Positions 1-64,000 of a stretch of 64,000 nt of DNA are shown here, piece after piece. The DNA lies in contig JANQHE010000018.1 of assembly GCA_028282785.1 (NCBI GenBank), positions 1-64,000 of the forward strand. Reading direction: 5' to 3'. Position 1 is the stretch's first letter; every line of letters starts with the position of its first letter. A program made the translations under genes and the position numbers. The notes below the pieces were generated by a model, which saw only the letters and a program-made list of their open reading frames with translations, was not told where the DNA came from and ran no database searches. This DNA comes from Bacteroidales bacterium. GTDB lineage: Bacteria > Bacteroidota > Bacteroidia > Bacteroidales > UBA12077.

Positions 1-2
1 GT

Positions 3-572
3 GGTGATCCGGATTCAAGAAATGCCGAACCAGGTATAATGCTCGGTGAAGGTGGTCCGGGATATACTATTCCCGCGGAATTTATGGATACAATTTTCCA
101 TAAGAAAGGTGTAATTGCTGCAGCAAGACAGGGAGATGATGTAAATCCAGAAATGAGATCTGCGGGTTCACAATTTTATATTGTTCAAGGTTATGTATTT
201 ACTGACGAAGATATAGAAAAAGTGGAAGATAGGATCAATGCTTCCCGTTTAAATAAATTAGTTACCAAGTATATTGACGAAGCTAAAAACGAAGCTTTTG
301 AAACCGGAGGTATAATTGATTATCAAGTTATTTTACCCGAAGCTCGTAAAAAAGCAGAAGAAAAATTTAAGGAAGAAGGTTATCATAAAGTTCCGGATTT
401 TAAACGTGAAATTTATCAGACTATTGGCGGTACACCTCATTTAGATAATGCATATACTGTATTTGGTGAGGTTATTGAAGGTTTAGAAGTTATAGATAAA
501 ATTGCAACTGTTGAAACTGATGAAAACGACAGACCGGTTAATGATGTTAAAATGCGTATAATAAAATTATAG
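3..572 (+). CDS. Cyclophilin-type peptidyl-prolyl cis-trans isomerase, 5'-truncated by window edge
   Basis: Frame is open from base 3 (GDPDSRNAEPGIMLGEGGPGYTIPAEF); motifs GVIAAAR, SAGSQFYIV and LDNAYTVFGEVIEGLEVIDKIA are cyclophilin hallmarks. Confidence 0.93.
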   Translation, partial: GDPDSRNAEPGIMLGEGGPGYTIPAEFMDTIFHKKGVIAAARQGDDVNPEMRSAGSQFYIVQGYVFTDEDIEKVEDRINASRLNKLVTKYIDEAKNEAFETGGIIDYQVILPEARKKAEEKFKEEGYHKVPDFKREIYQTIGGTPHLDNAYTVFGEVIEGLEVIDKIATVETDENDRPVNDVKMRIIKL

Positions 573-579
573 TTAAGAA

Positions 580-1599
580 ATGATAGAAAAGATTAATCAA
601 TATTTAAAGGAAACCAAAGAATTTGCTGCTTCAACCCTTGAAGAAATTGAAGCATTTCGTATTAAGTATATGGGAAAGAAGGGAATAGTAAATGATCTTT
701 TCTCGGAGTTTAAAAATGTTCCACGTGAAAACAAAAAGAATGTTGGGCAAAAACTAAATGAACTAAAGATTTCTATTCAAGAAAAAATCAATAGTTTAAA
801 GGAGAATCTTGAAGATAAATCGGACAAAACATCTGGCGTTGATTTAAGTTTACCTGGTGATCCAATGAAGATTGGAACGCGTCATCCCATTTCGATAGTA
901 AGAAATGAAATTATTGATATTTTCAAAAGATTAGGTTTCACGATCTCGGAAGGACCTGAAATTGAAGATGACTGGCATGTTTTTTCCGCACTTAACTTTC
1001 CGAAAGAACATCCGGCACGTGATATGCAAGACACTTTTTTTATCGAAAAGAATCCTGACATTTTATTGCGTACACATACATCTTCCGTACAAGTTCGAGT
1101 AATGGAGAATAGTCAACCTCCTATTAGAACAATTTCTCCCGGTCGAGTTTTTAGAAATGAAGCAATCAGTGCTCGCGCCCATTGTATTTTCCACCAGGTT
1201 GAAGGATTATATATTGACGAAAATGTTTCTTTTGCTGATCTAAAACAAACTTTGTTATATTTTGCCAAAGAAATGTTTGGTGAACAAACAGAAATACGCT
1301 TACGTCCTTCTTATTTCCCATTTACAGAACCTTCGGCCGAAATGGACGTTGCCTGTAATATATGTGGCGGTAAAGGCTGTAATGTTTGTAAGTATACCGG
1401 TTGGTTAGAAATTTTGGGATGTGGTATGGTAGATCCTAATGTATTAGATAGTTGCCGAATTGATAGTAAACAGTATACTGGTTTTGCATTTGGTATGGGA
1501 ATAGAGCGAATAACCATGCTAAAATACGGTGTTAAGGATCTTCGCCTTTATTTTGAGAATGATGTGCGATTTTTAAAACAATTTAAGTCTGCATTATAA
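580..1599 (+). CDS. pheS: Phenylalanine--tRNA ligase alpha subunit
   Basis: Class II aaRS motifs: HPARDMQDTFF, LLRTHTSSVQ, GRVFRNEAISARAHCIFHQVEG, GFAFGMGIERITMLKYG. Confidence 0.98.
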   Translation: MIEKINQYLKETKEFAASTLEEIEAFRIKYMGKKGIVNDLFSEFKNVPRENKKNVGQKLNELKISIQEKINSLKENLEDKSDKTSGVDLSLPGDPMKIGTRHPISIVRNEIIDIFKRLGFTISEGPEIEDDWHVFSALNFPKEHPARDMQDTFFIEKNPDILLRTHTSSVQVRVMENSQPPIRTISPGRVFRNEAISARAHCIFHQVEGLYIDENVSFADLKQTLLYFAKEMFGEQTEIRLRPSYFPFTEPSAEMDVACNICGGKGCNVCKYTGWLEILGCGMVDPNVLDSCRIDSKQYTGFAFGMGIERITMLKYGVKDLRLYFENDVRFLKQFKSAL

Positions 1600-1609
1600 A
1601 ACTTAAGCT

Positions 1610-1637
1610 AAGGCTCACATTAATGTGAGCCTTTTTT
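1610..1637. terminator. Rho-independent (likely bidirectional) terminator between convergent pheS and the OsmC-family gene
   Basis: Perfect 24-bp palindrome AAGGCTCACATTAATGTGAGCCTT (1610-1633) followed by a T tract. Confidence 0.9.
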
Positions 1638-2058
1638 ATTTTTCAGGATTAACCTGAATTTCATACGACATATTTAAAGCCTTTTTATATACAGCGCTAA
1701 CACCACAATATCTTTCATCCGATAGGTTTACCGCTTTTCCTAATTTCTCCAAAGGTAAATCTTTTCCCCAAAATTTATAAATAACCTTTATTTCATCATA
1801 TTGTTTTGGGTGTTCCTCTGTTAAATTTGCTTCTACTTCAACACTAAAATCATCCAATTCAACACGCATTTTTTTCAATATCGATACCACATCCATACCT
1901 GTACAACCTGCTAATGCTAACAGCATAAGAGGTTTTGGCCTAGGGCCTCTATCTTTTCCACCAACAGATTCAACCGCATCTAAAACAATTTTATGACCAT
2001 TAACTTCGCTTTCAAAAGCCATTCCTTCTAACCAGTTTAAATTGAGAGATGTTTTCAT
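1636..2058 (-). CDS. OsmC family protein
   Basis: 140 aa; RGPRPKPLMLLALAGCTGMDVVSILKKMR and RYCGVSAVYKKA cysteine motifs typical of OsmC/Ohr-like proteins. Confidence 0.9.
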   Translation of the reverse strand: MKTSLNLNWLEGMAFESEVNGHKIVLDAVESVGGKDRGPRPKPLMLLALAGCTGMDVVSILKKMRVELDDFSVEVEANLTEEHPKQYDEIKVIYKFWGKDLPLEKLGKAVNLSDERYCGVSAVYKKALNMSYEIQVNPEK

Positions 2059-2157
2059 AATTCAATTTGCTATTAATTATTTTTTAGTTCTATACTTCTA
2101 GATATTTTTATATATAATTTTATACAAATATAGTGTTAAAATCTATATTGTAAATTG

Positions 2158-2186
2158 TTGTTATTAAAACAAAAAACTTAATTTTG
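2158..2186 (+). promoter_or_regulatory. Candidate Bacteroidota-type promoter for the Crp/Fnr gene
   Basis: TTG (2158-2160), 18-bp spacer, TAATTTTG (2179-2186), matching the TAnnTTTG -7 consensus; start codon at 2269. Confidence 0.4.
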
Positions 2187-2268
2187 TGTTCTATCTATTA
2201 ATGCTTAGGTAAAGTTAATCATTAAAGACTGATTTTAAAACACTTAAATTGGTCGAGGTTTTGAACAA

Positions 2269-2976
2269 ATGAAGAATCGGGAAAATATACCCTGTTGCGA
2301 TAATTGTTTATTAAGCGCAGATTCTATTTTTAAGCATCTCTCTCCGGAAGAACATGCTTTGGTAGAAAAAGAAAAGGTATGTAATACCTATAAGAGAGGT
2401 AGTGTAGTTTATCATGAAGGTAGCCGCACTAACGGATTTTATTGTATAAATTCCGGAGTCGTTAAGATTTTTAAAACCGGAATCGATGGCCGTGAACAAA
2501 TTATTGCTTTTGCTCAAAAAGGTGGTATTATTGGTTACCGTTCTATTCTAAGTAATGAACTTGCTTGTTCATCAGCCAAAGTTATAGAAGATGCTACGCT
2601 TTGTTTTATTCCTGGTGAAACTTTAATTAACCTGGTTAAAACAAATGGTAATTTTTCTATGTCCATTATGCAACAAACTTGTAAAGAATTAGGCGAAGCA
2701 AATTCTTACATTACAGACATTGCTCAAAAAACAGTTCGTGAACGATTAGCTGAGGTTTTGTTAAATCTTAAGGACACTTTTGATTTGGATGAAGATAATG
2801 TTTTAAAGATTTCATTAACCAGAGAAGAACTGGCTAATATAGTCGGAACTGCAACAGAATCTGTAATTCGATTACTTTCGGAATTTAAACAGGATCGATT
2901 AATCGATCTTAATGGCAGAAAAATCAAAATTCTTGATATAAAAACTTTAGAGAAGATATCTAACGCCTTTAACTAA
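2269..2976 (+). CDS. Crp/Fnr family transcriptional regulator
   Basis: cNMP-binding fold (GSVVYHEGSRTNGFYCINSGVVKIFKTG) plus HTH (LTREELANIVGTATESVIRLLSEFK); N-terminal CCDNC cysteines. Confidence 0.93.
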   Translation: MKNRENIPCCDNCLLSADSIFKHLSPEEHALVEKEKVCNTYKRGSVVYHEGSRTNGFYCINSGVVKIFKTGIDGREQIIAFAQKGGIIGYRSILSNELACSSAKVIEDATLCFIPGETLINLVKTNGNFSMSIMQQTCKELGEANSYITDIAQKTVRERLAEVLLNLKDTFDLDEDNVLKISLTREELANIVGTATESVIRLLSEFKQDRLIDLNGRKIKILDIKTLEKISNAFN

Positions 2977-3328
2977 GTTGCTCATCAATGCTTTTTGTTA
3001 TTTTTGATTTAACTTCACCTGTATGAGATGTTGATTTATTTTCAATAAGCATTATTTTACATTCTGTATTCGAAGATACTCTATGGTTAATACCTTTCTT
3101 AACAATATAAAAGTCACCTTGATTCATTATAAAGCTCTCCTTTCCCTCTACCTCCATTAATAACTGACCTTCTAAAATATAAAAAAACTCATCTTCATTT
3201 TTATGATTGTGCCATGGAAGATCATTACCCTTTATTTTTGCAACTTTTACATATACATCATTTACTTCACCTATAATCTTAGGTGCAAAATATTCTTTAA
3301 TTGTTGCCAGTATTGAATTAACATTCAT
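2969..3328 (-). CDS. Cupin domain protein
   Basis: Cupin motifs PWHNHKNEDEFFYILEGQLLMEVEGKE and GDFYIVKKGINHRV. Confidence 0.9.
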   Translation of the reverse strand: MNVNSILATIKEYFAPKIIGEVNDVYVKVAKIKGNDLPWHNHKNEDEFFYILEGQLLMEVEGKESFIMNQGDFYIVKKGINHRVSSNTECKIMLIENKSTSHTGEVKSKITKSIDEQLS

Positions 3329-3330
3329 AA

Positions 3331-4368
3331 CTAAAATAAACTTCCCTGGTCACGTTTTGTAATGTTCTTATTTAAATGAATATATGCAGTTTCCGTAGCT
3401 TCTCTTCCTCTTGGAGTTCTTTTTAAATATCCTTCTTTAATTAAAAATGGCTCATATACCTCTTCTATCGTTCCCGGGTCTTCACCGATTGCTGTAGCTA
3501 TTGTAGAAATACCAACCGGCCCACCTTTAAATTTGTCAATAATAGTAGTTAATATTTTATTATCCATTTCATCCAATCCGTTTTTATCAATATTTAATGC
3601 CTCCAATGCAAACTTTGAAATTTCTATATCAATGTTACCATTTCCTTTCACTTGTGCAAAATCTCTAACTCGTCGTAATAAAGCATTAGCAATCCTTGGA
3701 GTACCTCTAGATCTTGAAGCAATCTCTACTGCAGCATTATCTTTAATATCCACGTTTAAAATTCCTGCAGATCTTTTTACAATAGAAGTTAATATTTTAA
3801 AATCGTAATATTCCAAATGAGAACTAATTCCAAATCGTGCCCGAAGAGGGCTTGTTAACAAACCTGATCGGGTTGTTGCACCAATTAATGTAAAAGGATT
3901 TAACGTTATTTGAACAGATCTTGCACTCGGACCTTTATCAATCATTATATCAATTTTATAGTCCTCCATTGCCGAATATAAATACTCTTCAACAACAGGA
4001 CTTAACCTATGTATCTCATCAATAAATAATACATCTCCTTCTTCCAGATTAGTTAATAAACCAGCTAAATCTCCTGGTTTATCCAATACTGGTCCTGAAG
4101 TTAATTTTAAATTCACTTTTAATTCGTTTGCTATAATATTAGCCAGTGTAGTTTTTCCTAAGCCCGGAGGACCATGTAACAATACGTGATCTAAGGATTC
4201 ATTTCTCATTATTGCAGCTTGTACAAAAACTTTGAGATTCTCAACAACTTTTGATTGACCTTTGAAATCTTTAAAGTCCAAAGGCCGTAATTTCTTTTCA
4301 AACTCTTGCTCCTTCTCCGATAACTCAGAGTTATGCTCTGACAAGTCTCTTATATCTATATCTTCCAT
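3331..4368 (-). CDS. ruvB: Holliday junction branch migration DNA helicase RuvB
   Basis: Walker [13 protein letters not shown], Walker [29 protein letters not shown]-terminal [20 protein letters not shown]. Confidence 0.98.
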
Positions 4369-4399
4369 CCAATTATATTTGCAGTCAAAGTTACAAAAA

Positions 4400-5941
4400 C
4401 TAATTTTCCTCCTGGTTAAGTTTTACTTTTACTCCATTAATTTTGTAGGCTGTTCCATCTTTATATTGAATAACAATTACTAACTCACCACCTTCATTAT
4501 ATTTCGACCATGACCTAACCTTTTCTCCTTCACTATAATATTGTTCTTCCTTTGTTGTGCCATCAGGAAAAAAATATTCATGTTTTCCATCGGGATTTCC
4601 TTGTAAATACTTTCCCCTAAAACTTAATGTCCCTTCTTCCAAATAATAACTTAACCAAACACCATCTTTTAAGTCTAATATATATTTTCCTTCCATTTTT
4701 TGATCACCAATAACATAGATCCATTTGCCTTCCTTATTTCCTTCTATAAAACTTCCTTTTGATATAATGTTACCTAAAACAGAATATTCTATAGATTCAC
4801 CATCTAACTTTCCATATATGTAATATTCTTCCCTTAATAATTCTCCTGTTTTATAATACCATTTCCATATTCCTGTTAGTTTATCTGTTGAGTAGGTCCC
4901 GGTTTGTTGAATTTTACCATTTCTATAATAATATGTCCATTTTCCCACTTTTTTGTCATTAATGTATTTTCCTGTAGCTTGTTTTCTTCCCTTTTCATAG
5001 TAATAAATCCAACTACCGTTCTTCCATCCGTTTGGTAAGACAACTCCTTCAGCTATTAAAGTTCCATTTATATCATATGTTTGAGATTTTATCACTTTAC
5101 CTTCATCATTAAAAAATCTATGAATTCCAACAGGATTTTCTCCTTTATAACTTCCTTGAAAAATCATCATTCCCTTTTCATCATATTCTTCTTTAATTTG
5201 AATATTACTATCGACATCTTTTGCACTTAAATCTACTTCTCCATTACTGTATTTAATACTATTAACTAATCTACCTTCTTCATTGTATCTTTTTACATAG
5301 CCATTTAATTTTCCATCCAGATAAGTTTTCTCTTCCCTAATGTTCCCGTTAGAATAGAAATCTTTCCATACTCCTTCTTTATTTCCTTTATCATTATATC
5401 TATTTATAATTTCCTGAACGATCGTCTCACCATTTCTGTATCTGGTAATTGTAATAATTTTTCCTCTTTCATCGTATTCAAAACCAATACCATGTTTTTT
5501 GTCTTCTTTATATGGAACTATAACTTTCAATTCTCCACTACCATAATAATATTTTGCAAAACCATTTCTTTTACCATTTATATACATCTCTGTAAAAGCA
5601 ATCTTATTTTTAAATTGATCACTCCTGAAGTATTTATAAAAGAAACCGTTTTTCTTTCCTGAATAATAATTTATTTTTTCAATTGTATCACCTAATTGAT
5701 CATAAAAAATCCAAATACTATCCAATTTATTATTTCTCCAAACACCTTCTGATTTTTTTACACCTGTTATATAATAAGATTTCCAGAATCCTACAGGTTT
5801 ATTATCCAATAAATAACCCTCACTTGCAATATTTCCATTTGGATAATTAAATATCTTATATTCCCTATTTATATTATCTTCCTGACCAAGAGATAACTTA
5901 AATATTTGCAATAGAATTAATATGATGATTATTCTTTTCAA
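4400..5941 (-). CDS. YwqK/MORN-like tandem repeat protein with signal peptide
   Basis: N-terminal hydrophobic leader; many repeats of the form G.W.YYY..G......Y..G...G across about 480 aa. Confidence 0.85.
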
Positions 5942-5970
5942 TTGAAATTTTTGATTGATTATAAAAATAC

Positions 5971-5997
5971 AAAAAAAGCAGGGAGAATTTCCCTGCT
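5971..5997 (-). terminator. Rho-independent terminator downstream of nadA
   Basis: Inverted repeat AGCAGGGA (5977-5984) / TCCCTGCT (5990-5997); A tract 5971-5977 reads as a T tract on the minus strand. Confidence 0.85.
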
Positions 5998-6019
5998 CAT
6001 AGTTTGAATTAATACAGAC

Positions 6020-7018
6020 TTATAAATTCAACTTTTTTGACATATCTAGCATAACATCAATAGATTTTCTAGCCTTACTAATTATATCATCGCTTAACTT
6101 AACCTCCGGTGTTTCGTATTTTAAGGTATTATACATTTTATTAATAGTGATAAGTTTCATGAAATTACAATCGTTACACCCACAAGTTGAATCCTTTGGT
6201 GGGGCAACAATATAGTTTTTTTCAGGATTTTGTTTTTTCATTTGATGTAAAATTCCTGATTCAGTTGCTACAATATACTCTTTATTATCATCAGTATTAG
6301 TAAATTTCAACAATGCTGCTGTAGATCCAACAAAATCTGATACTAGCTGAATAGGTTTTTCACATTCGGGATGTGAAATCACTTTTGCGTTTGGATATTC
6401 CTTTTTTAGCTCTAAAATAGCTTCCAATGAAAATTCTTCATGCACATGACAAGCTCCATTCCAGATCAACATTTCTTCTCTTCCTGTCATTCGTTTTATA
6501 TAACTACCCAAATTTCTGTCCGGTGCAAATATTATCTTTTGATCTTTTGGTAAAGATTCAACAATTTTTAAAGCATTCGTTGATGTACAACAAATATCAG
6601 TTAATGTTTTTATTTCTGCTGTAGTATTTACATAAGAAATTACCAAATGATCAGGATGCGCCTCAACAAACTTTTTAAATTCCTCCGGTGGACAGGAATC
6701 AGCTAAAGAGCAGCCTGCATTTAAATCAGGGATTAATACTTTACTATTCGGTGCTAATATTTTTGCTGTTTCCGCCATAAAATGCACTCCGGCAAATAAT
6801 ATAATGTCAGCATCAGTTTCTGCAGCTTTCTGTGATAATGCTAAACTATCACCAACAAAATCTGCGATATCCTGAATATCTCCGGTTTGATAATAGTGTG
6901 CCAGAATAACCGCATTCTTTTCTTTTTTCAATTTGTTAATTTCTTCGATCACATCTAGGCCTTCATCAACTTTCTTATCCACGAATCCGTTCTTTAATAT
7001 GTTATTTTCAACACTCAT
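6020..7018 (-). CDS. nadA: Quinolinate synthase
   Basis: AVILAHYYQTGDIQDIADFVGDSL, FAGVHFMAETAKIL, NAGCSLADSCP, VISHPEC, DSTCGCNDCNFMKL. Confidence 0.97.
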   Translation of the reverse strand: MSVENNILKNGFVDKKVDEGLDVIEEINKLKKEKNAVILAHYYQTGDIQDIADFVGDSLALSQKAAETDADIILFAGVHFMAETAKILAPNSKVLIPDLNAGCSLADSCPPEEFKKFVEAHPDHLVISYVNTTAEIKTLTDICCTSTNALKIVESLPKDQKIIFAPDRNLGSYIKRMTGREEMLIWNGACHVHEEFSLEAILELKKEYPNAKVISHPECEKPIQLVSDFVGSTAALLKFTNTDDNKEYIVATESGILHQMKKQNPEKNYIVAPPKDSTCGCNDCNFMKLITINKMYNTLKYETPEVKLSDDIISKARKSIDVMLDMSKKLNL

Positions 7019-7410
7019 GTTTATATATTATATATATTATTTATTTTTAAAACTATTATAATAATAATGATATCCTGTTAATATTGTTATAAAATTCTGC
7101 TTAATTTACTTGCTTATTTCGTTTTCAAAATGATTTTAAAAGAATATTAACACTTATCACTTATCTTATATTATTGAAAAATAATTAAATCCTGTTTTTT
7201 TCAACAGTTTGTTAATAGCGTTCTATATTAATAAATCCTTATTTAAAGTTTACACAATTGATGTTAAAAGATTGTTCAATTTTAAGGAATCAAAACTAAA
7301 AAAATAATTTTGATATCGATTGAAAATTTATATATAGTATAGTGGATGTTTTAATACAAACTAATATTATAACTTTTTATCGACTTTAATTAACATTCAA
7401 TTAACACTAC

Positions 7411-7448
7411 AACATCAAATAATTAACATTGTGTTAAAATTTGATGTT
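7411..7448. repeat. Extended inverted repeat in the nadA-rpiB divergent intergenic region
   Basis: AACATCAAAT (7411-7420) / ATTTGATGTT (7439-7448) perfect 10-bp arms, with inner TTAACA (7423-7428) / TGTTAA (7432-7437). Confidence 0.75.
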
Positions 7449-7608
7449 CTATCATTTATTCTTAGCTCTTAATATTTTATTAAAATCAATTAAAATCTAA
7501 TTGCAGGTAAATTGTTAAATATCTCATTAAACCAGCGAATTATAACTGTAAATAAAATATATAGATAAATTGGTTAATTTTGAGCTGAAAAATATTTAAA
7601 ATTGGAAT

Positions 7609-8049
7609 ATGAAAAAAATATCTATTGGAATAGCTGCAGATCATGCAGGATTTGATTTTAAAGAAAAATTGAAAGAAGAGTTATTAAATCAAGGTTATGA
7701 AATTAAGGATTATGGTACTTATTCTTCCGAAAGTACAGATTATCCTGATTATGCGCATCCATTAGCAAAAGCAGTTGATAATAAGGAACTTAAATATGGA
7801 ATAACTTTATGTGGCAGTGGTAATGGTATTAACATGACAGCAAATAAACATCAAGGTATACGAGCTGCGTTGTGTTGGAATAAGGAAATATCCGAATTAG
7901 CCAGATTACATAATGATTCCAATATCTGCTCATTACCAGCAAGATTCATTGATTTTAATTTAGCTAAAGAGATTGTTAATACATTCTTAAATACTAAATT
8001 TGAAGGAGGAAGGCATTTAAGACGTATTAAAAAAATACCGATTCATTAA
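7609..8049 (+). CDS. rpiB: Ribose 5-phosphate isomerase B
   Basis: IGIAADHAGFDFKEKLK, GTYSSESTDYPDYAHPLA, ITLCGSGNGINMTANKHQGIRAALCW. Confidence 0.96.
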   Translation: MKKISIGIAADHAGFDFKEKLKEELLNQGYEIKDYGTYSSESTDYPDYAHPLAKAVDNKELKYGITLCGSGNGINMTANKHQGIRAALCWNKEISELARLHNDSNICSLPARFIDFNLAKEIVNTFLNTKFEGGRHLRRIKKIPIH

Positions 8050-8061
8050 AATTATAATATT

Positions 8062-8505
8062 ATGTTATCAAGTACTTGTAAATATGCTATACGAGGGATT
8101 ATTTATATTGCGTTGTATGGTGAAGATAATAGGAAAATTGGTATAAGGGAAATATCAGAAGCTCTTGATATACCTACACCATTTTTAGGAAAAATACTTC
8201 AAACTCTGGCAAAAAATAAATTATTAAATTCTACAAAAGGGCCAAACGGTGGATTTTCTTTAGCCAAACCAGCTAAAGAAATAAATTTGCTTCAAATAAT
8301 TAAAATCATTGATGGTTTGGATTTGTTTAATGAATGTTTAATTGGTTTAAGATCTTGTTCTGCAAATGACCACGACGATGTTCAATGCCCTATTCACAAT
8401 AAATACTTGCCAATAAGCAAACAGTTGTATACAATGTTTGAGAATGAAAACATTGAAGATATGGCAAGTCAAATTAAAGCGTCTGGTGGTAAAATATCGT
8501 TATAG
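8062..8505 (+). CDS. Rrf2 family transcriptional regulator
   Basis: CKYAIRGIIYIALYG, IPTPFLGKILQTLAKNKLLNSTKGPNGGFSLAKPAKEI; Cys cluster ECLIGLRSC...QCPIH. Confidence 0.94.
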   Translation: MLSSTCKYAIRGIIYIALYGEDNRKIGIREISEALDIPTPFLGKILQTLAKNKLLNSTKGPNGGFSLAKPAKEINLLQIIKIIDGLDLFNECLIGLRSCSANDHDDVQCPIHNKYLPISKQLYTMFENENIEDMASQIKASGGKISL

Positions 8506-8892
8506 ATATTTAATTAAATTAAGTTTATAGAAAATAGGAAAGATCAATAGTCCGAATAGAGTTCCTAAAATATTTGCAAATGCATCCATTAGTTCGGCAG
8601 ATCTATCACTCGTAAAATAAAACTGAAAAACTTCCATTATTAATCCATACGATATAACTAACATAAGTGTAATGATAATTTGTTCTTTTCTTTTAAACTG
8701 ACTGTTTTTTCTTAAAGCAATAAAAAATAATAAACTTAATGCTGCATACATTAAAAAGTGAATAAGCTTATCGATGTTTTTAAATGCTAAAAAGTTGACT
8801 TTGTTTAAATTACTGCTAGAAGCTAAACTACCATAGCAAATAACTAAGGCAATTAATATTGGTTTCCAGTACTTTAAAATTCTATCTAACAT
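8500..8892 (-). CDS. VanZ-like membrane protein
   Basis: 130 aa, four hydrophobic segments, DKLIHFLMYAALSLLFF and MEVFQFYFTSDRSAELMDAFANILGTLFG. Confidence 0.8.
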   Translation of the reverse strand: MLDRILKYWKPILIALVICYGSLASSSNLNKVNFLAFKNIDKLIHFLMYAALSLLFFIALRKNSQFKRKEQIIITLMLVISYGLIMEVFQFYFTSDRSAELMDAFANILGTLFGLLIFPIFYKLNLIKYL

Positions 8893-8982
8893 ATTCTTAA
8901 CCAGATCAATTTAAAGTTAATTTAAAATTACTTCCTTGTTAATTATTTTTTTCATAACTTTTGAATCCATAAAATTTTGGTT

Positions 8983-11900
8983 ATGAAAACTTCAGAGGCA
9001 AAGATTAAAAAAATCCTTGATCAATTAAAATCCGAAAATATTAAAACATGGTTTGATTTAGGATTATTTTTAGATCGTGTAAAAGAAAATAGAAAAGTAC
9101 CTCAAAAAAGATTTCTAGGATCATATGATGATTTCAAAAGCTACATTTGTAAAAGTGATTTTGCCTTTTTAACTTATCAGTATTCAATTGATGGTGTAAG
9201 TATTGAAGTTGAAAAATATACCAAAATATTTAGAAATAAATTTAAAGGATCAAAAATTCATTATATAGCTGGAAAGTTTTATCCGGAAGCAAAAAAAATA
9301 GTACCTAATTATGTAAAAAAATTCGAATTACCACAAATCCAAGCGTTCGATGATTGGGATTTATATAAGGATTTCTATTTTACTAAATTGGAACGTGGCA
9401 GTAAGGAATACAATGATTTAATAGGCAAGTTCTGGAATCAGACTTTGGATATAATTGAGAATCTTGGAAACTACATTATAGAAAAGAATATACGAATGCT
9501 TTATTTAATTAATGTATGTTCAAATCCGGGAAATGTTTCTTTAAGCTTAGCAGTTGTATTATTGTCAGAATATTTAGGTATTCCGGTTATTAACAACAAC
9601 CATGATTTTTATTGGGAAGGTGGTAATAGAGAAATTGATAAAAAAAGACAGGATTTACCGGATGGACCAAGAGACTTCTTTTTTACAAATTCGCATGTTG
9701 GAGAATTCTTTTCTGTTATAGAAATATTATTTCCATGGGAATCGAGGATATGGATTAATGTAAATATTAATCAACAGCAAAATGAACATTTAATAAAAGT
9801 CAATGGACATAATCCTGCCAGGGTTATGGAAATTGGAACTGCTGTAGATACAACTGTCTTTAGAGACATTTCAAAAAGAAAAAAAATAAATACTTTCTAT
9901 CAATTTGAAAAGATTTTAAGTAGATACTCCGACACGCTTATTAGTTATTCAGCTAAAGATGTAATTGAATCAGATTTAGTTTCATCAGAAAATCCAAGAC
10001 CAATTTTGATTGGAGCTAAAAAAACAAAACCATTAGAGAAATTCCTAAATGAAAATATTGTATTTCTTCAACCGACAAGGATCATTTCAAGAAAAAGAAT
10101 TGAGATTGGATTTGAATTAATAGAAAATTTATTTCAGGAAGAAGAATTCTTTAAACGATTTAAAGAGACAAAACATTTAAAACTAACCATTATAATTACA
10201 GGACCAATTGCTACGGGTCATTATGAGTATTTTAAGCGACTTTTAAGAAAATACCATGAACTATTAAATTCACTGGATGAAGAAATAAGAAATAAAATTT
10301 ATCTGGCATTTCTGTTTAGTGAACTGGATAAACGGCAATTCAAAGACCAATTCGAAAATCCGGTCGGAATACCAGAATTATATAATATTGCATCATTAAT
10401 ATTACTACCAAGTAAAACGGAAGGAAGAGGACTTCCAATTATAGAAGCTACAGCATGTGGAACTCCGATTTTTTGTAGTAGATACTATCCGGAAAATGTA
10501 TACTCAGAAGTAATTGGTGAGCATTTACCTCATTCAGAAAGATTAAAGGTTATTGAATTTGATGGAAAAAACATAACAAAAAAACACGTAAGAAAAATTG
10601 TTGAAAGAGTATTTTTCCCTCACAGGTTTTCGGGTGAGATATATCAAAATCATCAGGTTGTTGATAAACGTTATAGTTTAGATGCATTACGTAACAATAT
10701 TGATGCGATTTGTTATAGCATGTTTCGACAATTGAGATCAAATAAGAAGTCACTAAATCTTGTAAAAAAAGCAATAAGCGAATACAAAACTTTGTGTAGT
10801 TATTCTAATAAAAATCTTAAATCCATAATAAATACAGATAATCGGGAATACTTACCTGGATATGGGCGAATGAGATTTATGATCATGTTAAAATCTTTGA
10901 TTGACCCAAGTTATTTCAGAGTGGAGGAACAATTATTCCGGGGAATTGGATTTAACTATGCCAAAGAATTAGTGGAAAATAGAGTTGTTGATTTCAATGA
11001 AAAACAAAAAACACATTTTTATAATGCGATAGAAGCAATATTCCTTTATAAAAATGGTGAAGTTAATATTCGGCATGATCACTCATTACCTTATAGGCAT
11101 AGAAATAAAAATAATTATCCTTATCAGGATTTTACGATCCAAGAATTAAGTGGGTTAATTAATTCTATATATCACTTAATTCTTGAATCAGAGCAGAAAA
11201 TAAAGATTAGAAAGAATGCACATTTTTTTACGGATATAGATTTAGCTTTGTCACAATTAACTTCCAGTAAATACCTGGCTATAGATGATAGAAAAATCTT
11301 AATAAAAAAACTGCAATCAAATGTTCCAATAGCATACTTTCCCGGAAAATATATTAAAAATGAATTAGAGTTTTTTGCTCTGCAATCAGTACGTTCGCGA
11401 TTAGAATTAGGAATTGAACAAGAACTAACAGAAAAGATAATCCAGGAAAATGGAAATTATATATCGCCAATTTACATAATGGCAAGTAAAGTAACAACGA
11501 TAGAAAATTATAATAGTCAAAGCATTCGTGATTTTATTTTGGAAGGTAGAGATGAAGAACTACTACTATTGTATAAATATAAAATACTTCAGGTTGTTGA
11601 TACAAAGCAGCTAAGTATTGGAGTTCATTTTAATCAATTAGGCGATAAGGCTCTTTCGATTTTAAAGGAAATTAAGAAAGAAAGTGGTTTCATGATATCT
11701 AATCGTCAGGATTCAGCTGTTATGACTGATGTTGTCAATATCGACAGATTCCATATTGGTAAAGTTGAAGATAAGTGGACCGAATCAATATTGGGAATTC
11801 CCATGAATAGTGGATTTATACAATTTGTTCCTGCTGGAATAAGGACAACATTATCTTATCCAACACCGATACAAACCGCAAAAGAATTTAACGAGTATTT

Positions 11901-13149
11901 AAAAGGAGAAGAGTTTAAGAATGCGGTTGAAAAATATGGGGAGAAAGAAATTTATGAGTTGCTAAGAAAGGATGCTGAAACGAAAATGTCTCCAATTAAA
12001 AAAGTTATAGAAGATTTATTAAATAAGGATAAAGAGAAGGACGTTGTTAGTTATGAATTTGTTAGTGGTGTTTACAAAGACGGCATGCCATGGAACGGCG
12101 TAATTGCCAAAGCACATTTAAGTAAAAATGGAAATTGGAAATTTATTGCAAAATCAAGTGAAAAAACTAAAAAAGTAACAGAGTTCGTAAAGGAGTTGGA
12201 AAAAGAAGAGAAAAAATCAGCAAAAATAGCATGGAATGGAGGTTATATTCTTAATGCAGAGTTAGTTGGAAAGTTGGGATTGCCGGAATCTTACATAGGA
12301 TCACCATTAGGGTTGTTAATATCTAATCGAAAATTGTTAAGTGCACCTCTATTTAATAAGCCGGCTTTAATATTTCAAAATGGCAATGTTAATATCTCAA
12401 GGGTAAATTGTTCAAAAGGTATTATTGTTTCACGTGGAACAGATAGCATCGAACTTTCAGCAGATCAGTATAATGCAAAACCACAAAAAAACATAGCCGT
12501 ATTTTACGATTTGATGTTTGATAAAAATGAAATTGAAGTGGAAAATAGTGTCATAGTTAGGTTGGCTGGAAATATCATTAAAGACATTGTATATGTTAAT
12601 GATAAACAGAAAGTTAGTATCATTCCAGTTGGTTTAACTTTTGTTTTTCCAAAAAAACAATTCTCCGGTACCTGGAAAGTTAATGATGAGTTAAATATTG
12701 TAATTAATGGTTTGGAAAATATTGATTATGCTGTAGAAGCAGGACCTATGTTGATTAAGAACGGAGAGGTTGTTTTAAATATGGAATTGGAAGGTTGGAA
12801 AACAAATAACTCAATAAAAACACAAGCTGCACGATTGGATTATACCGATATGCGAGGACCTAAAATAGCTGCAGGAATTGACAAGGAAGGTGATCTTATT
12901 GTACTTACAATAAATGGTAGAATAAGAGAATCAGTTGGTGCTACACACTACGATATGGCGGATATATTAAAGAAATTTGGTATTCAAACAGCAATGGGTT
13001 TTGATCCGGGAGGTAGCAGCACGTTAGTAGTTAATGGTAAAACATTAAATATTTCTCCATACAATAGCCAATACGAAGAAAATGTTTATGCACTTCCTCC
13101 CGAACCAAGAGCGGTTTCTAACGTAGTAATGGGATACATTAATTCATAA
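8983..13149 (+). CDS. Fusion protein: N-terminal GT-B glycosyltransferase plus C-terminal phosphodiester glycosidase (NAGPA-like) domain
   Basis: N-terminal half: ELYNIASLILLPSKTEGRGLPIIEATACGTPIF (GT4 EX7E region). C-terminal: RGPKIAAGIDKEGDLIVLTINGR...GATHYDMADILKKFGIQTAMGFDPGGSSTLVVNGK (NAGPA-type). ATG at 8983 preferred over the TTG at 8977. Confidence 0.85.
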   Translation: MKTSEAKIKKILDQLKSENIKTWFDLGLFLDRVKENRKVPQKRFLGSYDDFKSYICKSDFAFLTYQYSIDGVSIEVEKYTKIFRNKFKGSKIHYIAGKFYPEAKKIVPNYVKKFELPQIQAFDDWDLYKDFYFTKLERGSKEYNDLIGKFWNQTLDIIENLGNYIIEKNIRMLYLINVCSNPGNVSLSLAVVLLSEYLGIPVINNNHDFYWEGGNREIDKKRQDLPDGPRDFFFTNSHVGEFFSVIEILFPWESRIWINVNINQQQNEHLIKVNGHNPARVMEIGTAVDTTVFRDISKRKKINTFYQFEKILSRYSDTLISYSAKDVIESDLVSSENPRPILIGAKKTKPLEKFLNENIVFLQPTRIISRKRIEIGFELIENLFQEEEFFKRFKETKHLKLTIIITGPIATGHYEYFKRLLRKYHELLNSLDEEIRNKIYLAFLFSELDKRQFKDQFENPVGIPELYNIASLILLPSKTEGRGLPIIEATACGTPIFCSRYYPENVYSEVIGEHLPHSERLKVIEFDGKNITKKHVRKIVERVFFPHRFSGEIYQNHQVVDKRYSLDALRNNIDAICYSMFRQLRSNKKSLNLVKKAISEYKTLCSYSNKNLKSIINTDNREYLPGYGRMRFMIMLKSLIDPSYFRVEEQLFRGIGFNYAKELVENRVVDFNEKQKTHFYNAIEAIFLYKNGEVNIRHDHSLPYRHRNKNNYPYQDFTIQELSGLINSIYHLILESEQKIKIRKNAHFFTDIDLALSQLTSSKYLAIDDRKILIKKLQSNVPIAYFPGKYIKNELEFFALQSVRSRLELGIEQELTEKIIQENGNYISPIYIMASKVTTIENYNSQSIRDFILEGRDEELLLLYKYKILQVVDTKQLSIGVHFNQLGDKALSILKEIKKESGFMISNRQDSAVMTDVVNIDRFHIGKVEDKWTESILGIPMNSGFIQFVPAGIRTTLSYPTPIQTAKEFNEYLKGEEFKNAVEKYGEKEIYELLRKDAETKMSPIKKVIEDLLNKDKEKDVVSYEFVSGVYKDGMPWNGVIAKAHLSKNGNWKFIAKSSEKTKKVTEFVKELEKEEKKSAKIAWNGGYILNAELVGKLGLPESYIGSPLGLLISNRKLLSAPLFNKPALIFQNGNVNISRVNCSKGIIVSRGTDSIELSADQYNAKPQKNIAVFYDLMFDKNEIEVENSVIVRLAGNIIKDIVYVNDKQKVSIIPVGLTFVFPKKQFSGTWKVNDELNIVINGLENIDYAVEAGPMLIKNGEVVLNMELEGWKTNNSIKTQAARLDYTDMRGPKIAAGIDKEGDLIVLTINGRIRESVGATHYDMADILKKFGIQTAMGFDPGGSSTLVVNGKTLNISPYNSQYEENVYALPPEPRAVSNVVMGYINS

Positions 13150-13153
13150 GAAA

Positions 13154-14281
13154 TTGGCAGGAATTTATTTACATATACCTTTTTGTAAAGGTAAATGCGC
13201 ATATTGCGATTTTTATTCGGTTGGAAATATCAAACTTAAGGAAGTATTTATTGAAGCTATTTGCAAAGAAATTGAATTACAAAAGGATTATTTAAAAGGC
13301 GAATCGATTCAAACAATTTATTTTGGAGGAGGCACACCATCTTTACTTTCACCGCAAGAACTCGAAAAAATCATTGAACAGATACGTAGCTATTTTGATG
13401 TTGGAAAAAGAAACGAAATTACATTAGAAGCAAATCCGGATGATTTAACCAAAGAATACCTAAAAGCGATTAAAAAAATTGGAATTAATAGGTTAAGTGT
13501 TGGTATACAATCATTTAATAATGATGACTTACGGAGAATGAAAAGAAAACATTCTGCTGATCAAGCAATAAGGACGGTAAGATATGCACAGGAGCAAGGG
13601 TTTAAAAATATAAGTATTGATTTACTTTATGGCTTACCGGATTTGAACTTGCAACAGTGGGAAAAAAATATCGAGCAGGCATTAAATTTAAATATTCAGC
13701 ATATTTCAGCATATCATTTAACAATTGAACCCAAAACGTTATTTTATAAATATTACCAAAATGGTAATTTGAATTTACCACCGGAAGATGAAAGTTTAGA
13801 TCAGTTCGGAAAGTTGATAGAAAAAACCGAGCAAAAAGGTTTTTTACATTATGAAATTTCCAATTTTGCCAAGGATGGATTTCTTTCATTACACAACACG
13901 AATTATTGGAGAGGTATAAAGTATTTAGGATTAGGTCCTTCTGCGCATTCGTATAATTTAACTTCGCGACATTGGAATATTCAAAACCTTCGTGGATATT
14001 TGGACGAAATATTCAAAGGAAAAATACCATGCGAAGAAGAAAATTTGTCAAAAAATGAAAAATTTAATGATTATTTGATCACATCGTTAAGAACAATGTG
14101 GGGATTAAATACCGAAAAGATTGAACACGAATTTGGAATAGATTTTAAAAAACACATTGAAAAAAAATCAAGCAGATTTTTAAAAGAGAATTTTTTGATA
14201 AAATCGGGGAATAATTTTAAATTGACAAAAAAGGGAATCTTTATTTCTGATCACATCATTTTATCATTTCTTAAAGATTAA
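13154..14281 (+). CDS. hemW: Radical SAM family heme chaperone HemW / oxygen-independent coproporphyrinogen-III oxidase-like
   Basis: YLHIPFCKGKCAYCDFYS CxxxCxxC motif, TIYFGGGTPSLLS, LEANPDDLT, RLSVGIQSFNNDDL, GLGPSAHSY; TTG start. Confidence 0.93.
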   Translation: MAGIYLHIPFCKGKCAYCDFYSVGNIKLKEVFIEAICKEIELQKDYLKGESIQTIYFGGGTPSLLSPQELEKIIEQIRSYFDVGKRNEITLEANPDDLTKEYLKAIKKIGINRLSVGIQSFNNDDLRRMKRKHSADQAIRTVRYAQEQGFKNISIDLLYGLPDLNLQQWEKNIEQALNLNIQHISAYHLTIEPKTLFYKYYQNGNLNLPPEDESLDQFGKLIEKTEQKGFLHYEISNFAKDGFLSLHNTNYWRGIKYLGLGPSAHSYNLTSRHWNIQNLRGYLDEIFKGKIPCEEENLSKNEKFNDYLITSLRTMWGLNTEKIEHEFGIDFKKHIEKKSSRFLKENFLIKSGNNFKLTKKGIFISDHIILSFLKD

Positions 14282-14283
14282 TT

Positions 14284-17205
14284 ATGAAATCAAAACCGAA
14301 ATTATCGGAACGGGAAGAGCAGTTAAATATGGCACTTCTTGGTGCCGATTTGGGAATGTGGGACTGGAACATGATTGATAATACATTAAAAATAAATGAG
14401 TTATGGGCTAAAATGATTGGATACTCAATGAAAGAACTTGGTGGTCCAACCATTTCATTTAAGGTTTGGCAAGACTTGTTACAAGCAGATGATTTTGAAA
14501 ATGCAATTAAACGGTTTGAAGATCATGTAAATGCAAATACAAATATTTATGAGACAGAATTCCGAATGAGGCATAAAAATGGAAATTGGGTTTGGATACT
14601 ATCTAGAGGTAAAGTTCTGGAATGGGAAGGACAAAAGCCTGTTCGGGCGCTAGGAACACATTTGGACATTACTGATTCGAAAATAGCGGAAATACAACTA
14701 AAAGAAAGTGAAGAAAAATTTCGGTTACTTTTTGAAAAATCAAATGATCCTATCTTATTAATTGATGATTATTATTTTGTTGAGTGTAACGATGCTGCAG
14801 TACGAATTTTAGGATTTCAATCAAAGGAAGAAATATTTAAAACTCACCCTTCAAAATTATCACCGGAATATCAACCGGATGGAAAATTATCGTATCAGAA
14901 GGCCCAGGAAATGATGGATATAGCTTATAAGAAAGGTTATCATCGGTTTGAGTGGATACATATAGATGTGCAGGCTAAAGAGATGCTTATGGATGTTGCA
15001 TTGACAAAAATCCCTTATAAAGGAAAAGAGATGATTTTTACGGTATGGAGAGATATTACAAAGCAGAAAGAGCATGAAAAATCCTTAATAGAGAGCGAAA
15101 AAAAATATAGTACTTTATTTGAACAAGCAGCAGATGGAATTTTAGTCGGTATTAGAGCTGGTAAAATTGTTGAAGCAAATGAAAGTATTTGTAAACTATC
15201 AGGATATAATAAGAAAGATCTGATAGGACAAAGTATAAGCATGTTGTTTAATCATAAAGAATTGAATAATAACCCATTGAGATATGATCTTGTAAAAAGG
15301 GGAGATACGGTTGTAAGAGAAAGAGAGCTTATTCGAAAAGATGAAAAGAGGATTTTTGTTGAAATGAACACAAAAATTCTTGAAGATGGCAGAACTCAGA
15401 CCTTATTCAGAGATATGTCAAAAAGGAAACAGGCTGAAAGTATTCTTCGCGAGAATGAAGAAAAATATCGACTACTTTTTGAAAATGCAAACGATGCAAT
15501 TTTTTTGATGAACAATGAATTATTCATTGATTGTAATCAGAAAACACTTGAAATGTTTGGTTGTAAAAAAGAAGAAATAATAGGACAACAGCCTTATAAA
15601 TTTAGTCCCAAATATCAACCTGATGGTGAGAAATCAAAAGAAAAAGCATCAAGGAAAATAAAAGAAGCTCTTAATGGTGAAGGAAAAACTTTCGAATGGG
15701 TACATAAAAAACTGGATGGAACAGAATTCTATGCTGAGGTGAACTTAAATGTTTTTACTTTTCATGAAAATAGAAGAATTCAGGCAATTGTAAGGGATAT
15801 AACGGAAAGAAAGGAAGCTGAAATGGCATTGAAAAATAGCGAGGAAAAGTATCGTTTATTGATTGAAAGACAAAGCGATATTGTTGTTAAAATCAATCCT
15901 CAGGGACAATTTTTATTTGTAAGCCCATCATATTGTGAAATGTTTGGTAAAAAGGAAAAAGAATTGTTAGGAAAAAGATTTTTGCCTTTAGTACATAAAG
16001 ATGATCGGGAGCATACGGAAGATGAAATGAAAAAACTCTATAAATCTCCTTATACATGTTATATAGAACAGCGAGCGAAAACAAAAGATGGGTGGAAATG
16101 GTTAGCCTGGGCGAATAAATCCATATTAGATGAGAAAGGAAAAGTTATTGAAATTATTGGTGTTGGAAGAGATATTACTGAAAAGAAAGTAGCAGAAAAG
16201 CTAAGAATAGAAAGTGAGGAAAAACTTAGTAATATTTATCATAGCAGTTCTGATATAATCTTAATTATTAACAAAAAAAGAAAAATGATAAGCGTTAATC
16301 GGGCAATCGAAAAACATTTAGAATATTCTCCGAATGAATTAATAGGAAAATCTCCTGAAAAAATTATTAGAAGATCGGATTGGGAAATTGTTGGTGATAG
16401 AATTACCAAAATTCTAGCAGGAGAAAAGTTAACTGCACGCGAATTTAGTATGGTTTCAAAAAAAGGAGAAGAAATACCATTTGAAGGTAATAGTAAGCTA
16501 ATTAGTTATGAAGGAAAAAAAGCCGTTTTATCTGTAATAAGAAATATAAAGGAACGAAAGGAGCTGGAACAGCGAATTTTTGATGTAATGATAGAGACAG
16601 AAGAAAAAGAAAGACAAAGGCTTTCAAGTGATATACATGACGAAGTTGGTCCATTATTGTCCAGTTTAAAAATGTATATCGAAATGTTAAATCAGAATAA
16701 TGAAAAACAAGACTATATAAAAAGAAAATTACAAGAATTAGTAAAAGAAACGATTAATAATGTGCGTGAAGTATCAAATGCTTTAAGTCCTAATGTTTTG
16801 AATCAATACGGTTTAGTATCTGCAATAAAATCATTTATTTTTAATCAAAAGGGAATTGTTAATATCAATTTTAATAGCAAAATAAAGGAAGAAAGGTTCG
16901 GGGTAAAAATAGAAACAGTTTATTATAGGATTATTAAAGAGCTTATAAATAATACATTAAAACATGCAAAGGCACAAAAAATAGAAATAGAACTGGAATA
17001 TGAAAATCAATATTTGATATTAAAATATAAAGATGACGGGATAGGCATTAATGAAAAAGCATTAAAAAAGAATAAAACGAAAGGCTTGGGTTTAAGTAAC
17101 ATTGAAAACAGAATCAAAACAATTAATGGTAAATTTTCCATAACTTCTGAAAAAAATAAAGGATTTAAATTTGAATTATTAACAGAAGTTAAACATAATA
17201 AGTGA
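14284..17205 (+). CDS. Multi-PAS (about six) sensor histidine kinase, HisKA_3 type
   Basis: Repeated PAS/PAC units (EEKYRLLFENANDAIF...RDITERKEAE), H-box RLSSDIHDEVGPLLSSLKMY, HATPase KGLGLSNIENRI. Confidence 0.92.
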   Translation: MKSKPKLSEREEQLNMALLGADLGMWDWNMIDNTLKINELWAKMIGYSMKELGGPTISFKVWQDLLQADDFENAIKRFEDHVNANTNIYETEFRMRHKNGNWVWILSRGKVLEWEGQKPVRALGTHLDITDSKIAEIQLKESEEKFRLLFEKSNDPILLIDDYYFVECNDAAVRILGFQSKEEIFKTHPSKLSPEYQPDGKLSYQKAQEMMDIAYKKGYHRFEWIHIDVQAKEMLMDVALTKIPYKGKEMIFTVWRDITKQKEHEKSLIESEKKYSTLFEQAADGILVGIRAGKIVEANESICKLSGYNKKDLIGQSISMLFNHKELNNNPLRYDLVKRGDTVVRERELIRKDEKRIFVEMNTKILEDGRTQTLFRDMSKRKQAESILRENEEKYRLLFENANDAIFLMNNELFIDCNQKTLEMFGCKKEEIIGQQPYKFSPKYQPDGEKSKEKASRKIKEALNGEGKTFEWVHKKLDGTEFYAEVNLNVFTFHENRRIQAIVRDITERKEAEMALKNSEEKYRLLIERQSDIVVKINPQGQFLFVSPSYCEMFGKKEKELLGKRFLPLVHKDDREHTEDEMKKLYKSPYTCYIEQRAKTKDGWKWLAWANKSILDEKGKVIEIIGVGRDITEKKVAEKLRIESEEKLSNIYHSSSDIILIINKKRKMISVNRAIEKHLEYSPNELIGKSPEKIIRRSDWEIVGDRITKILAGEKLTAREFSMVSKKGEEIPFEGNSKLISYEGKKAVLSVIRNIKERKELEQRIFDVMIETEEKERQRLSSDIHDEVGPLLSSLKMYIEMLNQNNEKQDYIKRKLQELVKETINNVREVSNALSPNVLNQYGLVSAIKSFIFNQKGIVNINFNSKIKEERFGVKIETVYYRIIKELINNTLKHAKAQKIEIELEYENQYLILKYKDDGIGINEKALKKNKTKGLGLSNIENRIKTINGKFSITSEKNKGFKFELLTEVKHNK

Positions 17206-17206
17206 T

Positions 17207-17572
17207 ATGAATATATTGATAGTTGATGATAGCAAGGAGTTCCGTAATGCGTTTAAATTTATGCTAATGGAGCATTTCAGTGATAGGTATGATGAAATTT
17301 ACGAAGCGGAAAATGGCGAGGAATGTTTGAAAATAATTAAAAATTATTCCGTAGATATAATTTTTATGGACAAGCAAATGCCTGTTATGGATGGAATAAA
17401 AGCAACCAAAATAATAGTTGATCAGTACAGAAATATTAAAGTAATTGCACTTTCATTTCATTCCGAGTTGGACGACATTAAAGCCATGCTGGAAGCAGGT
17501 GCAAGAAACTATATAATTAAAGAAGAAATAACACCTGATATTATAGCTAATTGCCTTAATTTTATTTGGTAG
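17207..17572 (+). CDS. Single-domain response regulator (receiver only)
   Basis: ILIVDDSKEFR, IIFMDKQMPVMDGI, VIALSFHSE; ends at residue 121 with no output domain. Confidence 0.92.
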   Translation: MNILIVDDSKEFRNAFKFMLMEHFSDRYDEIYEAENGEECLKIIKNYSVDIIFMDKQMPVMDGIKATKIIVDQYRNIKVIALSFHSELDDIKAMLEAGARNYIIKEEITPDIIANCLNFIW

Positions 17573-18845
17573 CAATATTGATTAATTCAAAGAGTTTTTC
17601 TTCTAACGTATCATAAGAAAAGTACTTTTTACCTAATTCATAATTATATTCTGCTATTTCTTTGTTCAAATTATCATTATGTATTACATCTTGCATTTCT
17701 TTTAATGCTTTATCAGTTATTACATTATCTTCAAGCATTACTGTTTTAAACCCTTTACTTCCAATATCCGGCCAATATACAGGTTTATAATTATTTACAA
17801 AAATTGGACGCTTTGCTAAAACAGCTTCTACAAAGGCATTTCCAAAACCCTCGTATGTACTGAAGTATGTACATGCCCGGGCATGGGCATACGCATCAGA
17901 TAATGAATAGGATTTACCGGTTGTATTTATGGAATGACTTTTTGAAGAAAAACTATGATAAACAAACAATACCTGTTTACTTAATTTCAAATCATGAATT
18001 AAGTCTACCAAGTCCATATAGTATTCGCTACCAGCATCATCTGCATAGTTACCTGTAATTACTAACTTAATTTTATCATTTTGAAGCTTATCAATTAATT
18101 TAATTGCAGTTTCAATACCTTTACGACGAACGATTCTTGTTATTTGGAACAAAAGAATATCATCTTTCTCAACACCCAGATCTTCTCTAATATTTTTATT
18201 ATGATCAGTAATTAAGCCAAAGGATTTGGTAAAATCCATAACATTTGGAACTACCACTGAATTCCGGTTAAATCTTACTTTTAATGTTTCTTGAGCATAT
18301 AAGTTTATGACAGCATGATAACTGTTTGGTAATCGCAGAGGGAATTCATTCTCTACAAATTCATTGATTTTGGGATGAGGAGAAACATATCTGTCTCCTC
18401 GTTCCCATGCAAAATCGTGATCATGAGTAATAATCGGCTTATTCGTTTTTATAACAGCATTCTTTATGGCAATTCCCATGGAAATATGTGAAGGCAAACA
18501 AGAAGCATTCTCAGACAGTAGCAAGTCAATTTTGTATTGATGAATCCATTTTACAATCTTATCTTCAATAACTTTAGCGTAAAGTTGAAGGTGTTCTATT
18601 AATTCATCCTGGTTAAAATCCGGATGAAAAAACGCTTTTTTCTGCTCCCAGTAACTCTCCGGTGAAAAGAAAGACATTTCCGGTACTCTGGTTTCATGTG
18701 AACAATCAATTTTTCTACCCTCAAATTGACCAGATATAATGAATATTTCATGACCCATTTTTTGAAAAACTTCTATCCATTTTTCAGTTTCAAGTGCTAC
18801 TCCGTCAACACCTCCAATTCTTCCTATTATAATGCCAATTTTCAT
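17562..18845 (-). CDS. GT4-type glycosyltransferase
   Basis: GGVDGVALETEKW, ITRIVRRKGIETAIKLI, TYFSTYEGFGNAFVEAVLAKRPIFVNNY. Confidence 0.88.
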   Translation of the reverse strand: MKIGIIIGRIGGVDGVALETEKWIEVFQKMGHEIFIISGQFEGRKIDCSHETRVPEMSFFSPESYWEQKKAFFHPDFNQDELIEHLQLYAKVIEDKIVKWIHQYKIDLLLSENASCLPSHISMGIAIKNAVIKTNKPIITHDHDFAWERGDRYVSPHPKINEFVENEFPLRLPNSYHAVINLYAQETLKVRFNRNSVVVPNVMDFTKSFGLITDHNKNIREDLGVEKDDILLFQITRIVRRKGIETAIKLIDKLQNDKIKLVITGNYADDAGSEYYMDLVDLIHDLKLSKQVLFVYHSFSSKSHSINTTGKSYSLSDAYAHARACTYFSTYEGFGNAFVEAVLAKRPIFVNNYKPVYWPDIGSKGFKTVMLEDNVITDKALKEMQDVIHNDNLNKEIAEYNYELGKKYFSYDTLEEKLFELINIATK

Positions 18846-18942
18846 GATTACTTTATTTTAATTACCATGTAAAGTTAAGAATACTGCCTCTATTATTGAA
18901 TTAATCAATTAAATTTGTATTTAATTAATTATTAAAAAAAGC

Positions 18943-19329
18943 ATGAAATTAATTTTGAATTTATCGTTCTTAATTGCGTTAAATATAGCAGGTTTTAGCC
19001 AGGAAGTCAATACTTGTTATACCGAGATTAATTGCCGGGATTTTAATCTAATCATAGAAAATAAAGATCCTGTAATTATTGATATAAGATTTCAAAGGGC
19101 CTACAAAAAGGAAAGAATAATAGGAGCTCAAAATGCAGCTGATAAAATAGCCCTTAAAGAATTACTGAATGATATCGATAAAAATATGATTGTATTGGTT
19201 TATTGTAAAGAAGGAAGCCGCAGTAGAACCGCTTGTGAAATTATCTGTAAAGACCTTAATTTTAAAAATGTATTTAGCCTAAATAGTGGTTTTATGAGTT
19301 GGAAAAAGAAAGGATATCCAACAAACTAA
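18943..19329 (+). CDS. Exported rhodanese-like domain protein
   Basis: Signal peptide; VIIDIRFQRAYKKERIIGAQNA; active-site loop VLVYCKEGSRSRTAC. Confidence 0.88.
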   Translation: MKLILNLSFLIALNIAGFSQEVNTCYTEINCRDFNLIIENKDPVIIDIRFQRAYKKERIIGAQNAADKIALKELLNDIDKNMIVLVYCKEGSRSRTACEIICKDLNFKNVFSLNSGFMSWKKKGYPTN

Positions 19330-19347
19330 GTTAAATTTAACAAGTAA

Positions 19348-19689
19348 TTAATTCCCTGTCTTTTCTTCGGTTTTATCATTTTGTTCTTTTTCTTCTTCTT
19401 TATTTTTACTTACCCCATATTCTTTTTTGTATTCGTCGAGAATATTTTTGAGCTTGGTTATTTCAGATTTATTATCAGTGATTGTAGTTTTTAATTTTTT
19501 AATGGTTGGATACGAAAGTAACAATCCAACAAAAATACCAATTATCACTGTAATAAGTAAAATTAGTGATAAGGATCCCTGAACCGGATTACCAATTATA
19601 AAATCCAATTCAATAGGTACACTATTTCGTAATGCGAATATTACTAAAATAAGCGCTGATAATAAGCCGATTATGAGTGATTTTTGCAT
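19348..19689 (-). CDS. LapA/DUF1049-like membrane protein
   Basis: Two TM helices with ALRNSVPIELDFIIGNPVQGSLSLILLITVIIGIFVGLLLSYP, charged C-terminal tail. Confidence 0.75.
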   Translation of the reverse strand: MQKSLIIGLLSALILVIFALRNSVPIELDFIIGNPVQGSLSLILLITVIIGIFVGLLLSYPTIKKLKTTITDNKSEITKLKNILDEYKKEYGVSKNKEEEKEQNDKTEEKTGN

Positions 19690-19700
19690 ATTATTTTATT

Positions 19701-22514
19701 TTAATTGTAAATGTAATGATTTATTTTTTCAAATAAAATGTCTTTATCCAGTGGTTTTGACATATAATCATCACAACCGTTTTGTAGACAAATTTCCCGG
19801 TCGTTATACATAGCATATGCAGTTTGTGCGATTACAGGTAAATTTGGATTAATCTCTTTGATTTGTTGGGTTGTTTCAAATCCATTAATATCAGGTAGTT
19901 GAATATCCATTAAAACTATTTTAATATGTTTATTTGATTTTACTACTTCGATAGCTTCGGATCCACTGCGAGCAATAACAACTTGTGCTCCGAACTTTAC
20001 CAAAAATCCTCTCAATAATTCAAGATTATCATTGTCATCTTCAACAACTAAAACGTGCACATTTTTTAAATTTTTCATATTACCGGTTGTTTTAAATTTA
20101 ATGTCTTTAGGTTCGTAAAAGCCTGTAGTATGACTAACCGGAATAGTAAAATAGAATATCGAACCTCCTTGTATGTTATTAGATAAATCTTCCGGAGTGG
20201 ATTCGAACCAAATTTCACCATTTAATAATTCTATTAGTCCTTTAGAGATAGCTAAGCCAAGTCCTGTTCCTTGTTGATTATTATGCTTTTTAGTTTCTAT
20301 TTGCCCAAAACGTTCAAAGATTATATCCTGCATGTTTTTATTAATACCAATTCCTGTATCCGAAACAAAAAACTGATAATAAGATTTTTCATCTTTTTTA
20401 ATTATAGAATATCCAAAACTAATCAATCCCGATTCTGTAAATTTAAAGGCGTTGCTAAGCAAATTGTTGAGAACTTGCTTTAAGCGAGAATCGTCAGTAA
20501 AAATAGAATTAGTGTTACCTGAAGGAATCTTGAGAATAAGTTTAATATCTTGTTTTTTGTGTCTCTTTTGATATTCGAAGAACATTTGATAAACTTCTTC
20601 CAATAACGGATTTATTTCAAATATTTTTTTATTAACTGATAATTGCCCTGCTTCCATTTTAGCAACATCAATGATATCATTTATTAAATTAAGTAATTGT
20701 TTACCATTGGAATCAATGATTTTTAAATAATCTAATCTTTCCTGGTCAGAGATACCTTGATCTGTTAAAAGTTCGGCAAAACCCAGGATACCATTCATTG
20801 GTGTGCGTATTTCATGTGACATATTAGCTAAAAAAGCCGATTTTAGTTTATCACTTTCTTCAGCTTTTTCTTTAGCTTCCAGTAAATCGGTCATCAATTT
20901 CCTTAGATTAGTAATATCACTTGCAATACCAGCGCGGCGATATAACTTACCATTTGAGTCAAAAACAGGAAAGGTTCTAATCCATAGCCAACGAATTTTA
21001 CCATCAGGTTTTATGATGCGATGTTCGTAAAAATGATTTTTATATGGATACTGTGAATTGTACTTTCGTTGACTAACTATTTTTTCTCTGTCTTCAGGAT
21101 GAATCCAGTTTCTGTATGAACCAAAATCTTCAAATATTTCTTTAAACCTTTCTCCAACAATTTTATAGCAGGCAGGATTAGCATAAATAACTTTTTGATC
21201 TAAAGATCTTAACCAAAAAGCATCATTAATATTTTCAGATAACTGGCGGAAATTTCCTTCACTTATTTCTAATTGTTGTTGAGTCTTTTTAAGATCAGTA
21301 ATATTTACAATTATTCCTCTTATACCGGTAATATTATTACCAGTTTTGATAACATTTGAATATATAAGAATAGGGAACCTTTTCCCACTTTTGGTAAGTG
21401 CGGTATATTCTTCTCCTGTTACACTTTCTTTTCCGAGTAAAAGACTAATATTCTTTTGTGCTCTTTCTATTTCTTCCGGAGCAAGTATTTGAATAATATG
21501 TAATCCGTTTTCCAGATCTTCAGGATTATATTCAAAAATCTCAAACCCCTTTAAATTAACAAATGTAATATTTCCGTGAACGTCCGTTTCAAAAATTACC
21601 TCAGGAAGCAGTGTAGCAAGAGATTTGAATTTTTCTTCGCTTTCCTCAAGTTTCAACCAAATTTCTTTTTCTTCCTGAATAATTCTTACTAATCCAACAA
21701 GTTTCAGAGGCTTTGAGTCCTTATCCCAATCGATGATTCTTCCTGTAGCTTTTAACCAGATCCAATTGCTTTTTTTATGCTTAACTCTAAATTCAAGGTT
21801 TAAAGTTGCTTTTATTCCCCGAGCATGTTTTGAGATTAGTTTTTGTGCTTTTTTATAATCTTCCGGATGAATTAAACTTCCTGTTTTCTCTAATAATTCA
21901 TCAAATTCCGATTCATCATATCCTAAAGCCTCATATATCTCGGGAAGAACAGAAATTCTATACGTTTTAAGATCGATTTCAAAAGAAAAATAACTAGCAG
22001 CTTCTGTAGCAATCTGAAGCTTCTGCTGATGCTCTTTTAATTCAAATTCCCTATTTTTTGCAATGGTTTCATCAACGTAGATACTTACTATTTCATTATC
22101 CGTAAGCTTATAAATATAATTTTGTTTCCATTCAATAATCTTACCTGATGAAAACGCAATCGCCGGAAATTCTTCAGCTTTGTTTTGTTTAAATACACGT
22201 TGTAACGCATTCAGGAAACCAGATGTTTTAATAGATGGGAAAACATCTGCCGGATTTTTACCAATTATTTCGCTACGGTTCACTTTTTCAAACTCTTCAG
22301 CTTTTTTATTGAAATATTTAATAATAAAGCTTTTTCCATTATCCTTTGATTCAAAAAGTGCAATAGCATTTTTTGAATATTCACAGATATCAAAAAATAA
22401 CTTAGGATCAATATCAAATGTTATTTCTGAATATTTTGATTTTAAGGAGATTATCTCGTTTTCTAGGGTGTTGATCCTATCCTGCAACTCTTCATATGAA
22501 GGCAGTTTTTCCAT
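19701..22514 (-). CDS. PAS-containing hybrid sensor histidine kinase/response regulator
   Basis: Four PAS-like units; H-box FLANMSHEIRTPMNGILGFAELL; HATPase GTGLGLAISKGLIELL; C-terminal REC VLVVEDDNDNLELL...IVLMDIQLPDING. Confidence 0.94.
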   Translation of the reverse strand: MEKLPSYEELQDRINTLENEIISLKSKYSEITFDIDPKLFFDICEYSKNAIALFESKDNGKSFIIKYFNKKAEEFEKVNRSEIIGKNPADVFPSIKTSGFLNALQRVFKQNKAEEFPAIAFSSGKIIEWKQNYIYKLTDNEIVSIYVDETIAKNREFELKEHQQKLQIATEAASYFSFEIDLKTYRISVLPEIYEALGYDESEFDELLEKTGSLIHPEDYKKAQKLISKHARGIKATLNLEFRVKHKKSNWIWLKATGRIIDWDKDSKPLKLVGLVRIIQEEKEIWLKLEESEEKFKSLATLLPEVIFETDVHGNITFVNLKGFEIFEYNPEDLENGLHIIQILAPEEIERAQKNISLLLGKESVTGEEYTALTKSGKRFPILIYSNVIKTGNNITGIRGIIVNITDLKKTQQQLEISEGNFRQLSENINDAFWLRSLDQKVIYANPACYKIVGERFKEIFEDFGSYRNWIHPEDREKIVSQRKYNSQYPYKNHFYEHRIIKPDGKIRWLWIRTFPVFDSNGKLYRRAGIASDITNLRKLMTDLLEAKEKAEESDKLKSAFLANMSHEIRTPMNGILGFAELLTDQGISDQERLDYLKIIDSNGKQLLNLINDIIDVAKMEAGQLSVNKKIFEINPLLEEVYQMFFEYQKRHKKQDIKLILKIPSGNTNSIFTDDSRLKQVLNNLLSNAFKFTESGLISFGYSIIKKDEKSYYQFFVSDTGIGINKNMQDIIFERFGQIETKKHNNQQGTGLGLAISKGLIELLNGEIWFESTPEDLSNNIQGGSIFYFTIPVSHTTGFYEPKDIKFKTTGNMKNLKNVHVLVVEDDNDNLELLRGFLVKFGAQVVIARSGSEAIEVVKSNKHIKIVLMDIQLPDINGFETTQQIKEINPNLPVIAQTAYAMYNDREICLQNGCDDYMSKPLDKDILFEKINHYIYN

Positions 22515-22641
22515 AGTTAATTAATTAATCGTGAATTACGTTCCAAGTCAATATAAATATACAGAATGAAAGCATAAATGTCAATAAAACAAGACGCCCC
22601 AGTATATGAATTACTAAAGATTAATACATGATGAAATAAAA

Positions 22642-22665
22642 AAATCCGGGATTTCTCCCGGATTT
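22642..22665 (-). terminator. Rho-independent terminator of the RND efflux operon
   Basis: AAATCCGGGA TTTC TCCCGGATTT stem-loop with an adjoining A tract upstream (T tract on the minus strand). Confidence 0.85.
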
Positions 22666-22684
22666 TAAATATTTGTCAATATAA

Positions 22685-25600
22685 TTATTTGTTGTTCTTC
22701 GCAATGCTAACTTTTATTCCTTCGGTATAACCGGAAATTTTCTTTTGGGCAATTACTGTCATACGGTACATAACAGGAACAATTACGAGCGTTAAGAACG
22801 TTGAGAATGTTAAACCAAAAATAACAGTCCACGACATTGGGCCCCAATAAGCAGCATTATCGCCTCCGAAGTATATGTTTGGATCATAATTTCTGAACAA
22901 TCCTTCAAAATCAAAATTTAATCCTATTGCCATTGGTAATAATCCAAGTATTGTAGTAATTGCTGTTAACAGTACAGGACGTAACCTGGTTTTTCCACCT
23001 TCAATGATACATTCTGTTGCTGCACTTACCGGAAGGAATTCGCCTTCTGCTAAACCAAGCTCTTTACGCTTTCTTTTCTTCAATAATTCTATATAATCAA
23101 TTAATACAATTGCGTTATTTACTACAATTCCGGCAAGGGAAATAATGCCAATCCCGGTCATTATTATTACAAAATCCATTCTAAATGTCCATAATCCTCC
23201 AAAAACACCAATTGTACTGAAAAGAACACTGGTTAAAATAATTAATGTGCGAATCAAAGAATTAAACTGTGTAACAAGGATAAGTAATATTAATGCTAAG
23301 GCTATTAACATCGCATTTGCCAAAAATTCTGATGATTCATCCTGTTCCTGTTGTTCTCCGGTAAATTCATAACGATAACCGGCAGGCATCTCAAATTCTT
23401 CCATAATGGCAGCTAACTGCATGTTAATTGTGTTTGCATTATAGCCTTCAATTACATTTGAATATAAGGTAATTACACGATCCAGATCCTTACGGCGAAT
23501 TGAACTAAATGTAGTTGAATATTCATAATTAGCTACAGCAGAAAGAGGAATATAAGCTGGTGGACCATCTCCAAAAACAGGAATTTTCATATTCATCATA
23601 GCCGGTAAGTTATAACGATACTCATCCTTTAACCGGATCATGATAGGATATTCATCTTCACCTACCTTAAAATCAGAAACTTCATCACCAAATAGAGATT
23701 GTCGTATTGTATTAGCAATCATAACAGTTGATAATCCATATCTTTGAGCCTTATCTCTGTCTATATGAATTAATAATTCCGGATTTTGAGTGCTTATATT
23801 CATTTTTAAGCCCTCAATACCCGCAATATTTGCTAATTCAATTATATTTTTGATGGTGTCTCCAAGATGAATTAATTGGTCAAAATCTTGCCCTATAATT
23901 TCCAGATTAATAGGTTTTCCAGTAGGAGGTCCGTCTTGTGGTTTGGCCACCTCAAGCTCAACTCCGGGATATTTGCCAAGCATATGGCTACTTAAATCAC
24001 TAAGCATTTTTGATGTGCTTACTTTATCCCTGTCTTCAAAATCTATAAAACTAATTATAATAATAGCTTCATTAGGTTTTCCTCCTTCTCCAATTGCCAT
24101 TGGATCACCTTTCCCAACTGTTGCCAAAATAGATTCTACAATTGGCATACCTGATTCATTAACGTAGGGTTTATAAAACTCTGTTACTTCTTCTTCTATG
24201 GTATTAACAATTTCATTGGTTTCTGTTATATCTGTTCCTTCCGGTAATTTTACAATAACATTTACCGATTTTGGATCGGTATCGGGAAAAAATACAATAT
24301 CAGGAACGTTAGAGAAAAAGAGCATTATGGTAATAATTAATAATGCCAATGTTCCACCAAAGAATAGTAATAACCGCTTACCTTTTAAAGCGTAATTAAG
24401 TACTTTACTATAAAGCTTTTCTAAACGTACTAAGAAAATATCCTGGAACCACGATTCCATTCTTTGTAAGAATAACTTATGTAAAATTCCAATAAATCCA
24501 AATATGATTAATAAATTACCTAATATCATTACTTTGCCAAGAACTAATAAAAATCCTATGACTAGCATTACTATGGCAATAATTAAGGCTTTTCGTTTTT
24601 GTTTTTTTGTTTTATTATTTTTCTCGTCCTCGCTTGTTTTTATGAAAGTTGCTACTACCACAGGAATAATTACTAAAGCAACAAACAGAGAAGAAGTTAG
24701 TACAATAATTAGAGTAATAGGTAAGTATTTCATAAACTCTCCAATTATACTATCCCACATTACCAATGGGAAAAAAGCAGCTAAAGTTGTTGCAGTTGAA
24801 GCTATAATAGGGATCGCAATCTCACCAACGGCTTCTTTGGCTGCTTGCCATGGATTATAACCTTTATCGACATACCGGTAAATGTTTTCCACAACTACAA
24901 TGGCATTATCAACCAGCATACCTAGCGCCAGAATAAGTGAAAATAATACGATAAAATTGATACGGAAATCAATTGCCCCGATAACAACGAATGAAATAAA
25001 CATAGACATTGGAATAGCTAATCCAACGAATAAAGCATTTCTTGTTCCTAAAAAGAAAAATAGTACGATGATAACGAATATTACACCCATTATCATACTA
25101 TTTTCCAGTGCACTTAATTGTAACTTAATGTCGACACTTTGGTCATCCGTAATCGAGATTTTAAGATTTTCAGGAATAACTTTATTTTCCTTAGCTTCTT
25201 CTAATTTAGCATATATCTGATCTGTTGTTGAAAGCAAGTTTTCTCCTCCTTTTTTAACAACCTGGATAGATACAACTGATTTCTTATTCAATCGTGCAAA
25301 ACTTTTTGGTTCTGCGTATCCATCAACTACTTCAGCAACATCTTTTAAATATACATTTTTACCTTCTTCACTTTTTATGATGATATTTTCAAGATCCTTA
25401 ATATCTTCAAATTCCCCAACAGTCCTGATGCTACGACGAGTTCGTCCTAACATAATTTCTCCGCCGGACATTGAAATATTCTCATTTACAATAGCATTTC
25501 TAATTTCAAAAAAGCTGATTTCTAATGCCTCAAGTTTATGTAAATCAACATTTACTTTAATTTCCCGGTCGTTTACTCCTTCAATTAATGCTTTGGAAAC

Positions 25601-26152
25601 TTCAGGTATACTTTCGAACTCATCTTGCAATTGTTCTGCATAATACTTTAATTCTTCTATACTATACTCACCTGATAAATTGATATTTATAATAGGGAAT
25701 TCGGAAAAATCAATATCGAAAGCACTTGGGCCAGGAAATTCAGGACCTTCCGGAGGAAGTTCAGTTTTTGCATTATCAACACCATCTTTAACTCTTCGTA
25801 AAGCATCTTCCAAATCAACATCCGTATTGAATTCCACAAAAATCATGGATGCATCCTGAGCAGATATCGAAGTAATTTCTTTTAAACCACGAACATTCTC
25901 TAATTCTTTTTCAAGCGGACGGGTAACTAAATTCTCAATATCTTCCGGAGAATTACCCGGATATACTGTTGAAACCATGATTTGTGGCCAAACAATTTCA
26001 GGGAATAATTCCTTTGGTAAACTTCTGTACGAATATATACCAAAAAACAAAAGTATTATTGCAAGAAGGTATACTGTATTTTTATTTTTAAGAGCAAGGG
26101 AGGTTAGTTTAAACTCCCTTATCACTTTTTTATCTGATTTATTATCTGTCAT
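22685..26152 (-). CDS. RND family efflux transporter permease (AcrB/HAE1-like)
   Basis: FPEIVWPQIMVSTVYPGNSPEDIE, ALGMLVDNAIVVVENIYRY, GIVVNNAIVLIDYIE, RLRPVLLTAITTILGLLPMAIG. Confidence 0.96.
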   Translation of the reverse strand: MTDNKSDKKVIREFKLTSLALKNKNTVYLLAIILLFFGIYSYRSLPKELFPEIVWPQIMVSTVYPGNSPEDIENLVTRPLEKELENVRGLKEITSISAQDASMIFVEFNTDVDLEDALRRVKDGVDNAKTELPPEGPEFPGPSAFDIDFSEFPIININLSGEYSIEELKYYAEQLQDEFESIPEVSKALIEGVNDREIKVNVDLHKLEALEISFFEIRNAIVNENISMSGGEIMLGRTRRSIRTVGEFEDIKDLENIIIKSEEGKNVYLKDVAEVVDGYAEPKSFARLNKKSVVSIQVVKKGGENLLSTTDQIYAKLEEAKENKVIPENLKISITDDQSVDIKLQLSALENSMIMGVIFVIIVLFFFLGTRNALFVGLAIPMSMFISFVVIGAIDFRINFIVLFSLILALGMLVDNAIVVVENIYRYVDKGYNPWQAAKEAVGEIAIPIIASTATTLAAFFPLVMWDSIIGEFMKYLPITLIIVLTSSLFVALVIIPVVVATFIKTSEDEKNNKTKKQKRKALIIAIVMLVIGFLLVLGKVMILGNLLIIFGFIGILHKLFLQRMESWFQDIFLVRLEKLYSKVLNYALKGKRLLLFFGGTLALLIITIMLFFSNVPDIVFFPDTDPKSVNVIVKLPEGTDITETNEIVNTIEEEVTEFYKPYVNESGMPIVESILATVGKGDPMAIGEGGKPNEAIIIISFIDFEDRDKVSTSKMLSDLSSHMLGKYPGVELEVAKPQDGPPTGKPINLEIIGQDFDQLIHLGDTIKNIIELANIAGIEGLKMNISTQNPELLIHIDRDKAQRYGLSTVMIANTIRQSLFGDEVSDFKVGEDEYPIMIRLKDEYRYNLPAMMNMKIPVFGDGPPAYIPLSAVANYEYSTTFSSIRRKDLDRVITLYSNVIEGYNANTINMQLAAIMEEFEMPAGYRYEFTGEQQEQDESSEFLANAMLIALALILLILVTQFNSLIRTLIILTSVLFSTIGVFGGLWTFRMDFVIIMTGIGIISLAGIVVNNAIVLIDYIELLKKRKRKELGLAEGEFLPVSAATECIIEGGKTRLRPVLLTAITTILGLLPMAIGLNFDFEGLFRNYDPNIYFGGDNAAYWGPMSWTVIFGLTFSTFLTLVIVPVMYRMTVIAQKKISGYTEGIKVSIAKNNK

Positions 26153-26169
26153 GTCAATTCAATTTCAAA

Positions 26170-27414
26170 TTATTTAACAACATTTACAGGTACTCCTGCA
26201 CTAACCAAATGAAATCCTTTAACAATTACCTGATCGCCATTTACAAGGCCATTAGCAATCATTGTATTTTCTTCATATGATAACTCTGTTGTTACATATT
26301 TTTTTCCAACTATGTATTCTCGATCCTTTTTCACTGCCGTATAAACATAATCGCCTGTAATATCCTTTCTTATTGCTAATGAAGGAACTACAAAAGCATC
26401 GTCAGATGTAAAGTCTTTAATTTTTATGGTAGAAACCATATTTGGCTTAATAGTTTCGCTTTTATTATCGATTTCCATTTCGATTTCAAATGTTCTGCTT
26501 ACTGACGTAATTACTTTTGAAACACGGACAATTGGAGTTTTAATGTTTACATCAGGTAATGATGAAAAACTCATTTCAACAACCTGTCCTTTTTTAATTT
26601 TACCTATAAAAGCTTCGGAAACATCAGCAGTTATGGTAAGTTTGCTTAAATTAACAAACTCTATAACAGGAAAACCCGGACTAGCAATCTCACCCTCTTT
26701 AGGGAATATTTTATCAACAATACCTGTAAAAGGAGCTCTGATTTGAGACATTTTCTTTTGAGCTTCTAGTGCTTCCAATTGAGCTTCTAGTCCTTCCTTT
26801 GTATTTTTAGATGTTAAATATTCAATTTCAGAACCTATTCCTTGTTCCCACAAATTATTTTGTTTCTCAAATGTTGTAGTCGCAAGCTCTAAACTACTTT
26901 TTGTACCTTTAATTTGTTTATCAATTGCATCTGTATTAAGAGATACCAAAAGCTGGCCTTCATTTACACGTTGTCCTTCCGTAACGTATATTTTGTCAAT
27001 ACGACCGTTCATTTCAGGACTTATGTTCGCATAGTTTTTAGCTTCTACTTCACCGTAAGTAATAATGAAATGATCAAATACCTCTGGTTGCATTTCTTTA
27101 ACGGCAACAGGTATTAGGTTTTTCTCTTCTCTCGCGGTCATTTGATTTTCGAGCTTCTTAATCGCAGATTCTATACCTACAATTCTATTTTTCTGCGCCG
27201 CAATTTGTTTAATAAGTTTTAAATCGTTTGGATTAACACTTGTATCGGCTTCTACAATTTCAGCTTCAATATGATTAAGTTGTTTTTCAATATCCAATTG
27301 TACTTTCTGTAAAGAGTCTCGTTTAGCATGTAATTTAGCTAAATCCTTATTTTCTGTTTGTGGGCTACAAGCCGCTAATGCAGCAATTACTGCGAATATA
27401 ATTAACTTTCTCAT
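26170..27414 (-). CDS. RND efflux periplasmic adaptor (membrane fusion lipoprotein)
   Basis: Lipobox-like AALAACSP; YVTEGQRVNEGQLLVSLN biotinyl-lipoyl-like motif; IRAPFTGIVDKIFPKEGEIASPG. Confidence 0.95.
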   Translation of the reverse strand: MRKLIIFAVIAALAACSPQTENKDLAKLHAKRDSLQKVQLDIEKQLNHIEAEIVEADTSVNPNDLKLIKQIAAQKNRIVGIESAIKKLENQMTAREEKNLIPVAVKEMQPEVFDHFIITYGEVEAKNYANISPEMNGRIDKIYVTEGQRVNEGQLLVSLNTDAIDKQIKGTKSSLELATTTFEKQNNLWEQGIGSEIEYLTSKNTKEGLEAQLEALEAQKKMSQIRAPFTGIVDKIFPKEGEIASPGFPVIEFVNLSKLTITADVSEAFIGKIKKGQVVEMSFSSLPDVNIKTPIVRVSKVITSVSRTFEIEMEIDNKSETIKPNMVSTIKIKDFTSDDAFVVPSLAIRKDITGDYVYTAVKKDREYIVGKKYVTTELSYEENTMIANGLVNGDQVIVKGFHLVSAGVPVNVVK

Positions 27415-27415
27415 T

Positions 27416-28801
27416 TTATATTTCGTTTAATATTTTTTCTAATTCAATTTTTGTTTGTATTAACTCATAAAGAGCATTTATTTTATCGGTTTCAGCCTGT
27501 AAATATGTATTATTTGCCTGCGTTAAGTCCATACTAGAAACCATACCTTGTTTATATTTTATAGAGTTATTATCGAAAACTCTTTTAGATAATTCCACAT
27601 TTTGAACAGATATTTGATATTTTTCCAAGTTATTATAGAAATTGTATCTTAGCTGTTGCGTTTGAGTAGTTAAATTTTGTTCTACCAATGTTTTTTCATT
27701 AATTGATTTACTATGATCGATTTTTGCTTGTTGAACTAATGCATTTCTTTGAAAACTTGTAAAAATTGGAACATCCAATGTAACTCCTATTATGTGATTA
27801 ATTGTAAAATCAAATGATGATTTATTTGTTTTATCCTGATAATTGTAGTAGGCTGCTAATGTTGGTAAATATTTAGATTGCTCTCGTTTATATAGAAGTT
27901 CATTAAGTTTAACCTGATTATCCATCATTTTATAATCAATGTTATTGGTAACATCAAAACCGGCACTATTTTCTTTTTCGATAATTTGATTATAAACATT
28001 ATCAAGGTTATCTGTTAATATCAATTCTTGATTTAAATCTGTACCTAAAATAATTTTGAAAAAGGCATAAGCAATACTAATTTGACGTTCTATAGTATTT
28101 TTTGCATTAACTAGCGTGTTCAAATTAATTTGTAACTGATCAGCATCTGTTGATTCTAAGAATCCTTGCTCACTTAAAGCTTTAGTTTCTTTAACCAGAG
28201 ATTCCATATTTTCAATCGATGCAGTTACTGTTTTAAGGTTGTCTTTTAAAATTAGAATAGATGCGTAATTAGTTAATACATTAGCTTTTAAATCTCTTTC
28301 TTCTTTTTCATAATTTAATTCAGAGATTTTTAAGTATGCCTTAGCTGCCTGTAATCCAATAATATATTCTCCGCTAAAAATTAACTGTGAAACCGTTACA
28401 GAATAAGTAGTACTATTTTTTACACCTAATTCGAAAGGTTCTCCTGCTTCAAGTGTTGGAAAATCATAAGTTGAACCAAGTGTAGTTAATTCGTCAAATA
28501 TGAGTTGATAAAGTTGCAACGTTGAGCTATCTGTAAAACTAGCTGTAGGGATATCACCAGGTATGTGCTGATATTCTACTTTTCCATTAATCTGAGGTAA
28601 TCCAATAGCTGTTGTTTCCCATACTCTTTTATCTGCTTTATCAATATCTAATCTAACATTCTTTAAAGAAAGATTTTGATTAATAGCATATTCCATTGCC
28701 TCGCTTACCGATAAACTTAAAGCTTCAGTATTTTCTTGTGCTGTAATTATATACGGTAAAAAAATTAATGTCAAAATTGTAATGATTAGTTTATGTTTCA
28801 T
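27416..28801 (-). CDS. TolC family outer membrane protein
   Basis: Signal peptide; LSVSEAMEYAINQNLSLKN; coiled-coil repeat architecture; position in RND operon. Confidence 0.94.
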   Translation of the reverse strand: MKHKLIITILTLIFLPYIITAQENTEALSLSVSEAMEYAINQNLSLKNVRLDIDKADKRVWETTAIGLPQINGKVEYQHIPGDIPTASFTDSSTLQLYQLIFDELTTLGSTYDFPTLEAGEPFELGVKNSTTYSVTVSQLIFSGEYIIGLQAAKAYLKISELNYEKEERDLKANVLTNYASILILKDNLKTVTASIENMESLVKETKALSEQGFLESTDADQLQINLNTLVNAKNTIERQISIAYAFFKIILGTDLNQELILTDNLDNVYNQIIEKENSAGFDVTNNIDYKMMDNQVKLNELLYKREQSKYLPTLAAYYNYQDKTNKSSFDFTINHIIGVTLDVPIFTSFQRNALVQQAKIDHSKSINEKTLVEQNLTTQTQQLRYNFYNNLEKYQISVQNVELSKRVFDNNSIKYKQGMVSSMDLTQANNTYLQAETDKINALYELIQTKIELEKILNEI

Positions 28802-28822
28802 TTTCTAATGTGAATTTATATG

Positions 28823-29452
28823 TTATTGTAAATAATCTTTTATATCTATTTTTTCTAACGTTTTATCTAAAACTTCAATTCCTTTATCGTTAGCAATACC
28901 TCTTATATGATAAATAAAAAGTTCAAGTATATATTGTGGATTAAACATATCATCCTGATTGTAAAAATCATCTGAGTTCATGCTTAAAAACCTGTTGGTT
29001 TGAAATTTCGCTATTATTTCATCATCAAGATCTTCCCGAAACAACCCTTCAAGTTTGCCTTTTTTAATATTACTAAGTGTAGACCTAAACATACTGTCCT
29101 TACGTATATCTTGAAGTTTATTAAATATTTCCGGATAGTATTTTTTTAAATCATATTCGGTTGAAGGGTTAAAATCCCTAAAGGCTTTAATGATATATAT
29201 TCCAACCTCTAATAATTCTTCAATAGCATTCTGTTTTTTTGATAAAATTTCGTTAAACTCTTGGTTTTTTAGATTTAACAAATAATCTAACACCTTTGAA
29301 ACTAAGTCATTTTTATTTTCAACATGTAGGTACAATGTTTTTTTAGAAATTCCTAATTCCCGGGCAACATCATCCATTGTGACACTCTTTATACCATATT
29401 TGTTATAAAGTTCGCCTACCTTTACCAAAATATTTTCCAGTTCTTTATTCAT
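28823..29452 (-). CDS. TetR/AcrR family transcriptional regulator
   Basis: KYGIKSVTMDDVARELGISKKTLYLHVENKNDLVSKVL N-terminal HTH. Confidence 0.95.
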   Translation of the reverse strand: MNKELENILVKVGELYNKYGIKSVTMDDVARELGISKKTLYLHVENKNDLVSKVLDYLLNLKNQEFNEILSKKQNAIEELLEVGIYIIKAFRDFNPSTEYDLKKYYPEIFNKLQDIRKDSMFRSTLSNIKKGKLEGLFREDLDDEIIAKFQTNRFLSMNSDDFYNQDDMFNPQYILELFIYHIRGIANDKGIEVLDKTLEKIDIKDYLQ

Positions 29453-29471
29453 AATGCAAAACTATAACAAA

Positions 29472-29513
29472 AAACCAAGGAAACAAAAAACTTAAAAAAA
29501 GTTTCCTTTGTTT
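29472..29513. promoter_or_regulatory. Candidate operator for the TetR-family regulator
   Basis: Inverted repeat AAACCAAGGAAAC (29472-29484) / GTTTCCTTTGTTT (29501-29513), 12/13 match, 20 bp upstream of the tetR start; extra half-site AAACAAAGGAAC at 29586-29597. Confidence 0.6.
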
Positions 29514-29742
29514 ATGCTGAACAAATTTCCAATAAATAATGTTCACTCCCGTTAAGAATAGATTAATTCTTAGTGTTAAAATTCTAAACAAAGGAACTTT
29601 GGAAACAAAAAGCATGCAAAAGTTTTCTGATGAATAAGTATTTTTAAGGAGTGAGTAAGCTTATTTTCAGATAAATTAATATTTCTAGTTATCAACTGCT
29701 TTAATAGTTTATTATATTTACTAAGTAATTATTATTACTTCA

Positions 29743-32151
29743 ATGAAAGTAAAAGCCTTGATTATATTGCATTTGTTGCTTCTGCCTATAAGCAAAGAAT
29801 TATATGCACAGGAATTAAATTTAGATAGTTTAATTATTTTAAGCAATGAAGTTTCCGATCTAAATCAGAAAGCTTCAATTTTAAACCGGATTGGAAATGA
29901 ATTACGTTATACCGATTACGAAAAAGCACTTTTGTATGTAAAAGAATCAGAAAAACTTTCCAAAGAGCTAAAAAATAAACTACAACTAGCCGAATCTTAT
30001 ATTATTCAAGGAATTATTTGGCACAAAAAAAAGAATTCTGATTCATCTTCTTATTACCTTCAAATAGCATATGACCTGGCAAAGAAGATCAATTATTTTG
30101 AAGGAATTGTTAAAAGTTTAAATAGTATGGGTTTATATGCTTATTACGATAACTACAAAGAAGAGTCCAGGAAAGCTTATGCCGAAGCATTAGATTATAT
30201 AGACCAAATTGATAATCAAAAGCTAAAAGTGATGCTTTATAACAATTTGGCAATGCTTAATAAATCGGAAGGAGAATACGATAAAGCAATTGAATATTAT
30301 TATAAAGCCTTAAATATATGTGATGAAATAAAGTTTTTAAAAGGAGCTGGCGTAATTTCTAGCAATCTTGGATTGCTTTACGAAAAACAAAAGGAACATG
30401 AAACAGCTTTATACTATTTAAATAGATCATTAGAAATAAGAAGGTACAGGAAAAATAGGAAAGGGGAATCGTATGTGTTAAATAACCTGGGAGTTGTATA
30501 TGAAGGTATTGGTGAATTTGAAAAAGCATTGGAACACTATAAAAGTTCTTTGGAAATCAAGAAAGAACTGGACATTTTAAGTGGTATAGAGAGGCTTTAT
30601 AATAATATTGGTATAATTCATAAAGAGCTACATAACTACGACTCTGCTATGTATTATTATAATAAATCAATTGAAATTAGTAAAAATTTAAAAAATGAGG
30701 TAACCGAAGCAAGAACGGTGTCGAATATAGCACAATTAAACTATAAATTAGGTGATTATAATAATGCAGTCGCAAATTTTAATAAATCCAAGATCGTTGC
30801 TGAAAAAAACGAAAATATCGAGGAATTAGTAAAAATTTATAAAGGATTATCCAAAAGTTATGGTGCACTAAAAGAATATGAAAAAGCATGGAATTATGAA
30901 ATAAAATACGGGATTTATTATGACAGTATCTATAATTTAACAAGTAAAAAATATTTTGAAGAAATTAGAAGCAAATATCAGAATATTAAAAAGGAAAAAG
31001 AAAACCAGCAGCTACAACAAGTAAATTTGCAGCAATCCGGACAATTAAAAAGACAAATAATACTTAGTATTTTTGGCTCTCTTGTAACCTTTTTGATATT
31101 AGTTATCCTTATTATCGTATACCGTACAAAAATCAAGTTGAGTATAATTAACAAAGAACTGATCATTAAAAATAAAAAAATACATAAACAAAGTAAGGAA
31201 TTAGAAAAAGCATATAAATCAGAGAAAACAATGGCAGAATTCAGGGAAAATTTGACAAGCATGATTGCTCATGACCTTAAAAATCCACTGAATTTTATAA
31301 TGTATAGTTCTTTAAATTACAAAAAAGATAAGAATATTGTGATACAACATGCTGCAAAACAAATGCTTAACCTGATATCCAATATGCTAGATGTTTATAA
31401 AAGCGAATATGCAAAGCTTGAATTAGATGTCTCCGAAACTAAATTAACAGACATTGTTAATGAAACGTTGAATGAAGTAAATTATTTGCTTTCAACGCAA
31501 AAACAACAAGTTAAACTAAACAACTTAGACAGAAATTATGTGGTGAATGTTGACAAGGAGGTAATTAAAAGAGTATTAATTAACCTGTTAACAAATGCAA
31601 TTAAATTTTCTCCGATTAAAGGTATAATTAACTTGAATTTTGAATTTAATTATACTGATAAATATTTATATGTTGGGGTTAACAACAAAGGAGACATAAT
31701 TTCAAAAGAAAAACAAGAATATATTTTTGATTTATATAAACAAGATAAAAAAATAGATTTAGGTTTGGCAGCTTCATCCGGGTTGGGCCTGGCATTTTGT
31801 AAACTGGCAATTATAGCCCATTCTGGTAAAATAGGGATTAAATCTAATAAAGAAATAGGAACTGAATTTTGGTTTACTTTACCAGGCTCAAGAACAATCA
31901 GTTACAAAAAAGACAATAATTTTAAAATTTGGAGCAGCCAGGTAAAACTATCCAAAGAAGAGAAAGATTATTTAAAACCATTCGCTAATGACATTAAAGT
32001 TCTAGATATATGGGAAATATCATCAATAAATGCTATAATACACAAAATTGAAAAGAAAAGTGAGAATATTACAAATTGGCTGGACGAACTTAATGAAAGT
32101 ATTTATAAAGGAGATCAGGAAAAATTCATGCGCTTAACTAATTTAGAATAA
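29743..32151 (+). CDS. Tetratricopeptide repeat sensor histidine kinase
   Basis: Signal peptide, many TPRs (YDKAIEYYYKALNI, EKALEHYKSSLEI), one TM, H-box SMIAHDLKNPLNFIMYSS, HATPase SSGLGLAFCKL. Confidence 0.94.
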   Translation: MKVKALIILHLLLLPISKELYAQELNLDSLIILSNEVSDLNQKASILNRIGNELRYTDYEKALLYVKESEKLSKELKNKLQLAESYIIQGIIWHKKKNSDSSSYYLQIAYDLAKKINYFEGIVKSLNSMGLYAYYDNYKEESRKAYAEALDYIDQIDNQKLKVMLYNNLAMLNKSEGEYDKAIEYYYKALNICDEIKFLKGAGVISSNLGLLYEKQKEHETALYYLNRSLEIRRYRKNRKGESYVLNNLGVVYEGIGEFEKALEHYKSSLEIKKELDILSGIERLYNNIGIIHKELHNYDSAMYYYNKSIEISKNLKNEVTEARTVSNIAQLNYKLGDYNNAVANFNKSKIVAEKNENIEELVKIYKGLSKSYGALKEYEKAWNYEIKYGIYYDSIYNLTSKKYFEEIRSKYQNIKKEKENQQLQQVNLQQSGQLKRQIILSIFGSLVTFLILVILIIVYRTKIKLSIINKELIIKNKKIHKQSKELEKAYKSEKTMAEFRENLTSMIAHDLKNPLNFIMYSSLNYKKDKNIVIQHAAKQMLNLISNMLDVYKSEYAKLELDVSETKLTDIVNETLNEVNYLLSTQKQQVKLNNLDRNYVVNVDKEVIKRVLINLLTNAIKFSPIKGIINLNFEFNYTDKYLYVGVNNKGDIISKEKQEYIFDLYKQDKKIDLGLAASSGLGLAFCKLAIIAHSGKIGIKSNKEIGTEFWFTLPGSRTISYKKDNNFKIWSSQVKLSKEEKDYLKPFANDIKVLDIWEISSINAIIHKIEKKSENITNWLDELNESIYKGDQEKFMRLTNLE

Positions 32152-32163
32152 AACACTACTTTT

Positions 32164-33000
32164 ATGGAAACCCGTAAAATCTTAATCGTTGATGATGATA
32201 TTTCAGTTTTAGAATTTATCGTTTCTATTTTTGAGAAATACCACCCGAATTACGAAATTTATCAAACTAGTAATTCAAATAATGCTCAGGAAATCGCAAA
32301 AAAAACATTACCGGATTTAATTATTACCGACTGGCAAATGCCCGTTTTTAGTGGTATTGAATTAATAAAACAGCTAAAAAATGAGCCATCAACGTATAAT
32401 ATTCCAATCATTATTGCTACCGGTATTATGAATTCTTCGAGCGACTTACAAGTTGCATTAGATGCAGGTGCTGTTGATTTTGTAACAAAACCATTTGATC
32501 CTGTTGAACTTGTTGCAAGGGCAGAGTCGGCAATATCAATCGCCAAAAACCATCAGAAAAGTATTGAAACCAAAAACCAGGAACTGGCAGAGAATACATT
32601 GTATTTAATTAAAAATAAGGAATTTGTATCTAAATTAAAGGCCCTTGTTGATGATTTAAAAAAGGTTTCAAAAGAAACTGATACATACCAAAAAGAAATT
32701 ATTAACCGTATGGGAAAACTTATTAGCTCAAAAGTTAATGACGATAGTTCGGAAAGGTTTAGTATAGCATTTTATTCTGTGCATGAGCACTTCAATAAAA
32801 ATCTAATGAAGAGTTTTCCAAATTTAACAAAAGGCGATATAAGGTTATGTGCTTTCTTACGGTTAGGGTTGTCGACTAAAGATATTGCTTCCTTATTGTA
32901 CCAGGAAATTGACAGTGTAAAAGTTTCCAGGTCCCGGCTTCGCAAAAAATTAGGGTTGGACCAATGCCAAAACTTACAAGCATTTTTGTCCGCGTTTTAA
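32164..33000 (+). CDS. Response regulator with REC and C-terminal LuxR-like HTH
   Basis: KILIVDDDISVLEFI, LIITDWQMPVFSGIEL, C-terminal LRLGLSTKDIASLLYQEIDSVKVSRSRLRKKLGL. Confidence 0.9.
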   Translation: METRKILIVDDDISVLEFIVSIFEKYHPNYEIYQTSNSNNAQEIAKKTLPDLIITDWQMPVFSGIELIKQLKNEPSTYNIPIIIATGIMNSSSDLQVALDAGAVDFVTKPFDPVELVARAESAISIAKNHQKSIETKNQELAENTLYLIKNKEFVSKLKALVDDLKKVSKETDTYQKEIINRMGKLISSKVNDDSSERFSIAFYSVHEHFNKNLMKSFPNLTKGDIRLCAFLRLGLSTKDIASLLYQEIDSVKVSRSRLRKKLGLDQCQNLQAFLSAF

Positions 33001-33320
33001 TAAAAATACATTCTTTCTTTGTTTCTAATTACCACGTACTCAACTTTACTTTAATCTTAAAAATATAGCCGTTCATCAAAATTGAATGATATTTTGTAAA
33101 TAGGATTTAGTATAAAAGCCTTATAAACAGAATGTTATGCTTTGGTCAATTTATTGTAGTTTAATTGTTTACCTTTTGCTTACCTGTATTTTTTAGCAAA
33201 TATTATAGCTGTGCGTATACTTGCCAACATGAAAACCACTTAAATATCAGTTAACTATACTTTAGAAAAAGATTGAACGATTTAAAAATTATAACAACAT
33301 TAATTATAAAAAATTTAGAA

Positions 33321-36300
33321 ATGAATAGAGTTTATACATTATTTAAGTTAAGAACCATTTCTATTATTATTGTTAGCCTTATCTCATTTGCTGCTTATAC
33401 ACAGGAAATAGCTAACAATGGAATCGACGATGATAATGATGGTTATGTAGATTGCTTCGATAGTGAGTTGTATGGTACAGCAGACTGTGGAAGCTTTTAT
33501 TTCGGGCAACCTATTCCAGATTGCCGGGAGAAACCACCAGTTCTAGATAGTTATACATTAGAATTAAAATTTAAAACCAACAAAAATTCACATCCTTTGG
33601 ATCAACGTTGTGGCGTTTTTGTTGGAGATATGAATAATGATAATATCCCGGATCTTATTGGAAAAGCGCCAAAGCTGAATAATTATTCCGGGTTTTCTCA
33701 AACTTATGGCCGTTTATATATTTTTCACGGGGTAGATGGTTCATTAATTCAGGGAATTGACCAGGTATCTACAACTCATGCATTTAGTCAGGTATGTATT
33801 GGTGATGTGGATGAAGATGGGTATGGCGATATTTTTGTTGTTGAAAATGACAGATACATAAGACGTTACGAATATAATCATACCGATTATTTAGCCGGAG
33901 ATACAGTTTCTTCAGGAGCAATTTTTACATCTTCGCAAACTGCAAGTAATGCACATAACTCTCCTCAATTAGCAGATTTTGATGGTGATGGTACTCCCGA
34001 AGTTTATACTACAAACATGATATTTAATGCTATTACCGGTACTCGCCTTGTGTCCGGGTCAGGTGCTGAAAATCAAGGAAGTATTCCAGGATTAAATGAT
34101 TCATGGCCAATTGCATATGATGTTTATCAACAAGGAGATTTAATACCGAATGGTGGAGGAAGTACTTTTGGATCAAATGCCGATGGTTTAGAGTTAATTA
34201 TGGGAAATGAGATTTATCTGGTTGATTTAGGCGATGGTACTGAAGATAACGGGTCATTAACATTAGCATTGGAGGCAACTATATCAGATATATCAAGTTC
34301 AAGCAATGGCGGTGATGGTTTTACATCAATTGCGGATTTAAATGGTGACCATAAAATTGATGTTATAGTTACAGGAATGAACTCAAGTGGTAAAGCTGCC
34401 ATTTTTGCTTACGATCCTTATACAGATACACAAATAGGTTCAACCTATCAAATAAGCTCCGCATCAACAAACGCCGGAAGGTGTAATGTCGCAGATTTTG
34501 ATAATGATGGTGATTTGGAAATCGGGACTGCAGGGAAGAATATTTATATGGTATTGGAATATAACGATGTAGCAGGAACATTTGAAAAAAAATGGGATAA
34601 AAACCCGGTTGATGATGGCTCACAAATGACCGGCTCTACAGTTTTTGACTTTGAAGGTGATGGGGCAGCTGAGGTTGTATATAGTGAGGAAGAAAACCTG
34701 TTTATTTGGAAGGGAACAGATGGCACCGAGCTTTCAAAAGTTACATCCCAATCCGGAACAAGAACTGATTATCCTCTTGTGGCAGATGCAGATGGAGACG
34801 GGCAGGCTGAAATTGTCATAACGGCACAGGATAGAAATGGGCCCAGCAATACCGAAGAAGGTTATATTTCAGTTTATCGCTCAAAAGATGCTCCTTGGGT
34901 AGCAGCTCGTGAAAGTTGGAATCAACACGGTTACTTTGTAACCAATATTGGAAACGAATTAATCATACCTAAGGAACAACAAGCAATTGCGAGCCCATAC
35001 TTTAGTGATGACTTCAACAATGCTTTCAATGGATTTCTTGTTCAAACTACTTATTTAACAGAATATGGAGATCCAACATTTGCTGTTGGCGACCTTACTA
35101 CAGAAAATGTTTTAGTGGATCTTGATGAATGCGTATCTCATGATAGTGTCGAATTTACAGTAACTCTTGAAAATAATGGTGACTGGAAAGCGCCAAGGAA
35201 TACTCCCATAGCAATTTTTGATGGCGACCCTTATGTTGAAAACGCCATATATTTAGGTACAATTTATACACCTGAAAATGTAGAGGTTGGAGGAACATTA
35301 GATATAAATCATACGGTTAAAGATCCGGACGGCGATGGTACTATGGATTTATATGTTCTTGCTAATCATTATGAGGAAACCTTAGTAATAGGTGATGCTC
35401 TGGCAGAACCTCTTGATAGTGTAAACTCTCCTACGTTAGAATGTAACTATGTTAACAACGTTGGTTTTATTGTTTCAATTACCAATTGTTCGGTAAATAA
35501 CCGCCCGCAAATTGATTTGGATAGAGATAATAGTGAAGGAACAACCGGAATAAATTACGAAGATGCATTTGCAGTAAAAGATGTTCCTGGTGATGTTGTC
35601 CCTGTTGCAATCTCCGATTACGATATATTAATTGCCGATGATGATGATACGGAAATGGATAGCGCGAGAGTTACTCTAACAAATCATTTGGATGGAGCTG
35701 ATGAAAGTTTGATTTTATCAACTAACGGGTCAACTCTGGCTACAAACTACGGATTCACAGTAACTACATCCTATCAAAACATAGAATCTGGCGACGTGGA
35801 TTCAATTCTTATTGATATAAAAGGTGTTGGAACACTTGGTGAATATGAGCAAGTAATTCGGGAAATACAATATCAAAACACAAAATCAAATGCAGATATC
35901 ACAAAAACAGATCGCTTAATTGAAGTATATGTTAGTGACGGAATAAATTATAGCGATACAGCTGTTACAACTATGCTGCTTAAAATTGAACCTACCCTTG
36001 ACCTTGATGATGACAATAGTTCGGGAGCAACAGGACGCGATTATTCAACATCATTTACTGAGGGAACAACAACAGATTTAACAATTGTTGATTCCGATGT
36101 TTCAATTGTTACCGATGGTTCTATTAATTTGGAGAGTGTGACAGTTCAACTTTCGAATATCTTAGATGGTAGTAAGGAAAATTTATCAATTGATACGATA
36201 ACAAATCCACTTCCCGGCGATATTAAAATAACTACGGATTACGAAAATGGGATCGGTATTATTGAGTTATCGGGTGATGGAACAACCACTCAATATGAGC

Positions 36301-39300
36301 AAGCTCTTCAATATATTGTATATAATAATATTTCTCTGTCTCCGGATGAAACCAGCCGGATCATTAACGTTGTTGTAAATGATGGTTATCTTGAAAGTTT
36401 AACAGCAACAACAACCATTCAGGTAACGGCAACAAATAGTGCCCCAGCCATTGCAGGGCCTTTAACAGAACTATTATATAATGAAGGTGATGGTTCAGTT
36501 TCTGTTCTTTCCTATATAGATATTACCGATGCCGATGATACCAACATTGAAAGTGCTGTAATAGAATTAACAAATCGCCCAGATGGATCAAATGAAGCAA
36601 TTCATTCAACACATGAAGGAAATACGGTAAATGGAATTACAGTTAGTACCTATAGCAGCGCAACAGGGCAAATAACTTTAACTGGTTCAGCAACGCTTAG
36701 TGAATACGAAGCAGTAATAGCAAGTTTAACCTATGAAAATACAGGTTTAACAGATGGAACAACCCGTGTTTTCCAAATTACAGTAAATGATGGAGATGAT
36801 GACAGCAATGTTTATTCAAGAAATATTGAAATAAACCGCGCTCCATCAATTACTTCCGGAGCCACCACATCAGTAAATGAAAATACAACAACTGTAATGA
36901 CCGTTACTTCAGATGATCCGGATTCCGGAGATACAGAAGCTTTTACAATTACAGGTGGTGCAGATTCCGGTGAATTTAATATAAACCCATCTTCCGGAGC
37001 ATTAACTTTTATATCTGCACCTGATTTTGATATTCCTGGTGATGCAAATTCAGATAATGATTATATCGTTCAGGTTACAGTAACAGATAGCAAAGGGCTA
37101 ACAGATGTTATTACCATAACCATAACTGTTAATGATGTAAACGAAGCTCCATCAAGTTCTGATAACGAAGTAACCACAGATGAAGATGTTGATTATGATT
37201 TTGCAACTTCAGATTTTGTTTTTTCTGATCCTGATGCAGGAGACGAATTGGCAGGTATTTTAGTTAAATCGTTACCTGCTAGTGGACAATTATATGTTGA
37301 TACTGATGGTGATGGAGAAATTGATGCCGGAGAAGAAGTTAATGATGAGGATGTTATCCCAAAAACTGATCTTGACAATAACAGGTTTAAGTTTAAGCCG
37401 GTAACTAATGAAAACGGTAATGATTATACAACATTCAATTTTAAAGTTAACGATGGTAGTCTTGATGCTTCTTCAGAAAATACAATTACAATTGATGTTG
37501 ACCCGGTTAATGATGAACCTACAGCTTCAAATGAATCTGTAACAACAGACGAGGATACAGAACATACTTTTGCTTCTTCTGAATTTGATAATAATTATAA
37601 TGATATTGATGGAGATGTTTTTGCAGGCATTAAAATTACCGGCCTACCAGCTAATGGAAGGTTATATTATAATAGTATTGAATTAACTTTAGTTGACCTG
37701 GATTTTGTGATTGCATTGGCTGATATTTCCAACTTGTCTTACATTCCTGCAGAAGATGAATATGGTAACTCATATACAAATTTTAATTTCAAGGTATTTG
37801 ATGGCACAGATTATAGTATTGATTATTCAATGACAATTAATGTTACCGATGTAAATGATGCGCCAGTGGCAAATGATGATTCGGATTCTGTTAATGAAGG
37901 AGAGTCAGTTACTATAGATTTAGATGATAATGATACAGATATTGATGGAACACTTGATATTACGAATATTGTATTAGGAACAGCAACCAATGGTTCGTTG
38001 GTTAACAATGGTGATGGAACCGTAACATATACTCACAACGGGTCAGAAACAACCTTAGATAGTTTAACATATACCATTAATGATGATGATGGAGCGACAT
38101 CAAATTCTGCAACCGTATACATAACGATAAACCCTCAAAATGATGCACCTGTTGCGAATGACGACACAGGAACCGTTGACGAAGGTTCTTCAATTACTAT
38201 TGATTTGGATGATAATGATACCGATGTAGATGGAACACTTGATGTTACGAGTATTGTATTAGGAACAGCAACCAATGGTTCATTGGTTAACAATGGTGAT
38301 GGAACATTAACGTATACTCACAACGGGTCGGAAACAACCTCAGATAGTTTTACTTATACCATTAACGATGATGATGGAGCGACATCAAATTCTGCGACCG
38401 TATCCATAACAATAACTCCTCAAAATGATGCACCTGTTGCGAATGACGACACAGGAACCGTTGACGAAGGTTCTTCAATTACCATTGATTTGGATGATAA
38501 TGATACCGATGTAGATGGAACACTTGATGTTACGAGTATTGTATTAGGAACAGCAACCAATGGTTCATTGGTTAATAATGGTGACGGAACCGTAACATAT
38601 ACTCACAACGGGTCGGAAACAATATCGGATAGTTTTACATATACAATTGATGATAATGATGGTGTTACGTCAAACAGTGCCACGGTGAATATAACAGTTA
38701 CACCGGTTAATGATATGCCCGTAGCAAATAACGATTCGGAATCGGTTGATGAAGAGGGAACATTAAATGGTGATGTTTCAACAAATGATGTAGGATTGGA
38801 TGAAGGCCCAATTACGTTTACCGTACAAACTGATGTTACAAATGGATCATTAACGTTTAATAATGACGGAACGTATACCTATGAGCCTAATACAGGATTC
38901 AATGGAATAGAAACATTTACGTACCGGGTTTGTGATGTTGATGGCGATTGTTCGACAGGGACAGTAACAATTACAGTTAATCCGATAAATGATACGCCTG
39001 GAGCAAATGATGATAGCGAATCTGTTAATCAGGATGGAACATTAAATGGTGATGTTTCAACCAATGATACAGGTTTGGAAGATGAACCAATAACTTTCAG
39101 TGTAATTACAGATGTTATTAATGGTACTTTAACATTAAATAATAATGGAACTTATACTTACATTCCAAATTCCGGATTTAACGGATCTGATTCATTTGTT
39201 TATGAAGTTTGTGATACGGATGGAGAGTGTGATCAGGCTACGGTTAGTATAAATATTGATAATGTTGATGATATACCGGATGCAATAGATGATTCAGAAA

Positions 39301-40685
39301 ATGTTGATGAAGATTCCAATGTTACCATTGATGTATTAACAAATGATACCGGATTAGAGGATGGAGGAATTACTGTAAGCGTTGTTTCAAATCCGGCAAA
39401 TGGAGCAGTTGTAATTAATGGGGATAATTCAATTACATATACACCGAACGGAGGCTTTAATGGTAATGATACATTTACTTATGAAGTTTGTGATACGGAT
39501 GGAGATTGCGATCAGGCAACAGTAACCATTACAGTTAATCCGGTTGATGATACTCCAAATGCAAATGATGACTCGGAATCTACGGATGAAGATGGAATTT
39601 TAAATTCTGATGTTTCAACAAACGATACAGGGTTGGAAGATACTCCTGTCAATTACTCTGTTTTAACAGATGTATCAAACGGAACATTGACTTTAAATTC
39701 TGACGGTACATTCACATATGAACCAAACGATGGATTCAATGGAACCGATTCATTTGTTTATGAAGTTTGTGACGAAGATGGAGATTGTTCGACAGCAACA
39801 GTAACAATAACTGTAAATTCGGTAAATGATGTACCGGTTGCAAATGATGATTCAGAAACAATCAATCAGGATAGCACATTAGATAGTAATGTATCAGCCA
39901 ACGATTCCGGATTAGAAGATACTCCTGTTACTTTCTCGGTTCAAACAGATGTATCAAATGGAACACTGGTTCTAAATACAGATGGTAGTTATACTTATAC
40001 TCCGGATGTTGGTTTTTATGGAACTGATTCTTTTATTTACCAGGTTTGTGATGCAGACGGTGATTGTTCAACAGCAACTGTCTCTATTACAGTAGTCCAG
40101 GATGTAAATCAAAAGCCGGTTGCAAATGATGATGAGGATTCGGTATTATCAGGAGAAACATTGAACGGTATTAATCTATTAGATAATGACAGCGATCCTG
40201 ACGGCGATAATTTGGAAATAAATACTTCTCCAATTGATATCCCACTACGCGGAATGCTAACAATTCATACGGACGGAACATTTACATATCTTGCCGATGT
40301 AGGATATAATGGAACGGACATTTTCACCTATGAAGTTTGCGATGACGGGTCTCCTGTTATGTGCGATACTGCTTCTGTAACCATTACAGTTACAAGAAAT
40401 GAAGATGATCATGAGGTATTAGATGGTTTCTCACCAAATGGTGACGGAACAAACGACGAATTCGTAATATCATGGATAGATCAGTACGAAAAGGTAAGTA
40501 TTCAGATATTCAATCGTTGGGGTAATGTAGTATTTAGTGAAGATACATATTTAAACAACTGGGATGGAAAAGCAAACACAGGAATGAGTATTGGTAACGA
40601 ACTTCCTGTTGGTACATACTACTACATTATTCACATTCACGATACAGGTGAAAAGATGAATGGATATATTTATTTGAACCGGTAA
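33321..40685 (+). CDS. Giant secreted adhesin: FG-GAP/VCBS-like N-terminus, cadherin/Ig-like tandem repeats, T9SS type B (gliding motility-associated) C-terminal domain
   Basis: Signal peptide from ATG 33321; NGIDDDNDGYVDCFD; D.D.DG calcium motifs; repeated NDAPVANDD...TYTHNGSE and ANDDSESV...DGDCSTATVTITVN; C-terminal DGFSPNGDGTNDEFVI...IFNRWGNVVF...NWDGK...GTYYYII. Confidence 0.95.
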   Translation: MNRVYTLFKLRTISIIIVSLISFAAYTQEIANNGIDDDNDGYVDCFDSELYGTADCGSFYFGQPIPDCREKPPVLDSYTLELKFKTNKNSHPLDQRCGVFVGDMNNDNIPDLIGKAPKLNNYSGFSQTYGRLYIFHGVDGSLIQGIDQVSTTHAFSQVCIGDVDEDGYGDIFVVENDRYIRRYEYNHTDYLAGDTVSSGAIFTSSQTASNAHNSPQLADFDGDGTPEVYTTNMIFNAITGTRLVSGSGAENQGSIPGLNDSWPIAYDVYQQGDLIPNGGGSTFGSNADGLELIMGNEIYLVDLGDGTEDNGSLTLALEATISDISSSSNGGDGFTSIADLNGDHKIDVIVTGMNSSGKAAIFAYDPYTDTQIGSTYQISSASTNAGRCNVADFDNDGDLEIGTAGKNIYMVLEYNDVAGTFEKKWDKNPVDDGSQMTGSTVFDFEGDGAAEVVYSEEENLFIWKGTDGTELSKVTSQSGTRTDYPLVADADGDGQAEIVITAQDRNGPSNTEEGYISVYRSKDAPWVAARESWNQHGYFVTNIGNELIIPKEQQAIASPYFSDDFNNAFNGFLVQTTYLTEYGDPTFAVGDLTTENVLVDLDECVSHDSVEFTVTLENNGDWKAPRNTPIAIFDGDPYVENAIYLGTIYTPENVEVGGTLDINHTVKDPDGDGTMDLYVLANHYEETLVIGDALAEPLDSVNSPTLECNYVNNVGFIVSITNCSVNNRPQIDLDRDNSEGTTGINYEDAFAVKDVPGDVVPVAISDYDILIADDDDTEMDSARVTLTNHLDGADESLILSTNGSTLATNYGFTVTTSYQNIESGDVDSILIDIKGVGTLGEYEQVIREIQYQNTKSNADITKTDRLIEVYVSDGINYSDTAVTTMLLKIEPTLDLDDDNSSGATGRDYSTSFTEGTTTDLTIVDSDVSIVTDGSINLESVTVQLSNILDGSKENLSIDTITNPLPGDIKITTDYENGIGIIELSGDGTTTQYEQALQYIVYNNISLSPDETSRIINVVVNDGYLESLTATTTIQVTATNSAPAIAGPLTELLYNEGDGSVSVLSYIDITDADDTNIESAVIELTNRPDGSNEAIHSTHEGNTVNGITVSTYSSATGQITLTGSATLSEYEAVIASLTYENTGLTDGTTRVFQITVNDGDDDSNVYSRNIEINRAPSITSGATTSVNENTTTVMTVTSDDPDSGDTEAFTITGGADSGEFNINPSSGALTFISAPDFDIPGDANSDNDYIVQVTVTDSKGLTDVITITITVNDVNEAPSSSDNEVTTDEDVDYDFATSDFVFSDPDAGDELAGILVKSLPASGQLYVDTDGDGEIDAGEEVNDEDVIPKTDLDNNRFKFKPVTNENGNDYTTFNFKVNDGSLDASSENTITIDVDPVNDEPTASNESVTTDEDTEHTFASSEFDNNYNDIDGDVFAGIKITGLPANGRLYYNSIELTLVDLDFVIALADISNLSYIPAEDEYGNSYTNFNFKVFDGTDYSIDYSMTINVTDVNDAPVANDDSDSVNEGESVTIDLDDNDTDIDGTLDITNIVLGTATNGSLVNNGDGTVTYTHNGSETTLDSLTYTINDDDGATSNSATVYITINPQNDAPVANDDTGTVDEGSSITIDLDDNDTDVDGTLDVTSIVLGTATNGSLVNNGDGTLTYTHNGSETTSDSFTYTINDDDGATSNSATVSITITPQNDAPVANDDTGTVDEGSSITIDLDDNDTDVDGTLDVTSIVLGTATNGSLVNNGDGTVTYTHNGSETISDSFTYTIDDNDGVTSNSATVNITVTPVNDMPVANNDSESVDEEGTLNGDVSTNDVGLDEGPITFTVQTDVTNGSLTFNNDGTYTYEPNTGFNGIETFTYRVCDVDGDCSTGTVTITVNPINDTPGANDDSESVNQDGTLNGDVSTNDTGLEDEPITFSVITDVINGTLTLNNNGTYTYIPNSGFNGSDSFVYEVCDTDGECDQATVSINIDNVDDIPDAIDDSENVDEDSNVTIDVLTNDTGLEDGGITVSVVSNPANGAVVINGDNSITYTPNGGFNGNDTFTYEVCDTDGDCDQATVTITVNPVDDTPNANDDSESTDEDGILNSDVSTNDTGLEDTPVNYSVLTDVSNGTLTLNSDGTFTYEPNDGFNGTDSFVYEVCDEDGDCSTATVTITVNSVNDVPVANDDSETINQDSTLDSNVSANDSGLEDTPVTFSVQTDVSNGTLVLNTDGSYTYTPDVGFYGTDSFIYQVCDADGDCSTATVSITVVQDVNQKPVANDDEDSVLSGETLNGINLLDNDSDPDGDNLEINTSPIDIPLRGMLTIHTDGTFTYLADVGYNGTDIFTYEVCDDGSPVMCDTASVTITVTRNEDDHEVLDGFSPNGDGTNDEFVISWIDQYEKVSIQIFNRWGNVVFSEDTYLNNWDGKANTGMSIGNELPVGTYYYIIHIHDTGEKMNGYIYLNR
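37854..38708 (+). repeat. Three tandem 285-bp (95-codon) repeat units inside the adhesin gene
   Basis: Unit starts AATGATG at 37854, 38139 and 38424; units 2 and 3 are almost identical over their first ~180 bp; next module begins at 38709. Confidence 0.92.
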
Positions 40686-40694
40686 AATATTAAA

Positions 40695-41648
40695 ATGATG
40701 AAGATGCTATCAAAAATGAAATATAAAAAGCACTGGCTGTTAATCAGCTTGTTAGTTTTTATTGGATTGAAACAATCAAACGCACAACAGGAACCTTTAT
40801 ACACTCAATATATGTTTAATACTGTTTCGGTAAATCCGGCATATGCAGGTACTCGAAATGCCATGAACGTGTTATTATTGTCACGTATTCAATGGGTAGG
40901 TATTGAAGGAGCCCCGAGGTCGTACAATTTTACAATGCACACACCATTAAATAATTATAAGATGGGAGTAGGTTTTTCCGTTTTGGCAGATAACCATGGG
41001 CCTGTAAATAATTACTATTTAAATTTTAACTATGCTTACCGTGTAAATATTACCGATAAAATGATCCTTTCGATGGGATTAAAAGGTGGTATTTATAATT
41101 ACTATGTTGGTTTAAATACTTTAGATGTAGGAGAAACAGATGATGCGTTTACGGGGGAATTAGAGAAAAAGTATCAACCAAATGCAGGCTTGGGTTTTTA
41201 TTTGTATAGTGACCGGTTTTATGCGGGTGTTGCAGTGCCCAAAATGTTCCAAACTGACTTGGGAGAAAGTACAGCAGCAACTACGAATATTGGAGAATTA
41301 AAACGCCACTATTTTTTAATGGCTGGCTATATTATGGATGTGAATAGTGATATAAAATTTAAACCTTCGTTTATTTATAAAATGGTAGAAGGAGCTCCTC
41401 CATCAACAGATTTAACAGCACAATTTCTTTATAAAGAAGTTTACTGGCTGGGAGCAACATATCGTATTGGTGATGCCATCGCTTTTTTAGCGAATGTTCA
41501 AGTAAACAATCAACTCATGGTTGGATATTCATACGATTTTTCGGTATCAAATTTAAGTACGTTTAACAATGGTAGCCACGAGATAATTATAAGCTACGAT
41601 TTTGACGGTTTCTTAAAAAACAAAGTAAAATCACCAAGATACTTTTAA
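40695..41648 (+). CDS. Type IX secretion system membrane protein, PorP/SprF family
   Basis: QQEPLYTQYMFNTVSVNPAYAGTRNAMNVLLLSRIQWVGIEGAPRSYNFTMHTPL is the classic PorP/SprF N-terminus. Confidence 0.96.
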   Translation: MMKMLSKMKYKKHWLLISLLVFIGLKQSNAQQEPLYTQYMFNTVSVNPAYAGTRNAMNVLLLSRIQWVGIEGAPRSYNFTMHTPLNNYKMGVGFSVLADNHGPVNNYYLNFNYAYRVNITDKMILSMGLKGGIYNYYVGLNTLDVGETDDAFTGELEKKYQPNAGLGFYLYSDRFYAGVAVPKMFQTDLGESTAATTNIGELKRHYFLMAGYIMDVNSDIKFKPSFIYKMVEGAPPSTDLTAQFLYKEVYWLGATYRIGDAIAFLANVQVNNQLMVGYSYDFSVSNLSTFNNGSHEIIISYDFDGFLKNKVKSPRYF

Positions 41649-41676
41649 AACTAAACCGGTAAAAACAACAAAAGCA

Positions 41677-43878
41677 ATGATTAAAATAAGACCTATCATA
41701 TTATTAGTAATTGTAAACCTGATTTTTTTGGTAAGTGAATTACAAGCAAAGGTTTATAAAAACGCATTGGATAGCTTGGTTACAGTATATCAAATAAATC
41801 AGGCACAAAAAGCATTTGATAACCTGGCATATGCTAAATCTGTTAGGAAATTTGAACCTCTTTATGAAAAGGGTTATTTACCTGATTCAGTGAAAGGTAC
41901 TTTAGGTAGGGCATATTTAAATGTTAGCAAGACAGAAGAAGCGGAAAATGTTTTTGCTTCTATAAACAACCTATGGGGAGATGATCTGTTTTTTTATGCT
42001 CAAGCACTTAAATACAATGGGAAATATGCGGAAGCTGACAGAATGATGGCTCGTTACCTGGAAAGTAACAAAGAAGATTCTCGCGCAGTTAAACAGAACA
42101 ATGCATTGCCAAAAATTGAAAAGATTTTATCCGAAGAAAGATATGAAATAAAGGAAGTAGATTTTAATTCCGAACAATCAGATTTTGGAGCATTTATTAT
42201 CAATAATGATTTGGTTTTTGCTTCGGCCAGAGAAATAGATTATATAATTCGTAGGAAATATGCCTGGAAAGAAACTCCATACCTTAATTTATTCAAGGTA
42301 AAACTGAAAGATGATGGTTATTCTAAAGTGGATATTTATTCAACTGATTTAAAATCTATTTATCATGATGGGCCAATTCATTACAATGCAGATGCTAATG
42401 AATTATTCCTAACTCGTAATAATGTAAATGGTATTTTACCTAAACATGAGGAAGATGGTATTAATCATTTAAAATTGATGATATCATATAAGAAAGAAGA
42501 TGGTTCTTGGGGAAAACCAGAAGATTTACCATTCAATAGTGATAAATTCTCAACCGGGCATGCTTGTATTTCAAAGGATGGAAAAATACTTTATTTTGCT
42601 TCAGACCGCCCGGGAGGAAAAGGAGGATCAGATATTTGGTATGTTAAGAGATTGGTTGAAGGTTGGTCAGAGCCAATGAATATGGGCAGTGAAATTAACA
42701 CCGAAGGTGATGAAATGTTTCCTTTTTTTGATTTAGAGGATAGATTGTACTTTTCATCAGATGGACATCTTGGTTTAGGAGGATTAGATTTATTTATTGC
42801 CATAAAAAGTAATGGAAGTTACAAAGTAAAAAACATGGGTTATCCTATTAATAGCCAAAAAGATGATTTCAGCCTTTATTTATCATCCGATGGTATAAAT
42901 GGATATTTTGCATCAAATCGTGAAGGAGGAAAAGGAGATGATGACATATATAGATTTAAGATTTTAAAAGGAGTTAACTTTAAGAAACAGATAACTTCTA
43001 AGTTGATAAATAAATATACAGGCAATATCCTAAAAAATAAACCAGTAAGAATTCTCGATAAAAAAGGAAATCTGCTGGCAGAATTAGTTACTAATCAAAA
43101 TGGTTTGATATCAACAGAAGTTGAGGAAAATGTAAATGAAATATCTTTTTCGGTTAATGATGAAGAATATTTTCCTTACGAAGAATCGGTAGAATTGAAA
43201 TCAAATACCACTGAACATGAAATTGCACTAACACCAAGGCCGTTTTATGGTATCTATGGTAATGTGTTTTTATTACCGGATATGACTCCAATCCCGGAGG
43301 TGACTTTAAGTATTGAACCAAATGGAGGTGAAAAAACAGAAATAACTTCGGATCAGGAAGGTAATTTTAAAGTGAAATTAGAGCCTAATACCAATTATGA
43401 CTTAGTATTTAAAAAACAATTATTCTTTACCAAACGTGTTTCTTATTCAACGGTGGGTCGTGATACAGGTTATGTAAACCTGAATGAATTTATGGAACTC
43501 GAAATGGAAGAAGCTGAAGTTGGTAAAAGTATCGAAATCCAAATTTTATATGATTTAGGTAAATGGGATATCCGCACAGATGCAGCAAAAGAATTAGATG
43601 ATATGATTCAATTTTTGTATGATAATCCAACCATAAAAATAGAACTAGGATCACATACCGATGCAAGAGGTTCAGCTAGCTCTAATCAAGTTCTTTCTCA
43701 AAGGCGTGCAGAATCAGCTGTTAAGTACATGGTTGAAAGAGGTATTAATGCTGATAGAATTATAGCTAAAGGTTATGGTGAGACCAGGTTGAAAAATCGT
43801 TGTGCGGATGGTGTACGTTGTTCAGAAGAAGAACATCAGGCTAATCGTCGGTCGGAGGTAACTATTGTTGCGAGATAG
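41677..43878 (+). CDS. OmpA family protein with PD40/WD40-like propeller
   Basis: LYFASDRPGGKGGSDIWYVKR and YFASNREGGKGDDDIYRF propeller motifs; OmpA C-terminus IELGSHTDARGSASSNQVLSQRRAESAVKYMVERGI. Confidence 0.95.
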   Translation: MIKIRPIILLVIVNLIFLVSELQAKVYKNALDSLVTVYQINQAQKAFDNLAYAKSVRKFEPLYEKGYLPDSVKGTLGRAYLNVSKTEEAENVFASINNLWGDDLFFYAQALKYNGKYAEADRMMARYLESNKEDSRAVKQNNALPKIEKILSEERYEIKEVDFNSEQSDFGAFIINNDLVFASAREIDYIIRRKYAWKETPYLNLFKVKLKDDGYSKVDIYSTDLKSIYHDGPIHYNADANELFLTRNNVNGILPKHEEDGINHLKLMISYKKEDGSWGKPEDLPFNSDKFSTGHACISKDGKILYFASDRPGGKGGSDIWYVKRLVEGWSEPMNMGSEINTEGDEMFPFFDLEDRLYFSSDGHLGLGGLDLFIAIKSNGSYKVKNMGYPINSQKDDFSLYLSSDGINGYFASNREGGKGDDDIYRFKILKGVNFKKQITSKLINKYTGNILKNKPVRILDKKGNLLAELVTNQNGLISTEVEENVNEISFSVNDEEYFPYEESVELKSNTTEHEIALTPRPFYGIYGNVFLLPDMTPIPEVTLSIEPNGGEKTEITSDQEGNFKVKLEPNTNYDLVFKKQLFFTKRVSYSTVGRDTGYVNLNEFMELEMEEAEVGKSIEIQILYDLGKWDIRTDAAKELDDMIQFLYDNPTIKIELGSHTDARGSASSNQVLSQRRAESAVKYMVERGINADRIIAKGYGETRLKNRCADGVRCSEEEHQANRRSEVTIVAR

Positions 43879-43900
43879 ACATATTTAATCTTGATAATTG

Positions 43901-43927
43901 AGCCTTCTGTTTTGGAAGGCTTTTTTA
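43901..43927 (+). terminator. Rho-independent terminator after the adhesin-PorP-OmpA module
   Basis: AGCCTTC TGTTTTG GAAGGCT stem-loop followed by a T tract. Confidence 0.88.
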
Positions 43928-43991
43928 TTGACTATTGATGAACAAATGAATCTGGAACTTGTCTAATTATTAAGTAAAATAAATAGACAAA

Positions 43992-44585
43992 ATGAATCAA
44001 TTAATTATTATAGCCCACCCTAAAAAGGATAGTTTTAGTCATAAAATAAAGATTTCCCTGGAGAAGGAGTTTATAAATCAAAGATACTCGTTTAAAATTC
44101 GTGATTTATATGAAATCGGTTTTAAGCCGGTTCTTACAGAGGAAGAATTAAAACTAAACAAGGAAGGAAAGAATTTTCCTGATATAGTTGTTGAACAAAG
44201 TTATATTGAATGGGCAGATGAGTTAACTTTTATATACCCTCTTTGGTGGAATGCTTTTCCTGCAATCCTAAAAGGCTATATTGACCGTGTATTTACTAAT
44301 GGATTCGCCTTTAAAATTAATGGAAATGGACCTGAAGGATTGTTGAAGAATAAAAAGGTGCGATTAATAACCACTGCTGGAATGAAAGAAAAAACATTAA
44401 CTGAATCCAGGATTTTTGAGGGCTTAAAAATAACACAAGAACATGGGGTATTTGAATTTTGTGGTATGGATGTGTTGGATCATTTATATGTTACCGAAGT
44501 AACTTCAATTAATAAGGAACAGAAAGAAATTGAATTGAATAATCTACTCACGAAAATTTTTTCAAACAAAAAGGAAAAAGTTTAA
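43992..44585 (+). CDS. NAD(P)H dehydrogenase (quinone)/flavodoxin-like oxidoreductase
   Basis: IIAHPKKDSFSHKIK, YPLWWNAFPAILKGYIDRVFTNGFAF. Confidence 0.92.
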   Translation: MNQLIIIAHPKKDSFSHKIKISLEKEFINQRYSFKIRDLYEIGFKPVLTEEELKLNKEGKNFPDIVVEQSYIEWADELTFIYPLWWNAFPAILKGYIDRVFTNGFAFKINGNGPEGLLKNKKVRLITTAGMKEKTLTESRIFEGLKITQEHGVFEFCGMDVLDHLYVTEVTSINKEQKEIELNNLLTKIFSNKKEKV

Positions 44586-46204
44586 AAACCAAAGTTTGCA
44601 CCGAAAGAAATAGTGTTTTGTTTCCCGTGGAACACAGGTGCCGTATATTTACCCATATCCCCCGAAATATTACTATTTAGGTAATTTAAAAAAATATAAC
44701 CGTCATTAATAATTTGGTAACTGGCACGAAAGGCAAAAGTCTTATTTTCCCATTCAACAGAATCCATAAATGGATTTCCTAAACGTGAACCCCCTAAGTC
44801 ATCATAATCTTTTCCTTTTTGGGCATGCAAATATGAAAGCTTTAAAGAAAGAGTTCTAAAAGGTTTAAACAAAACAGCTACGTAAATCTCTTGTGAGTTA
44901 TCCATCAAATAATGTCCTAAATTATAACCATTACTTTCAAAGGTAGTTGTAGGAATATTATGTTTATAAGTTAAAGGCATTGATTTAGTATATTCAGCTG
45001 TTATGGAGGTATTGGGAATTAAATCTGAAATTCGTACACTAGTCTTTATACTCCAGAAATTCCAAACGGTATCTTCAAAGAATCGACTGGTTGAAAGTTC
45101 ATCGATAAATAAAGTAGTCGATAAATGTACCTTTTTAATATTTCGTGAACTGATATCAAAAAACATTTGTGAATTTTGTCCAACATTTCTTCCAGAATTA
45201 TCCGTTGCATTATATGTATGGTCAACTGATTTATAGAACATTACGGGAATTAAATATTGTAGTTGTGGTCCATCAGCACTGTATATAATGGAATTGCCTG
45301 CAGAAATATAAAAGTTTTTAAAGGGCTTAAAAGTAAAAAGGTTTGCTGCCAAGTATTTGTCGAACATTTGATCTCGTTGATCAGTTCCATAAGCATTGGT
45401 AAATACCATTGTTGAGGCACTATCTATAACCTCAGAAACTAACCAACCGTGCACCCAATTAAACTCGAACCAATGAACCGGCTTAAGATTAAGTTTAATA
45501 TGCGCAAAAGAGGGTGTTCTACCGGAAAATATATTGGCTCCATTGTAATTGTTTCCCCATTCAAAATGATCTTTAATAACACCAAAACTTCCCCAATTCC
45601 AAGAATAAGTTAGCCCTCCGCGCATTTCACTAAAATCCCCACCACCATCATTATTTTTATAATTGGCACCTACACGTTGTGTGAGGTAATCTTCTCTAAC
45701 TAAAATTTCACTTTCGTGATTGTCGCGCAAGCTAGCATAAAATCCCCAGTGATCACCAACATAGGAGTAAGCTTCAGCTCCGTTCCAACGATGATAAAAA
45801 CTTCCACTATCATTCATAAAATACTGTGCACCTAAAATGACATTCACAGAAAAAGTAAATAAGGAATCTTTAAAATATAGAACATCAAATCGTTTATCAA
45901 ATGTTTTGTTTTTTCTTGTATAAACTGGTTGAAGTTCTTTATTAAAGTCTTTTAAATAAAAAATTAATTCTTCTTGTTGGCGTTTGTTCAAAACGTATTC
46001 ACTTTCTTGTATCTCTAACAATTTGTTTGCTATAAATACTCTGGAATATGGTTTTAATGAGGTATTAAGCTCAATAACACGGAGGTTGGCAAACTCATCC
46101 AAAAATTCATAAACCGAATGGTTTGAGGTATGATAATAAACCTCTTGAGCACTAATAATGCTATAACTAATAATAAAAGTAAGAATAAAACAATATTTTT
46201 TCAT
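44582..46204 (-). CDS. Capsule assembly Wzi family-like outer membrane protein
   Basis: Signal peptide; beta-barrel-like alternation; FGVIKDHFEWGNNYNGANIFSGRTPSFAHIKLNLKPVHWFEFNWVHGWLVS; located at the start of a polysaccharide locus. Confidence 0.75.
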   Translation of the reverse strand: MKKYCFILTFIISYSIISAQEVYYHTSNHSVYEFLDEFANLRVIELNTSLKPYSRVFIANKLLEIQESEYVLNKRQQEELIFYLKDFNKELQPVYTRKNKTFDKRFDVLYFKDSLFTFSVNVILGAQYFMNDSGSFYHRWNGAEAYSYVGDHWGFYASLRDNHESEILVREDYLTQRVGANYKNNDGGGDFSEMRGGLTYSWNWGSFGVIKDHFEWGNNYNGANIFSGRTPSFAHIKLNLKPVHWFEFNWVHGWLVSEVIDSASTMVFTNAYGTDQRDQMFDKYLAANLFTFKPFKNFYISAGNSIIYSADGPQLQYLIPVMFYKSVDHTYNATDNSGRNVGQNSQMFFDISSRNIKKVHLSTTLFIDELSTSRFFEDTVWNFWSIKTSVRISDLIPNTSITAEYTKSMPLTYKHNIPTTTFESNGYNLGHYLMDNSQEIYVAVLFKPFRTLSLKLSYLHAQKGKDYDDLGGSRLGNPFMDSVEWENKTFAFRASYQIINDGYIFLNYLNSNISGDMGKYTAPVFHGKQNTISFGANFGF

Positions 46205-46215
46205 TATAATATCTG

Positions 46216-47754
46216 TTAACTACTCCGGGCCTTTTTGAATATAATATTCCAAATAGCCTTCCAAAAATATCTCCAGTCAGTTAGGAATGGACGTTTTAGA
46301 TAAGAATCCAAGTATTTCATTTCTGAAGCTTGAATCTCATCTAATGTTTTTGGTAAATCAACATAAAAGGGAGGAATAAGTCCTGGTTTAGTTTTGGTTC
46401 TTTTTTCTTGCAATTCTTTACTGTACAAACTAAAATAATGCTTACTTAGTGGACGAACTCCCACAATTTTTAAATCGCCTCGCAGCAAATTTATTAACAT
46501 TGGTAATTCATCGATCCAAAATTTTCTAAAAATTTTACCTGCAGTTGTAATTCTAAAATCATCTTTAAATTTTCCTCCTTCCTGCAATTTAGACTTATCG
46601 TAAATATACTCTTGTAAATATTCTGCATAGGGATGCATCGTTCGCAATTTGTAAACGTTAATAATTTTCCCATTTTTACCAACACGGTGCAGTTTTACAA
46701 ATGGCCCGTAAGTAGGCTCCATATCATAAAATGGTTCACGAGTTTTTCTAGCTATATAATATAACCAACCACGTATTTCTCGTTTGGTCACAACTCTAAA
46801 ACCACAAGAATACAAACGCCCGAAGGTTTCAGCTTTAGATATTACGCGATTTTCTCCTCGGGTAAGAAAAAAATATAAACGTTTTGTCAAATTAAATTTT
46901 GGGAGTACTCTTTTTATAATATAATCGAAAAAATAATATATTCGATTCAAAACCAAAGGGTATTTTTTTAATATTCTTTTTTTGCGTTGATCTTTAGTTT
47001 CTACACACCCAATAAAAAAGCCCCCATCAACCAGTTTCCTGTTTACAGACTCAAAGAATTTATTGATAAATCGAATGTCATTTATCCTCTTAAGATTAAC
47101 AATTTTAAGATAAAATTTTTCCGGTAACTTATCTACATTAAATCGAGTTGTTGTTGAAAGTAGTGAGTAGTTTGGAATATTAAGATCAATATTTTCGGAT
47201 AAAAAGTTGAAAACATCGATATTTGATTCTTCAATAATTGTTTCTTTAATATTCTCAGGAACGGGATCGAGAGTATATTCAATTGGATAAATCTCCGTTT
47301 CGGGTATAACATTTAAATGTCCAACAATTTTTTGATACTTTTCAAATACTGCTGATGTATCTGTACTCTTTTTTGCTTGTTTAACAAAATACTCGTTAAT
47401 TGCGAAAATTATTTCAAATAAGGTGGTAAATCCAATTGTACCAAAAACCACCAGACGGGAATATTCAAGAGTACGCAGCATATACATCAGAATAGCAATG
47501 ATACCAGCAATTAATAGATTAACTAAAACCTGATATAAAACAGAATTGGAAAGGCTTGTTCTTTTTGGTGCTGTATATTTTTGAGATATTATTGAAATAA
47601 ATAACCAGATTGAGATAAAAACAATAAATCCGATTGCATACTTAGTAAAGTATGGTTCGGCCTCACCAGGTTTAATCCATAAAATTAATGAAAAAGCTGC
47701 CAGGATGGCGAGTATATCAAATAAAAGGTGAATAAACAGAGAGCGTTTTGTCAT
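46216..47754 (-). CDS. Atypical exopolysaccharide sugar transferase (WcaJ/bacterial sugar transferase-like)
   Basis: N-terminal TM helices; C-terminal KLHRVGKNGKIINVYKLRTMHPYAEYL, FRKFWIDELPMLINLLRGDLKIVGVRPLSKHYF. Confidence 0.85.
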   Translation of the reverse strand: MTKRSLFIHLLFDILAILAAFSLILWIKPGEAEPYFTKYAIGFIVFISIWLFISIISQKYTAPKRTSLSNSVLYQVLVNLLIAGIIAILMYMLRTLEYSRLVVFGTIGFTTLFEIIFAINEYFVKQAKKSTDTSAVFEKYQKIVGHLNVIPETEIYPIEYTLDPVPENIKETIIEESNIDVFNFLSENIDLNIPNYSLLSTTTRFNVDKLPEKFYLKIVNLKRINDIRFINKFFESVNRKLVDGGFFIGCVETKDQRKKRILKKYPLVLNRIYYFFDYIIKRVLPKFNLTKRLYFFLTRGENRVISKAETFGRLYSCGFRVVTKREIRGWLYYIARKTREPFYDMEPTYGPFVKLHRVGKNGKIINVYKLRTMHPYAEYLQEYIYDKSKLQEGGKFKDDFRITTAGKIFRKFWIDELPMLINLLRGDLKIVGVRPLSKHYFSLYSKELQEKRTKTKPGLIPPFYVDLPKTLDEIQASEMKYLDSYLKRPFLTDWRYFWKAIWNIIFKKARSS

Positions 47755-47906
47755 TGAATTATTAAATTAATAAAATTATTTATTTCAAACAAGTATGACA
47801 TTAATAGCTCAGTAAAGTTAGGTTTTTCAGAGAAGAAGGAAAAAAATAATAACGTTAAATATAAACAGAAAGGATAACTGAAAAAGCATTAAATGTTGAA
47901 GTAATA

Positions 47907-48734
47907 TTAATTTCTTAGTTTGTTTAAGAAGTACTTTACCATATTTTTTGTATTCTGCCAAATTAGTTCTTGTATCCAAGGTAATGGCTTATCGGTCCAA
48001 CGTTGAGGATGAAAGGTAAACATTATTTGATTAGGTAATTTTCCTTTTTCAGCTGCGGAAATAATATCGTGGGTTTTCTTAAAACCATGAAAGTATCCTG
48101 TGTTTTCACCTCTTTTTATGACAGGGGATGACAGCACGTTTGATTTATATACTTTGTCTCTTATACTTACCTTTTCACCATTCCACTTACGACCAGTGTC
48201 TGTTAAGTATAGTACCCTCGAAAAATTAATATCGAAGTAAGGTTCTCCAATAATTCCAAAATCTTTATAATTATAATATTTCCATAAAAGTTTGTTATCA
48301 TATTTTGAAAGCGGACTACCATGCATACAGATAGTATTAACCGGGAAGAACTTTCTCAGTTCTTGGAGGTGTTTATCAAATAGTTTTATCGCATGGTTTA
48401 TAATGTCCCTTTCAGTTAATTTTGAACTTTTGTTCACAAGGTCAACATCCTCATAATGATAACCAATTTCATGGCCTAATTTTACTATTTTTTCAATAAT
48501 CTTAGGGTTAAAACTTTCTGAAACGATTCTGAAATAATAACTTCCCTTTATTCCTAACTCATGTTGTATTTGCGCAAAACGAAAAGAATTTTCAGGGAGT
48601 TTATCTACATCGTGACGCAATATTATTGTTTTTTTAGCAGGGCATTTAAGGAATTCTTGAAAAGTTTGGAAAGAATAGTTTTGATTTCTAAGTTTTAATA
48701 TTAGAGTTTTATATGTTTTAAGGGTAAAGTCCAT
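47907..48734 (-). CDS. Polysaccharide deacetylase-like protein
   Basis: TIILRHDVDKLPENSFRFAQIQHELGIKGSYYFR and KLGHEIGYHYEDVDL, NodB-like metal-site motifs. Confidence 0.8.
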   Translation of the reverse strand: MDFTLKTYKTLILKLRNQNYSFQTFQEFLKCPAKKTIILRHDVDKLPENSFRFAQIQHELGIKGSYYFRIVSESFNPKIIEKIVKLGHEIGYHYEDVDLVNKSSKLTERDIINHAIKLFDKHLQELRKFFPVNTICMHGSPLSKYDNKLLWKYYNYKDFGIIGEPYFDINFSRVLYLTDTGRKWNGEKVSIRDKVYKSNVLSSPVIKRGENTGYFHGFKKTHDIISAAEKGKLPNQIMFTFHPQRWTDKPLPWIQELIWQNTKNMVKYFLNKLRN

Positions 48735-48769
48735 TTATTTAGTACAAAAATAAATTATCCCATTCTCAC

Positions 48770-49240
48770 TTAAGCCATATTTCCTTTTTTCTTTTGAACC
48801 CTGTACAATTCATGCATGGCCTTCCAATCATCAGTGATATGTTCTAATACATGGCTTGATAAAATTATATCATAACTTTCATCCTGAAAAGGAATATTTG
48901 TCATGTCAATTTTTTCATTGCTCTAGCTGATTTCAAATCTGCACTTAGATAGTTTGAAATTTTCAATTTTCTAAATTTCTTATAGAAACAATGTTCGGGA
49001 GCAAAATATAGAACATTAAATTTTTGGTTCGTGAAATTTGTTTCATTACGTTAGAAATAAGAAAAACAGCCTATGCCTAACCCCTGCTCCACAACGAGGG
49101 CAATCTCCTGTGTCAGATTTATAAAACGATTTAAAATTATTATCGCAAACGGGGCAGGTTACATTTGAACCGTAATATCTTAAGGACCTTACAAAATAAA
49201 TAAGGTTGATTATTATATCTCTTGCAAGTCCAGGTGTTAT
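48770..49240 (-). pseudogene. Degraded zinc-ribbon SAM-dependent methyltransferase
   Basis: Minus-strand fragments in shifting frames: RYYGSNVTCPVCDNNFKSFYKSDTGDCPRCGAGVRHRLFFLFLT*, NVLYFAPEHCFYKKFRKLKISNYLSADLKSARAMKKLT*, IDMTNIPFQDESYDIILSSHVLEHITDDWKAMHELYRV; stops at 49046-49048 and 48901-48903; no C-terminus. Confidence 0.88.
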
Positions 49241-49276
49241 ATAACTTTATTTTATACTAAACTTTAGAATTCATAA

Positions 49277-50356
49277 TTATTTAAAATTGTATTGATAATC
49301 AGGTTTTTTTTTCATTACCTGATAACTTTTTGGCCAACTCTGAATAAACCAAACAAGAAAACTTGAAACGTCTATTTTTTTACTTAATAACTCCTTCTGT
49401 TTATTTTTCCACACTTGATTATTTTCATTTTTAATTATTTGAATAGCTTTTTCAATTGCTCTTTTTTGATCATCTTCTGATTCCGAAAAATTGTGGACAA
49501 TTCCATATAGATCTTCCATTTCTTTTGTATAATAACGCCCTGTATTATCTAGATAAATTCCCGGAATGCCTAATACTGCACCTTCCGCTACCATAGTGGC
49601 ACTTTCTCCTACTACTAAAGAAGAAAAAGCAATAGCGTGGTGCATAGTTTCCGGAGATAAAGGATAGCGGTACTTTTCTAATTCGTTGGGAAGTTCTTTT
49701 TCAGAAGAAATAAATACTTTAAGGTAGTTGGAAAGTTTTTTTACCAACAGGGTTTTGTTTTCCAAAGATATTCCTTGATGATTCATATCGTGACTGGCCT
49801 GCCAGCTAACAAAGCGGACAATACAATATTTTTCTTCTGATTTTAAACCTAAATCCTTTATAATTGATTGACAGGGCTTAAATTGATTGGGGTGTAAATA
49901 AGCTAATTCATGATATCCACTATATTTGATGTTGTTTTTCCCCATATAAGGGTGAGCATAGTTTGCAGTTAAAATTGCTTTAGTAAAAGGTTTATATAAT
50001 CTAACTTGTTCAAAATTAAAAGTATCTTCTAACGAGATATGTGGTTTTCTTAAAAGAAAAGCTGCATGAGCAGCATACATCGAACCATGACTTAGAAATA
50101 TATCTGCCTTGAATTTTAAACCAACAATAAACTCTTTAAACCCAAATTCAAATATTCCCCAAATTTTTCCAATAATTGAATTATATTTTTTCCCAAAAGA
50201 TTTATATGGTAAATTGTAATGGTTTAATAAATTTATCTCAAACTCTTTATTTCGACAAGTAAAAAGAACTTCATTCCCTTTTTTTTGCATTTCTAATGCA
50301 AAATATTTAAATAAATGTACATGGGCTGGATGCCCACTATCGATAAGAATTTTCAT
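49277..50356 (-). CDS. DUF354-type glycosyltransferase-like protein
   Basis: MKILIDSGHPAHVHLFKYFALEMQKKGNEVLFTCRNKE, VGESATMVAEGAVLGIPGIYLDNTGRYYT. Confidence 0.85.
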   Translation of the reverse strand: MKILIDSGHPAHVHLFKYFALEMQKKGNEVLFTCRNKEFEINLLNHYNLPYKSFGKKYNSIIGKIWGIFEFGFKEFIVGLKFKADIFLSHGSMYAAHAAFLLRKPHISLEDTFNFEQVRLYKPFTKAILTANYAHPYMGKNNIKYSGYHELAYLHPNQFKPCQSIIKDLGLKSEEKYCIVRFVSWQASHDMNHQGISLENKTLLVKKLSNYLKVFISSEKELPNELEKYRYPLSPETMHHAIAFSSLVVGESATMVAEGAVLGIPGIYLDNTGRYYTKEMEDLYGIVHNFSESEDDQKRAIEKAIQIIKNENNQVWKNKQKELLSKKIDVSSFLVWFIQSWPKSYQVMKKKPDYQYNFK

Positions 50357-51360
50357 GTAAAAATTTTTATAATTTTAACGGCAAGTTTTCCTAAACCAAA
50401 TAAAAATGGTTTTGAAATATAAAGAAATCTACCATACTCAACTTGTTCACCACCAAATTTAGATTTAAACTCCCTTACTCCATAATCTTCGTTAGGCTTA
50501 CCGGCACCCATAAAATCAAATAAAGCAATGTTGTTTTTATTGGCGTAGCCCATAGCTGCCCAAGTTGCTAGTACACTAGGATAAATTCCCTTGTACTTTC
50601 CATCTTCGCCACATATAAACCATTCGTAAATAATTCTGTTTTGAAATATAGGACACATAATACCTCCTAATATTTTTTTGTTATATTTTACTAAGAGATA
50701 TTTTCCCAAGTTTTGTTTGAAAAACTCTATAAAAAATGATTTTGGAAAAAGAGGTGTTTTTACTTTCTCTTGATAAAGTCGTTTTAAAATGCTATAGAAT
50801 TCTAAAACATCTTTTTCAGATTGTGCTTCAATGATTTCTGCTCTAGCGTTAAAACTTTTTTTGATTTGACGTAATTTACTTTTACTAATTTTCTTTGTTA
50901 TCTCTTGATCACTAGTGCAATCTACATGGAAATTCAAATGGGCATGATACTGAAAGCCGGCTGAAAAAAAAATCGATTTATAGATCGAATAATTATTAAA
51001 GTTTCTGATTTCTATATAAATAGCTTTTCTTTTTAAATACCTAATAAGCGAACTTAATAACAAATTAAGCTCTTCATTTGTAATGTTTTTATTTAATACA
51101 GGTCCTGAATAAATTATAGCGCGACGACTTAAAAAAGATTTTAATATTCCTTTTTCTTTTTGGATGATACCAGAAACTAATGCTCTTATATTATTTGAAT
51201 CTTTAATAGCTATTATAAAGGGATCGAACCCACATTGTTTAAAGAAATGAAAAACTTCTTGCGTATGGAAAAAGTTAGCAAAATTCGAATCGTTCAACGT
51301 TTCCCATTGATCAATAGAAATATCCTTAATATCAGTAATTACTTGAAGATTGTTCAACAT
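50353..51360 (-). CDS. FemAB/GNAT-like acyl (aminoacyl) transferase
   Basis: KISKSKLRQIKKSFNARAEI, LLVKYNKKILGGIMCPIFQNRIIYEWFICG, ALFDFMGAGKPNEDYGVREFKSKFGGEQVEYGRF. Confidence 0.8.
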   Translation of the reverse strand: MLNNLQVITDIKDISIDQWETLNDSNFANFFHTQEVFHFFKQCGFDPFIIAIKDSNNIRALVSGIIQKEKGILKSFLSRRAIIYSGPVLNKNITNEELNLLLSSLIRYLKRKAIYIEIRNFNNYSIYKSIFFSAGFQYHAHLNFHVDCTSDQEITKKISKSKLRQIKKSFNARAEIIEAQSEKDVLEFYSILKRLYQEKVKTPLFPKSFFIEFFKQNLGKYLLVKYNKKILGGIMCPIFQNRIIYEWFICGEDGKYKGIYPSVLATWAAMGYANKNNIALFDFMGAGKPNEDYGVREFKSKFGGEQVEYGRFLYISKPFLFGLGKLAVKIIKIFT

Positions 51361-52298
51361 TAAATTACTTCTTTGTATAAATTATATATAGTATTTGCAA
51401 TAGAATTAGAATCTATTTTTAAATCATTTATTCGTAATCTACCATTCGTTTGTTGGTTATTTATTGAAAACTTAATAGCACAATCTAATTTCTTAGAAAA
51501 GTCAATGGTGTTGGATTCAGATATATAACAGCCTTTGAGGCCTTTAAGCAATAATTCTACATCACCAACATTTGTGCTAACTATAGGTCGGTTGCAGGCA
51601 AGAGCTTCTTTAATGACATTTGGAGACCCTTCCCATAAACTTGATAACACGACAACATCCGAGGCATTCATATATAAGGGAGCATCCTCATGAGGAATGC
51701 CATTTAAACAGTGAATTTGAATTGAATATTTATTTTTTAGAGTATCTATGGAAGAACTTACTAAATCAAAGTTTTTTTCAAATCTACTCGAATTGGCTCC
51801 AAATAAAATATGAATATCTTCAAATGACCAATTAAGTTTTTCACGGGCTGTAAGTTTATCAATTGGTTTAAAATTCTTGATATTTACACCATTTGGAATA
51901 ATTTTTGCATTTTTAAACCCTATTTTTTCTTTCATATTAATTGTTTTAACAATAGTTGTTTTCCAAAAAAAAATTATGAAAAACCGGACTATACATAAAC
52001 CAATTTTTGATTGATAAATATCACTTCCCATCAAAGATGCTATAACAGGAATCTTTTTACTAGCAATGAAAGATACAATAGCAGAAAACGAATAGTGCGC
52101 ATGGATAATATCAAATTTATTTTTTCGAAGATACTTCTTTAATTTAAAAATATTTTTAAGATATCCTTTAATACCTTTTTCTAAAATTCCAAAATGAGTA
52201 ATTGACACATTAAGATTAGTAAGAGAATTGGCTTGATTTATAATGATTGGATTTAATAAGCCCTTATTATTACAACTGCTAACAAATAATATTCTCAT
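51360..52298 (-). CDS. GT4-type glycosyltransferase
   Basis: DIIHAHYSFSAIVSFIASKKIPVIASLMGSD, IIPNGVNIKNFKP, VVLSSLWEGSPNVIKEALACNRPIVSTNVGD. Confidence 0.92.
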   Translation of the reverse strand: MRILFVSSCNNKGLLNPIIINQANSLTNLNVSITHFGILEKGIKGYLKNIFKLKKYLRKNKFDIIHAHYSFSAIVSFIASKKIPVIASLMGSDIYQSKIGLCIVRFFIIFFWKTTIVKTINMKEKIGFKNAKIIPNGVNIKNFKPIDKLTAREKLNWSFEDIHILFGANSSRFEKNFDLVSSSIDTLKNKYSIQIHCLNGIPHEDAPLYMNASDVVVLSSLWEGSPNVIKEALACNRPIVSTNVGDVELLLKGLKGCYISESNTIDFSKKLDCAIKFSINNQQTNGRLRINDLKIDSNSIANTIYNLYKEVI

Positions 52299-53347
52299 TT
52301 CCTTAAAAATAGATCAATAGCATTTTCTAATCTCAAATTATAGGATAGATTTATATTAAACATACCTTCTTCAAAAATCCATGTATTATCTTGGTATAAG
52401 AACCTGCCAGGGACACCTTTTTTTTCGCATATATAAGCTTGCACATGGCCGAAAATTGTTTGCATTTCGTTAATTAAATAACCACCTTGCCCATCTTCAA
52501 AAAGGTCTATTGCCATAGAGTTAAAACCATATTTTTCGCAAATGTTTTTTACAAAGTTTAATAATTTTTCAGGAGGCTCAATATAATCAATTCCTTTTGT
52601 ACCGCTTGCTTTATCTCCTTGTTTAACCTTTTGATGTCCAAAATAAGAATTACCTATTTTAACGACTCTCCATTCAAACTCATGTTTAACATATTCCTGA
52701 AGAATAATGAAACCTTTTTGGGTTTCATTATAAAGAGTTTTATACTTATTAAATAGCCTGATAATTTTAGATGGATTTTTTATTATACTTATAATACGTG
52801 ATTTATAAGACCCCATTTTTAAATTTGGCCCATAGTTTTGTCTTAAGCCATTAGTCCCAAAAGCCGCATCAATATATTTTTTAGCTTCACTTAATGATTT
52901 TATAATCTTGACCCCTTTACCAGAAGCTCCTATGTTAAATTTACCTACTATTGGGAATATGTGATTATTAATAAAACCGTATGATTCTTTTTTATCATAA
53001 AAAATATGTGTTTTGGGATGGGGTAATTTGTTTGCCATCAACCAAAAGGATAAGTATCTTTTATTTTCATGTATGGAAACCTCATCAAAATTGGGATAAA
53101 CATATAATTTCATTATTTTATCCAATATATACAACCGCTCATCATAAAGTTTTTTGAATTTACTTTGTATGGAAGATGGGGTGGCAAGAAATAAGTCAAA
53201 ATTATTATTCGTTATTTGTTCGATCCAACTATCTTTAATGAGATTAATAATACTGTAATTGAGCCCTTTAGTTTTGCATGCTTCTACCCACATTAAGTGA
53301 CCACTGTCGGTTTCATTTTTTAGAATAGCAACATGATATTTATCCAT
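52295..53347 (-). CDS. ATP-grasp domain protein
   Basis: FPIVGKFNIGASGKGVKIIKSLSEAKKYI, FIILQEYVKHEFEWRVVKIGNSYFGHQKV, MAIDLFEDGQGGYLINEMQTIFG. Confidence 0.85.
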   Translation of the reverse strand: MDKYHVAILKNETDSGHLMWVEACKTKGLNYSIINLIKDSWIEQITNNNFDLFLATPSSIQSKFKKLYDERLYILDKIMKLYVYPNFDEVSIHENKRYLSFWLMANKLPHPKTHIFYDKKESYGFINNHIFPIVGKFNIGASGKGVKIIKSLSEAKKYIDAAFGTNGLRQNYGPNLKMGSYKSRIISIIKNPSKIIRLFNKYKTLYNETQKGFIILQEYVKHEFEWRVVKIGNSYFGHQKVKQGDKASGTKGIDYIEPPEKLLNFVKNICEKYGFNSMAIDLFEDGQGGYLINEMQTIFGHVQAYICEKKGVPGRFLYQDNTWIFEEGMFNINLSYNLRLENAIDLFLRK

Positions 53348-55097
53348 ATCTAAATTTTTTATAATTAAGGTCTATATTAATAAGATTTGTGAAACGATGC
53401 CAATATGATTCTGTGTTTAAATGATTTTTGTGATTTAAATCAAAAGTGTAACTTTTCTCGTTAAGCAGGGGTTTAATTTCTTTTGAAAGATTAGAAACCA
53501 TATTTTTAACAAATTCTAATGTCCAATCTCTATAAGTAAAACTTTGCGGATATTTTTTTCTTTTAAGATATATTCGATTAAACCGTTTTGCTATGTAAAC
53601 TAATCTGTTTCCTAAGTATTCATTAGCAGTGTAATAACCATTTTTGGCATAAGGTATATTAGATAAATCAAGCGCAAGAATATTGGTAATGTTAATATGT
53701 AAATCGGATTGATTAATTCTGGAAAGAGGATTCTGCGAAGAGTTATTTTTAAACAGCATACTATGCTCAGTTGAGAAAACGATTTCTAGAAAATCGATAT
53801 CCATATATGGGTTTACGGTATATTTTATTTTACTACCAAAGATATTAGTATCTTGTGTATCATGCACTGAACCTACTATATTATACACAAATAAGAATTC
53901 ACGAATTAGTTTTTCGTTATTAATTCTGAACTCAAAATGGTTTATTTTGTCCATAATTTCTTGAATATCATTACTTGAGGACGTAATAAAATTTTTATCC
54001 AGAATTGATTGTATAATTGAATCTAAAGGTTCTTTTGAATATTCTATATGCCGAATAATTTCTGCTGTAATATAATCGTCATAAACAATTCCTTTTAAAT
54101 AATCTCCTCCCATAAAACCGCCCAAGATCATTTCGGTTTCAGGGTTATTTTTAACTTCTTGTTCAATAGCATTTAATCGATGTGCCCTATGTATATTAAT
54201 TAAAGAGTTTCCAAAATCTACTATTTTGTTAGAATATTCCATAAACCAATCTTTAGTTGGATTTGAAACAAAATAATTATTATAGTTTAAATAACTCTTT
54301 TCAGCTAGTGTTTTTGCAATAACACTATCATGCGATAGAGGATTGCCAAAAGAAAATGTGTTTGTATTAATGTTTAAATTTAATAATGAAGCAAGGATCA
54401 TTCTACTATCATTACCTCCCGTTAGTGTTAATGTTATTTTTTTAGGCTTTAGATAGTTTATGTATTGTTGTATAATTTCATTCCATAATTGGCTTAATTC
54501 ATTATAAGAATAGTTTTTTAATTCTTGTTTTGTTAATTCTAATGGAGACCAGTATTGTCTTTCCTCAATTGAGTTAATGAAACTTATAAAACAAGCTGGT
54601 TTGCTATAGTTTACATATTGAAATAACGTGTTGCTATCAATAAAATGTTCCATTAGAAAAAATAAACGTGTATTATTATAATCAACATAAAGAGGAGTTA
54701 ATCTGGAAATATTTTCTAACAGGTTAGTTAGAATAAAAGAGTTATCTTTTTCGTATTTGAAGAATTTCTTTATACTTTGCCTATCATTATAAATTTGAAA
54801 GGTATTGTTTTTAATAATTATGATATTGAATACACCTTTGATATATCTTATAAATTTGTCTCCATATATAGAATAGAGTTCTATTAAGAGGTTATATTGT
54901 TTATAATGTTTGTATTGAAAATAGATATTTTTCCTTGGTAATATATATCCATCAATAATAAACTGAATATTGTTAGTTGTATCAGTTTGAATTTGATAAT
55001 CAGAATAAAATTGATAATTTTTTGATACGTGAGAATATTTAAATTTAGAAAGGTAAGCGCTTTCCAGATTAGTTATTATCCAATTTAAATTTTCCAT
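53340..55097 (-). CDS. Asparagine synthetase-like protein lacking the N-terminal catalytic Cys
   Basis: Synthetase PP-loop LTLTGGNDSRMILASLL; N-terminus MENLNWIITNL has no Met-Cys. Confidence 0.82.
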   Translation of the reverse strand: MENLNWIITNLESAYLSKFKYSHVSKNYQFYSDYQIQTDTTNNIQFIIDGYILPRKNIYFQYKHYKQYNLLIELYSIYGDKFIRYIKGVFNIIIIKNNTFQIYNDRQSIKKFFKYEKDNSFILTNLLENISRLTPLYVDYNNTRLFFLMEHFIDSNTLFQYVNYSKPACFISFINSIEERQYWSPLELTKQELKNYSYNELSQLWNEIIQQYINYLKPKKITLTLTGGNDSRMILASLLNLNINTNTFSFGNPLSHDSVIAKTLAEKSYLNYNNYFVSNPTKDWFMEYSNKIVDFGNSLINIHRAHRLNAIEQEVKNNPETEMILGGFMGGDYLKGIVYDDYITAEIIRHIEYSKEPLDSIIQSILDKNFITSSSNDIQEIMDKINHFEFRINNEKLIREFLFVYNIVGSVHDTQDTNIFGSKIKYTVNPYMDIDFLEIVFSTEHSMLFKNNSSQNPLSRINQSDLHINITNILALDLSNIPYAKNGYYTANEYLGNRLVYIAKRFNRIYLKRKKYPQSFTYRDWTLEFVKNMVSNLSKEIKPLLNEKSYTFDLNHKNHLNTESYWHRFTNLINIDLNYKKFRYG

Positions 55098-55101
55098 TGA
55101 A

Positions 55102-56187
55102 TTATACAGATTTATATAGTTCTAAATAATTCTGTGCCATTTTATTAAGAGAAAAAAAATCTTTTAATTTATGTAATCCCTTGTTTCCCATATTTTCTTG
55201 TAATTTTGGATTATCAATTAGTTTTATTAAAGTATTCAAAAATGCATTCTGATTTTGTGAGGGAATTAAATATCCATTTATTTTATCTTCAATTATTTCC
55301 GAATTTCCACCAACATTACTGGTTATAACTGGTTTAGAATAAAACATATATTCTAGTATTGAATTAGAAATACCCTCACCGTGGCTTGGTGTGGTATATG
55401 ATAAAAGAACTCCAATATTCATGGCTAAAATAATCTCCTCAACGTTTAAAACTTTTCCTGTAAAAATTATATTTTTTTCTTCATCTTTAGATATCAAGGA
55501 TTTCATTTTCTTAAAATTTGGCCCATCGCCTATGCAGATAAACGTAATGTCTTTACGTAATTTAAGTATTTGTTTGGCAACTTGTAAAAATGTATAATAG
55601 TCCTTACCGCTTCTAAAATTCGCAACCATCCCGACCACCTTATCTGTTTTAATTTTCAGACTTTTAATTATTTGTGCGGTATTTAATCTTTTTTCTTTAT
55701 TTATATCAAATCCATTATAAATAACTTTGAATTTTTTATTATTTAATTTCTTCTTTGCCTTTAACCCTGCGTATGAATTTGAGATAACTGCGTTGGACAA
55801 GAAGAAACTAATATTATATAAAAAATATTGCCAGGGCAGATTATTTAGAGGAACGCTGCCACGAATGCAACCGTTAATATGTTTTGTCTTTGTGTATTTT
55901 GCTGCAATACCTGACATTATTGAAGAAACTAGGTCCCAACTATGTAATATATCCGGTTTTAGTAATTTAATTCTATAAATCAAAAACTTTAAAAACTTTA
56001 AAGATTTCTTATAAGAAAGAAAATAATGGATTGTAATATTTAAATTTAATACCTCCGGATATTCAATAGCCTTATTAAATAAAATAACTTCAACAGAATT
56101 GTCTACAGCAATAGCTTTCAGAAGCTCTACAAATTGTTTTTCTTTGCCTCCTCTTTTAAGAGTGTCAATTACGTAAAGAATTCGCAT
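55102..56187 (-). CDS. GT4-type glycosyltransferase
   Basis: IDTLKRGGKEKQFVELL, VIYNGFDINKEKRL, VGMVANFRSGKDYYTFLQVA, LLSYTTPSHGEGISNSILEYMFYSKPVITSNVGGNSEII. Confidence 0.94.
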   Translation of the reverse strand: MRILYVIDTLKRGGKEKQFVELLKAIAVDNSVEVILFNKAIEYPEVLNLNITIHYFLSYKKSLKFLKFLIYRIKLLKPDILHSWDLVSSIMSGIAAKYTKTKHINGCIRGSVPLNNLPWQYFLYNISFFLSNAVISNSYAGLKAKKKLNNKKFKVIYNGFDINKEKRLNTAQIIKSLKIKTDKVVGMVANFRSGKDYYTFLQVAKQILKLRKDITFICIGDGPNFKKMKSLISKDEEKNIIFTGKVLNVEEIILAMNIGVLLSYTTPSHGEGISNSILEYMFYSKPVITSNVGGNSEIIEDKINGYLIPSQNQNAFLNTLIKLIDNPKLQENMGNKGLHKLKDFFSLNKMAQNYLELYKSV

Positions 56188-56193
56188 CGAAAT

Positions 56194-57330
56194 CTATCTA
56201 TTTTCAATTTTATTAATAAACGTTTTTGCTAAATTTATAGGGTTATGATGGTTTTTAACATAGCTAATACAATTGGTTTGCATTTCATTATGTGATTTTG
56301 AATTTAATTTATCAAGCTCTTTTATTAAATTTCTAAGATTATCTTTAACTATTCCTAAACTATTTTTTTTAATTATATTATCTGGATCAACTTTTGTTGT
56401 TGTAAATACTGGTGTGCCAAAACAAAAGGCTTCCAAAAATGTATTTGAAAAACCTTCATAATGGGAAGTATTTAATAAGCAAATAGCATTAGAAAAAAAA
56501 TCTTCTTTTTGTGAGTTTCCAATAAAACCAACAAATTCAACATTATTACATTCTTTTAATTTTGAAATTGCGGATTGTGTAATATGGTCTATATGGTAGC
56601 TATTTACTCCTGCGATTTTAAAATTAAAGGTTGATAAATTTTGAACTAATTCCAATAAGCCATTTAAATTCTTCTGGTGCTGAAATATACCAATCCATGC
56701 AATATATTTGCGATAATTAAAAGGATGAAAACTAGTTTCATATAGAAAGCTTAATTTAATAGGATTATATATTTTAAAAATAGATTTGGTTGGAAACTTT
56801 TTCTTAAAGTTTAAGAATTGATAATTATTCTGACAAGCAATAAATTTTGCTCTTTTTAACCCGATATTATAACCTAATCGTTCTTTTAAATTCAACCTCT
56901 TTTTATATCTATCATCTGAATCAATGTCATTGGCAGATCTAAAAATAAATTTAGATCCAACAATCTGTGATATAATTGCAGCTAGTGCTGTGTTGAAACC
57001 AGAACAAGCTTGGTAAATATAACAAGGCTTATATTTTAAAATAGCAGAAAAAAGTAGGGGTATACGGTAAAAAATAAATCTAAATTTAGGAATGCCTTTA
57101 TTTTCATCATAGATTTTAATAAAAGTAATATTGGGATCATTACAGATAATATTTTCATAGTTATTTTCGAAAACAAGGATTCCAATGTTATAATTATTTT
57201 TAACAAATCCTTCAACCCATGAGAATTGTTGCGTTGCTGCTCCTCCTACCACTTTATTTTTTGACGTATATAAGTATTGAAGATGTAAGTCAAAAAATAA
57301 TATTTTCTTTTTTTTGGATGATTCGTTCAT
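56194..57330 (-). CDS. GT4-type glycosyltransferase
   Basis: GGAATQQFSWVEGFVKNNYNIGILVFEN, CLLNTSHYEGFSNTFLEAFCFGTPVFTTTKVDPDNII. Confidence 0.88.
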   Translation of the reverse strand: MNESSKKKKILFFDLHLQYLYTSKNKVVGGAATQQFSWVEGFVKNNYNIGILVFENNYENIICNDPNITFIKIYDENKGIPKFRFIFYRIPLLFSAILKYKPCYIYQACSGFNTALAAIISQIVGSKFIFRSANDIDSDDRYKKRLNLKERLGYNIGLKRAKFIACQNNYQFLNFKKKFPTKSIFKIYNPIKLSFLYETSFHPFNYRKYIAWIGIFQHQKNLNGLLELVQNLSTFNFKIAGVNSYHIDHITQSAISKLKECNNVEFVGFIGNSQKEDFFSNAICLLNTSHYEGFSNTFLEAFCFGTPVFTTTKVDPDNIIKKNSLGIVKDNLRNLIKELDKLNSKSHNEMQTNCISYVKNHHNPINLAKTFINKIENR

Positions 57331-58513
57331 AAAAAACTAAATATGCAATAACGGAAAGTTGAACTGATAAATATAAATTGTAAAACATTAATGGCATGAA
57401 TCCTGCGATTAATAATAAAAGTGGAGTTTGTTTTTTAAAAGTTTGAAAATTTGTTACAAAGAGTTTTTTAAGAAAACTTAAATAAAGAATAAAGAAAAAT
57501 ATACCATGCGATGCTAATATTTGTGTATATGAAAAATTACTTTCAGTTATTCCTTCCAAGAGCCCTCTAGCGGCATAATAATACCCTACACCAACCCAAG
57601 GATTATTTATAAAGTTATTCCAGGTTGCTATTATTTGAAGACCTCGACCTTGATATAAGGATGTTTCTTCATATCTTTCATAGATATGAAATTTTGAAAA
57701 ATAACTTTCAAGGTTAATATTCAGGGTAAAAAATAACGCAATGAAAAAGCCAATAAATATTAGTTTATAAAATGTTTTAGGTTTTTTCCAATTATAAAAT
57801 AGATATATAAATATTCCAATTAAACTTATTGCAAACGCACCTCTTGTTGAGTGAATAATTATTATAAATAAATAGAGCAATATATTAACCCAAAACCATA
57901 AATTACTAATGTGCAAGTTGAAAATTTTAATATTTCTCATTTTCATTATAATTAAAAGAAAAATCCCAAAACTTAACTGAAGAGAGATTCTATTAATATG
58001 AAAAGATTTACTCATTATTCTTTCATTTTGTATAGTGCCTGATGACAAGTCTGTAAGTATATTGATATTTATTATACCAAGATAACCTAAAAGAATTACA
58101 ATAAATATGAATACTGTGCAATAGTATGCTATTTGAATTACCTTCTTATAAAGTTCATAATTCTTGGCTAAATTCACCATTAATAAGAAATACCAATAAA
58201 TATAAGAAAAACCCAACAAAGCACTATATATTGGTTTTGCATTTAATCTAAATATATTGGATTCCATTATAATATAAAAAAATGCGAAAATTGTATAAAT
58301 AAATAAATATGGAAGCCTTGTCTTCTTGTTGGAAATAGCAATGACTATCATGGTTGGTATATAAACAAATATCCCCTCGGTGAATCTTAAATCAAAGTTA
58401 AAGTATATCTGGGTTAATTTTGAAATATCACTTGGAACACGGAATATCCAGAGAATTATCAATAAAATGGATATAAACCTTAATTGTTCTATTTGTTTTT
58501 TATCTATTATCAT
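57290..58513 (-). CDS. Wzy/O-antigen ligase-like polymerase
   Basis: About 10-12 TM helices; periplasmic-loop motif LYQGRGLQIIATWNNFINNPWVGVGYYYAARG; IIHSTRGAFAISLIGIFIYL. Confidence 0.85.
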   Translation of the reverse strand: MIIDKKQIEQLRFISILLIILWIFRVPSDISKLTQIYFNFDLRFTEGIFVYIPTMIVIAISNKKTRLPYLFIYTIFAFFYIIMESNIFRLNAKPIYSALLGFSYIYWYFLLMVNLAKNYELYKKVIQIAYYCTVFIFIVILLGYLGIININILTDLSSGTIQNERIMSKSFHINRISLQLSFGIFLLIIMKMRNIKIFNLHISNLWFWVNILLYLFIIIIHSTRGAFAISLIGIFIYLFYNWKKPKTFYKLIFIGFFIALFFTLNINLESYFSKFHIYERYEETSLYQGRGLQIIATWNNFINNPWVGVGYYYAARGLLEGITESNFSYTQILASHGIFFFILYLSFLKKLFVTNFQTFKKQTPLLLLIAGFMPLMFYNLYLSVQLSVIAYLVFYERIIQKKENIIF

Positions 58514-59793
58514 TGATTTTTTATAACATATTTTTTATAAAAGAGAGTGTAATAAAAAGAAATTATTGGTAAATAAAAAATAGAATAACTAATAATGGCA
58601 ATATATATGAATTTACTCAAAGTTAACAAACTGTAATAGTTAACTAAAAAGCAGAGGATTAAAAGAGATAGCGTTCCAGATAATCTTACAGCCGACACTA
58701 AAACTTGCTTGTTAATAAGTTTTGAATTCAGTATGGCAACTGCATAATTGTCTGCTAATTGCAAGGGCAAAGTAAAGAGAATAATTTGAAAGTAGCTTAT
58801 CCCGTCATGCCATTTTGGTAAAATCAAGGGTATAAGATATTCGAGAACAAACCAAAATAGAGGTATTGCCGCAAATGAAACTAAAAGTAATAGTCCGGTT
58901 TCTTTTAACACAATTTTATGAACCCCAACATATTTTTTTTTTGCCAGGAATTCATAAAGATCTTGTTTTCTGACTTTTATTGCTGATTTAAGTAGTATTA
59001 CTATATTGCTCACCACCATTGTTCCGAAACCATAAAAACCCAAAGCTACAGAACCAATAAATTTCAATAAAAGAATTCTTTCAGCATAAACCAAAGACCC
59101 GTTAGAAAGATTAATAAAAACGAAAGGTAAACTTATTGGTAGTATTTTTTTAAGCTCTTTAATGTTGAATAAAAATTTATATTGAAATTTAACCGTTTTT
59201 TTCAAAATTAGAATACTAGATATTGAATCAATTATTCCAGATAAAAGAACAGCATAAATTTTAAGATATGGAACAAATATAATAACAAGTATTGCAGTAA
59301 TAATGCCTATAATCATAGAACTATAAGCTAAAAGCTTATAATTTTTTTGGATTATTCCTTCCGTTGAAAATATTCCATTTATTTTTGTTAGAAATAAACC
59401 GGTTGAGGCAATAAGAACTAAAATCGAAACTTGAGATGATGTAATAAATAGAATACTTATGCAACCAATAATAAGGAGTAAAAGAGATAAAATTATTTCA
59501 AATGAATAAATAACATTTCTTAAATAATCAGCTTGTTCATAATCCTCTTTTCCAATAGCATGGCCAATTTCTCTTTGTGCAACAGGCTTTAATCCTAAAG
59601 AACCATACTTATTTAATTTTTGAATTAAATCAATGGACTGCAGCAATCCATAATCTGCAGGGCCTAAGTATTTTGCAACAAAATAGCTTCGCACGAGCCT
59701 TATTGGATATAATATTAGAGTCGAGCCTGTGGTCAATAAAAAATCTTTAAAACGACGTTTTTTAATGAAAGAGAAATTGAAATTTGGTTTCAA
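58510..59793 (-). CDS. Wzx-type oligosaccharide flippase
   Basis: LYPIRLVRSYFVAKYLGPADYGLLQSIDLIQKLNKYGSLGLKPVAQREIG; polytopic MATE/MVF-like. Confidence 0.9.
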   Translation of the reverse strand: MKPNFNFSFIKKRRFKDFLLTTGSTLILYPIRLVRSYFVAKYLGPADYGLLQSIDLIQKLNKYGSLGLKPVAQREIGHAIGKEDYEQADYLRNVIYSFEIILSLLLLIIGCISILFITSSQVSILVLIASTGLFLTKINGIFSTEGIIQKNYKLLAYSSMIIGIITAILVIIFVPYLKIYAVLLSGIIDSISSILILKKTVKFQYKFLFNIKELKKILPISLPFVFINLSNGSLVYAERILLLKFIGSVALGFYGFGTMVVSNIVILLKSAIKVRKQDLYEFLAKKKYVGVHKIVLKETGLLLLVSFAAIPLFWFVLEYLIPLILPKWHDGISYFQIILFTLPLQLADNYAVAILNSKLINKQVLVSAVRLSGTLSLLILCFLVNYYSLLTLSKFIYIAIISYSIFYLPIISFYYTLFYKKYVIKNQ

Positions 59794-59794
59794 G

Positions 59795-60874
59795 CTAGTT
59801 AATTAATTTTATTAATCTGTTTGCAAATTCGACCATACCGTTTTCAGATAGAATATGTTTATATAGGTTCTGCGCATTTATTGCAATTTGCTCGCGTTGT
59901 TCTTTTTCTTTCAAATAAAAATCAATTTTTTGATTTAAGTCGTTTAAATCCCAGTTAAAAGGAACATAAGTATTATTTGCAACAAATAAATTGGGCCAGG
60001 TAAGCATGTGTCCCATGGATGGTTTTAATAGAGTCGCACCACAAATTATTATTTCGAAATCACGAAGTGTAATTTCTCCTAAACCAAAAGGGCCAACAGC
60101 AACTTTGGATAGAGCTAACTCGTCAAAATATGCCTGTAATGAAACTACTGTGTTGTCTGAATTGAATTTTGATACAATGTGATTAATTGCTTTTCTGTGT
60201 GTCACAATAGATGTTCTGGTATGGTTTAAACTTACTCGATTTGATAATGCTATTGTTCTTTCATTTTTTGGATTTACGAAATCCACATTGATTTTTTTAA
60301 CCCAATCTTTGCCTAAGAAAGGCCTTAGCCTGTTATAATATTTATTGAACTTGTTATTTCGGTATTTTGTATAATTTTCAAAACAAGTATTCCATGAAAT
60401 ATCAATTTTATGTAAAAGGCTTTCTTCCGGTATAAAATAGTCTGTTTCTTGCTCATTTGAATCATATAGTTCCTTAAAATAATCTGTAAAAATCCTTCCA
60501 GTGTTAAACTTTTTTAAATAAAGGTTTTTGTCTTTAAATACCTGGTTTTTAAAATATTTTTTAACATAGGGTAATACTTTAAATTGTGTGCTCCATGTAC
60601 TATCGGAAATATCAAACCAGAAAATTTCAATATTTCTGGATGCAATTCGAGTTAATAAATTGAAAATGAAATCCTCATTATCACTCCAATAGTGTTTTAA
60701 AACTTTAGAGTTGATAAATAGTATGTTTGTATCCTCTGAAATATTTTTTATGTTAAAAACAAATTTAACTTTATAACCAATTGATTTTAGATATTTAGAA
60801 GAATGAAGAAGAGGAAAATTAAAAGCTCTTGAGTTTGGACTATCGTTATTGGTTAAAACCGTTATTTTATTCAT
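59795..60874 (-). CDS. CgeB/YkvP-like glycosyltransferase
   Basis: ELALSKVAVGPFGLGEITLRDFEIIICGATLLKPSMGHMLTWPNLFVANNTYVPFNWDLNDLNQKIDFYL resembles the C-terminal CgeB-type GT region. Confidence 0.65.
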   Translation of the reverse strand: MNKITVLTNNDSPNSRAFNFPLLHSSKYLKSIGYKVKFVFNIKNISEDTNILFINSKVLKHYWSDNEDFIFNLLTRIASRNIEIFWFDISDSTWSTQFKVLPYVKKYFKNQVFKDKNLYLKKFNTGRIFTDYFKELYDSNEQETDYFIPEESLLHKIDISWNTCFENYTKYRNNKFNKYYNRLRPFLGKDWVKKINVDFVNPKNERTIALSNRVSLNHTRTSIVTHRKAINHIVSKFNSDNTVVSLQAYFDELALSKVAVGPFGLGEITLRDFEIIICGATLLKPSMGHMLTWPNLFVANNTYVPFNWDLNDLNQKIDFYLKEKEQREQIAINAQNLYKHILSENGMVEFANRLIKLIN

Positions 60875-62090
60875 TGATTGTCGATTTCAGTATTTCTATT
60901 TCTTTTTCAATTCTTTCTTCCCAATCCAGTAGTATTTTATTTGCCAGCAATGATGATTGATCTTTATTTTTTTGCACAACATTTGGATTTGTAATTAAAT
61001 GTTCCAATTCTTTTGTAAGCTCAACCTCACAATTATATCTATCAATAGTAATTATACCGCCATTTAAATATTTATTTGTGGACAAGTCCCTTGATTCATT
61101 ATAATCTGGTTTAAAACTAACAATACAATTTTGTCCATATAATGCTTCCAAAACCGTGTTAGAAAGATTTCCCAAATAATTTAAAGAAACATAGATATCA
61201 GATACCAAATAATATGAATAAATATCAGCATGAGGAATAGAACCGTTTAGAATAATGTTAGGAAAATCCTTTAATGTGTTTTTTATTGAATAAAAATATG
61301 TTCCATCACCAATTATGATTGCAAAAAATTTTTGATTTAATTCGTTAAGTTTAATGATTGATTTAACGAATTCATGTATTCCTTTATCGGCTTCTAGTCT
61401 TCCAACAAATAATATAATTGGAATGCCTTGGAGAATATTATGCTTCTTTCTTATATCAATTGAATTACAAAAGCTCTTTTTACTTATACCATTTAACATG
61501 ACTGTTTTTGGAGTAGAGGGTGAAGTGTATTTTTCTAAAAATTGGAATACAGGAGTTCCATCTTCACTTGAAATAATGTGATCAAATTTAACTTTAAAAC
61601 TATAATACCTAATAAAATTCCTAATTTTGTAATACCTATTTTTAAATAGAACAAAATGTGTTGTAATTCCATGTAATCTTAAAACTACTTTTTTTTGAGT
61701 AAATATTTTAAATAGAGCTCCAATAAATACATTTGCTCTGTCTACATAAATAATATTATAATTATTCTTTTTACATAAACGATAACTAAATATAAAATTA
61801 GAAATGCTGAAAGCTAAATTCGAGAATATCTTAAATACTAAAACATTATCAAGTTTAGATAAAATATTTGGTTTATTTAATATGTGAAAATCTGCAATAA
61901 AGGGCTTTACCTTCACTATTTTATAATTGTTATTGTCGTTGTTTATGAGAATGCTATCGAATAGTATGTTGGTTTTATGAAGTTTTTCGAAAAGCTTCGA
62001 AATAGCCGGCATACCTTCCGGATTCCAGGATTTTTCATATACAGATTTTCTTAGTGCGGAGTAAAAACTTGTAATGAATAAAACTTTCAC
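60867..62090 (-). CDS. GT4-type glycosyltransferase
   Basis: PIILFVGRLEADKGIHEFVKSIIKL, FAIIIGDGTYFYSIK, VSLNYLGNLSNTVLEALYGQNCIVSFK. Confidence 0.9.
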   Translation of the reverse strand: MKVLFITSFYSALRKSVYEKSWNPEGMPAISKLFEKLHKTNILFDSILINNDNNNYKIVKVKPFIADFHILNKPNILSKLDNVLVFKIFSNLAFSISNFIFSYRLCKKNNYNIIYVDRANVFIGALFKIFTQKKVVLRLHGITTHFVLFKNRYYKIRNFIRYYSFKVKFDHIISSEDGTPVFQFLEKYTSPSTPKTVMLNGISKKSFCNSIDIRKKHNILQGIPIILFVGRLEADKGIHEFVKSIIKLNELNQKFFAIIIGDGTYFYSIKNTLKDFPNIILNGSIPHADIYSYYLVSDIYVSLNYLGNLSNTVLEALYGQNCIVSFKPDYNESRDLSTNKYLNGGIITIDRYNCEVELTKELEHLITNPNVVQKNKDQSSLLANKILLDWEERIEKEIEILKSTINE

Positions 62091-63652
62091 AAATTTTTCT
62101 TTAAATAGGTTTCAACAAGAAAAGAATTAATGTTCTGATAATTATTTCTTTTACGAAGAAAAGTAAGGTAATCATATATACCATACCAACCCATTTTATC
62201 ATTGAAATAAACGATATATTTTTTCTTTAAGCTATTAATTTTTGACTTTACCAATTGCTTTAAATCTAAAATGTTCGTTTTTTTAACTGATTCAGATAAA
62301 GATGAACTAGCATATGGTATATCCTCAAATAGTTTTATTTCGTCATGTTTTTTTAGTAAAATTAAATAGAGTGTTTTTTTTACTTTGAGAGTTAGTGGAA
62401 TTTTTAACCAAAAATCAACTAATTCTCGATCCCAAAGTGGCAGGTACCACGAGTACTTGAAGAAATCATATGCTCTAACCGAATTAACTATGAACTTTGA
62501 TTGTCGCTCCTGCCAATCAAATAATTCCATCAGAAATGCGTGATCCATTTTTTCAGGATGATATTGAATAAATTCAGTTACGCAAGTTTTAACTGCTAAT
62601 TGTTCTTTGGTGCTTGAATTTTTAAAATTTAAAAGCCTAAAATGTTTACCAATAATTTTTTTTGATAAAAATTCAATGTTTTGATTTTTTGGATTTATAA
62701 ATTCTTGAGGAACATGGCCGCCACTAATGAAATCACCCGTATGACCTGGAATTATAATAGAATCGTCTGGTATAATTTTGTTTTTTTTTAACTCATATAC
62801 TGCTAACAAATCCTGAATATGTGGGAGTGAAGACAAATTGTCAGCAAATTGGAAATATTGCTTAAAGACGTTGCTTTTTTTAAAATTACGCCACTTCTTA
62901 TTTGAATATTCAATAAAATGCCAAATATAACCAAGTTTTTTTGCGATTTCCTGACTTTTAATCGACTCTAAATTACCTTTTTTACCGTAAGAATAACAAA
63001 TGACATTTTTATAATTAAGCTTTTTTAATTCTGATACAATAAGCCGGGAATCTATACCGCCACTTAATGGAATTAACAAGGTTTTGCCATTTGCATAACT
63101 AATAAGCCTTTTAAATATTTGCTTTAGTAATCTGTTATGTTTATTAGGTAGGTGTGTGATGCTAACAGATTCGGGATAGGTAATATATTTAAAATAACTG
63201 GTAGTACTGTATTCAAATATACCTTGATTATATACTCCTTCAAGAATACAGCCAGGTAATAATTGTTTAATATTTACATTTAGTGTTTTATTTCCAGAGG
63301 TAAATCCAGAATAACGAAATTCGTTTATGGCATTTTGACCATAAGATTTATCAACATATTTTTCCAGTATTCTGGCATTATCGCTTAGAAAAATTCCTGT
63401 TTTGTTAACAGAATAAAAAACCGGATAGCTTCTTACAATATCTGTGCAAGCAAAAACTTTATCTTTATTTATAAAAACAAAACTAAACTGTCCGTTCTGA
63501 GGTATTCTAATTTTACTATGTAAAAACTCCTTAAATAAATTGTTGAAATTTCCAATAGCATTACCTTCCCAAAAGAAACCATTATATAAAAGAACTTTAC
63601 CATCTTTTTTAAGGATAGATCCTGCCCAGTGCCATATAATATTATTTGACAT
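62087..63652 (-). CDS. Asparagine synthetase-like protein lacking the N-terminal catalytic Cys (second paralogue)
   Basis: LLIPLSGGIDSRLIVSELKKLNYKNVICYSYG PP-loop; N-terminus MSNNIIWHWAGSILKK without Met-Cys. Confidence 0.85.
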   Translation of the reverse strand: MSNNIIWHWAGSILKKDGKVLLYNGFFWEGNAIGNFNNLFKEFLHSKIRIPQNGQFSFVFINKDKVFACTDIVRSYPVFYSVNKTGIFLSDNARILEKYVDKSYGQNAINEFRYSGFTSGNKTLNVNIKQLLPGCILEGVYNQGIFEYSTTSYFKYITYPESVSITHLPNKHNRLLKQIFKRLISYANGKTLLIPLSGGIDSRLIVSELKKLNYKNVICYSYGKKGNLESIKSQEIAKKLGYIWHFIEYSNKKWRNFKKSNVFKQYFQFADNLSSLPHIQDLLAVYELKKNKIIPDDSIIIPGHTGDFISGGHVPQEFINPKNQNIEFLSKKIIGKHFRLLNFKNSSTKEQLAVKTCVTEFIQYHPEKMDHAFLMELFDWQERQSKFIVNSVRAYDFFKYSWYLPLWDRELVDFWLKIPLTLKVKKTLYLILLKKHDEIKLFEDIPYASSSLSESVKKTNILDLKQLVKSKINSLKKKYIVYFNDKMGWYGIYDYLTFLRKRNNYQNINSFLVETYLKKNL

Positions 63653-63654
63653 AT

Positions 63655-63996
63655 CTATAAAACAGGTATTTTATGGTTTGTTTTATAATTAACTAGGTAC
63701 ATATTTTTAGGGTATACTTTACTGTAAGAAATATTATCGGGTAGAGCATACAAAATTTCATAGTCGTTCAAATAATGTTTATTTAAAAAGTTAGGTTCAA
63801 TTTTCAGGGATTTATTCGAATGAATTGCTTGAACCATATTAATAGGAATGTTTATATAGACAGGATTTTCATTACATATTCCATATTTGTATAAATTTCT
63901 TTTACGAATATATTTAACCATAAATTGTTCAAGACTATTCGGATTACAATAGAATACTTTCCTAAGTATATCTTTTAGATAATTTTTCTCATACAC
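63655..63996 (-). CDS. Hypothetical protein, probably truncated by the right window edge
   Basis: Open frame of 113 aa using a GTG at 63994-63996; the frame stays open to the window end, so the true start is likely outside. Confidence 0.55.
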   Translation of the reverse strand: MYEKNYLKDILRKVFYCNPNSLEQFMVKYIRKRNLYKYGICNENPVYINIPINMVQAIHSNKSLKIEPNFLNKHYLNDYEILYALPDNISYSKVYPKNMYLVNYKTNHKIPVL

Positions 63997-64000
63997 ATGT

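Follow-up and report, generated by a model that had tools for sequence, protein, structure and literature searches.

A zinc-ribbon methyltransferase pseudogene in the polysaccharide locus of a Bacteroidales bacterium

What fills the widest gap in the closely packed polysaccharide locus of a Bacteroidales bacterium? The window analysed here, a stretch of 64,000 nucleotides from contig JANQHE010000018.1, contains an intact initiating sugar transferase gene that marks the locus (46216-47754, minus strand; PF02397, E 1.2e-24), together with genes for several glycosyltransferases, FemAB-like, ATP-grasp-like and asparagine-synthase-like proteins. Two of the last kind are present, at 53340-55097, which matches TIGR01536, and at 62087-63652, which was assigned by eye alone. 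Between 43.9 and 64 kb all other genes are open and lie nearly back to back, and the only gap longer than 152 nt is one of 542 nt, bounded by intact minus-strand genes for a DUF354 family protein (49277-50356; PF04007, E 6e-13) and a polysaccharide deacetylase-like protein (47907-48734; weak TIGR02764 match). At 49274-48735 of the minus strand, between these two neighbours, lies the dead gene of a zinc-ribbon class I SAM methyltransferase. The initial annotation had proposed a methyltransferase pseudogene in the polysaccharide locus, and this is borne out by the PF08241 match, by a six-frame match and by the lesions found in comparison with an intact relative. We place at about 93% the probability that the sequence is a non-functional relic of an accessory gene that belonged to a surface-polysaccharide locus and once encoded a protein of about 250 residues; the homology, the lesions and the gene order behind this reading were observed directly.

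The core piece of the remnant alone matches PF08241 with an E value of 3e-12 and 47.5 bits, the curated cut-off being 21.2. The same profile, run against the genome translated in six frames, recovers this piece at 45 bits, also above the cut-off. Because of these two matches the core piece is no chance resemblance, and the homology of the remnant to methyltransferases is real. The N-terminal ribbon carries two cysteine pairs, CPVC and CPRC, that align with intact relatives. End-to-end DNA alignment with an intact 750-nt gene on DAOVJU010000170.1, from a metagenome-assembled genome labelled Chlorobiota (hereafter L032), gave 71% identity over 529 aligned bases and set the limits of the old gene at an ATG at 49274 and an original TAA at 48737-48735. 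The extent first proposed, 48770-49240, does contain remains of the gene and was too short in both directions. Where a working gene would have about 250 codons in one open frame, the remnant is broken by an early stop, by frame changes and by an internal deletion. The remnant is a homologue of zinc-ribbon class I SAM methyltransferases and not a working member of them.

Frame reading and alignment to L032 allowed the successive pieces of the old gene to be followed along the minus strand. The old start and first codons (49257-49274) run into an early in-frame stop (49259-49257), after which the frame changes. The zinc-ribbon piece (CPVC...CPRC; 49049-49246) follows in frame 0, the cofactor-binding piece NVLYFAPEHCFYKKFRKLKISNYLSADLKS (VLYFAPE...YLSADL; 48904-49050) in frame 1, and the core methyltransferase piece identified by PF08241 (DMTNIPFQ...SHVLEH...HELYRV; 48773-48922) in frame 0 again. 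All three peptides were thus located in the order, and in different frames, in which they had first been described. Compared with L032, the remnant carries at least five separate lesions. To the early in-frame stop are added at least three frame changes, and about 211 nt are deleted from the interior of the gene near 48795. The frame changes fall within the first 40 bases, near 49050-49018 and near 48916, and small indels in variable stretches escape individual dating or exact placement, the nearest intact relative standing at 71% DNA identity. The deletion removes about 70 residues of the old protein of some 250, and its approximate junction (48794-48795), placed by alignment to L032 in A-rich sequence, is uncertain by some 20 nt. 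In comparison with PF08241 members, the remnant is left without most of the part that follows the methyltransferase core and without a continuous frame. The true early in-frame stop had been missed by the initial annotation, which had named stops at 49048-49046 and 48903-48901. Both of these are present, and they flank the cofactor-binding piece because of the frame changes; they are out of frame and consequences of those changes. The run of six T on the plus strand at 48910 was confirmed.

The statement that the gene has no C-terminal part did not hold. Across the deletion of about 211 nt, the 3' end is present at 48782-48735, where alignment to L032 identifies the native C-terminal end KYGLSENGIIYFCTK and a stop codon that directly adjoins the deacetylase ATG at 48734. 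The old gene still has its final 15 codons and its own stop. Compared with the C-terminus of the L032 protein, KYGLSENGIIYFCTK scores 70; the highest score was 38 among 2000 shuffles and 46 among 4246 other stretches of the window. We infer that this 3' end persists because the deacetylase leader lies within it.

A scan of named genomes found at least 461 places encoding a relative. The intact L032 protein (249 aa) is the closest intact relative among the matches listed, with about 66% amino acid identity to the remnant over readable codons. Homology between the two extends over the whole length, and in both cases a DUF354 gene lies upstream and deacetylase-like sequence lies downstream. The DUF354 gene of L032, whose product is 53% identical to that of the window, ends two bases upstream of the methyltransferase start, a spacing identical to that in the window, and an N-terminal deacetylase fragment begins 33 bases downstream of the methyltransferase gene. 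Because L032 shares both flanks, the remnant probably occupies the ancestral gene order. In contrast to the window, the methyltransferase of L032 is intact and the adjacent deacetylase copy is fragmentary. This fragment (L032:1273-1509) encodes 78 aa and is 41% identical over 64 aa to the window deacetylase, and a fuller copy, 61% identical to that of the window, lies at L032:6237-6980; decay in L032 is the mirror image of that in the window. In the tree, the remnant groups with L032 and then with the gene of Flavihumibacter solisilvae (L033), with 100/99 support at each fork. The Flavihumibacter methyltransferase, which belongs to the same clade and lies in a polysaccharide locus beside a sugar transferase and further glycan genes, differs from the remnant in being intact (258 aa, about 48% identical), and no DUF354 match was found near it. 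Another relative (L035) is also located among glycan genes. The plasmid search returned distant relatives only, the best being 43% identical, and the literature search found no paper on this zinc-ribbon methyltransferase subfamily.

An intact gene might have been broken in the record by sequencing or assembly errors, given that the genome is a draft in 81 contigs and that one frame change falls at a six-base homopolymer. This would have to account for at least five separate lesions within 540 nt, one of them the deletion of about 211 nt, in a neighbourhood whose genes are open over 20 kb; the early stop and the deletion are beyond what homopolymer error can make. Sequence error is not a likely cause, since the surrounding genes between 43.9 and 64 kb are uninterrupted and very closely spaced, and we regard it as very improbable. 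The phase or strain-level variation suggested by the initial annotation, with the gene merely switched off at present, draws on the six-base A/T runs and on the frequency of variation in polysaccharide loci. For the gene to be switched back on, however, a number of separate events would be needed and the deleted DNA would have to come back, which slippage cannot bring about; such repeats as occur there are short and imperfect. The genome yielded no close intact copy elsewhere, the next match being confined to the core (43% over 42 residues). A single reversible switch by repeat tract, inversion or donor cassette was not found: the gene has several lesions, and neither a donor copy nor suitable repeats came to light. 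The lesions and the failure to find a close donor copy in the genome speak against phase variation, to which we give still less credence than to error; what the remnant shows is the ordinary decay of a gene, not a switch. Scarcely credible, finally, is a rearranged gene that still yields a short functional product, for example a free-standing zinc-ribbon peptide. All four ribbon cysteines are intact, but no ATG, GTG or TTG start occurs in the ribbon frame, and the frame that opens at the old start codon stops after five codons.

For ordinary gene decay, the age of the loss can be approached through the differences from L032. By codon position 1/2/3 these amount to 0.25/0.17/0.54 in the remnant and to 0.26/0.19/0.56 in the intact deacetylase neighbour, a third-codon bias which indicates that most of the divergence from L032 accrued under coding constraint. 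Of 61 family-conserved sites, the remnant departs from 18 and L032 from 14, which amounts to slight extra decay only. The branch of the remnant in the tree (0.58) is about three times longer than that of L032 (0.19), with the uncertainty that attaches to the branch length of a fragmentary row. Taken together, the third-codon bias, the conserved-site count and the longer branch suggest a loss that was fairly recent, followed by some free drift. The recent loss first proposed is therefore supported by the retained coding signature, but it was not brand new. The gene would have stopped being needed and then accumulated the early stop, small indels and the internal deletion. Through this decay the order of the genes was preserved, as was the 3' end directly before the deacetylase start codon.

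The family had also been described as common in surface-polysaccharide loci, which was overstated. Among the 80 best named relatives, an M24 peptidase gene is nearby in 58 and a glycosyltransferase or sugar-transferase neighbour was detected in 12, with no overlap; the latter count is a lower bound, as neighbours were recognised through their similarity to a small set of seed proteins. As a whole, the family is not bound to polysaccharide loci. Relatives with the M24 peptidase gene nearby (for example L053:5156-6747) are mostly from Flavobacteriaceae and have no glycosyltransferase match, and these homologues may have a different, conserved role. No characterised close relative was found, and the best solved structure, 1vl5, is a partial match (E 1.3e-5). 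Judged from gene context, the old enzyme probably acted on a sugar or other glycan component, and the step that it encoded would have been lost from this glycan.

The analysis adds a pseudogene missed by annotation and suggests that the surface glycan of this species is without a modification that may be present in bacteria whose copy of the gene is intact. As a further example of gene turnover in polysaccharide loci, it leaves the general picture unchanged. The methyltransferase is dead in the window and the adjacent deacetylase copy is fragmentary in L032, from which one might suppose that surface-glycan decoration is repeatedly gained and lost, neighbouring decoration genes decaying in turn across lineages, for example under phage pressure; we consider this rather unlikely.

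Within the genus, deacetylase homologues with 66-72% identity occur in five genomes. In the genus genomes examined, the deacetylase gene is preceded by other genes or directly by DUF354, and no methyltransferase of the remnant's kind was found between the two. Two methyltransferase homologues from the same genus (G022 and G024) were rejected as orthologues, as they fall in a distant clade of the tree and lie in other contexts. At L164:1931-4862 (G027:C22), the deacetylase gene is flanked by DUF354 genes on both sides, without a methyltransferase.
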